From positions 1 through 38,309 of the forward strand of contig BJFW01000010.1 of assembly GCA_014190095.1 (NCBI GenBank): a stretch of DNA of 38,309 nucleotides, read 5' to 3'. The position numbers and the translations under genes are program-made. Shown here piece by piece: positions 1 to 38,309 of the stretch (its first letter is position 1; every line of letters begins with the position of its first letter). The notes beneath the pieces are model-generated. The model saw nothing but the letters and a program-made list of their open reading frames with translations. It was not told where the DNA came from and did no database searches. This DNA is from Actinomycetes bacterium (GTDB taxonomy: Bacteria; Actinomycetota; Acidimicrobiia; Acidimicrobiales; Ilumatobacteraceae).

Positions 1-193
1 CAGCACTTGCACCTGAGGCTGGATCAAGGGCAATCTCGGACATTTCAATGGCTTGCTCGTGGTGGGGAATCATCATTTGCGCAAACATCACATCGGCGTC
101 GTTGAAATCTGCAGATTCAGACGATGACGTTTCGCCGCATGCTGATAAAAGTGTTACGGCTAGTAGGGCTGAAAAGATGACTCCACGTTTCAT
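1..193 (-). CDS. DUF305-family lipoprotein, partial (truncated by window start)
   Basis: Reverse-strand translation MKRGVIFSALLAVTLLSACGETSSSESADFNDADVMFAQMMIPHHEQAIEMSEIALDPASGASA: lipobox LLSAC followed by the DUF305 motif MMIPHHEQAIEM. Not in the ORF track because it is truncated. Confidence 0.85.
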   Translation of the reverse strand, partial: MKRGVIFSALLAVTLLSACGETSSSESADFNDADVMFAQMMIPHHEQAIEMSEIALDPASGASA

Positions 194-249
194 TTGTGCT
201 CCTTAGGTTTCAAGGGAAAGTAACACGAAATTGATCAAAAAGCAGGTCG

Positions 250-1575
250 TCAGTTGGGCGTCACATTTACCAAGACTGCGGTAACCAAAATGACAATAAG
301 ACCAATGAGGAGTTCGGTGATTGATGCGCGTCTGAGCCTGTCGCGCGATTGGGTAACTGAACCAGACTGGGAGTAATGAAAGCGTTGGACGATTTGCTCA
401 TTTCCATAGGCAAGCCACAGCATGAAGCCGACAAGCGCAATTTTGAGCAGAAGTAAGAGTCCGTGGCTGTTTGCAAAAAGTGAAAGGGGATTTCCATGAA
501 GTCGCAGCGTCTGAATGGATCCTGTGATCACGATGATTGCCACTGCACGTTTTGCGATGTAGCTGAATCGCGAGAAAGCTCGTAATCCTTGCTCGGGATC
601 AACTTTTGGTAATACGACGAAAACTATTGTGATGAGTCCGCCTAGCCAAACTGAAATCGAAGTGGTGTGAAGCACGTCTGTAGGGATGCCCAACCACGGC
701 AAAGCCTGTGAGCGAGAATGACCAACATAAGCAAGTGATACGAGGTACATCACACCAGTTGCTCCGATTACTACCAACTGAGGTTTTTCCAGCCGTCGGG
801 ACCTGAAAATACTGAGCACGATCAAAGCGAGAAGTAGCCCAGAGATCGCGCGAAGCAGATGCATCCCGCCAGCCGTTAAGCCGATTGCATCTCCTGCTGC
901 AGCGATAAGCCCTTTCTCTTCAAAGTTGATGTCACTTGTAAAAGTGAAGAATTGTGCAATAGGGATAATCGCAAGAGAAACTGCTGAAAGAAGTGCCGTT
1001 AACTTGCCACGCTGAGTGAATAGTGCTCCTGCTGCAATAAAGATTTCAACAAACAAAAGTCCGCCAAGGAGGACGATGGCGGCGAAGTTTATGAAGCGCA
1101 AAGCAGTGCGAACTTCTTCAGGAGTGCCTTGCTCATCACCTTCTGGCGCTACAGGTGGAATAAACGCTGGCACTTCTGAAGATGATTGGGGTTGAGCCGC
1201 TTGTTGTATTGAGAATTTCACTCGACCTGAGATGACATGACCATCAACTCCGACGAGTCGCCAACGTGTTGAGATTTCACCGGAAAGTCCTGCTGGTAAA
1301 TCAAAAATGATGACATTCTCGGTAACGCCATGACGTGGCATAGAAAGAGTTGTTCGCGTTCCATCGCCATTGGTGACCGCGCCTGATGCCGAGTTGAGTG
1401 GAACAGGCTTTTCAAAAACGATTGACCACTCTGTTGGCGCGGTTGTTAACTGCTGACCTTCACTTGGGGAACTTTCACTGAATGTGTTGTGAGCGGAAAC
1501 AGGGGAAACATTGAAAGAGAGCGCAGAAATGCTCACAAGTACGCCAAGGATCGAAAGTTTCCGAAGCATTGACAT
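250..1575 (-). CDS. CopC-CopD fusion copper resistance/transport protein (start uncertain: 1596, 1575 or 1569)
   Basis: Signal peptide followed by SAHNTFSESSPSEG (CopC N-terminus), then a multi-pass CopD-like membrane domain (LLGGLLFVEIF...TSISVWLGGL). Confidence 0.85.
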   Translation of the reverse strand: MSMLRKLSILGVLVSISALSFNVSPVSAHNTFSESSPSEGQQLTTAPTEWSIVFEKPVPLNSASGAVTNGDGTRTTLSMPRHGVTENVIIFDLPAGLSGEISTRWRLVGVDGHVISGRVKFSIQQAAQPQSSSEVPAFIPPVAPEGDEQGTPEEVRTALRFINFAAIVLLGGLLFVEIFIAAGALFTQRGKLTALLSAVSLAIIPIAQFFTFTSDINFEEKGLIAAAGDAIGLTAGGMHLLRAISGLLLALIVLSIFRSRRLEKPQLVVIGATGVMYLVSLAYVGHSRSQALPWLGIPTDVLHTTSISVWLGGLITIVFVVLPKVDPEQGLRAFSRFSYIAKRAVAIIVITGSIQTLRLHGNPLSLFANSHGLLLLLKIALVGFMLWLAYGNEQIVQRFHYSQSGSVTQSRDRLRRASITELLIGLIVILVTAVLVNVTPN

Positions 1576-1598
1576 ACCGTACTGGAGTTTTTGCATAC

Positions 1599-1630
1599 AA
1601 AAAGGGCGACCCGTGTGGGCCGCCCTTTTC
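1599..1630 (-). terminator. Rho-independent terminator downstream of the DoxX gene
   Basis: Inverted repeat AAAAGGGCG (1600-1608) / CGCCCTTTT (1621-1629) with inner CCC-GTGT-GGG pairing. On the minus strand it ends in a T-run, just after the DoxX stop at 1665. Confidence 0.8.
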
Positions 1631-1664
1631 GAATTTCTGTGCGGATTATCCGCAGAACTGCAAC

Positions 1665-2084
1665 TTATGGCGCGATTGACCAGAGGCTGTTGCCCAGTGC
1701 TGGTCCAATGTTTGAGTCCTGCATTGCAGCAACTGCAAACAAGAACAATGCGCCACCGGCCATTGAGATGTTCTTCATGAAGCCAATCATTTCTGGCTGC
1801 TTAGCTTCGCCTTGTGCGTTCCAAAAGTCGTGCATCTTCAGTGCCATCACGATGAGCAAGACTGCGAGCACCAAAGCGCCCAAGTCTGCATAAACACCGA
1901 GAATTACTGAAAGGCCACCGAGGAGCATGAGTACGCCTGAGAGAAGGTTTGCCAACTTAGGTGCTGGAACCTTCTTGTACGCGGCGTATCCCGCCATTGC
2001 TTCAGCTTTGGTGAGATGATTGATTCCGCTTGCAATAAACATGAAGGCGAACAGAATTCTGCCTACGAGCATTACTACTTCCAT
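1665..2084 (-). CDS. DoxX family membrane protein
   Basis: MEVVMLVGRILFAFMFIASGINHLTKAEAMAGYAAYKKVPAPKLANLLSGVLMLLGGLSVILG is DoxX-like; AGGAG precedes the ATG at 2084. Confidence 0.8.
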   Translation of the reverse strand: MEVVMLVGRILFAFMFIASGINHLTKAEAMAGYAAYKKVPAPKLANLLSGVLMLLGGLSVILGVYADLGALVLAVLLIVMALKMHDFWNAQGEAKQPEMIGFMKNISMAGGALFLFAVAAMQDSNIGPALGNSLWSIAP

Positions 2085-2197
2085 TGAGTTTCTCCTTATT
2101 GATGTAACCACTTCGGAACCGAAGCCGTTACTTCAACAGTATGCGAACCAACTGGTCGAAATGCGGTTACTCAGGTGCAAGCGACTAGTTTCGAGGC

Positions 2198-2743
2198 ATG
2201 GACATTCGCAAAATAGTTACAACGTGTGAAGACATTCAGGCCGAACTTGGCGAACCTACGGGCCGCATCGTTCGTAAGGCGGTTGCCAGTGCGGTTATTG
2301 ATAACCCACTCGTCGGCAAGCGCCATAAAGACCTCATCATTTTGGAGGCCATGGGGGCAGAGATTTCGGGCTTGCTTGCAGAGCGCGCACTTGCGGCGCT
2401 TGGTGTAGAGGCAAGTGAGGTAACTGCCTATGGCAAGGGTGCAATTGTTGGAACGGCGGGCGAAATTGAGCATGCGGCAGCGCTTATACACCCGCGTTTT
2501 GGTGCTCCGGTGCGCAAGGTGGTCATTAAGGGTGACGACATCATTCCTTCTACAAAGAAGGTCGCAGGCCCAGGTGCATCGCTCACCATTCCAATTACAA
2601 ATAAAGACGACATCTGGTCATTCGATGAGATGGACTCGATTGAAATCTGCATCAGTGATGCACCAATGGCTCACGAAATTGTGGTCAGTGTTGCGTTGGC
2701 AGTTGGTGGTCGTCCGTTCGCTCGCACCAAGAAGCCATCATGA
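2198..2743 (+). CDS. DUF1185 / amino acid synthesis family protein (PF06684-like)
   Basis: 181 aa; motifs GRIVRKAVASAVIDNPLVG, GKGAIVGTAGEIEHAAALIHPRFGAPVR, PSTKKVAGPGASLTIPITNKD. Confidence 0.75.
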   Translation: MDIRKIVTTCEDIQAELGEPTGRIVRKAVASAVIDNPLVGKRHKDLIILEAMGAEISGLLAERALAALGVEASEVTAYGKGAIVGTAGEIEHAAALIHPRFGAPVRKVVIKGDDIIPSTKKVAGPGASLTIPITNKDDIWSFDEMDSIEICISDAPMAHEIVVSVALAVGGRPFARTKKPS

Positions 2744-3051
2744 GTTTCAAAGCGATCATCTTGCTTACGCGCTCAGAAGGCGCAACACATGATCAGTTTG
2801 CCGATTGGTGGTTGAATCAACACGCACCTCTGGCAAAGCAATTGCCAAACCTGCGTAAGGGCGTATTCAACTTGGTGGAAAACCCCACCGATGGCGACCC
2901 AGATGGCCTGTCTGAACTGTGGTTCGACACTCAAGCCGACTTTGAGGCTGCCTATGCAAGCGAAATTGGTAAGGCCGTTGTTGCCGATTCATTAGCAAAT
3001 GTTTCTGGTCGTCGTCGAATGTTCGTGGTGGAAAACACCATTCTCTCGTAA
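2740..3051 (+). CDS. EthD domain protein
   Basis: MSFKAIILLTRSEGATHDQFADWWLNQHAPLAKQLPNLRKGVFN is an EthD-like dimeric alpha-beta barrel; ATGA overlap with the upstream gene. Confidence 0.75.
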   Translation: MSFKAIILLTRSEGATHDQFADWWLNQHAPLAKQLPNLRKGVFNLVENPTDGDPDGLSELWFDTQADFEAAYASEIGKAVVADSLANVSGRRRMFVVENTILS

Positions 3052-3057
3052 GCCAAT

Positions 3058-3438
3058 ATGAATCGCCTTGGTCTCGTCACGTATGTGGCGCGTGAATACG
3101 ACGAAGCGATTGGGTTCTTTGTGGGCAAGTTGGATTTCGCTCTTGTTGAAGACACCGACTTGGGCGATGGCAAACGCTGGGTTGTGGTGTCTGCCGGCGA
3201 AGGTGCTTCGTTGCTGATTGCCCGTGCCGAGAGCGAACAACAGGAAGCAAGTATTGGAAACCAAACCGGTGGGCGAGTGGGTTTCTTTCTACAGACCGAC
3301 GACTTTGAGCGAGACTTTGCAGCGTGGACATCGCGTGGCGTGGTGTTTCGCGAACAGCCACGTCACGAGGTGTACGGAACGGTTGCAGTCTTTGAAGATG
3401 TATATGGCAACACGTGGGATCTCATTCAGCCCGCATGA
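3058..3438 (+). CDS. VOC (glyoxalase/bleomycin resistance) family protein
   Basis: MNRLGLVTYVAREYDEAIGFFVGKLDFALVEDTDLGDGKRWVVVS...TVAVFEDVYGNTWDLIQP, typical VOC fold. Confidence 0.85.
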   Translation: MNRLGLVTYVAREYDEAIGFFVGKLDFALVEDTDLGDGKRWVVVSAGEGASLLIARAESEQQEASIGNQTGGRVGFFLQTDDFERDFAAWTSRGVVFREQPRHEVYGTVAVFEDVYGNTWDLIQPA

Positions 3439-4349
3439 CCACTCGCACGCCACTCTTCGAGCGATTAACGCCATGGATTTTTGTTGCGCTGTGGAGTACG
3501 GGTTTTGTTGTTGCACGATACAGCACGAATAACGCTGGACCGCTTTCGTTTCTTACCGTGCGAATGTTGTGCGCGGCAGTGCTGTTGTACATCATCGCCA
3601 AAATTGTTAAGGCACCAAAACTTGCAAGGGGTTCGTGGTCAACGTCGGCAATCGTTGGCACGTGCATGCATGCCATTTATTTGGGCGGAGTGTTCTATGC
3701 AATAAAGAAAGGACTGCCATCTGGGTTGAGTGCGCTCATCGCAGGTTTGCATCCTGTTGTTACTTCAGTTGCGGGTCGAGTGCTGTTGAAAGAACGCCTG
3801 CGGCGCAGTCAATGGGTTGGCGTGCTGTTGGGAATTTCTGGTGTGCTTGTCGTAGTGGTTGACAAAGTGCATGACGGACTTGGTGACGTCACGAGGCCTG
3901 CATTAATTGCGATGGTTGTATCCGTTATTGGTATGTCGACAGGAACATTGGTGCAACGTGCGCGCGGAAAGGAAATGCCGCTCGTCACTGGTACAGCGGC
4001 GCAATACGTTTCTGCGGGTGCGGTGTTGCTCGTTGCGTCGAGTTTGTTTGAAGACTGGGAGTTCAACATCAACACCGAGTTGGTGCTTGCGATGCTGTGG
4101 TCGGTGTTCATTCTTTCCATCGCAGCGGTCATGCTGATGATGCTGCTCATCTCGCGGCATTCCGCCGCACGCGTAAGCAGCCTGTTCTTTCTCACCCCAG
4201 CTCTGAGCGCAATTGAAAGCGCAATCTTGTTTGGTGAGCGGCTAAGCCCACTTGCACTTGTGGCATTGGTGGTAGCGCTGACCGGGGTGTGGTTGACCAT
4301 GCGAAATCCGACGGTTGCACCTTCACCCGAATCGTTGCTTGCCGATTAG
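3435..4349 (+). CDS. EamA/DMT superfamily transporter
   Basis: About 10 TM segments; FVALWSTGFVVARYSTNNAGPLSFLTVRMLCAA is EamA-like. ATGA overlap with the VOC gene supports a start at 3435. Confidence 0.85.
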   Translation: MTTRTPLFERLTPWIFVALWSTGFVVARYSTNNAGPLSFLTVRMLCAAVLLYIIAKIVKAPKLARGSWSTSAIVGTCMHAIYLGGVFYAIKKGLPSGLSALIAGLHPVVTSVAGRVLLKERLRRSQWVGVLLGISGVLVVVVDKVHDGLGDVTRPALIAMVVSVIGMSTGTLVQRARGKEMPLVTGTAAQYVSAGAVLLVASSLFEDWEFNINTELVLAMLWSVFILSIAAVMLMMLLISRHSAARVSSLFFLTPALSAIESAILFGERLSPLALVALVVALTGVWLTMRNPTVAPSPESLLAD

Positions 4350-4448
4350 TTCAAAGCCCATGTGGGCTAGGCCTTGTATTTTCAGGCGCTCCACTTTATG
4401 TAATGTAAAGAACGTCATATATCAGATGTGTATTACAAGGGGAAACCA

Positions 4449-5642
4449 ATGGCACTTGCAGAACGTTTAGAGCGACTCGGAACTGAGACCGCATTTGCTG
4501 TTTCACTTGCTGCAGCCGAATGGGGCGCAAAAGGAAATCGCATTTTCCCATTTCACCTTGGTGACTTAAACATTGCGACACCGCAGAATGTTGTTGATGC
4601 AATGAACAAAGCGATCAAAGACGGAAAGACGGGTTACTGCCCAGCTGCAGGAATTCCGCAGTTGCGCGAAGCGCTTGCAGAAGATGTTGGTAGTCGACGT
4701 GGACTTTCATTTGCACCAAGCAACGTTGTTGTTCAACCTGGCGGCAAACCAGTCATTACCAAGTTCATTCAAACGGTGATGAACCCGGGTGAAGAAGTGT
4801 TGTACCCAAACCCTGGCTATCCAATTTATGAAAGTCAGATTGAGTACTTCGGTGGTGTTGCGAAGTCGTATCGCTACATCCCGTCATCAACAGGATTCAA
4901 TATTGATCTAGACCAATTGAAGTCGCAAATTACTTCCAAGACCAAGGCGATTATCTACAACGACTTGCAGAACCCGATTGGTGCTGAATCAACTGATGCC
5001 GAGCGCGAAGCAATTGCCGAGATTGCCATCAAGCACAACCTGTGGGTGCTGTCGGACGAAGCATATTTTGAAATGCGTTACTCAGGAACTTCGAAGTCAA
5101 TTGCGTCGCTTCCGGGCATGCTCGAGCGCACCGTCATTTTGTACACCTTCTCAAAGAAGTTTGCGATGACCGGCTGGCGCTTAGGTGCTGCCATTGCTCC
5201 AACCGAGCTTGCAAACCAAATTGCAAAACTGAACACCAACGACGAGTCGTGCACCACGCACTTCGTGCAATACGGGGGAGTTGAAGGCGTACGTGGAGAT
5301 CAGTCGTCCATTCCAAAAATGTTGGATACCTTGAAAGAGCGTCGCGACATTGCAGTAAATATGTTGAACGCAATGCCGGGTGTAAGTTGCCACTCTCCAG
5401 AAGCTGCGTTCTATTTGTTCCCCGATGTAACCGAGGCAATGGAGCGCAAGGGAATCGACGACTTGGCAGTGTTTGCAGAGCAGGCTCTGCATGCGACAGG
5501 TGTTTCATTCTGCACGCGTCGTCATTTTGGTCGCCCACAGGAAGGCGAAAAGCGCAACTATGTTCGCTTCGCTTTCTCGGGAATTGACAAGCAAGATATC
5601 CAAGAAGGCATGGATTTGCTCGGTAGTTGGATTGCTGAATAA
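4449..5642 (+). CDS. Class I/II PLP-dependent aminotransferase
   Basis: Fold-type I motifs TGYCPAAGIPQLREALA, YPNPGYPIYES, SDEAYFEMRY and SKKFAMTGWRLGA (PLP lysine). Confidence 0.85.
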   Translation: MALAERLERLGTETAFAVSLAAAEWGAKGNRIFPFHLGDLNIATPQNVVDAMNKAIKDGKTGYCPAAGIPQLREALAEDVGSRRGLSFAPSNVVVQPGGKPVITKFIQTVMNPGEEVLYPNPGYPIYESQIEYFGGVAKSYRYIPSSTGFNIDLDQLKSQITSKTKAIIYNDLQNPIGAESTDAEREAIAEIAIKHNLWVLSDEAYFEMRYSGTSKSIASLPGMLERTVILYTFSKKFAMTGWRLGAAIAPTELANQIAKLNTNDESCTTHFVQYGGVEGVRGDQSSIPKMLDTLKERRDIAVNMLNAMPGVSCHSPEAAFYLFPDVTEAMERKGIDDLAVFAEQALHATGVSFCTRRHFGRPQEGEKRNYVRFAFSGIDKQDIQEGMDLLGSWIAE

Positions 5643-5644
5643 CC

Positions 5645-6604
5645 ATGGCAAAAGTAGTAATTACTGGCAAAATTCCTGCAGTTGCAGTTGAGCAATTGCG
5701 TGCCGAACACGACGTTGTGTCGTGGGACGAGCCGGTAGCGATTACACGTGAAGAGTTATTGAAGCGCGTTAAGGGTGCAGATGCCATTGTTTCACTGCTT
5801 ACCGAAAAAGTAGATGCAGAACTATTGGATGCCGCTGGCCCACAACTGAAAGTGGTGTCAAACGTTGCTGTTGGTTACAACAACATTGATGTTCCGGCAT
5901 GCAAAGAACGCAATGTGTTGGTGACGAATACGCCTGGTGTGCTCACCGAGGCAACAGCCGATATTGCAATGGCACTCATTCTGATGTCCACGCGTCGCTT
6001 GGCAGAAGGCGAGCGAGTAATTCGCAAGCAAGATCCGTGGCAGTGGGGAATGTTTTACATGTTGGGCTCAGGCATTCAGGGAAGCCAACTTGGCATTGTT
6101 GGCATGGGGTTGATTGGCGCAGCAGTTGCGCGCCGCGCAAAAGCATTCGGCATGACCATTGCGTACACAAAGCGCAGTCCACTCGATGCCGCAACAGCAA
6201 AAGAACTTGATGCCAAGCACATGTCAATGGATGAACTCTTGGCAACGAGTGATGTGGTTTCGCTGCACTGTCCGTATTCGCCAGAGACACATCACCTCAT
6301 GAACGCAGAGACCATCGGCAAAATGAAGAAGTCTGCATACCTTATTAACACCGCACGTGGCCCAGTTGTTGATGAAGCAGCGTTGGTAGATGCACTGCGC
6401 AGTAATGCAATTGCTGGAGCAGGGCTCGATGTGTTCGAGCACGAGCCGAAGGTGCATGAAGGTTTGCTTGGGCTAGACAACGCGGTACTCATTCCACATT
6501 TGGGCTCGGCAACTGTTGAAACGCGAACCGCGATGGCAACTACTGCGGCGACGAATTCGCTTGCAGTGCTTGCGGGTAAAACCGCACCAAACCTTGTTGG
6601 CTAG
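5645..6604 (+). CDS. D-2-hydroxyacid dehydrogenase (glyoxylate/hydroxypyruvate reductase type)
   Basis: LGIVGMGLIGAAVARRAKAFGM (Rossmann), NTARGPVVDEAALVDAL, GAGLDVFEHEP, LIPHLGSAT. Confidence 0.9.
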   Translation: MAKVVITGKIPAVAVEQLRAEHDVVSWDEPVAITREELLKRVKGADAIVSLLTEKVDAELLDAAGPQLKVVSNVAVGYNNIDVPACKERNVLVTNTPGVLTEATADIAMALILMSTRRLAEGERVIRKQDPWQWGMFYMLGSGIQGSQLGIVGMGLIGAAVARRAKAFGMTIAYTKRSPLDAATAKELDAKHMSMDELLATSDVVSLHCPYSPETHHLMNAETIGKMKKSAYLINTARGPVVDEAALVDALRSNAIAGAGLDVFEHEPKVHEGLLGLDNAVLIPHLGSATVETRTAMATTAATNSLAVLAGKTAPNLVG

Positions 6605-6610
6605 TTAGGT

Positions 6611-7054
6611 CTATTGACCGGCAGTGGTCAACGCATCGAGCAACGTATTCCAGCCAAGCGTTGCGCACTTGATGCGTACTGGAAACTTCACGACACCCTG
6701 AAGAGCTTCTAGGTCGCCGAGGTTAAGTGATTCATCAACTGGTGATTCATCTTCATCAACCGTCATCATCGACTTGAACTTCTTCACGATTGCTTTCACC
6801 TGTTCGACAGGCTTGCCCTTGATCGCCGAAGTCATCATGGATGCAGAGCTTTGACTGATTGAGCAACCAGAACCGTTAAAACGAACATCGGTGACGATGC
6901 CGTTTTGAACGTCGACGAAAATGCGAATCTCATCGCCACACAGTGGGTTATGACCTTCAGCGCTTACTGCAGGTGCATCAAGTTCGCCACGGTTGCGGGG
7001 CGTGCGGTAGTGATCAAGGATGATTTCTCTGTAGAGGTCTTCAAGTCCGGCCAT
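6611..7054 (-). CDS. sufU: SufU-type Fe-S cluster assembly protein
   Basis: LYREIILDHYRTPRNRG, NPLCGDEI, GSGCSISQSSASMM, RIKCATLGWNTL. Confidence 0.93.
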   Translation of the reverse strand: MAGLEDLYREIILDHYRTPRNRGELDAPAVSAEGHNPLCGDEIRIFVDVQNGIVTDVRFNGSGCSISQSSASMMTSAIKGKPVEQVKAIVKKFKSMMTVDEDESPVDESLNLGDLEALQGVVKFPVRIKCATLGWNTLLDALTTAGQ

Positions 7055-7072
7055 GTTCGCTCCTTGGTCTAC

Positions 7073-8299
7073 TCAGAAGATATCTGACGCACTGTCGAGC
7101 GCGTCGGCCAACATGTCGGCCTCTTGTTGGGTGTTGTACAGGTAGAAGCTTGCGCGCGCAGTGGCGTTGGCTCCGAGAATTCGCATCAGTGGCTTGGCGC
7201 AGTGGTGACCGGCGCGTACGCACACATTTGACTGGTCGAGCACTTGGCTGAGGTCGTGTGGGTGAATGCCGCGGAAAGCAAACGAAAAGGTTGCGCCGCG
7301 CAGTTCAGGGTTGGTTGGACCGTGAATGGTGATGTCATCGCCGAATCGAGCGGTCAGCGAATTCAGCACATACGTGCTCATCTCAATTTCATGGCGACGG
7401 ATGTTTGCCATGCCGAGGTTCTCGAGGTAATTCACGGCAGCACCAAGTGCAATGACTTCTGCAATTGCAGGGGTTCCGGCTTCAAACTTTGCTGGTAATT
7501 CTGCAGTAGTAAATCCGTCAAGGCGAACGTCGGCAATCATGTTGCCTCCACCAAGAAATGGTGGGAGTGCTTCAAGAAGTTCCTCGCGACCCCACAACAC
7601 ACCAACACCAGAAGGTCCACACATTTTGTGCGAGCTGAAGGTGACGAAGTCTGCGTCCCATGCTTGAACGTCGGTTGGCTGATGCGGAACCGACTGGCAG
7701 CCGTCGACGATGGCAATCGCTCCAGCTTTGTGGGCTGCGGCGCATAGTTGTTGAACAGGGTTGATGGTGCCCAACACGTTTGACATTGAGGTGAACGAAA
7801 ACGCTTTAACACCTTGCAACAACGAATCAAGATTTGACAGATCGAGTTGACCATCGCTAGTGAGCGGGACCCAACGCAATTGAATTCCGCGCTCAGCCAC
7901 CAGCATGTGCCACGGCACGATGTTGGCGTGGTGCTCCATATGCGTAAGCAGCACGGTGTCGCCGGCATTCATGTTTGCGCGACCCCACGACATAATCACC
8001 AAGTTCAATGCTTCGGTTGCGTTCTTGGTGAAGATCACTTCGTGTGCTTTTGGTGCGTTGATGAACTTGGCTAACGCCGTGCGAGTTCCTTCAAACAAAT
8101 CGGTTGCTTCGGCGGCAAGTTGATACGCGCTGCGATTAATTGGCGCGTATCCATTCGACATGAAATTGGCGAGTGCATCAATGACCACTTGTGGCTTTTG
8201 CGACGTGTTGGCGCTGTCTAGATAGACAAGCGGTTTGTCATTGATCAGTCGATGCAAGACAGGGAAGTCTTGGCGAATGGATGCGACGTCTAGTGACAT
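7073..8299 (-). CDS. sufS: Cysteine desulfurase SufS
   Basis: YLDSANTSQKPQ, NATEALN, ADFVTFSSHKMCGPSGVGVLWG, CVRAGHHCAKPLM. Confidence 0.95.
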   Translation of the reverse strand: MSLDVASIRQDFPVLHRLINDKPLVYLDSANTSQKPQVVIDALANFMSNGYAPINRSAYQLAAEATDLFEGTRTALAKFINAPKAHEVIFTKNATEALNLVIMSWGRANMNAGDTVLLTHMEHHANIVPWHMLVAERGIQLRWVPLTSDGQLDLSNLDSLLQGVKAFSFTSMSNVLGTINPVQQLCAAAHKAGAIAIVDGCQSVPHQPTDVQAWDADFVTFSSHKMCGPSGVGVLWGREELLEALPPFLGGGNMIADVRLDGFTTAELPAKFEAGTPAIAEVIALGAAVNYLENLGMANIRRHEIEMSTYVLNSLTARFGDDITIHGPTNPELRGATFSFAFRGIHPHDLSQVLDQSNVCVRAGHHCAKPLMRILGANATARASFYLYNTQQEADMLADALDSASDIF

Positions 8300-8307
8300 G
8301 GCAGCAA

Positions 8308-9057
8308 TTAGTCCTTGTACGCCTCGTAGCCAGATTTCTCGAGCTCCTCGGCAATTTCCATTCCACCTGATTTCACAATGCGACCATCAACCATGATGTG
8401 CACAAAGTCTGGCTGCAATTCGTCGAGCAAGCGCTGATAGTGCGTGATCAACACGATGCCCATCTTTGGACGCTCTTTGCGAACTTCACGAATTCCTGCA
8501 GCAACGATGCGCAATGCGTCAATGTCGAGACCAGAGTCGGTCTCGTCCAGAATGGCGACTTCTGGTTCAAGAATTGCCATCTGCATAATTTCGTTGCGCT
8601 TCTTTTCGCCGCCCGAGAAGCCTTCGTTGAGATAGCGATCGACGAACGTTGAGTCCATGCCAAGTCGCTTCATCCACGACATTGCGGACAGTCGCAACTC
8701 AAGCACGGAGAGATCGATTCCTTTACGTGCTGAGAGTGCCTGACGAAGGAATTGAATGACTGACACGCCAGCAATTTCTTGCGGATACTGGAAACCTAGG
8801 AAGATGCCGGCCTTGGCGCGAGCATCGGTGGGCCATTCGGTGATCTCTTCGCTATGGAAGAAGATTTTCCCCGACACCAATTCGTATTCAGGAGAGGCGA
8901 GCAAGGTGTTAGCAAGGGTGGATTTGCCGGAGCCGTTTGGGCCCATGATGGCGTGGACTTCGCCCTCATTAACGGTGATGGAGAGGCCGCGGAGAATCTC
9001 TGCTTCGCCTTCCACCGGCTTGGCGTGGAGGTTGTCAACCCTGAACAGTTCGGTCAC
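8308..9057 (-). CDS. sufC: Fe-S cluster assembly ATPase SufC
   Basis: Walker A GPNGSGKST, signature FSGGEKKRNEIMQM, LDETDSGLDIDALR. The track ORF runs further upstream but overlaps the desaturase; a GTG at 9057 (VTELFRVDNLHAK) is the likely start. Confidence 0.93.
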   Translation of the reverse strand: MTELFRVDNLHAKPVEGEAEILRGLSITVNEGEVHAIMGPNGSGKSTLANTLLASPEYELVSGKIFFHSEEITEWPTDARAKAGIFLGFQYPQEIAGVSVIQFLRQALSARKGIDLSVLELRLSAMSWMKRLGMDSTFVDRYLNEGFSGGEKKRNEIMQMAILEPEVAILDETDSGLDIDALRIVAAGIREVRKERPKMGIVLITHYQRLLDELQPDFVHIMVDGRIVKSGGMEIAEELEKSGYEAYKD

Positions 9058-9090
9058 GGGGTCAAGTGTATTCAGGGCTTTGGTAATTAG

Positions 9091-9106
9091 CACTACGGAC
9101 GTAGTG
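9091..9106. promoter_or_regulatory. Perfect 16-bp dyad CACTACG-GA-CGTAGTG upstream of sufC (candidate operator)
   Basis: 7-bp perfect arms flanked by AATT on both sides, 34 bp upstream of the sufC GTG. Confidence 0.5.
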
Positions 9107-9122
9107 GAAATTAAGCCAGGCT

Positions 9123-10094
9123 TTAGGCAGCGCGGAGGGCTCGCCAGATGGCGCGGTAATTGGGGTATTCGTAGACGTCGTTGACGTAACCCGACTTGCG
9201 CAACTCGGCGTGATACTTCGGCAAAGATCGGAATGGAATTCCAGCATCTGTGTGATGAGCAATGTGCCACCCAAGGTTGAACGGAACAAACAAGAAACTT
9301 GCAATTGGATGTTGACGTACTGAATGTGTGGTCACTCGGCGATCGTCGTCTGCGCGCAGGCCACCATGCTCTGCAATAGATCGCAGTCTGTTCATTACTC
9401 GCCACACCGTGAGCTGTGGAATGAACCAGAAAGCTACGTAAACAACCGGATGAGACACAAGTGAAATTGAAATGAGCAAGGCAATTTGAGTGACGAGAAT
9501 TTTCACTTGTGTTCGTTTGCCGAATCCATCTTTGCGCAGTGGATGTCGAAATTGGTCCCGAATCATTTTGAAGCCTGTAATGCCCAGAGCGTCACGACGC
9601 ATCTTGCGCCAGAAACTGTCGCTTGTGATTGGGTAGTTGGCGTATAACGGAATGTCAGGTTCGTTTGGTCCGAACTCTTCGCGATGATGCGCCATGTGCA
9701 CATAGCGATACGCATCGGAGTTCACGAATGACAGATACCCGAGCAACCATCTTCCTGCGAAGTCATTGAGTTTTCGATTGCTGAACAAAAGACGGTGCAC
9801 AGATTCGTGCATCATGGCCAGGATTTGTGCGTGCGCACGACCCATCAGCACGAATGCAATGACGTATGTAAGTGGATTGTGGAGTGTTAGTGCAGCCCAC
9901 ACAATGACAATGTTTTGAACATAGATACTGGCAACCGAAATTGCATTGCGAACGTTTGGGATGCGACGCAACTCTGCACGTAATTCTGGTTTTGGGTGAC
10001 CATTTGGCGTGATGCGGGAAGAGGGTGACACTTCGGTGAATGCAGACGAATTGGGAACCATTCCGCCGAGGCGAGGTGAGGCCGTTGTGCTCAT
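9123..10094 (-). CDS. Membrane fatty acid desaturase family protein
   Basis: Histidine boxes HESVH, HMAHH, HIAHH plus hydrophobic segments. Confidence 0.88.
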   Translation of the reverse strand: MSTTASPRLGGMVPNSSAFTEVSPSSRITPNGHPKPELRAELRRIPNVRNAISVASIYVQNIVIVWAALTLHNPLTYVIAFVLMGRAHAQILAMMHESVHRLLFSNRKLNDFAGRWLLGYLSFVNSDAYRYVHMAHHREEFGPNEPDIPLYANYPITSDSFWRKMRRDALGITGFKMIRDQFRHPLRKDGFGKRTQVKILVTQIALLISISLVSHPVVYVAFWFIPQLTVWRVMNRLRSIAEHGGLRADDDRRVTTHSVRQHPIASFLFVPFNLGWHIAHHTDAGIPFRSLPKYHAELRKSGYVNDVYEYPNYRAIWRALRAA

Positions 10095-10104
10095 TAAGAA
10101 CTGT

Positions 10105-10722
10105 TTACCACTTGCGGTCTACCCATTCCTGCAGGTGCGGGCGTTCGTTGCCAATAGTGGTGTCAAGGCCGTGTCCTGGAAGAACGATGGTGTCGGCTGG
10201 AAACGTGAACAACTTCGTATCAATGGAATGAATGATGGTGTCGAAGTCGCCGCCTTCGAGCGCGGTGTTGCCCGGGCCGCCAGGAAACAATGTGTCACCA
10301 GTGAAGAGCAGTGGCGTATCGGCAACTGCAAACGAGATAGAGCCTTCGGTGTGGCCGGGATTATGTATGGCATGCAATCGAAGTTTTCCCACTTCAATTA
10401 CTTCAGCGTCATCAATAAACACGTCGTAGCCGACATCTTTCAACCGCGGTGCATCTAAAGCGGTAACAGCGACTTCGTAACCTGCTTCACGCATTGCAGG
10501 CACTGCCTGAATGTGGTCCCAGTGACCGTGTGTTTCAAGCACTCGTCGTACGCCAAGCGTGCGGCACAGCTCCAAGAGCTGTTCATGTTCGTTTGCTGCG
10601 TCAATAAGAACAGCTTCGCCAGTGGCTGTGCACCGAATAACAAACACGTTGTTGTCGTATGGCCCAACAACAACTTTGTGAACTTCAACGTTGGTGTCTT
10701 TCCAGTGCAGCGTTGCGCTCAT
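10105..10722 (-). CDS. MBL-fold metallo-hydrolase (glyoxalase II-like)
   Basis: ETHGHWDHIQAVPAM (HxHxDH-type motif), HNPGHTEGSISF, LFTGDTLFPGGPGNT, VLPGHG. Confidence 0.9.
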   Translation of the reverse strand: MSATLHWKDTNVEVHKVVVGPYDNNVFVIRCTATGEAVLIDAANEHEQLLELCRTLGVRRVLETHGHWDHIQAVPAMREAGYEVAVTALDAPRLKDVGYDVFIDDAEVIEVGKLRLHAIHNPGHTEGSISFAVADTPLLFTGDTLFPGGPGNTALEGGDFDTIIHSIDTKLFTFPADTIVLPGHGLDTTIGNERPHLQEWVDRKW

Positions 10723-11123
10723 GATGAAACGACCTCAAATCCAAGAGAAAGCGCAACGGGTATCTGCGCTGGATCAAACGTTACAAACGAAACGGGTTGC
10801 GGAAGGCGTTGAGCAGCAGAAAGGTGCAGCGCATCGCTGATATGCAGTGGTTGTTCGCGGATCAGATGGGATGCGTCGTCAAGACAGCGTTGATCGAGTG
10901 GAACGACTGCGACGTAATCCCATGTGTGGCGGATGGCGTCTTCAAGGTCGCGGCGAAGAATTGGCTCTTCGGTCAGGCGGTCGATTGCTGCGAGTGCTTC
11001 TGTGAGAGCGATTGCGCTGGCGCACCAATGAGGATCACTCTTCAATGCATCGTGAGTGATGTTTCTTGCAGGTCCGGAAATGTGCAAAGCAATGAGTGCA
11101 CTGGTGTCGAGCACAACGGTCAT
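10719..11123 (-). CDS. vapC: PIN-domain toxin, VapC family
   Basis: MTVVLDTSALIALHISG (first PIN Asp), ALTEALAAIDRL, HISDALHLSAAQRL, FVTFDPAQ. Confidence 0.88.
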   Translation of the reverse strand: MTVVLDTSALIALHISGPARNITHDALKSDPHWCASAIALTEALAAIDRLTEEPILRRDLEDAIRHTWDYVAVVPLDQRCLDDASHLIREQPLHISDALHLSAAQRLPQPVSFVTFDPAQIPVALSLGFEVVSS

Positions 11124-11422
11124 CCGCGCACCTCGCGAAGGAGTTGGTCAATACGTGCTCCGCTGTGAACTGAAACTGGTTCGCTCAATACAAAAGCATC
11201 TTTTCTGCGTGGGGCAATGAGTGCGGTCTTGGCAATGAGTTCCGTTATCGAAACTTGAGAGCTTGTGTAGTGCAGTGGACCGAGCAGTGCAACGGGTTCT
11301 CCACTCACCGAGATCACAATGTTTTCGCCAGCACCTGCACGCTGTACAAACTTTGCAGACTGCTCTCGCAGTTCGCGAATGCCGAGATGCCTTGTGGTTA
11401 TTGGCTTTGTCTGTTTGGCCAT
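11120..11422 (-). CDS. Phd/YefM-family antitoxin
   Basis: LGIRELREQSAKFVQRAGAGENIVISVSGEPVALLGPL is Phd/YefM-like; ATGA overlap with the PIN toxin. Confidence 0.87.
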   Translation of the reverse strand: MAKQTKPITTRHLGIRELREQSAKFVQRAGAGENIVISVSGEPVALLGPLHYTSSQVSITELIAKTALIAPRRKDAFVLSEPVSVHSGARIDQLLREVRG

Positions 11423-11452
11423 GACAATAGGTTAGGGCGATTTCACCTTATT

Positions 11453-11472
11453 TGTGTACATAGGTGTACACA
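11453..11472. promoter_or_regulatory. Perfect inverted repeat TGTGTACA-TAGG-TGTACACA, candidate antitoxin operator
   Basis: 8-bp perfect arms, 4-bp spacer, 30 bp upstream of the antitoxin ATG (11422). Confidence 0.7.
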
Positions 11473-11515
11473 TTGGAATTGGCGTAATGACCGGTGCTTG
11501 GGCAAGGATGTTGGA

Positions 11516-12631
11516 ATGAACTTTGCATTCACAGAAGAACAAGAAGAACTCCGTAAAACAGTCCGTGCGTTTCTTGACTCGAAGTCACCAGAAACTGCTG
11601 TGCGCGAGCAGATGGAAACCGAAAAAGGTTTTGATCCTGCAGTGTGGTCGCAAATGGGTGAGCAGATGGGACTTCAAGGATTGTCAATTCCTGAAGAGTT
11701 TGGTGGCTCCGGTTACAGCTTCATCGAACAAGGTGTAGTTCTTGAAGAAATGGGACGCGCATTGTTGTGCGCACCGTATTTCTCCACAGTTGTTCTTGCA
11801 GCGAACACGCTGTTGCTCAGCGGTGACGAAGCAGCAAAGAAGAAGTCATTGCCAGGAATTGCAAGCGGCGAGTTCACCGCAACTCTTGCAACCACCGAGC
11901 CTTCGGGTAAGTGGGATGAAAAGGGAATCACCATGGAGGCCAAGGGCAGCGGAAGTGATTTCACGCTGACCGGCACCAAGATGTTCGTGATCGACGGTCA
12001 TACTGCAGATTTGATCATCGTTGCTGCACGTACAGGCAAGGGTGTTTCGTTGTTCGCAGTAGACGGCAATGCGAAAGGACTAACCCGCACAGCACTTTCC
12101 ACCATGGACCAAACGCGCAAGCAAGCAAAGTTGGAGTTCAATGCAACTCCAGCGACGTTGATTGGAACCGAAGGTAAGGGCTGGGACGTGTTGAGCAAGG
12201 TGTTCGATCTTGCTGCTGTTGCACTTGCTGCAGAGCAAGTTGGTGGTGCTCAGAAAGTACTTGAAATGGCAGTTGAGTACGCCAAGGTTCGTGTGCAGTT
12301 CGGTCGCCCAATTGGTTCGTTCCAGGCAATCAAGCATAAGTGTGCAGACATGTTGCTTGAAGTTGAATCAGCAAAGTCGGCTGCTTACTACGGCATGTGG
12401 TGTGCAGCAGAAATGAACGACGAACTTGCTTCGGTTGCTTCGCTTGCTAAGGCCTATTGCTCTGAGGCGTACTTCCACGCTGCTGCTGAGAACATTCAGA
12501 TTCATGGCGGTATCGGCTTTACCTGGGAACACCCGGCACATTTGTACTTCAAGCGTGCAAAGTCGAGTGAGTTGTTGTTCGGTGATCCTTCATATCATCG
12601 TGAACTTCTTGCACAGCGCATTGGCATTTAA
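11516..12631 (+). CDS. Acyl-CoA dehydrogenase
   Basis: MNFAFTEEQEELRKTVRAFLDSK, LATTEPSG, VQFGRPIGSFQAIKHKCADML, IHGGIGFTWEHPAHLYFKRAKSSE. Confidence 0.93.
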   Translation: MNFAFTEEQEELRKTVRAFLDSKSPETAVREQMETEKGFDPAVWSQMGEQMGLQGLSIPEEFGGSGYSFIEQGVVLEEMGRALLCAPYFSTVVLAANTLLLSGDEAAKKKSLPGIASGEFTATLATTEPSGKWDEKGITMEAKGSGSDFTLTGTKMFVIDGHTADLIIVAARTGKGVSLFAVDGNAKGLTRTALSTMDQTRKQAKLEFNATPATLIGTEGKGWDVLSKVFDLAAVALAAEQVGGAQKVLEMAVEYAKVRVQFGRPIGSFQAIKHKCADMLLEVESAKSAAYYGMWCAAEMNDELASVASLAKAYCSEAYFHAAAENIQIHGGIGFTWEHPAHLYFKRAKSSELLFGDPSYHRELLAQRIGI

Positions 12632-12645
12632 GTGAGAAGCGCAGC

Positions 12646-13104
12646 ATGTCTGCGATAACACTGCTGTTTGTAGCACTTTCAGCAGTTTCGACGTTTGTCA
12701 TTGCTGCGGTCGTGATTGGTCGCGAAGCCCAACGTCTAGACGGTGTTGCTCCTCGCGCGGTGTACGACCCGGATGAGGCAACTCGGTACGTGGCAGATCA
12801 TTTACCTGCAGGTACTCAGTCGCGCTTAACCTTTGACGAACTTCGCAAGTTGCTCGTTTTGCACATGAGGTGGATGCACGATAAAGGCCTGCAGCCCGCG
12901 GACGTTATTGATCGCAAGCAAGACATTGATTCGACGCTTGTTGTCGGAGAAGAGACGCTTACGGCGTACCTAATTGGTAAAGCTGAGGAGTCAAATATCG
13001 ATGTGCTTGATGACGTTGATCTTGTGCACGTAGTACGTGCGCACCTCGACTATTTCGAAGCGATTGGGGCAGTTGGCCCTAGCGCTTCGACCAACGATCT
13101 CTGA
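12646..13104 (+). CDS. Hypothetical protein with N-terminal transmembrane segment
   Basis: 152-aa ORF 14 bp after the acyl-CoA dehydrogenase; hydrophobic N-terminus, acidic soluble remainder. Confidence 0.7.
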   Translation: MSAITLLFVALSAVSTFVIAAVVIGREAQRLDGVAPRAVYDPDEATRYVADHLPAGTQSRLTFDELRKLLVLHMRWMHDKGLQPADVIDRKQDIDSTLVVGEETLTAYLIGKAEESNIDVLDDVDLVHVVRAHLDYFEAIGAVGPSASTNDL

Positions 13105-14618
13105 CCAAGCACGTTTTGCTTCCACACCGAGATATAACGCTCGAGATGTGGGTTGAAATAGGGATCATCATCTAGTTTGTCGCGCCAGCGCTTTCCGATA
13201 GATGCAACCTCAAACGGACGCAGTTTCGGAGACCGAGTTTTTGACTCAAAGTGATACAGCTGCGCATGCGGAGTCCACACAATTCGGTATCCGGCATCAC
13301 GCAGCTTTAATCCGAAATCAACGTCGTTGTAGTTGGATGGAAACAGTGTGCATAAGCCGCCCACTTCAAGGAATGCGCTGCGCTTTATGAGCACACAAGC
13401 TGCAATAACTCCTGAAACCTCACGTTGTACGCGCAGCATGTTCTGCGCACCAACATGCTGTGGCGAACGATGTCGGTACAGGTCGTAGGGGATTGGATTC
13501 AAAATGTGGCCAGCGCTTTGAATGAGACCGTCTTCGTACAACAGCATTGGCCCCGCCATGGCAACTTCCGGATCTTCGAGAAGGCCCATCAGTGTTTCAA
13601 TTGCATCGGGTGAAATAAACTCGGTGTCGTCATTGAGCAGCAAGATGTAGTCGCCATCGGAACTCACTACGCCCAGGTTCACTTTTTCGGCAAAGTTGAA
13701 CTCCTGGTCGTACTCCACCACCTTGATCAAGTTCGAGCCAGCATCAAGAATTTCATTGCGCGACATTTGTGGGGTTTCCTTGTCAAGAACCGCAACAATT
13801 TCGAGATTTTTGTAAGTACAGGTGTTGCGCAGCGAACGAATGGCATGCGCAGCCATGACGATATTTTTCCCACGAATTTCTTGCACCGTTCCTCGCGTAG
13901 GCACAATGACACTGATCTTTGGCTTGCGAGAGACGTGTCGATTCACACGTACTACTGGAACATTGGTGTCAATACTGCACTCAGCATTAATTCCTGTTCG
14001 TGTGCAATGTTCGGTGACTGCGTCAAGGCTTGCAGTTGGTTCTATGCGATCTTGTGTTGACATGCACAGCACTTCGGCAATTCGAATGGCATTCTTACTG
14101 TGCTCGGAAAGGCGTAGAGAACGATCATGGCTATGCAGCTTTGAAAGGAATGTTGCACCACCAGCTAGAGCCGCAACGCGGGCTCGTACTGCAACCAAAT
14201 CGCCAACGTAGTTGTGCGAACGAAGGCGCTCGGGCGACCAGCCAGGGCGGCGCACATTCGTAACTTCTTCGAACCGCGATGGCCTGCCGTGTGAGGAATC
14301 TCCGTAGATGAAGTCAATGCCTGGTTGCTCGGTTAATTTCTGATCAATAATCGCTAGGGCGTGTGGGGAAAGTTCATCACCTGCCCGTAGAAATACCACA
14401 ACAGCGTGTTCGATAACCACGACGTCACTTCGTGCAATCACGATTGAGCTGGTGCGCATCTTTCGTGTTCGCGTGACGCGTTCATGATCAAGAGATGATT
14501 CGCTGATGATCCAATGGTTTGGAACAATGCTGCTTTCACGCAGCGATTTTGCGGTCTTGCGAAGTTGGCGCACTGAGCAGTGTGCTCCGCTGGTCACAAC
14601 AATGAAGGAGTGTCTCAA
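13050..14618 (-). CDS. Family 2 glycosyltransferase with degenerate N-terminal GT-like domain
   Basis: C-terminal GT2: PKISVIVPTRG, YILLLNDDTEFISPDAIETL, GVIAACVLIKRSAFLEVGGL, NDVDFGLKLRDAGYRIVWTP. TTG start at 14618 overlaps the upstream TGA (TTGA). Confidence 0.85.
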   Translation of the reverse strand: MRHSFIVVTSGAHCSVRQLRKTAKSLRESSIVPNHWIISESSLDHERVTRTRKMRTSSIVIARSDVVVIEHAVVVFLRAGDELSPHALAIIDQKLTEQPGIDFIYGDSSHGRPSRFEEVTNVRRPGWSPERLRSHNYVGDLVAVRARVAALAGGATFLSKLHSHDRSLRLSEHSKNAIRIAEVLCMSTQDRIEPTASLDAVTEHCTRTGINAECSIDTNVPVVRVNRHVSRKPKISVIVPTRGTVQEIRGKNIVMAAHAIRSLRNTCTYKNLEIVAVLDKETPQMSRNEILDAGSNLIKVVEYDQEFNFAEKVNLGVVSSDGDYILLLNDDTEFISPDAIETLMGLLEDPEVAMAGPMLLYEDGLIQSAGHILNPIPYDLYRHRSPQHVGAQNMLRVQREVSGVIAACVLIKRSAFLEVGGLCTLFPSNYNDVDFGLKLRDAGYRIVWTPHAQLYHFESKTRSPKLRPFEVASIGKRWRDKLDDDPYFNPHLERYISVWKQNVLGQRSLVEALGPTAPIASK

Positions 14619-14890
14619 GAGGCAGCCTTTTTTACGGCGAAGCGAACCCAGCGTGGAGCATGGCGATAGGCGAAACGAACTGGACGCAACCAGCCTTGGT
14701 GTACCCAATCGATTTGCTGCGAAGCCTGGCTTTCGCGCGCGAAGGACTTACTGAAGTGGTAGTCCTCCATTGAGGCATCCTTGCCGTACTTGGCAGCCAC
14801 CCTCAGTTCTGCTCGGGCACCAAATTCGGCGTCGCGAGCGACAAGTTCTTCTAATTTTGCGTTCACCGCAGGATCGTGTGACAACGCCAT
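14615..14890 (-). CDS. Small hypothetical protein upstream of the glycosyltransferase
   Basis: 91 aa, MALSHDPAVNAKLEELVARDAEFGARAELRVAAKYG...; start and stop fit the operon with a TTGA overlap. Confidence 0.65.
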   Translation of the reverse strand: MALSHDPAVNAKLEELVARDAEFGARAELRVAAKYGKDASMEDYHFSKSFARESQASQQIDWVHQGWLRPVRFAYRHAPRWVRFAVKKAAS

Positions 14891-14919
14891 ATACCTAAGC
14901 CTAATGAACGATAAAAGTT

Positions 14920-15720
14920 CTAGATCATCATGTTCAATTGACTGACAATTCGCTGTGCAAGCGCAGTATCACCAGTAGATGTCCAAGCCAACTCTGTCGA
15001 TTGTTTTCTGCCGGTAGCAAGTGCTGTAAACACAGTGCTGTCTAACGATATTTCACACAACATCTTGGCTGGGGCTGAAGCAACAATGTTGGCGCGTCCT
15101 TCGGTAACCGAAATGTAAATGGTGCGTTGTACAGCGCCAGTAATGGTGATTGATACTGACTCGCCCTCTGGAGTGGCTGCGCGCTTGCCGACAACGATGG
15201 GAAGCGTTCGGATGAGACGATCAATGGTGTGCTCTGCGCACGGTCCGCCATGATTGCCCGCAATGTTTAGAGCTCGGCGAATGTCTTGATCGTGAATCCA
15301 CAGGTCAAGAATACGAATGTCGAGGAAATCTCCAAGAGTTCCAGGACCCGTCGGCATCATCATTGGCTTAGCGAAATACTCTGCATCGGCGGTTCGAAGT
15401 TGCTGAGCGCGCTCTGCTGCAGTTGCTTTCCATTCGGCAAACACTTCGCTTCCTGAAAGCGAACGTCGTGCATCAATTTCATGCTCGTTGTGTTCGCCGA
15501 TCGGATTTTTGATGTAGTCGTACTTTGGAGACTTATGAGTTGTTGGTGGTTTGCCAAGCAACATGTTCTCAATGCCAACGAGGTGCGAGATATTGTCTTG
15601 TACGCTCCACCCAGGACAATCTGTTGGGGTCTTCCACTGATGTTCAGTGAATGGTGCGCAAAGATCAGTCAATGCATCCATTGCTTGAATGGTTAGGGAA
15701 ACTTTTTGTTCAATACTCAT
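14920..15720 (-). CDS. Maleylpyruvate isomerase N-terminal / mycothiol-dependent TIGR03083-type protein
   Basis: DCPGWSVQDNISHLVGIENMLLG; later DIRILDLWIHDQDIRRAL. The start at 15720 (MSIEQKVSL) is more plausible than the track extension. Confidence 0.8.
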   Translation of the reverse strand: MSIEQKVSLTIQAMDALTDLCAPFTEHQWKTPTDCPGWSVQDNISHLVGIENMLLGKPPTTHKSPKYDYIKNPIGEHNEHEIDARRSLSGSEVFAEWKATAAERAQQLRTADAEYFAKPMMMPTGPGTLGDFLDIRILDLWIHDQDIRRALNIAGNHGGPCAEHTIDRLIRTLPIVVGKRAATPEGESVSITITGAVQRTIYISVTEGRANIVASAPAKMLCEISLDSTVFTALATGRKQSTELAWTSTGDTALAQRIVSQLNMMI

Positions 15721-15727
15721 ACGCGCC

Positions 15728-16426
15728 TCACAGTGCTGGGTTTTGGACAGTCTTCCATTCACGTGCCTTGAGATACGGGTTGAAGACATTTCCGATGTGT
15801 TCAAGGTCTGCTTGGGTCTTTGGTGTCTTGATTTCATACAGACCGGGGAAGTTTGCATACGACACCGTGAGGTCCCACAGCTCAATTGCGTCGCTTCCTT
15901 CTGGTGCAGGAACAACAACGGGACCAAATACTGCACGGCCACTTGCAAACTTCAGAATAGGAACACCAAACCCTCCCAGTTCCTTCGCTGCAAATTCATG
16001 ATCGTTGCGCACATCATCATGCGTGCTCGCATCGGCCAACGCATCACTCCAAGCATTGAGCGGCGCACCAATGTCGGCAAGCAACTGCAGTGCCGTTTCC
16101 TCTTCGTATGGTCGACGACCTTCAATGTGTAACGCATTGCCAATTGCTTCGTACCACTTGTCGCACAAATCCATGTCTATGCGACGCAGCCACGCACCAA
16201 TGCGCATCGGAGTCCAACCAAATGAAACCTCGCGCTCCCATGGGTGCTTTTTCCCTTCAAGACGGTTGATCTCTTCCAGGCTGAAGAACTTCCAACTGAT
16301 GGCAACGCCATTCTGGGATCGCACATTGCGAATCCACAGCGAGGTTTGATGGGCCCAAGGGCACATGGGGTCAAAATAGAAGTCCACGGCTGAAGCTGAC
16401 TTCGGGTTGTGCTTCGAGGTCGTCAT
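15728..16426 (-). CDS. DsbA-family thioredoxin-fold protein (Rv2466c-like)
   Basis: AVDFYFDPMCPWAHQTSLWIRNV; GVPILKFASGRAVFGPVV (cis-Pro loop). Confidence 0.82.
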   Translation of the reverse strand: MTTSKHNPKSASAVDFYFDPMCPWAHQTSLWIRNVRSQNGVAISWKFFSLEEINRLEGKKHPWEREVSFGWTPMRIGAWLRRIDMDLCDKWYEAIGNALHIEGRRPYEEETALQLLADIGAPLNAWSDALADASTHDDVRNDHEFAAKELGGFGVPILKFASGRAVFGPVVVPAPEGSDAIELWDLTVSYANFPGLYEIKTPKTQADLEHIGNVFNPYLKAREWKTVQNPAL

Positions 16427-16450
16427 GGTCTCAGACTAGATTTAATTGGC

Positions 16451-16675
16451 ATGAAACGTCCTAGTCGGTTTGAACACACACGATTCCTTGGCGATAAACG
16501 CACCCAATTGGTGTATGACCTAGATGAATGGACTGACGAAGCTGTCGTGAATGAGATCTCGGAGAGCGGGGTGGGACTGTGCTTTGGCCCTGACACTCTC
16601 GCTGAAGCACGAAATCGCGGCTACACCTTGGCCGCACCTGGTGTCTCGCGTCGCCAACTTAAGCCACGCGCATAA
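16451..16675 (+). CDS. Small hypothetical protein
   Basis: MKRPSRFEHTRFLGDKRTQLVYDLDEWTDEAVVNEISESGVGLCFGPDTLAEARNRGYTLAAPGVSRRQLKPRA; 74 aa, 3 bp before the next gene. Confidence 0.65.
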   Translation: MKRPSRFEHTRFLGDKRTQLVYDLDEWTDEAVVNEISESGVGLCFGPDTLAEARNRGYTLAAPGVSRRQLKPRA

Positions 16676-16678
16676 GTT

Positions 16679-17464
16679 GTGAGCGCAACCGAAAGCGCTT
16701 CTCAAATGAATGGCTCGTTCCTTTCGGGCGGGTTAAGCCTTGCGCGATATTTGGCGCAACCAACGGGGAAAACCGGTGCGCTACCAGCCATGGTGCTGTG
16801 CCACGGATTCCCAAGTGGAGGAATTGACGCACGACATTCTGCTGGAACCTTTTCCGAACTGTGTGATCGCGTTGCTAACGAACTTGGTTGGACTGCAATG
16901 ACGTTTACCTTTCGCGGGTGTGCAACCAGCGAAGGCGATTTTTCAATGCAAGGTTGGATTGATGACTTGCGCGCTGCAATTACGCACGTAGTTGCAGAGT
17001 CATCACCGAGCGGTATTTGGCTTGTAGGCAACAATACGGGTGGATCACTCGCCTTGTGTGTTGCGGCCGATGACCCACGTGTGAATGGATGTGCGTTGCT
17101 CGGTGCGCGCGCAGACTTTGATGACTGGGCAGAACAGCCGCGTCGCTTTCTTGAACACTCACGCGAAATTGGTGCAATTCGTCGACCGAACTTCCCACCT
17201 TCAGTTGAAGAGTGGGGTCGTGAGCTTCGTCGCTTCCGACCAACCGATGCGGCACGTCGGTTTGCTCCGCGACCGTTGTTCTTGATGCACGGACAAGATG
17301 ATGACATTGTGCCGACTGCAGATTCGCGAGTGTTAGCGCAGGCTCATGGTGCGGCTGAACTGCAAATCATCCAAGGCGCTGGGCATCGACTGCGTCACGA
17401 TCCTCGTGCAATGGCTGTTCTACTCGGCTGGCTTGATCGTCAGCGCACACTCGCTGCAATGTAG
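16679..17464 (+). CDS. Alpha/beta hydrolase
   Basis: LCHGFPSGG, FRGCATSEGDF, LVGNNTGGSLAL (nucleophile region), FLMHGQDDDIVP, GAGHRLRHDP; GTG start. Confidence 0.82.
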   Translation: MSATESASQMNGSFLSGGLSLARYLAQPTGKTGALPAMVLCHGFPSGGIDARHSAGTFSELCDRVANELGWTAMTFTFRGCATSEGDFSMQGWIDDLRAAITHVVAESSPSGIWLVGNNTGGSLALCVAADDPRVNGCALLGARADFDDWAEQPRRFLEHSREIGAIRRPNFPPSVEEWGRELRRFRPTDAARRFAPRPLFLMHGQDDDIVPTADSRVLAQAHGAAELQIIQGAGHRLRHDPRAMAVLLGWLDRQRTLAAM

Positions 17465-18436
17465 TTAGTTGTTCGCGGCCTTGCTGTGCCAGTTCCACGC
17501 ACTTGAAATGATTTCGCGGATGTCATGTCTTGCTCTCCAACCAAGCAATGCTCGAACGAGTGTTGGGTCTGCAAACACTGAAGTCGGATCGCCGGTTCGA
17601 CGCTGTGTAATGACGTAAGGAACCTTTCGACCACTGACTTGTTCTGCGATGTCGAGAACTTCAAGCACCGATGTGCCTTTGCCTGTACCAACATTGCACG
17701 CGAGGCTGTTTCCACCAGTTGCTAAATAGTCAAGCGCCTTAATATGCGCGTCGGCAAGGTCTTCAACATGGATGTAGTCGCGGATGCATGTTCCGTCTGG
17801 CGTTGGGTAGTCATTGCCGAAAACATTGAGAGGACCGCTGAAGCCAAGAATTGCTTTCATCACCAGTGGCACCAAGTTTTGCGACATTGACCAGTCTTCG
17901 CCAATGCTTGAATCTGAACTTGCGCCAGCAGCATTGAAATATCGCAGGCTCACACTTCGCATTCCGATGGCCTCGCAATTTGAGAGGAATCGCTCCATCA
18001 CAGCCTTAGTTTCTGCATACACACTTTCAGGCTGCAAGGGGGAGTCTTCGGTAACGGGCACGGAGATCGGGTTTCCGTATACGGCTGCTGATGAAGAAAA
18101 CACCAAACGTTCAACTCCGTTGGCGAGCAACGCGCGCACAAGGTTGATCGTTCCAGCAACGTTGTTGTTGTAATAGCGAAGGGGTTGCTCCATGGATTCG
18201 CCGACGGCCTTATATGCCGCAAAGTGGATCACTTCCTCGATGTTGTGCTTCTTGCAGATTTTTTCAATCAGCTTCTCATCCGAAATGGTGCCCTCAAAGA
18301 AGGGGACAGAACCGATTCGGCTTTTTGTTCCAAGTTCAAGCGAATCGAGCACCACGACTTCGCGTTGCTGCTGAGCTAACAGGCGCACCGTATGTGAACC
18401 GATATATCCGGCACCACCGGTAACGAGAACAGCCAT
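17465..18436 (-). CDS. galE: UDP-glucose 4-epimerase
   Basis: VLVTGGAGYIGSHTVRLL, VFSSSAAVYG, YAETKAVMER, RYFNAAGA, TPDGTCIRDYIHVEDLADAH. Confidence 0.95.
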   Translation of the reverse strand: MAVLVTGGAGYIGSHTVRLLAQQQREVVVLDSLELGTKSRIGSVPFFEGTISDEKLIEKICKKHNIEEVIHFAAYKAVGESMEQPLRYYNNNVAGTINLVRALLANGVERLVFSSSAAVYGNPISVPVTEDSPLQPESVYAETKAVMERFLSNCEAIGMRSVSLRYFNAAGASSDSSIGEDWSMSQNLVPLVMKAILGFSGPLNVFGNDYPTPDGTCIRDYIHVEDLADAHIKALDYLATGGNSLACNVGTGKGTSVLEVLDIAEQVSGRKVPYVITQRRTGDPTSVFADPTLVRALLGWRARHDIREIISSAWNWHSKAANN

Positions 18437-18460
18437 GTAATAACCCTAACGACTAAATGA

Positions 18461-19066
18461 CTAACGCTTAGGGCGGTCTTTCTTGTCGAGGTCATTCGCG
18501 CGCTGCATTTGTTTGTAGGCACGCACTTTCAGCAGGGTTGCAGCCGAGTAAATGTCTGCAACAGATCGGGGCTGATTGTCGCTGAACTCGCCGGCTTTGA
18601 TCTTCCAACCTTTTGGTCGGATGCCGAAACGCTTGCCGAGTAATGCAATAAAAATTTCGGTTTTCTCTTCGCCATAACCGGGAAGTTTTCGCAACCGCTT
18701 GCGCAACTCTTCTGCGTCCTCAACATCGTTCCAAATGTTTTCAGCTTTGCCTTTGTATTCTGCAGCGATGATGGTGCACATGTCGTAAATACGTTTTGCC
18801 ATGCTGGCGGGGAAGCGGTGAATGGCTGGCTTCGTGCAACACATGGTGACAAATTCATCTGCATCCATCGCAGCAATCTTTTTTGCATCGCAATGACCAA
18901 TTCGTTGTTTGATTGTGTATCCGCCTGTGAAGGCCCACTCCATAGGCACTTGTTGGTCGAGCAACATGCCAATCATGAGCGCAAGGCCATTGTTGTGCAG
19001 CAATTTGTCGGCATCGGGTTTACCGGTGATGTACAGCGGTTTTGGGTTTGCGCTTGCAGTAGCCAT
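18461..19066 (-). CDS. HhH-GPD-type base excision repair protein (TIGR03252-like)
   Basis: ALMIGMLLDQQVPMEWAFTGGYTIKQRIG; LRKLPGYGEEKTEIFIALLGKRFG helix-hairpin-helix. Confidence 0.85.
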   Translation of the reverse strand: MATASANPKPLYITGKPDADKLLHNNGLALMIGMLLDQQVPMEWAFTGGYTIKQRIGHCDAKKIAAMDADEFVTMCCTKPAIHRFPASMAKRIYDMCTIIAAEYKGKAENIWNDVEDAEELRKRLRKLPGYGEEKTEIFIALLGKRFGIRPKGWKIKAGEFSDNQPRSVADIYSAATLLKVRAYKQMQRANDLDKKDRPKR

Positions 19067-19081
19067 GGCTTCTAGTATCGC

Positions 19082-21793
19082 CTATACGTACAGTGCGCCA
19101 AGAGTTTCCGTCTGAATTCCATAACGTGCGATTGCGTCGGCCACGACGGACTTGTCGATTTGCCCAGAAAGAGCCAATTCGTGAAGCACGGTTACGACGA
19201 CGTGTGGCATGTCCACTTCAAAGTGATCGCGCAAAGCTTCGCGAGTGTCGCTGCGGCCCATGCCGTCTGTGCCAAGCGGCGTAAACGTACGTGCTCCCAC
19301 GTATCTCCCAATTTGTTCAGGGACAGAGCGAACGAAATCGGTAACGGCAACAATTGGGCCAGTTGATTGGCTGAGCAATTGGGTAACGCGTGGAACGCGA
19401 GGGGTTTCGGTTGGGTGCAATCTGTTCCAGCGCTCAGTGACAACTGCTTCTTCACGCAATGTCTTGTATGACGTGGCCGACCACAGTTCTGCGCCTACAT
19501 CAAAGTGAGTGTGCAGTTCTTCGGCGGCTGCACGTGCAGCTGCATGAGCAGAACCAGAAAACAGAATTGTTGCCTTGAACCTTGCAGGCTTAGCCTCGCT
19601 CCACTTATACAGACCATTCATAATGTCTTGTTCAATGGTTGGGGTCGATGGACGCACAGGCATTTGATAGTTCTCGTTGTACAACGTGAGGTAATAGAAC
19701 ACGTCTTCTGGTTTGTCCCCGTACATGCGTTCAATGCCGTGTTTGATAATTGTTGCAACCTCATAGGCAAACGATGGGTCGTACACCTGGCAGAAAGGAA
19801 TGGTTCCAGCGAGCACCAGGCTGTGACCGTCTTGGTGCTGCAAACCTTCGCCAAGCAGCGTGGTGCGTCCAGCCGTTGCTCCCATGAGGAATCCGCGAGC
19901 GCGTGAGTCGGCTGCCTGCCAAATGAGATCGCCAACGCGTTGGAATCCGAACATAGAGTAGAAGGTGTAGAACGGCACCATTGGTACACCGTGCACTGCG
20001 TAACTGGTGCCTGCCGCAATGAAGCTGGCCATGCTGCCGGCTTCGGTAATTCCTTCTTCAAGAATTTGTCCAGAGGACGATTCGGTGTAACTCAGCAACA
20101 GTTTGTGGTCTACAGGTTCGTACTTCTGACCTTGTGATGCATAGATCTTGAGTTCAGGGAACAATGCATCCATGCCGAAAGTACGGCCTTCGTCGGGGAT
20201 GATGGGGACTACGCGTGAACCAAATGCTTTGTCGCGAGCAAGGTTGCGCAACAGTCGGGTGAAGCCCATGGTGGTGCTTACCGCTTGATCGCCACTGCCA
20301 TTGTCGAATTCTGCAAAAGCCTGCGGGTCGGGAAGCGTGATTGGTTTCCGAACTGCTGTGGAGCGACGTGGAACCGAACCACCTAATGTGCGGCGACGTT
20401 CCATCATGTATTGATATTCAACGCTGTCGTGGGGTGGGCGATAGTACGGGGGTTCATCTGCCAAGAGTGCGCTGTCAGGAATTTCTTCCTCAAGGTGCAA
20501 TGTGTCCCGAAGTGTGCGCAGTTGCTCATCGGTCATCTTCTTGATCTGATGAGTTGCATTGCGGCCTTCAATGTCGTGACCGAGTGTCCAGCCCTTCACG
20601 GTTTTGCACAAAATTGCGGTTGGACGACCCGAGCCGAGATTTTCAGTTGCCGCTTTAAACGCTGCATACAACTTGCGATAGTCGTGACCACCGCGAGGCA
20701 AGGTGCGCAATTGCTCATCGGTAAGATGCGACACCATTTCGCGCAAGCGTGGGTCTGGACCAAAGAAGTGTTCGCGAATGTAGTTGCCATCTTCAACGAT
20801 GTAGCGCTGGAATTCGCCGTCGACAGTTGCATTCATCTTGTTCAACAACACACTGTCATGGTCGTTGGCGAGGAGCTCGTCCCACTTGGAACCCCACACC
20901 ACTTTGATGACGTTCCACCCAGCGCCACGGAAAGTTGCTTCAAGTTCTTGAATGATTTTGCCGTTACCGCGCACCGGGCCATCAAGTCGCTGCAAGTTGC
21001 AGTTCACAACAAACGTGAGGTTGTCTAAGTGTTCGCGGGCAGCAAGCGAAATAGAACCGAGTGTTTCTGGTTCATCACATTCTCCGTCACCGATAAATGC
21101 CCACACACGACTCTGCGATGTGTCTTCAATCTGTCGGTTCTGTAGGTAGCGATTAAATCGCGCCTGATACAACGCTGTGATTGGCCCGAGCCCCATGGAC
21201 ACTGTTGGAAATTCCCAAAACTCTGGCATGAGTCGTGGGTGCGGATAACTAGAAAGCCCTTTTCCTTCTCTGCCAATTTCGCGACGGAAGTGATCGAGAT
21301 CGTTTTCGTCCAGGCGACCTTCAAGAAATGCGCGAGCGTAAATCCCTGGCGCAGCATGTCCTTGAAAATAAATGTGGTCGCCGGCTGTTCCGTGGTCTTT
21401 GCCACGGAAGAAGTGATTGAAACCAACTTCATACAACGAAGCCGACGATGCGTAACTGGAAAGGTGTCCGCCAATTCCTTCTGCGTTTGAGTTCGCGCGC
21501 ACCACCATGACTGCGGCGTTCCAGCGGATATAGGCGCGAATGCGGCGTTCAATGTGCTCGTCGCCAGGAAACCATGGTTCGTGTTCGCGAGCGATGCTGT
21601 TGACGTACGGCGTAGAGACTGTTGCAGGAAAACTCACCTGAGCCTCGTGAGCGCGTTCAAGTAATCGCGAAAGCAAATACCGAGCGCGATTTTTACCGTG
21701 AGTTTCCACTACGGCGTCAAGCGAATCGAGCCATTCTGCGGTTTCTGTTGGATCAGCATCTGGCAACTGATGAACGGAGCCATCAAAGATCAT
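19082..21793 (-). CDS. aceE: Pyruvate dehydrogenase E1 component, homodimeric type
   Basis: 903 aa; AFIGDGECDEPETLGSISLAAREHLDNLTFVVNCNLQRLDGPVRGNGKIIQELE; PFYTFYSMFGFQRVGDLIWQAADSRARGFLMGATAGRTTLLGEGLQHQDGHS. Confidence 0.97.
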   Translation of the reverse strand: MIFDGSVHQLPDADPTETAEWLDSLDAVVETHGKNRARYLLSRLLERAHEAQVSFPATVSTPYVNSIAREHEPWFPGDEHIERRIRAYIRWNAAVMVVRANSNAEGIGGHLSSYASSASLYEVGFNHFFRGKDHGTAGDHIYFQGHAAPGIYARAFLEGRLDENDLDHFRREIGREGKGLSSYPHPRLMPEFWEFPTVSMGLGPITALYQARFNRYLQNRQIEDTSQSRVWAFIGDGECDEPETLGSISLAAREHLDNLTFVVNCNLQRLDGPVRGNGKIIQELEATFRGAGWNVIKVVWGSKWDELLANDHDSVLLNKMNATVDGEFQRYIVEDGNYIREHFFGPDPRLREMVSHLTDEQLRTLPRGGHDYRKLYAAFKAATENLGSGRPTAILCKTVKGWTLGHDIEGRNATHQIKKMTDEQLRTLRDTLHLEEEIPDSALLADEPPYYRPPHDSVEYQYMMERRRTLGGSVPRRSTAVRKPITLPDPQAFAEFDNGSGDQAVSTTMGFTRLLRNLARDKAFGSRVVPIIPDEGRTFGMDALFPELKIYASQGQKYEPVDHKLLLSYTESSSGQILEEGITEAGSMASFIAAGTSYAVHGVPMVPFYTFYSMFGFQRVGDLIWQAADSRARGFLMGATAGRTTLLGEGLQHQDGHSLVLAGTIPFCQVYDPSFAYEVATIIKHGIERMYGDKPEDVFYYLTLYNENYQMPVRPSTPTIEQDIMNGLYKWSEAKPARFKATILFSGSAHAAARAAAEELHTHFDVGAELWSATSYKTLREEAVVTERWNRLHPTETPRVPRVTQLLSQSTGPIVAVTDFVRSVPEQIGRYVGARTFTPLGTDGMGRSDTREALRDHFEVDMPHVVVTVLHELALSGQIDKSVVADAIARYGIQTETLGALYV

Positions 21794-21861
21794 GGGGTTA
21801 TTCTCGCAGACTTACCAGTGGGTACCTGTTCGGGGCGCTTACATCAGTAAGTATCTACTTG

Positions 21862-22302
21862 ATGATTGTGATCTATACGGACGGCGCATGTTCGGGAAAC
21901 CCCGGTCCGGGTGGCTGGGCATGGGCAACCGCACCGACGGGCGAGCCAAGTGACACTGGCGGAGAAGCGCACACCACAAATCAGCGCATGGAAATCATGG
22001 CTGCGATGGAGGCGTTGCGTGCTCACGTGGATCATGAAGGCCCAATTGAAATTCGTTCGGATTCGACTTACGTCGTTCACTGCTTCCGCGACTCGTGGCA
22101 TGTTGGTTGGAAAAAACGGGGCTGGAAAAACTCACAGCGCCAACCGGTTGCAAACAGGGATTTATGGGAACCATTCATTGAGATGGTGCTTGCTCGAGGC
22201 GACGTCACTTTTACATGGGTGAAGGCACATAACGGAGAGCACATGAATGAACTTGTTGATGCGCTGGCTGTCGCGGCCTCTACTGGTTATAAGACGATAT
22301 AG
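21862..22302 (+). CDS. rnhA: Ribonuclease HI
   Basis: MIVIYTDGACSGNPGPGGWAW, TNQRMEIMAAMEAL, IRSDSTYVV, FTWVKAHNGEHMNELVDALA. Confidence 0.95.
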   Translation: MIVIYTDGACSGNPGPGGWAWATAPTGEPSDTGGEAHTTNQRMEIMAAMEALRAHVDHEGPIEIRSDSTYVVHCFRDSWHVGWKKRGWKNSQRQPVANRDLWEPFIEMVLARGDVTFTWVKAHNGEHMNELVDALAVAASTGYKTI

Positions 22303-22354
22303 ATAGGGTCGCTTCGGTTTCGCCACGACCTACGTAGTTGCGTAGTCTTGACCT

Positions 22355-23131
22355 ATGGATCTCAACGGAACAAGCGCAATCGTTACTGGCGGAGCATCGG
22401 GAATTGGTGAGGCATGCGTTCGCTTGCTTGCCAAGCGTGGTGCAAAAGTCGTTATCGCCGACATTCAAGAAGAAAAGGGCAATGCACTGGCCAAGGAAGT
22501 TGGCGGCGCATATTGCAAGGTAGATGTGACCAATACTCAGGACATCATCAACGCCACTGAGATGGCGAAGTCGATGGGTCCAATTCGCGCCTTGGTGAAC
22601 TCGGCGGGAATTGGTTGGGCACAACGCACAGTTGGTAAGGATGGCTCATACGAGTCGGCAGCGAACCTTGATGCGTTTAAGAAAGTTGTAGCCATCAACC
22701 TGGTGGGCACATTTGATTGCATTCGCATTGTCGGAACCGCAATGAGCACCAACGAGCCACTTGCTAACGGAGAGCGTGGTGCAATTTGCAACATGGCTTC
22801 GGTTGCTGCATTTGATGGTCAGATTGGTCAAGCCTCGTATTCAGCCTCGAAGGGTGGAGTCGTGGGCATGACCTTGCCAATCGCTCGCGATCTTGCAGCA
22901 ATTGGTATTCGCGTGAACACCGTTGCTCCAGGATTGATTGACACACCGATTTACGGTGAAGGTGAGAACAGCGAGCTGTTCAAGCAGAACCTGCAAAAGG
23001 GTGTGCTTTTCCCACAACGCCTTGGTTACCCAGAAGAGCTTGCGTCAATGGTTGTTGAAACCATCACCAACAGTTACATGAATGCCGAGACGATTCGCGT
23101 CGACGGTGGCATTCGCATGCCGCCTAAGTGA
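22355..23131 (+). CDS. SDR family oxidoreductase (3-hydroxyacyl-CoA dehydrogenase type-2-like)
   Basis: GTSAIVTGGASGIGEACVRLL, NSAGIGWAQR, YSASKGGVVGMTLPIARDLA, IRVNTVAPGLIDTP. Confidence 0.92.
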   Translation: MDLNGTSAIVTGGASGIGEACVRLLAKRGAKVVIADIQEEKGNALAKEVGGAYCKVDVTNTQDIINATEMAKSMGPIRALVNSAGIGWAQRTVGKDGSYESAANLDAFKKVVAINLVGTFDCIRIVGTAMSTNEPLANGERGAICNMASVAAFDGQIGQASYSASKGGVVGMTLPIARDLAAIGIRVNTVAPGLIDTPIYGEGENSELFKQNLQKGVLFPQRLGYPEELASMVVETITNSYMNAETIRVDGGIRMPPK

Positions 23132-23150
23132 TGTAGCGAGCAGCGTGGCA

Positions 23151-24056
23151 ATGAACCACGTTCTGCATCAACACCCATTTACGCCATGTGATCAGTTGCC
23201 CAACGTTGACGTTTCGAAGTTTCGCGCTTTAGCGATTCCTGAAGAGATTTTGCCAAATGAAGTTGGGGATCAGTTTCGTCATCGCATGGGTACGAAGCCG
23301 TTGGATGTCGCTCAATGGCTGCCAAGCGATGAAGAAACCGCGCCGACCATTGCAATGAAGCACGAACTGTTGCGCAATCGACGTGATGAAGTAGTTGGAT
23401 TGCTCGATGGTGGAAGCGACGCAGCAGAAGAAGCAGCAAAGCTTGTCGCCGAGTTCTGCGGAGTGCCATTGCATGCACGGGGAATTGATGCTCTGGTCGA
23501 AGCCTCGTTGCATATTGCCGACGACATCGTGGTGATGCAGCCAAAGAGCGTTGAGGGCAGCGAACAGCACTTGGTGGTTGTTGCTGGTGTGGTGTGCTCG
23601 CCAAGTCGTTGGAGTATTCAAACGAAATTGGGTAGCAGCATGATGGCTGTACATGCGCCAGTTCCGCAATACGCGGAACAAGTGGGTAAAGCCGTTGACA
23701 CAACGCTGCCGAGGTTGCGTGTTGACCAACCGATGGTGCGATCAAATTGGACCATTGAGGATCATTGCGCGTTGTTCCAACCTGTTGCACCGAGCAAGCC
23801 ATTAGTGCAAGACCCATCGCAGTTATGGATTCGGATGGAGCGACAAACGCTTCGTGCATTGCCGCAAACCGGCGGCTCAATGTTCACTATTCGCACATAT
23901 CAACAACCAATTATGGAATATGTGGCACGCGGAAAAGATGTAGCAACAACGTTATTTTCGTTGGTGAAGCGGTTGCCCGATGATGTAGCAAAATACAAAT
24001 CTCTGCTGCATTACCGCGAGGCATTGCTCACGTGGCTTGAGCCAATTACGAAGTAA
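23151..24056 (+). CDS. DUF3445 / heme-dependent oxidative N-demethylase-like family protein (PF11927-like)
   Basis: LWIRMERQTLRALPQTGGSMFTIRTYQQPI, GVVCSPSRWSIQTKLGSSMMAVHAPVPQY, RSNWTIEDHCALFQP. Confidence 0.82.
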   Translation: MNHVLHQHPFTPCDQLPNVDVSKFRALAIPEEILPNEVGDQFRHRMGTKPLDVAQWLPSDEETAPTIAMKHELLRNRRDEVVGLLDGGSDAAEEAAKLVAEFCGVPLHARGIDALVEASLHIADDIVVMQPKSVEGSEQHLVVVAGVVCSPSRWSIQTKLGSSMMAVHAPVPQYAEQVGKAVDTTLPRLRVDQPMVRSNWTIEDHCALFQPVAPSKPLVQDPSQLWIRMERQTLRALPQTGGSMFTIRTYQQPIMEYVARGKDVATTLFSLVKRLPDDVAKYKSLLHYREALLTWLEPITK

Positions 24057-25217
24057 TCAGGTGGTGTAGTCGGCATTTATGCGCACGTAACCGTCAGTGA
24101 GGTCGCAACCCCACACGGTTGCTTCTGAAGACCCGGTATTCAGACTCACGTGAATTCGAACATCGGTGCCTTTCATATATGCACTGAGTTCGCTTAGGCC
24201 CTGGTCGTTTACTTGCGTTGGGTACACCTCTTGTTCGCCAAAGCGAATGATCACTTTTTCTTGGTTGACATCGGAGTAGTGACTGCACTTGCCAATTGCC
24301 ATTGCCACGCGACCCCAGTTTGGGTCGGCGCCGTGCACTGCAGTTTTCACAAGCGGAGAGTTGACGATGGCCTTGGCAATCGTTTTCGCCTGTTCATAGT
24401 CACGGGCATTGTCAACATGTACTTCAATCAGTTTCTCCGCACCTTCGCCGTCGCGGGCAACTTGTTTCGTGAGTGACAGTGCAACTTCGTAAAGCGCAGA
24501 TTCAATGGCTGAGATGTTGACATTTCCTGCAGCGCCACTTGCGAGCACGATTGCTGTGTCGCTTGTTGAGGTGTCGGTGTCTACTGAAACGCAATTAAAA
24601 GTTTTTGCAATGATGCGTTGAAAAACGCTGTTCAATTCACTCGGTGCAATATCGGCATCGGTGAACATCAAGGTAATGAGCGTTGCCATGTTTGGCTCGA
24701 TCATTCCAACACCTTTTGCAACACCAACCACGCGTGCGCTTGAACCAGCCACAACGCATTCGGCAACTTTGCTTACCGTGTCGGTAGTCATGATGCCGCG
24801 GGCAACATCGTCGGCCGATGTTCCCTGTGGTTGCGCAGGAAGCACGGCAAGTCCTGCGCGAACTTTGTCCATTGGATACTGACGGCCGATAACTCCGGTA
24901 GAGGCAATCAATACGTCGTGAGAATTACAGCCCAATGCAGATGAAACTCCTGCGACTACTTCGCGGGCATTACTCATTCCTAACTCACCAGTAGCGACGT
25001 TGGCGTTTTTTGAAATGACCACCACTGCCTTGGCTTTGTGGTTGGCAATATGTTCGCGGCTCACTACAACGCTAGGCCCGGCAAAGCGACTTTGCGTAAA
25101 CATTCCGGCCGCAGAACACACTGTGTCGGCTACCACGAGCGTGAAATCGTCTGTGGCATCTTTAATGCCCACATTTGTTACGTGAGCGCGGAATCCTTTT
25201 GGAAGTGAAATGGCCAT
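24057..25217 (-). CDS. argJ: Bifunctional ornithine acetyltransferase / N-acetylglutamate synthase
   Basis: GVIGRQYPMDKV, AKGVGMIEPNMATLITLMFTDADI, SVDTDTSTSDT (autocleavage-type Thr region), DPNWGRVAMAIG. Confidence 0.95.
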   Translation of the reverse strand: MAISLPKGFRAHVTNVGIKDATDDFTLVVADTVCSAAGMFTQSRFAGPSVVVSREHIANHKAKAVVVISKNANVATGELGMSNAREVVAGVSSALGCNSHDVLIASTGVIGRQYPMDKVRAGLAVLPAQPQGTSADDVARGIMTTDTVSKVAECVVAGSSARVVGVAKGVGMIEPNMATLITLMFTDADIAPSELNSVFQRIIAKTFNCVSVDTDTSTSDTAIVLASGAAGNVNISAIESALYEVALSLTKQVARDGEGAEKLIEVHVDNARDYEQAKTIAKAIVNSPLVKTAVHGADPNWGRVAMAIGKCSHYSDVNQEKVIIRFGEQEVYPTQVNDQGLSELSAYMKGTDVRIHVSLNTGSSEATVWGCDLTDGYVRINADYTT

Positions 25218-25219
25218 GG

Positions 25220-25666
25220 TTATGCGGCGAAGTGCTTCTCGATGTTTTCAAGAGTTTTCATCATGGCCTTCTCGTTGCTCTTCATAGAGCCCCTTAATTT
25301 GAGAATGAGAATTGACTTGCTTCCGTTGTAATCAAACTGTTCAGTGACTTTTGTGCCACGATCAACAGGTTCAAGGATGTAACGCCAGATATGACCACCG
25401 AAATGCTGCCAAGCAATGCGTCGATTTTCATCAAATTCAACAACGGTGTTCGTCATTTTGTAGGGGACACCGATCTTCATGTCCATCGCAAACTTTGCGC
25501 CTAGGGATAAGCGTTGTGGAGCAGAAACTTGTGCGGCTTTGACGCTGCCAGAGCCATCAATCTTTGAGTGCTGGCGTGGGTCGGCAAGAATTTCGAAAAT
25601 CAAACCAGGAGCTGTAGGAATAAAGCGTTCAACAGAAACGATTTTGTTTTTCACGTCGTGAGTCAT
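25220..25666 (-). CDS. SRPBCC family (polyketide cyclase/START-like) protein
   Basis: VSVERFIPTAPGLIFEILADPRQHSKIDGSGSVKAAQ...WRYILEPVDRGTKVTEQFDY. Confidence 0.85.
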   Translation of the reverse strand: MTHDVKNKIVSVERFIPTAPGLIFEILADPRQHSKIDGSGSVKAAQVSAPQRLSLGAKFAMDMKIGVPYKMTNTVVEFDENRRIAWQHFGGHIWRYILEPVDRGTKVTEQFDYNGSKSILILKLRGSMKSNEKAMMKTLENIEKHFAA

Positions 25667-25675
25667 GCAATCAGG

Positions 25676-26914
25676 CTAGGCGAGAGACCGAACAACAGCT
25701 TCACCACAGCGTCGTCCGGAAAACATCGCACCTTGGATTGAGCCTGTGTCTCTGTGGTCACCACAAACAAATAGACCATTGCCAAGATTGACGGGCTGCT
25801 TAGGCGAAAACGGTGGTTTTTGAACAGGTCCGCCGTGCTCGATGATGTAGGTGCGCAAATGCTTCCAGTCATCTACTTGCGGCCCCCACCATGAACGAAG
25901 TTGTGCGCGGCTCATTGCCTCTAGATCGCCATCGGTAACTCCCGGAAGGGCTGCAACAATGAGGTGCTTATCTGCAGGCGCATACGACGGAGCAACATTG
26001 CTGATTACTGCAACATTGAGAACTGGTCCATTTCCGGTGCCATCGAGAACTACATACTTTTCTTTTGTTGGGGGAGTATCAGCCGAGAAGTAGACACACC
26101 CAACTTTTCGTGATTCAACTATTGGGATACCGAGCAGCGAAGAAGCAGTTGGTCCATCAGTGGCGACGACAACTGCGCGCGCTGAAATGCTTTCACCAGA
26201 TGCAAGTGTGACTTTTGCACCTTCAACTTTGCTCACACGGGTGTTGAGGTGCACTGTCCCATCGGAAAGTCTGCTTGCCATTTGTAATGGGAGCGCGTGC
26301 ATACCGCGCGATGGCAGCACGCTTTGACCTTCACTCAGTGATCTGAAAATTATGTCAAACATCCGTCGCGATGTCGCAAGATGCGGATCGAGTTGTATTC
26401 CACCGAAGAGCGGTCTGAAAAATCGATTGATGATTTTGGTAGAGAAACCAAATGCTCGTAGTGCTACATCTGTAGAAACATCTTGTCCGCCAAGGAGAGC
26501 CGCAGGCTTGCGGCGCATCACACGTGCGCGCAACACCACAATTCGCGCCTTGTCAAACACGCCGCCAATTGGGGCTAAGGCAGTCGTGGCAAGGGTTTGA
26601 GGTTTGCGAAAAGGGTCGGAAACAGCGTGTCCTTTGCCGTTTCGCCATACGAGAGCTCCGGGGTCAAATGGTCGAAGATCAAGTGCGCGCATGTCAACTT
26701 GTGTCTGCAGTTCTGGGTATGCGGTGAGCATCACTTGGAAACCGCGGTCTAGTTGAAAGCCGTCCACGATGTCAGTGCGAACTCTTCCACCAACGGCATC
26801 ACTCGATTCGAGCACGATGACAGAAAGCCCGTGTCGCTGAATCTCGCGCGCTGCCGAGAGTCCAGCAAGGCCAGCGCCGACGATTACTACGTCACATTGT
26901 GATGGAAGGGACAT
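25676..26914 (-). CDS. FAD-dependent amine oxidase/phytoene-desaturase-like oxidoreductase
   Basis: CDVVIVGAGLAGLSAAREIQRHGLSVIVLESSDAVGGRVRTD; C-terminal GLFVCGDHRDTGSIQGAMFSGRRCGEAV. Confidence 0.9.
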   Translation of the reverse strand: MSLPSQCDVVIVGAGLAGLSAAREIQRHGLSVIVLESSDAVGGRVRTDIVDGFQLDRGFQVMLTAYPELQTQVDMRALDLRPFDPGALVWRNGKGHAVSDPFRKPQTLATTALAPIGGVFDKARIVVLRARVMRRKPAALLGGQDVSTDVALRAFGFSTKIINRFFRPLFGGIQLDPHLATSRRMFDIIFRSLSEGQSVLPSRGMHALPLQMASRLSDGTVHLNTRVSKVEGAKVTLASGESISARAVVVATDGPTASSLLGIPIVESRKVGCVYFSADTPPTKEKYVVLDGTGNGPVLNVAVISNVAPSYAPADKHLIVAALPGVTDGDLEAMSRAQLRSWWGPQVDDWKHLRTYIIEHGGPVQKPPFSPKQPVNLGNGLFVCGDHRDTGSIQGAMFSGRRCGEAVVRSLA

Positions 26915-27807
26915 TACTTAGAGAGTAGTGAGCGCAGCGCACTTTCTAGAGTGGTGTGCTTAAACGAGTACCCGCTCGCATTCAGCGCTGCTGGAATTAC
27001 TCGCTGGCCAGTGAATAGCAGTGCATCTGCAAGTTCGCCACCAAGCAAAATCTTTGGTGCAAAAGTAGGTACTGGCACAATTGCCGGACGCTTCAGAACC
27101 GATGCAAGCACTTTTGTGAATTCAGCATTCGTCACCGGATTTGGTGCAGTGAGATTGACCGCTCCGCTGACATTTGCAGTGAGCAAGTATTCAATCGCAC
27201 CAATTTCGTCATCGATGGAAATCCAGCTTTGCCACTGCTTGCCATTGCCGAACTTTCCGCCTACACCCAATTTGAAGAGTGGAAGCAATTTTTTGAGTGC
27301 TCCACCTTTTGGAGAGAGAACAATTCCGGTGCGCAAATACACCGTGCGAACGCCAGCATCAACCGCTGGCTGCGCTGCGGCTTCCCACTGTTCACATACT
27401 TCAGCAAGAAAGCCTGTTCCATGCGTGCTTACTTCGGTGAGCTGCTCGTCGTTACGCGCACCGTAAATTCCGATAGCGGAACCTGAAAGAAACACTGAAG
27501 GCTTGCGCGAGAGTGACGCGATGGTTTTTGCAAGAAGCGCCGTAGTCGCAGTGCGACTGTCAAGAATTTCCTTGCGGTAACCATTGGTCCAACGCTTGTC
27601 TCCAATGCCAGCACCAGACAAGTGAACGACTGCATCGGCACCTTCAAGTGCTGCTGCGTCGAGTGTTCCTAACTTTGGATTCCACTGAATCTCACCAGAC
27701 TTTGGCGACCTGCGAACGAGACGAACTACTTCGTGTCCGCTGCTTGACAGTTTGGCAACGAGTTGTGTACCGATTAAACCACTAGCTCCTGAGATAACAA
27801 TCTTCAT
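26914..27807 (-). CDS. TIGR01777-type NAD-dependent epimerase (SulA/YfcH family)
   Basis: MKIVISGASGLIGTQLVAKLSSSGHEVVRLVRR, GADAVVHLSGAGIGDKRWTNGYRKEILDSR; TAATG overlap with the FAD gene. Confidence 0.92.
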   Translation of the reverse strand: MKIVISGASGLIGTQLVAKLSSSGHEVVRLVRRSPKSGEIQWNPKLGTLDAAALEGADAVVHLSGAGIGDKRWTNGYRKEILDSRTATTALLAKTIASLSRKPSVFLSGSAIGIYGARNDEQLTEVSTHGTGFLAEVCEQWEAAAQPAVDAGVRTVYLRTGIVLSPKGGALKKLLPLFKLGVGGKFGNGKQWQSWISIDDEIGAIEYLLTANVSGAVNLTAPNPVTNAEFTKVLASVLKRPAIVPVPTFAPKILLGGELADALLFTGQRVIPAALNASGYSFKHTTLESALRSLLSK

Positions 27808-27856
27808 GGTCTTACCTTATGACGCTTTGACCCCATTTGGCGAGGTTGTGCGCCGA

Positions 27857-29728
27857 TTACGGAATGACGATTGGAACTGACGTAACTACGGTATTTGGGC
27901 GGAACAAGAGCCGCGCCTTAATGGCGAGAGCCGACTGGTTGTGCAGCCATTGCGAACGAATACTGGTAACGAATTCGGGGATAATTACGGTGATGAGATC
28001 ATCGCTATCTAGATCATCAATTTGATTAATCCGATTCAAAATTGGTTCGGTTAAATCTCGGTATTCGGAAACAATGGTGTCAAGCTCGATTGACAAGCCA
28101 AATTTGTCCCATTGCTCTTGAAGTCGTTGGCGATCGTCAGAGTTTTCGATAACAGAAAGCGCAAGAAGCCTGTCGGGTCGAAGGCTCTCGGCATATCTGA
28201 CAGCTTTTAGAACTCCCTGGTTTACCGAGCCAACGAGTACAACGACTGTATGAGTTCGGAATGGAGCAACATATCCATCTGTCGGTTGCAAGTATGAACG
28301 AACTCGTGTGTAGTGCCTATTGACTGCGTTAAAAGAAAGAACAAGTGTCGGGATAACTGCCGCTGGAATCCATGCGCCATCTGTAAATTTCACTACCACT
28401 ACAATTCCCGCTACAAATGCTGTTGTTGTCGCACCAAAGCCAGAGACAATCGTTTTAAAAATCCATCCGGAATCTTTAAGTTTGTAATTTCGAACAGCCA
28501 TTCCTGTTTGACTTAGCGTGAATCCCGTAAATACTCCGACTGCGTACAACGGAATCAGTAGAGTTACTTGACCACTGAACACAACAATCAGCGAAATCGC
28601 AGCGAGTCCAAGAAAAATCACTCCGTTTGAGAAAACTAATCTGTCACCACGGTTCATGAATTGTCGTGGCATGTAGTTATCTTTTGCAATAATCGATGAA
28701 AGTCGCGGGAAGTCTGCGTAGGCGGTGTTTGCAGCAAGGATCAAAATTCCAAATGTTGCAAACTGCGTGATGAAGAAGAAAATATTTCTTCCACCGTATA
28801 CGTGCTCTGCCATTTGGGCAAGCACGGTCTGTGAAATCTCTCCCTCTTCATCTGCGAGTGGTTTTATGTGTTGCGCAAGAACGCTGAGGCCAAAGAAACT
28901 TGAGCCAAGAATTGCAGCCATCCATATAAGTACTCGTGATGCATTTTTAGACTCAGACTTCTTGAAGGCAGGGACGCCGTCGGCAACAGCTTCAACACCA
29001 GTGAGCGCTACAGCCCCCGAAGAGAATGCCTTCAGGAAGAAGAACAATGTCACGGAATTTGTTCCACTGAGTAGCTCATTTTCGAATGGTTCAGTGTGTG
29101 GAATGGGTCCTAAGTCTTGAACAAAAACTCGAAACAAACCATAGATAATGAGACCAAAAAGGCAAATGATGTAGAGATAAGTAGGCGGCGCAAAAAGTGA
29201 TCCGGATTCTTTAAGTCCGCGAAGATTGGCAAGCGTAATAAGGAGCACGAATCCAACTGCCATGTGAACGCGATACGGCGCTAGATGGCTGAATGCCGAG
29301 ATGATTGCTGCAACGCCTCCAGAAACGGAAACCGCAACTGTCAGGATGTAGTCGGTAAGCATGGATCCACCAGCAACTAGCGAAGGGTATTTTCCGAGGT
29401 TTTCCCGCGAAACTACGTACGAACCGCCACCAGTGGGGTAGGCAAAAATCGTTTGGCGATAGCTGAAGACAACAATTACAAGCAGTCCAATCACCATTAA
29501 CGAAATTGGAACAAGTCTGCTGTAGGCCGCAGTTCCAACTGCTGCAAGCGACAAAAAGACGATCAGAATTTCTTGAGTCGCATATGCCGTAGACGAAATC
29601 GCATCACTCGCAAAGACTGGAAGCGCAACTTTTTTCGATAAGCGCTGGTGGGAGTCTTCTGAGGTTGCAATCGGCGCGCCGATAAAGAAACGTTTTAGCC
29701 TGCTCGAGTTTTGTGTATTAGTAGCCAT
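27857..29728 (-). CDS. APC-superfamily permease with C-terminal UspA-like domain (KimA-like; candidate K+ transporter)
   Basis: About 12 TM segments; LPVFASDAISSTAYATQEIL, YPTGGGSYVVSRENLGKYPSLVAGGSMLTDYILTVAVSVSGGVAAI; soluble C-terminal domain VVVLVGSVNQGVLKAVRYAESLRPDRLLALSV. Confidence 0.85.
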   Translation of the reverse strand: MATNTQNSSRLKRFFIGAPIATSEDSHQRLSKKVALPVFASDAISSTAYATQEILIVFLSLAAVGTAAYSRLVPISLMVIGLLVIVVFSYRQTIFAYPTGGGSYVVSRENLGKYPSLVAGGSMLTDYILTVAVSVSGGVAAIISAFSHLAPYRVHMAVGFVLLITLANLRGLKESGSLFAPPTYLYIICLFGLIIYGLFRVFVQDLGPIPHTEPFENELLSGTNSVTLFFFLKAFSSGAVALTGVEAVADGVPAFKKSESKNASRVLIWMAAILGSSFFGLSVLAQHIKPLADEEGEISQTVLAQMAEHVYGGRNIFFFITQFATFGILILAANTAYADFPRLSSIIAKDNYMPRQFMNRGDRLVFSNGVIFLGLAAISLIVVFSGQVTLLIPLYAVGVFTGFTLSQTGMAVRNYKLKDSGWIFKTIVSGFGATTTAFVAGIVVVVKFTDGAWIPAAVIPTLVLSFNAVNRHYTRVRSYLQPTDGYVAPFRTHTVVVLVGSVNQGVLKAVRYAESLRPDRLLALSVIENSDDRQRLQEQWDKFGLSIELDTIVSEYRDLTEPILNRINQIDDLDSDDLITVIIPEFVTSIRSQWLHNQSALAIKARLLFRPNTVVTSVPIVIP

Positions 29729-29850
29729 ATGCGCTATGAAGCCTGCCACAAAGATACTGATCGGAGAGGTAAAACCGCCTACGCTTAGCGGGGTTCGTAG
29801 TACATAGGCATTTGCGGTGGCTGCCACCTCGTGCCAAAAGGGAGAATACA

Positions 29851-30513
29851 GTGCACGTCGTAATTGTCGGATGCGGGCGAGTTGGCTCGACACTTGGTCG
29901 GGAACTTGTTGCTGCTGGTCACACGGTGGCTGTTGTTGACCGAAAGTCTGAAGCATTTTCGCGGCTTGGTGAATCATTCAGTGGGCAGAAAATTGCAGGA
30001 ATTGGATTTGACCGGGATATTTTGATTGAAGCGGGCATTGAAAAGGCTGGTGCACTTGCTGCAGTCACCAATGGAGACAACTCGAACATTTTGATTGCAC
30101 GTGTTGCTCGCGAGGAATTTGGTATTGACCGCGTAGTCGCCCGTATTTATGACCCAAAGCGAGCAGAGATTTACGAACGCCTCGGAATTGCCACCGTGGC
30201 AACTGTGAAGTGGACGTCGGAACGAATTTTGCGGCGAATCCTTCCCGATCTACCTGCAGTTGAGTGGACCGACCCAAGCGCAAAAGTGGTGCTTGTAGAG
30301 CGTGAACTTCCAAAGAACTTGGTTGGCACTCGTGTACTGAATCTTGATAGTGCTACCTCCCGAATTGTTTCAGTACGCAGACTCGGTGCTGCCATCATTC
30401 CTGGTGCAGACACTTTGGTCCAAGAAGGTGACGTCGCATATGTAGCGGTTGAAGTGAAGTCGCTAGAAGCCTTTGATGCATCACTTATGTCAACAAATGG
30501 GAAGGGTCACTAG
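29851..30513 (+). CDS. TrkA-type RCK protein (CeoB-like)
   Basis: GTG start; VHVVIVGCGRVGSTLGRELVAAGHTVAVVDRK (TrkA-N) and an RCK_C-like C-terminus. Confidence 0.88.
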   Translation: MHVVIVGCGRVGSTLGRELVAAGHTVAVVDRKSEAFSRLGESFSGQKIAGIGFDRDILIEAGIEKAGALAAVTNGDNSNILIARVAREEFGIDRVVARIYDPKRAEIYERLGIATVATVKWTSERILRRILPDLPAVEWTDPSAKVVLVERELPKNLVGTRVLNLDSATSRIVSVRRLGAAIIPGADTLVQEGDVAYVAVEVKSLEAFDASLMSTNGKGH

Positions 30514-30515
30514 CC

Positions 30516-31184
30516 GTGAAAGTAGTAGTTGCAGGTGGTGGAAGTGTTGGCCGATTTACGGCAGAACAACTTGTTGCTTCAGGGCATGAAGTAACCATTA
30601 TCGAAAATGATCGTGTAGTGGTAGCCGAATATGCAGAAAATGAACCTTCCGGAAAATTGAAGTGGCACCGTGGTGATGCATGCGATGTTGCAGTACTTGC
30701 TGCAGCCGGCGTGACAATGGCTGATGTAGTTGCATCCGTTACAGGTGATGATGAAGACAACTTGGTGGTTTCGTTGTTGGCGAAGCAAGAGTTTGGGGTG
30801 CCCCGAGTTATCGCTCGAGTGAACAACCCAAACAACTATTGGATGTTCAATGACATGTGGGGTGTTGATGTTTCGGTGTCAACTCCACACCTCATTACCA
30901 GCCTCGTGCAGGAGGCCGTTGCAGTCGGAAACCTGGTTCGCCTCATGCAGTTGAAGGGCGGCAAGGCAGAACTTGTTGAAGTGACACTTGCAGATAATTC
31001 TCCTGCATGTGATAAGTCGTTAGGAGAAATTCTCCTTCCACGTAGCGCAAGCATTGTGGCGATTGTGCGTGACAGCAGGGTACTGATTCCTGAACCTGCA
31101 ATGGTTCTTCGTGCCGGAGATGAAGTTATGGCTCTGATCACCGAAGATGCTGAGTCTGCAGTTCAAAAACTCTTTATTGGCTAA
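30516..31184 (+). CDS. TrkA-type RCK protein (CeoC-like)
   Basis: MKVVVAGGGSVGRFTAEQLVASGHEVTIIENDR; ASVTGDDEDNLVVSLLAKQEFGVPRVIARVNNPNN. Confidence 0.9.
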   Translation: MKVVVAGGGSVGRFTAEQLVASGHEVTIIENDRVVVAEYAENEPSGKLKWHRGDACDVAVLAAAGVTMADVVASVTGDDEDNLVVSLLAKQEFGVPRVIARVNNPNNYWMFNDMWGVDVSVSTPHLITSLVQEAVAVGNLVRLMQLKGGKAELVEVTLADNSPACDKSLGEILLPRSASIVAIVRDSRVLIPEPAMVLRAGDEVMALITEDAESAVQKLFIG

Positions 31185-31185
31185 A

Positions 31186-31563
31186 TCAGTCTTTTCCTGT
31201 TGGCAAGAGTGAATACTTGGGGTTGAGGAAAACCAGTCGGTTTGTGTCGGCAAATGCCACACCTTCAACGATGATGCAATGACCATGTTCAATTCCAGCG
31301 ACATGGCGACGTCCGCTGAAGATAACCGTTGCTTCACCTGTTCCATCGTTGATCACAATTTCCATTGACGGAATTCCTGATCGAGGCTTAATGGTCATTC
31401 GTTTAACTTCGCCACACACCTTTGTGCGGTCTCGTGCTTCGAGTTCGCCAAGAGGCTGGAGGCGCAATTCGGCAAAGCGATCAACAAGGCGTTCCGCATC
31501 AAGTTCGCGTACAGGTTTTACTTTTGAATTGAACGCATCCTTGAGTCCCATGACGAGTTTCAT
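31186..31563 (-). CDS. OB-fold nucleic acid-binding domain protein
   Basis: KVCGEVKRMTIKPRSGIPSMEIVINDGTGEATVIFSGRRHVAGIEHGHCIIVEGVAF is an OB-fold pattern. Confidence 0.85.
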   Translation of the reverse strand: MKLVMGLKDAFNSKVKPVRELDAERLVDRFAELRLQPLGELEARDRTKVCGEVKRMTIKPRSGIPSMEIVINDGTGEATVIFSGRRHVAGIEHGHCIIVEGVAFADTNRLVFLNPKYSLLPTGKD

Positions 31564-31580
31564 CCTAGGCTGACCTACAT

Positions 31581-32009
31581 ATGAGTACTCGAAAATTAAT
31601 TATGTGGGCATTGTTTTGTGGAGTACTGATCCTTGGTGCGGGCTTATTCAAACTGTGGCAAACCACAGGTGAAGGAGCGAAGGTGCAATTGCTGCAACTT
31701 GGAGAATCGGCACTGTTGGGAGAAATGACCGTTTCGGTGAATTCGGTGTCGAAGACCGCAACTCAAACCCTTGTTGAAGTGACGATGCAAGGAGTAGATG
31801 GCGCGGACGCCCAGTCGGGTTGGCGCATGTTGGTTGGCGCTGTGATCAGCGAGGCTCAACCGTTGTCGAATGGCTCGGGTATCCCGTGCACTACGACGAA
31901 GCTCGCAGAGCCAACAACATGCACCATTGCATTTCCTGTGTCTGAAGGCACGCCAACGATTGCCTACATTCGCGCGGGACAGCAAGAACAGTGGGCTACG
32001 ACACCGTAA
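31581..32009 (+). CDS. Hypothetical membrane-anchored/secreted protein
   Basis: N-terminal TM (LIMWALFCGVLILGAGLF) then a soluble beta-rich domain; 142 aa. Confidence 0.7.
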   Translation: MSTRKLIMWALFCGVLILGAGLFKLWQTTGEGAKVQLLQLGESALLGEMTVSVNSVSKTATQTLVEVTMQGVDGADAQSGWRMLVGAVISEAQPLSNGSGIPCTTTKLAEPTTCTIAFPVSEGTPTIAYIRAGQQEQWATTP

Positions 32010-32039
32010 TCTTGAACCGTTATCGTTATCCACAAGCAA

Positions 32040-33455
32040 TTGAAAGAGGTGGTGCGTACGGCTGAGCAATTTGATCTTGTGGTCATTGGTGGCGGCCCTG
32101 GTGGCTACGCATCTGCTTTCTATGCAGCCTCTGCGGGCATGACTGTTGCGCTGATTGAGCGCGAGGTCATTGGCGGCACATGCTTGAACCGTGGATGTAT
32201 TCCGGCGAAGGCATTCCTTGAGACTGCAGCAGCGAATCGGCACGTGCAACACGCTGGTGATTTTGGAATTAATGCAACAGTAAACGGAATCGATTTTGGT
32301 GTTGCTCAAACCCGAAAGCAGACCATTGTGAATGGTTTGGTTAAAGGATTGACGGGTTTAACTAAGACAAAGAAAGTTACGTACTTGTTGGGTACGGGTT
32401 CACTCGGTCCGAACAAAACAGTGACTGTGCAGTTGGCTGACGGAAGCACGCAGCAACTTCAAGGTAAGAACATTGTGATTGCAGCAGGTTCAACTCCGCG
32501 AACGATTCCTGGGTTCACGCCAGGCGGTCCAATCATGACTTCTGATGAAGTGTTGATGCTGAGCAAGATTCCACAGCGCATTGCAGTGATCGGCGGTGGC
32601 GCAATTGGTTGTGAGTTTGCCTCGACATTTGCCGACCTTGGCTCGCAAGTAACCATTCTTGAAGGACTACCAAAAATTTTGCCTGGACTTGACCCCGACT
32701 TGGCGTTCGTTGTGGAGAAGAGTTTCAAGAAAAAGAACATTGAAATTCGAACTGGTGTGAAAGTAAACGGTCACGAGCCAACAGGCACTGGTACGACTGT
32801 GTTGTTTGGTGAAGGCGAACGACTGGAAGTTGACGCGGTAGTGGTTTCGGTTGGGCGTAAACCATTTACTGAATTGCTTGGACTTGCAGGAACTGCGGTG
32901 CACGTAAGTGACCGTGGGTTTATTGATGTTGACGGGTATTGCCAAACTGGCGAACCAGGTGTGTATGCCGTTGGCGACATTGTGAACACTCCGCAACTTG
33001 CACACGTTGCATATTCAGAAGCAATCGTTGCCGTGAAGCACATGCGCGGTGAAGTGGTGTACCCAGTGATGTATGACCGAGTTCCATGGGCAATTTATTG
33101 CCATCCTGAAGTTGCGTGGGCTGGACCTTCTGAAGAGGCAGCAATTGCTGCAGGGCACGATGTTGTGGTTGCGAAGCACGCATTCCGTTCAAACAGTCGC
33201 GCAATGATTCTTGGCGAAACCGACGGCTTAGTGAAAATCATCGCGAAAAAGAACGCTGATGGAACTCCTGGCCAAGTACTTGGTGTGCACATGGTTGGTC
33301 CGTGGGTTACCGAACAGTTGTCGGGTGGCTACCTGGCGGTGAACTGGGAAGCAACCGTGGATGAAATTGCAGAATTCATTCAGCCGCACCCGTCGCTTTC
33401 TGAAACATTTGGAGAAACAGTGCTGTCACTTACAGGCCGCACCATTAACGGTTAA
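32040..33455 (+). CDS. lpdA: Dihydrolipoyl dehydrogenase (E3)
   Basis: DLVVIGGGPGGYASAFYAASAG, GGTCLNRGCIPAKAFLETA, GVYAVGDIVNTPQLAHVAYSEA, HPHPSLSET-type C-terminus. Start may be the GTG at 32052. Confidence 0.93.
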   Translation: MKEVVRTAEQFDLVVIGGGPGGYASAFYAASAGMTVALIEREVIGGTCLNRGCIPAKAFLETAAANRHVQHAGDFGINATVNGIDFGVAQTRKQTIVNGLVKGLTGLTKTKKVTYLLGTGSLGPNKTVTVQLADGSTQQLQGKNIVIAAGSTPRTIPGFTPGGPIMTSDEVLMLSKIPQRIAVIGGGAIGCEFASTFADLGSQVTILEGLPKILPGLDPDLAFVVEKSFKKKNIEIRTGVKVNGHEPTGTGTTVLFGEGERLEVDAVVVSVGRKPFTELLGLAGTAVHVSDRGFIDVDGYCQTGEPGVYAVGDIVNTPQLAHVAYSEAIVAVKHMRGEVVYPVMYDRVPWAIYCHPEVAWAGPSEEAAIAAGHDVVVAKHAFRSNSRAMILGETDGLVKIIAKKNADGTPGQVLGVHMVGPWVTEQLSGGYLAVNWEATVDEIAEFIQPHPSLSETFGETVLSLTGRTING

Positions 33456-33476
33456 TCGTTCGAGCAGAGGAGCATC

Positions 33477-34865
33477 ATGGCTGAGATCACACTTCCACAA
33501 CTTGGAGAAACGGTCACCGAAGGAACGATTACGCGTTGGTTCAAAAAAGTTGGCGACACCATTGCTGCCGACGAGCCATTGTTCGAAGTTTCTACTGACA
33601 AAGTTGATACCGAAGTGCCTTCGCCAATTGCAGGAACACTCACCGAAATTCGCGTTGCAGAAGGCGAGACAGTTGCAGTCGGAACTGTGATTGCGGTGGT
33701 GGGTGGAGCAGGCGCTTCACCTGCACCTGCACCAGCACCGGTTGAGGCTCCTGCACCGGTTGCGGCTCCTGCGCCGGCTCCAGCACCTGCGCCGGCTCCA
33801 GCACCTACGCCAGTTGCGACTCCTGCGCCAACTCCGGTTGCAACTCCTGCACCTGCTCAAGTTGCGCAATCAAACAAGTTGCTTTCGCCAGTTGTACGTC
33901 GATTGGTAAACGATCACGGCATCAACATTGATGCTTTGCAAGGTACTGGTCCTGGTGGTCGCATCACTCGCGAAGACGTACTCGACTACATCGATCGCAA
34001 TGGATTGGCTGCGCAACCTGCAGCGACAGTAGTTGCTCCAGCACCAGCGCCAGCGCCAGTTGTGACACCTGCTCCCGCACCAGTTGCAGCACCTGCACCT
34101 GCGCCAACACCGGCACCCGCCGCTGCACCTCGTCCAACTTCAACTCTTGGTGATCGCGAACAAGTAATTCCGTTGTCAAAAATTCGCAGACTTACTGGCT
34201 CGCACATGGTGATGTCGCTTGAAACCAGTCCTCACTCATTCACCGTTGTTGAAGTTGACTACGCAAACGTCGACAAAACGCGCAGCGCAGTAAAGGAATC
34301 GTGGAAAACGAGCGAAGGTTTCAGCCTGACGTACTTGCCGTTTATCAGTCGCGCAGTCGTCGATGCCCTTGCCGAGTTCCCACACTTGAACGCCAGCATT
34401 GAAGGCGACAATTTGATTGTGCATAGCTATGTAGACCTCGGTATTGCGGTTGACCTTGACTATGCAGGACTATTGGTGCCGGTTGTGCGTAGCGCCGATG
34501 CAAAGCGCTTGCGCGCTATTGCTCGCGAGATTCACGATCTTGCATCGCGTGCACGTGGGCGAAAACTTTCACCAGATGAAATCACTGGCGGAACATTCAC
34601 TTTGTCAAATAATGGTTCGGCTGGTGCGCTCATTGCAATGCCAATTATCAATCAACCACAAGTTGCCATTTTGTCGACCGATGCAATTGTGCGCAAGCCA
34701 GTAGTTGTAGCCATGCCAGACGGGAGCGAAAGCATTGCAATTCATCCGATGGGTCACTTGTCAATGTCGTGGGATCATCGTGCATTTGACGGTGCATACG
34801 CAGGCCGCTTCCTTTCTCGTGTGAAGCAGATTCTTGAAACACAGGACTGGTCAGCCGAGCTGTAA
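33477..34865 (+). CDS. 2-oxo acid dehydrogenase E2 (dihydrolipoamide acyltransferase)
   Basis: One lipoyl domain (FEVSTDKVDTEVPSP), PSBD (SPVVRRLVNDHGINIDALQGTGPGGRITREDV), catalytic SWDHRAFDGAYAGRFL; two Ala/Pro linkers. Confidence 0.95.
   Translation: MAEITLPQLGETVTEGTITRWFKKVGDTIAADEPLFEVSTDKVDTEVPSPIAGTLTEIRVAEGETVAVGTVIAVVGGAGASPAPAPAPVEAPAPVAAPAPAPAPAPAPAPTPVATPAPTPVATPAPAQVAQSNKLLSPVVRRLVNDHGINIDALQGTGPGGRITREDVLDYIDRNGLAAQPAATVVAPAPAPAPVVTPAPAPVAAPAPAPTPAPAAAPRPTSTLGDREQVIPLSKIRRLTGSHMVMSLETSPHSFTVVEVDYANVDKTRSAVKESWKTSEGFSLTYLPFISRAVVDALAEFPHLNASIEGDNLIVHSYVDLGIAVDLDYAGLLVPVVRSADAKRLRAIAREIHDLASRARGRKLSPDEITGGTFTLSNNGSAGALIAMPIINQPQVAILSTDAIVRKPVVVAMPDGSESIAIHPMGHLSMSWDHRAFDGAYAGRFLSRVKQILETQDWSAEL
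33717..33869 (+). repeat. Low-complexity Ala-Pro linker coding repeat 1
   Basis: Encodes SPAPAPAPVEAPAPVAAPAPAPAPAPAPAPTPVATPAPTPVATPAPAQVA, between the lipoyl domain and PSBD. Confidence 0.9.
34014..34142 (+). repeat. Low-complexity Ala-Pro linker coding repeat 2
   Basis: Encodes QPAATVVAPAPAPAPVVTPAPAPVAAPAPAPTPAPAAAPRPTS, between PSBD and the catalytic domain. Confidence 0.9.
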
Positions 34866-34886
34866 AGCCAGCCTGCCAGCGCACTC

Positions 34887-36482
34887 ATGAGCACACCCAC
34901 TTCGCCACTTCATGTGAGATGGCTAGGCCGTGTTCCATACTCCGAAGCGCTGGCATTGCAACAGGCCATTTTTGAGCATGGCGTCGATCAGCATTTGTTG
35001 CTTCTCGAGCATCAGCATGTGTTTACCTACGGTCAGCAAGCCAACCTTGAGCAAAATCTGAAATGCAATCCAGATGAAGTTGGAGCAGACCTTGTTTCCG
35101 TTCATCGTGGTGGAGACATCACCTATCACGGACCAGGACAATTGGTTGGTTATCCGTTGCTGAACCTATTGGCAAAACACGGAGACAGCGGTCCTGCAGA
35201 TACTGCTGCATACATCCACGACGTAGAGCAATTAGTTATCGACACTCTGAACGAGCTTGGTTTATCAAATGCAAGTCGAAAAACTGGGTTTCCTGGCGTA
35301 TGGCTAGATGCAGAGATTGCGCAAGCACGCAAGATTTGCGCAATCGGTGTTCGTGTTGCGCGAGGAGCGAGTGAGCGACGAACCATGCATGGTTTTGCGC
35401 TCAACGTAAGCACCGATTTGAGTTTTATGCGCGAGCACATTGTTCCTTGTGGCATAGCGGATTATGCAGTGACATCGCTTGCTGAAGAGGGAATTGCCGC
35501 AACGATGTTTGACGTAGTCAACGTTGTCAGCAAACTTGCCGCCAAGAAGTGGGGAAATGAAAACTCCACGCGATACGACGTTGCTTGGGCTCATCAACCA
35601 GAACGTGATGGACTCAGTATTTCCGTGCGTAAACCCGATTGGATTCGCCCGCATGTGAACCACACCAGCGAAGTGCTACTCACAAAGAAAACGCTTCGTG
35701 ACCTGAATTTGGTGACGGTGTGCGAAGAGGCCGGTTGCCCGAACTTGAGTGAATGTTGGAAAGACGGCACCGCAACGTTCATGGTGCTGGGCGATCGATG
35801 CACGCGAGCATGTGGATTTTGTCTGATTGATACGCGTAAACCACTTGAGCCAGATGCGAATGAACCAGCACGAGTTGCTGAAGCAGTGAAGCGTATGGGT
35901 CTGGAGTTTGCCGTGCTCACCATGGTTGCTCGAGATGATTTAGCTGACGGTGGAATGCAACACGTTGCCAGCACGATTCGTGCGATTCGTAATGAAAACC
36001 CCGACGCACAAGTTGAAGCATTGATTTCAGATGCCAAGGGAACCGATGCGTTGGATGCTGTGTTGAACGAGCGTCCAGATGTGTTGAATCACAACATAGA
36101 AACTGTTGCTCGACTGCAGCGCATGGTGCGGCCTTCTGCTGGATATGCACGCAGCCTGTCGGTGCTCGCTCGCTCTCGTGCAGTGGGGTTGACCACAAAG
36201 TCTGGGTTCATGCTTGGTCTTGGTGAAACTCGCGATGAAGTAGAGGCAACACTGATTGATCTTGCAAGCGTGGGGGTTAACATCGTGACGATCGGACAGT
36301 ACTTGCGACCGAGCGCACAGCACCTTCCAGTGGTGCGCTATCCCGAACCATCTGAATTTAAGCACTACAAGACATTTGGTGAACGACTTGGCATCAACCA
36401 CGTTGAGTCAAGTCCGCTTACTCGTTCGAGTTATCACGCAAAAGACGCACATCGAAATTCATCCCCACTACTTCACGTGTAA
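34887..36482 (+). CDS. lipB-lipA: Fused octanoyltransferase-lipoyl synthase (LipB-LipA)
   Basis: N-terminal LipB: LLLEHQHVFTYGQ, HRGGDITYHGPGQLVGYPLL, KICAIGVR, TMHGFALNV, HIVPCGI. C-terminal LipA: CEEAGCPNLSECW, CTRACGFCLIDT, LNHNIETV, GLTTKSGFMLGLGE, QYLRPSAQHLPV, SPLTRSSYHA. One uninterrupted ORF. Confidence 0.96.
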   Translation: MSTPTSPLHVRWLGRVPYSEALALQQAIFEHGVDQHLLLLEHQHVFTYGQQANLEQNLKCNPDEVGADLVSVHRGGDITYHGPGQLVGYPLLNLLAKHGDSGPADTAAYIHDVEQLVIDTLNELGLSNASRKTGFPGVWLDAEIAQARKICAIGVRVARGASERRTMHGFALNVSTDLSFMREHIVPCGIADYAVTSLAEEGIAATMFDVVNVVSKLAAKKWGNENSTRYDVAWAHQPERDGLSISVRKPDWIRPHVNHTSEVLLTKKTLRDLNLVTVCEEAGCPNLSECWKDGTATFMVLGDRCTRACGFCLIDTRKPLEPDANEPARVAEAVKRMGLEFAVLTMVARDDLADGGMQHVASTIRAIRNENPDAQVEALISDAKGTDALDAVLNERPDVLNHNIETVARLQRMVRPSAGYARSLSVLARSRAVGLTTKSGFMLGLGETRDEVEATLIDLASVGVNIVTIGQYLRPSAQHLPVVRYPEPSEFKHYKTFGERLGINHVESSPLTRSSYHAKDAHRNSSPLLHV

Positions 36483-36490
36483 AGGCAAAT

Positions 36491-37369
36491 ATGACAACGA
36501 CAACTCTTCGCGAAATTGCTGGCACTATTCAGTCACAGCGCACGGTTGAAGGCGGTGGGTTCACCGTTCGACGCCCGTTTCCGACTGCGCAACTAGATCA
36601 GATCGACCCATTTTTGCTACTCGATGAAATGGGGCCAGCAGATTATGCACCAGGCAAAGCAGTTGGCGCGCCAAGCCATCCGCATCGTGGATTCGAAACC
36701 GTGACATACATGTTGTCGGGCAGCATGGTGCACGAAGACTCAACCGGCACCAAAGCGGTGATCAAAAAAGGTGGAGTGCAGTGGATGACTGCAGGATCCG
36801 GAGTTATCCATAGCGAGTTGCCTACTGATGACATGATGAAACTCGGTGGCCGAATGCACGGCTTTCAGTTGTGGGTGAATTTGCCAGCCGCAAAGAAAAT
36901 GATTGATCCTCGTTATCAGGGTTACGAAGCAGAAGAAATGGCCACTGTACATTTGGCAAAGGGTGGACACATTCGAGTGGTTGCCGGGGTGGTGCATGGT
37001 GCGAAGGGTCCTGTTGAGACCACGTCGCCAATGACGTATGCACACGCCGTGTTAGAAGTTGGCGATGTTGTGGAATGGCTGCCAGAAGAAGGACATACCG
37101 CCCTCATTCATGTCTTTGACGGCGAAGCACGTGTGAATGAGTCAACGAGTGTTTCAGGCGAAATGGTGGTGATGCAGAGATCTGCCGGTTTGGTGCGGGT
37201 TGAAGCAACTACAACCACTACTCAAATTCTGATTCTGGGCGGCCAGCCACTCGGTGAGCCTATGGTTCGCTATGGTCCTTTCGTCATGAATACGAAGCAA
37301 GAGATCATTACTGCCGTTGAAGAATACAACGATGGCAAGTTGGTGAAGGTGGGAAGGAACAGCCTGTGA
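36491..37369 (+). CDS. Pirin family protein
   Basis: VRRPFPTAQLDQIDPFLLLDEMGPADYAPGKAVGAPSHPHRGFETVTYMLSG; MTAGSGVIHSE. Confidence 0.95.
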   Translation: MTTTTLREIAGTIQSQRTVEGGGFTVRRPFPTAQLDQIDPFLLLDEMGPADYAPGKAVGAPSHPHRGFETVTYMLSGSMVHEDSTGTKAVIKKGGVQWMTAGSGVIHSELPTDDMMKLGGRMHGFQLWVNLPAAKKMIDPRYQGYEAEEMATVHLAKGGHIRVVAGVVHGAKGPVETTSPMTYAHAVLEVGDVVEWLPEEGHTALIHVFDGEARVNESTSVSGEMVVMQRSAGLVRVEATTTTTQILILGGQPLGEPMVRYGPFVMNTKQEIITAVEEYNDGKLVKVGRNSL

Positions 37370-38309
37370 GTTCAACAATTGCGACTAGTTCCGATTACCT
37401 TGAACGCATCGCCAAAGTTCGCGCAGCCATGACTGCGCAGTACGTGGATGCAGTATTGCTTTCAGTGGGTCATGACCTGCCGTATTTGTCGGGGTACGAA
37501 GCAATGCCGCTCGAGCGTTTGACGATGCTGGTAATTCCGCGTAGCGGACAGGTGAGCATGGTGGTTCCACGTCTTGAGGTTCCGCGTGTTGTTGCACAGC
37601 CGGAAGTGTTTTCAATTGTTTCGTGGAACGAAACCGACAATCCGATTGCAATTGTTGCAAAGTTGTTAGGCGATGCCAAGCGAATTGCGGTTGGCGATCA
37701 AATGTGGGCTCGCTTCTTGGTGGAGTTACTGCCACATGTGCCGGGTGCAACTTTTACCCGTGCGGTAGATGTTGTTGGCGCATTGCGCATGTCAAAGGAT
37801 GCAAGTGAAATTGCCGCTCTTCGTGCAGCAGGTGCTGCAGCCGACAGGGTTGCTGCACAATTGCAGGCAGGCAAGATTCCGCTTATTGGTCGAACTGAAG
37901 CCGCAGTCTCAGCCGATATTTCTTCGCGACTGATAGCAGAGGGTCACGATGTGGTGAACTTTGCAATTGTTGCAGCAGGTGAAAATGCTGCAAGCCCGCA
38001 CCATCACGCGGGGTCACGAGTGATTCAAGCAAATGAAATTGTGCTATGTGATTTTGGCGGAACGATGAATGGATATTGCAGCGATATCACGAGGTGTGTG
38101 TTTACCGGTCAGATTACAAGCGATGTTGCCGATGCATACTCAGTGCTCTTCGAGTCGCAGGCTGCTGGAGTTGCAGCTGGCGTTGTAGGAAATGCATGTG
38201 AAGAAGTCGATCGTGCATCACGTGCAGTGATTGAAAAAGCAGGATACGGGGAGTATTTCGTGCATCGCACGGGTCATGGAATTGGCATGGAAGCCCACGA
38301 AGATCCATA
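37366..38309 (+). CDS. M24 family Xaa-Pro peptidase, partial (truncated by window end)
   Basis: GTGA overlap with pirin; translation includes LRMSKDASEIAALRAAGAAADR, CDFGGTMNGYCSDITR, VHRTGHGIGMEAHEDP. Absent from the ORF track because no stop is present. Confidence 0.9.
   Translation, partial: MSSTIATSSDYLERIAKVRAAMTAQYVDAVLLSVGHDLPYLSGYEAMPLERLTMLVIPRSGQVSMVVPRLEVPRVVAQPEVFSIVSWNETDNPIAIVAKLLGDAKRIAVGDQMWARFLVELLPHVPGATFTRAVDVVGALRMSKDASEIAALRAAGAAADRVAAQLQAGKIPLIGRTEAAVSADISSRLIAEGHDVVNFAIVAAGENAASPHHHAGSRVIQANEIVLCDFGGTMNGYCSDITRCVFTGQITSDVADAYSVLFESQAAGVAAGVVGNACEEVDRASRAVIEKAGYGEYFVHRTGHGIGMEAHEDP

Follow-up and report, generated by a model that had tools for sequence, protein, structure and literature searches.

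A fused lipB-lipA gene conserved across the Acidimicrobiia, probably encoding a bifunctional lipoyl-cofactor synthase

The analysed window is a stretch of 38,309 nt from an Ilumatobacteraceae genome (assembly GCA_014190095.1, contig BJFW01000010.1). Towards its end, one open reading frame runs from an ATG to a TAA with zero internal stops and joins the sequences of two lipoate-biosynthesis enzymes, the octanoyltransferase LipB and the lipoyl synthase LipA. The original prediction had placed this gene directly after lpd and the E2 gene, and both do lie immediately upstream, with 21 nt between the end of the E2 gene and the start of the fused gene. The features are as follows.

32040..33455, + strand: lpd, dihydrolipoyl dehydrogenase (E3)
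33477..34865, + strand: E2, SucB_Actino-like, with one lipoyl domain, an E3-binding domain and an acyltransferase; immediate upstream neighbour and presumed substrate
34887..36482, + strand: the fused lipB-lipA gene (531 aa), with orthologous fusions at 135 loci
34887..35549, + strand: LipB octanoyltransferase domain, residues 1-221, with the RGG motif at residues 74-76
35331-35333, + strand: LipB catalytic Lys149, in the LipB domain
35448-35450, + strand: LipB catalytic Cys188, in the LipB domain
35562..35624, + strand: interdomain linker, residues 226-246, 21 aa, without either of the two motifs that most relatives have
35625..36455, + strand: LipA lipoyl synthase domain, residues 247-523
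35721..35756, + strand: LipA auxiliary-cluster motif CX4CX5C (C279, C284, C290)
35799..35822, + strand: LipA radical-SAM motif CX3CX2C (C305, C309, C312)
36423..36434, + strand: LipA RSSY motif, residues 513-516, serine ligand of the auxiliary cluster
36491-37369: pirin gene, next downstream of the fused gene

Pfam divides the protein into LplA-B_cat (18-214), a partial LIAS_N (246-284) and Radical_SAM (300-456), and the LplA/B catalytic domain PF21948 scores 115 bits (cut-off 27). The LipB half matches NCBIfam PRK14345 over residues 4-221 (168 bits, cut-off 155), and the LipA half matches TIGR00510 over residues 244-522 (343.5 bits, cut-off 310). The LipA half also covers PRK05481 nearly end to end, residues 249-523 aligning with profile positions 1-278 of 286. 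In an alignment of 32 sequences, K149, C188 and the RGG motif of LipB are invariant, as are CX4CX5C, CX3CX2C and RSSY of LipA. Here, the Cys/Lys dyad is defined as for Lys142/Cys176 of M. tuberculosis LipB (PMC9307952), and the roles of the cluster ligands, including the RSSY serine on the auxiliary cluster, follow PMC12246082. These matches and residues bear out the description of a single ORF with complete LipB and LipA, both cysteine clusters and the serine motif. In contrast, the description of the LipA N-terminus as abbreviated proved misleading, as the core is full length against the family models and the sequence lost in the window's clade belongs to the linker. In the window's genus, a 94% identical gene (L043) has a TAA after ...KDAHRN that removes the last C-terminal residues and leaves all motifs in place.

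Fold comparison identified M. tuberculosis LipA 5exi/5exk (51% identity) and LipB 1w66 (41%) as the closest solved structures, with 2qhs as a further match for the LipB half. AlphaFold2 models of the window protein and of a long-linker relative (557 aa) reached pTM values of 0.87 and 0.88, respectively; in both, the domains are confident and the linker is of low confidence. The pTM values suggest, without proving it, that the two domains may take up a defined mutual arrangement.

In genome searches, 57 of 61 relatives and 116 of 120 members of the class gave a match to the protein; the named relatives are Acidimicrobiales, Ilumatobacteraceae and Ferrimicrobium, so that the class is Acidimicrobiia. 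Since the 'open frame' column of the search tool can span stops, the DNA of the loci was read directly. A single stop-free frame covering LipB and LipA was found at 97 loci in a first pass and at 38 in a second, giving 135 loci from about 92 genomes plus named contigs. The taxonomic mapping of two-domain proteins that the original prediction had proposed thus places the fusion in 51 of the 54 sampled Acidimicrobiia families, and neither a stop nor a frameshift, either of which would have contradicted that prediction, lies between the domains at any of the 135 loci. Of the three remaining families, one is cut by a contig end (f51) and two gave no match (f10 and f54). Judged from these sequences, the fusion is real and old, because it is present in every family that can be read across the joint. 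The adjacency of E2 to the fused gene is likewise conserved throughout the class. One 5-kb contig (L113, G107:C83) carries a separate lipB-lipA pair with an ATGA overlap, in a genome that also has the fused gene; the pair may be a contaminant or a transferred copy.

The same reading of the DNA found no lipA-lipB fusion at 20 loci from other Actinomycetota classes, in agreement with the earlier statement that LipB and LipA are normally separate. At 14 of them the two enzymes lie in different frames or are split by stops, and at the other 6 no LipB occurs on the LipA strand within the fetched stretch. Several apparent fusions were discarded in this way: in G276, G203, G239, G255, G179, G192, G297, G307 and G211 the frames differ or stops intervene, G267 and G254 have no LipB on the same strand of the fetched stretch, and a Bipolaricaulota locus (L071) that looked fused at first resolves into two frames. 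Beyond Actinomycetota, the sample consists of plasmid-collection records and one other contig, and independent fusions may exist there. Among the loci of the other Actinomycetota classes, starts that overlap or nearly overlap occur (L084/L087, for instance, show a GTGA overlap), and several loci have the gene order E2, lipB, lipA. Together, these features make this the likely ancestral arrangement. At one locus (L082; G203, family f71; 1045-2857), lipB and lipA share a frame with one stop codon between them, which possibly pictures the state before fusion.

In the LipB tree, a branch supported at 99/96 separates all fused sequences from the rest. The LipA tree alone recovers no single fused clade, as the fused sequences are interrupted by a long-branched separate family (f68), although a single fused LipA clade is compatible with the data (p-AU 0.377). 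The f68 sequences (L092, L095 and L097), from another Actinomycetota class, carry a LipA N-terminal extension of about 100 residues that shows no match to LipB; their N-terminus reads PRWV... in place of KPxW. The most economical reading is a single fusion at the base of Acidimicrobiia followed by vertical descent. In this account, a single loss of the stop codon that separated the neighbours lipB and lipA, within a cluster ordered lpd-E2-lipB-lipA, would have created the gene.

The linker varies widely in length: it measures 21 aa in the window's clade, and its relatives have a median of 48 aa (range 14-167). Most relatives carry two motifs, namely DLxxF[ST]R(GxG) right behind the last strand of LipB and (P)VRLLGRLAEAGV, which lies about 10 residues ahead of the LipA anchor RKPEW, with a spacer of ~5 to >100 residues between them (an example is L040:6001-7671). 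Of 100 non-redundant linkers, 45 contain the strict form DLxxF[STA]R and 62 contain RLxxAG; the values expected per shuffled linker are 0.0001 and 0.009, respectively. When the variants of deeper lineages (AFTRG and SQFTP) are counted, the first motif is present in 61 of 99 lineages and missing in 38; none of the 11 lineages whose linkers are 26 aa or shorter, the window's clade included, has it, and its distribution on the tree needs about 15 changes. Compared with a long-linker sister species, the window's clade shows an alignment gap of ~26 columns that takes out both motifs. DLxxF[ST]R was not seen in the LipB C-termini or LipA N-termini of the outgroup.

Fixed short motifs with variable spacing are typical of docking motifs, and on these grounds the two linker motifs may have such a character. 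They could dock the two halves on each other or catch the lipoyl domain, as in a processive lipoylation machine, with short-linker lineages such as the window's having put a direct rigid join in its place; we offer this tentatively and regard it as rather unlikely. It is much harder to accept that the linker segment is a PSBD-like module for binding E3/E1, borrowed from E2 and docking the enzyme on the dehydrogenase complex. By eye, DLSxFSRGEGPG and PVRLLGRLAEAGV superficially resemble PSBD helices. However, hhalign of the linker against E2 PSBD alignments gave a probability of 0.6% over 4 columns, and Pfam searches of the linker segments with E up to 10 returned just two weak, unrelated matches, so that this origin appears highly unlikely.

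An error of sequencing or assembly that deleted a stop codon could explain the fusion away, and the window's genome is indeed a draft of 146 contigs. However, the identical fusion at 135 loci, among them loci in single-contig genomes (G073, G033, G062, G063 and G038), makes such an artefact exceedingly improbable. Alternatively, the fusion might exist on paper only, with LipA also or mainly made separately from an internal start near the domain boundary. In many relatives with long linkers, a GTG stands in frame ~19-20 codons ahead of the LipA anchor, close to the position where separate lipA genes start; its Shine-Dalgarno (SD)-like score is strong (-7 to -15 kcal/mol), and GTG is somewhat enriched at this valine (24 of 38 versus 15 expected). 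The resemblance of glycine and glutamate codons to the SD sequence accounts for these strong scores. At the would-be ribosome-binding site, however, GAG is under-used (22/65 versus 33.5 expected), GGA/GGG are at expectation (44/120 versus 41.7), and, at the would-be start, the valine codon is often GTA, GTC or GTT. It is therefore the peptide that is conserved and not a ribosome-binding site, and the codon-choice test finds no hidden site in the conserved GEGPGE codons. The window's clade lacks this segment altogether, and its sole in-frame start in that region, GTG 35625, has a score of -3.0, close to the background median of -2.9. As a strong SD is likewise missing at the ATG of the fused gene itself, SD strength is indecisive on internal starts. 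The original prediction had pointed to separate products from internal initiation near the boundary as the outcome that would overturn it; the sequences gave no indication that an internal start is under selection, and we consider separate production of LipA quite improbable.

A whole-genome search found that the fused LipA is the sole LipA of the window's genome. The lipoyl substrates encoded there are the adjoining E2 and one GcvH, while two other biotin/lipoyl matches above the cut-off are carboxylase parts. With this only LipA and with E2 and GcvH as targets, the fusion must provide LipA activity if the pathway runs. The genome also has a second gene of the LplA/B fold (L122, G000:C3:39174-39635), a ~250-aa open frame with weak matches only, to lipoate ligases; it may encode a salvage ligase or another acyl transferase.

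Combined, the fusion and its distribution, the intact catalytic residues and the gene order make it very probable that the protein is a bifunctional lipoyl-cofactor synthase derived from one ancient lipB/lipA fusion by vertical descent, with proximity and equal supply as the likely benefit; both activities, the single origin and the benefit are what we infer here. The LipB half would take octanoyl from octanoyl-ACP onto Cys188 without ATP and pass it to the lipoyl-domain lysine of the E2 encoded next door, or of GcvH. The LipA half would then use two [4Fe-4S] clusters to insert sulfur at C6 and C8 of this octanoyl chain while it is still bound to the protein. Since the intermediate would stay on the lipoyl domain, the 'channelling' raised in the original prediction could mean at most the hand-over of a small protein domain and would involve no free metabolite. 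Fusion by itself need not yield channelling, according to a gene-fusion survey (PMC4921024). A modest reading of the benefit is the likely one, namely proximity and a 1:1 supply of two enzymes that act in succession on a single protein substrate. Neighbouring genes may instead have been joined neutrally, without kinetic advantage, and kept joined since re-splitting is hard. A single origin with subsequent vertical inheritance would fit this, as would an interdomain length ranging from 14 to 167 aa and the absence of the first motif in 38 of 99 lineages. However, apart from the additional contig L113 (5 kb), no re-split gene was found among the intact loci, and conservation of the linker motif at the protein level extends to 61 of 99 lineages. 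Neutral fixation therefore seems to us the less probable account, yet one to be taken seriously.

Previous knowledge covers LipB and LipA, the adjacency of the two and a fusion of LplA with LipA. No description of a LipB-LipA fusion was found in the openly accessible literature; the main text of the large metabolic gene-fusion survey PMC4921024 contains no lipoyl terms, and PMC10332631, whose main text discusses Lpl(AB) domain fusions, does not name LipB-LipA in any of its passages on fusion. Automatic UniProt records may include the fusion already. A profile search with the fused protein surfaced no dedicated NCBIfam model, and because no NCBIfam model spans both halves, annotation likely names the protein for one activity only. 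As a natural single-chain LipB-LipA, it would allow proximity effects between consecutive steps on a protein-bound substrate to be measured, and the fusion is a candidate molecular marker for the class Acidimicrobiia.

In comparison with known systems, the separate adjacent lipB and lipA of other Actinomycetota (with M. tuberculosis enzymes solved as 1W66 and 5EXI) belong to the same enzyme families and share the same gene order, with identities to the fused halves of 41% (1W66, LipB) and 51% (5EXI, LipA) and, in several lineages, E2 upstream as at the fused locus. In contrast to the fusion, they yield two proteins, with stops, overlapping starts or different frames between the genes. LipS1/LipS2 with sLpl(AB) (PMC10332631) share the overall task of assembling lipoate on proteins, but LipS1/LipS2 form a two-protein synthase unrelated to the LipB-LipA fusion. 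The bifunctional lipoate--protein ligase/lipoyl synthase of NCBIfam NF053790 has, like the fusion described here, an enzyme of the LplA/LipB superfamily at its N-terminus and LipA at its C-terminus. The fused protein scores 345.7 bits against this model (cut-off 800), its LipA half alone being matched, and the two designs differ in the N-terminal half, which is the ATP-dependent ligase LplA in NF053790 and LipB in the Acidimicrobiia.
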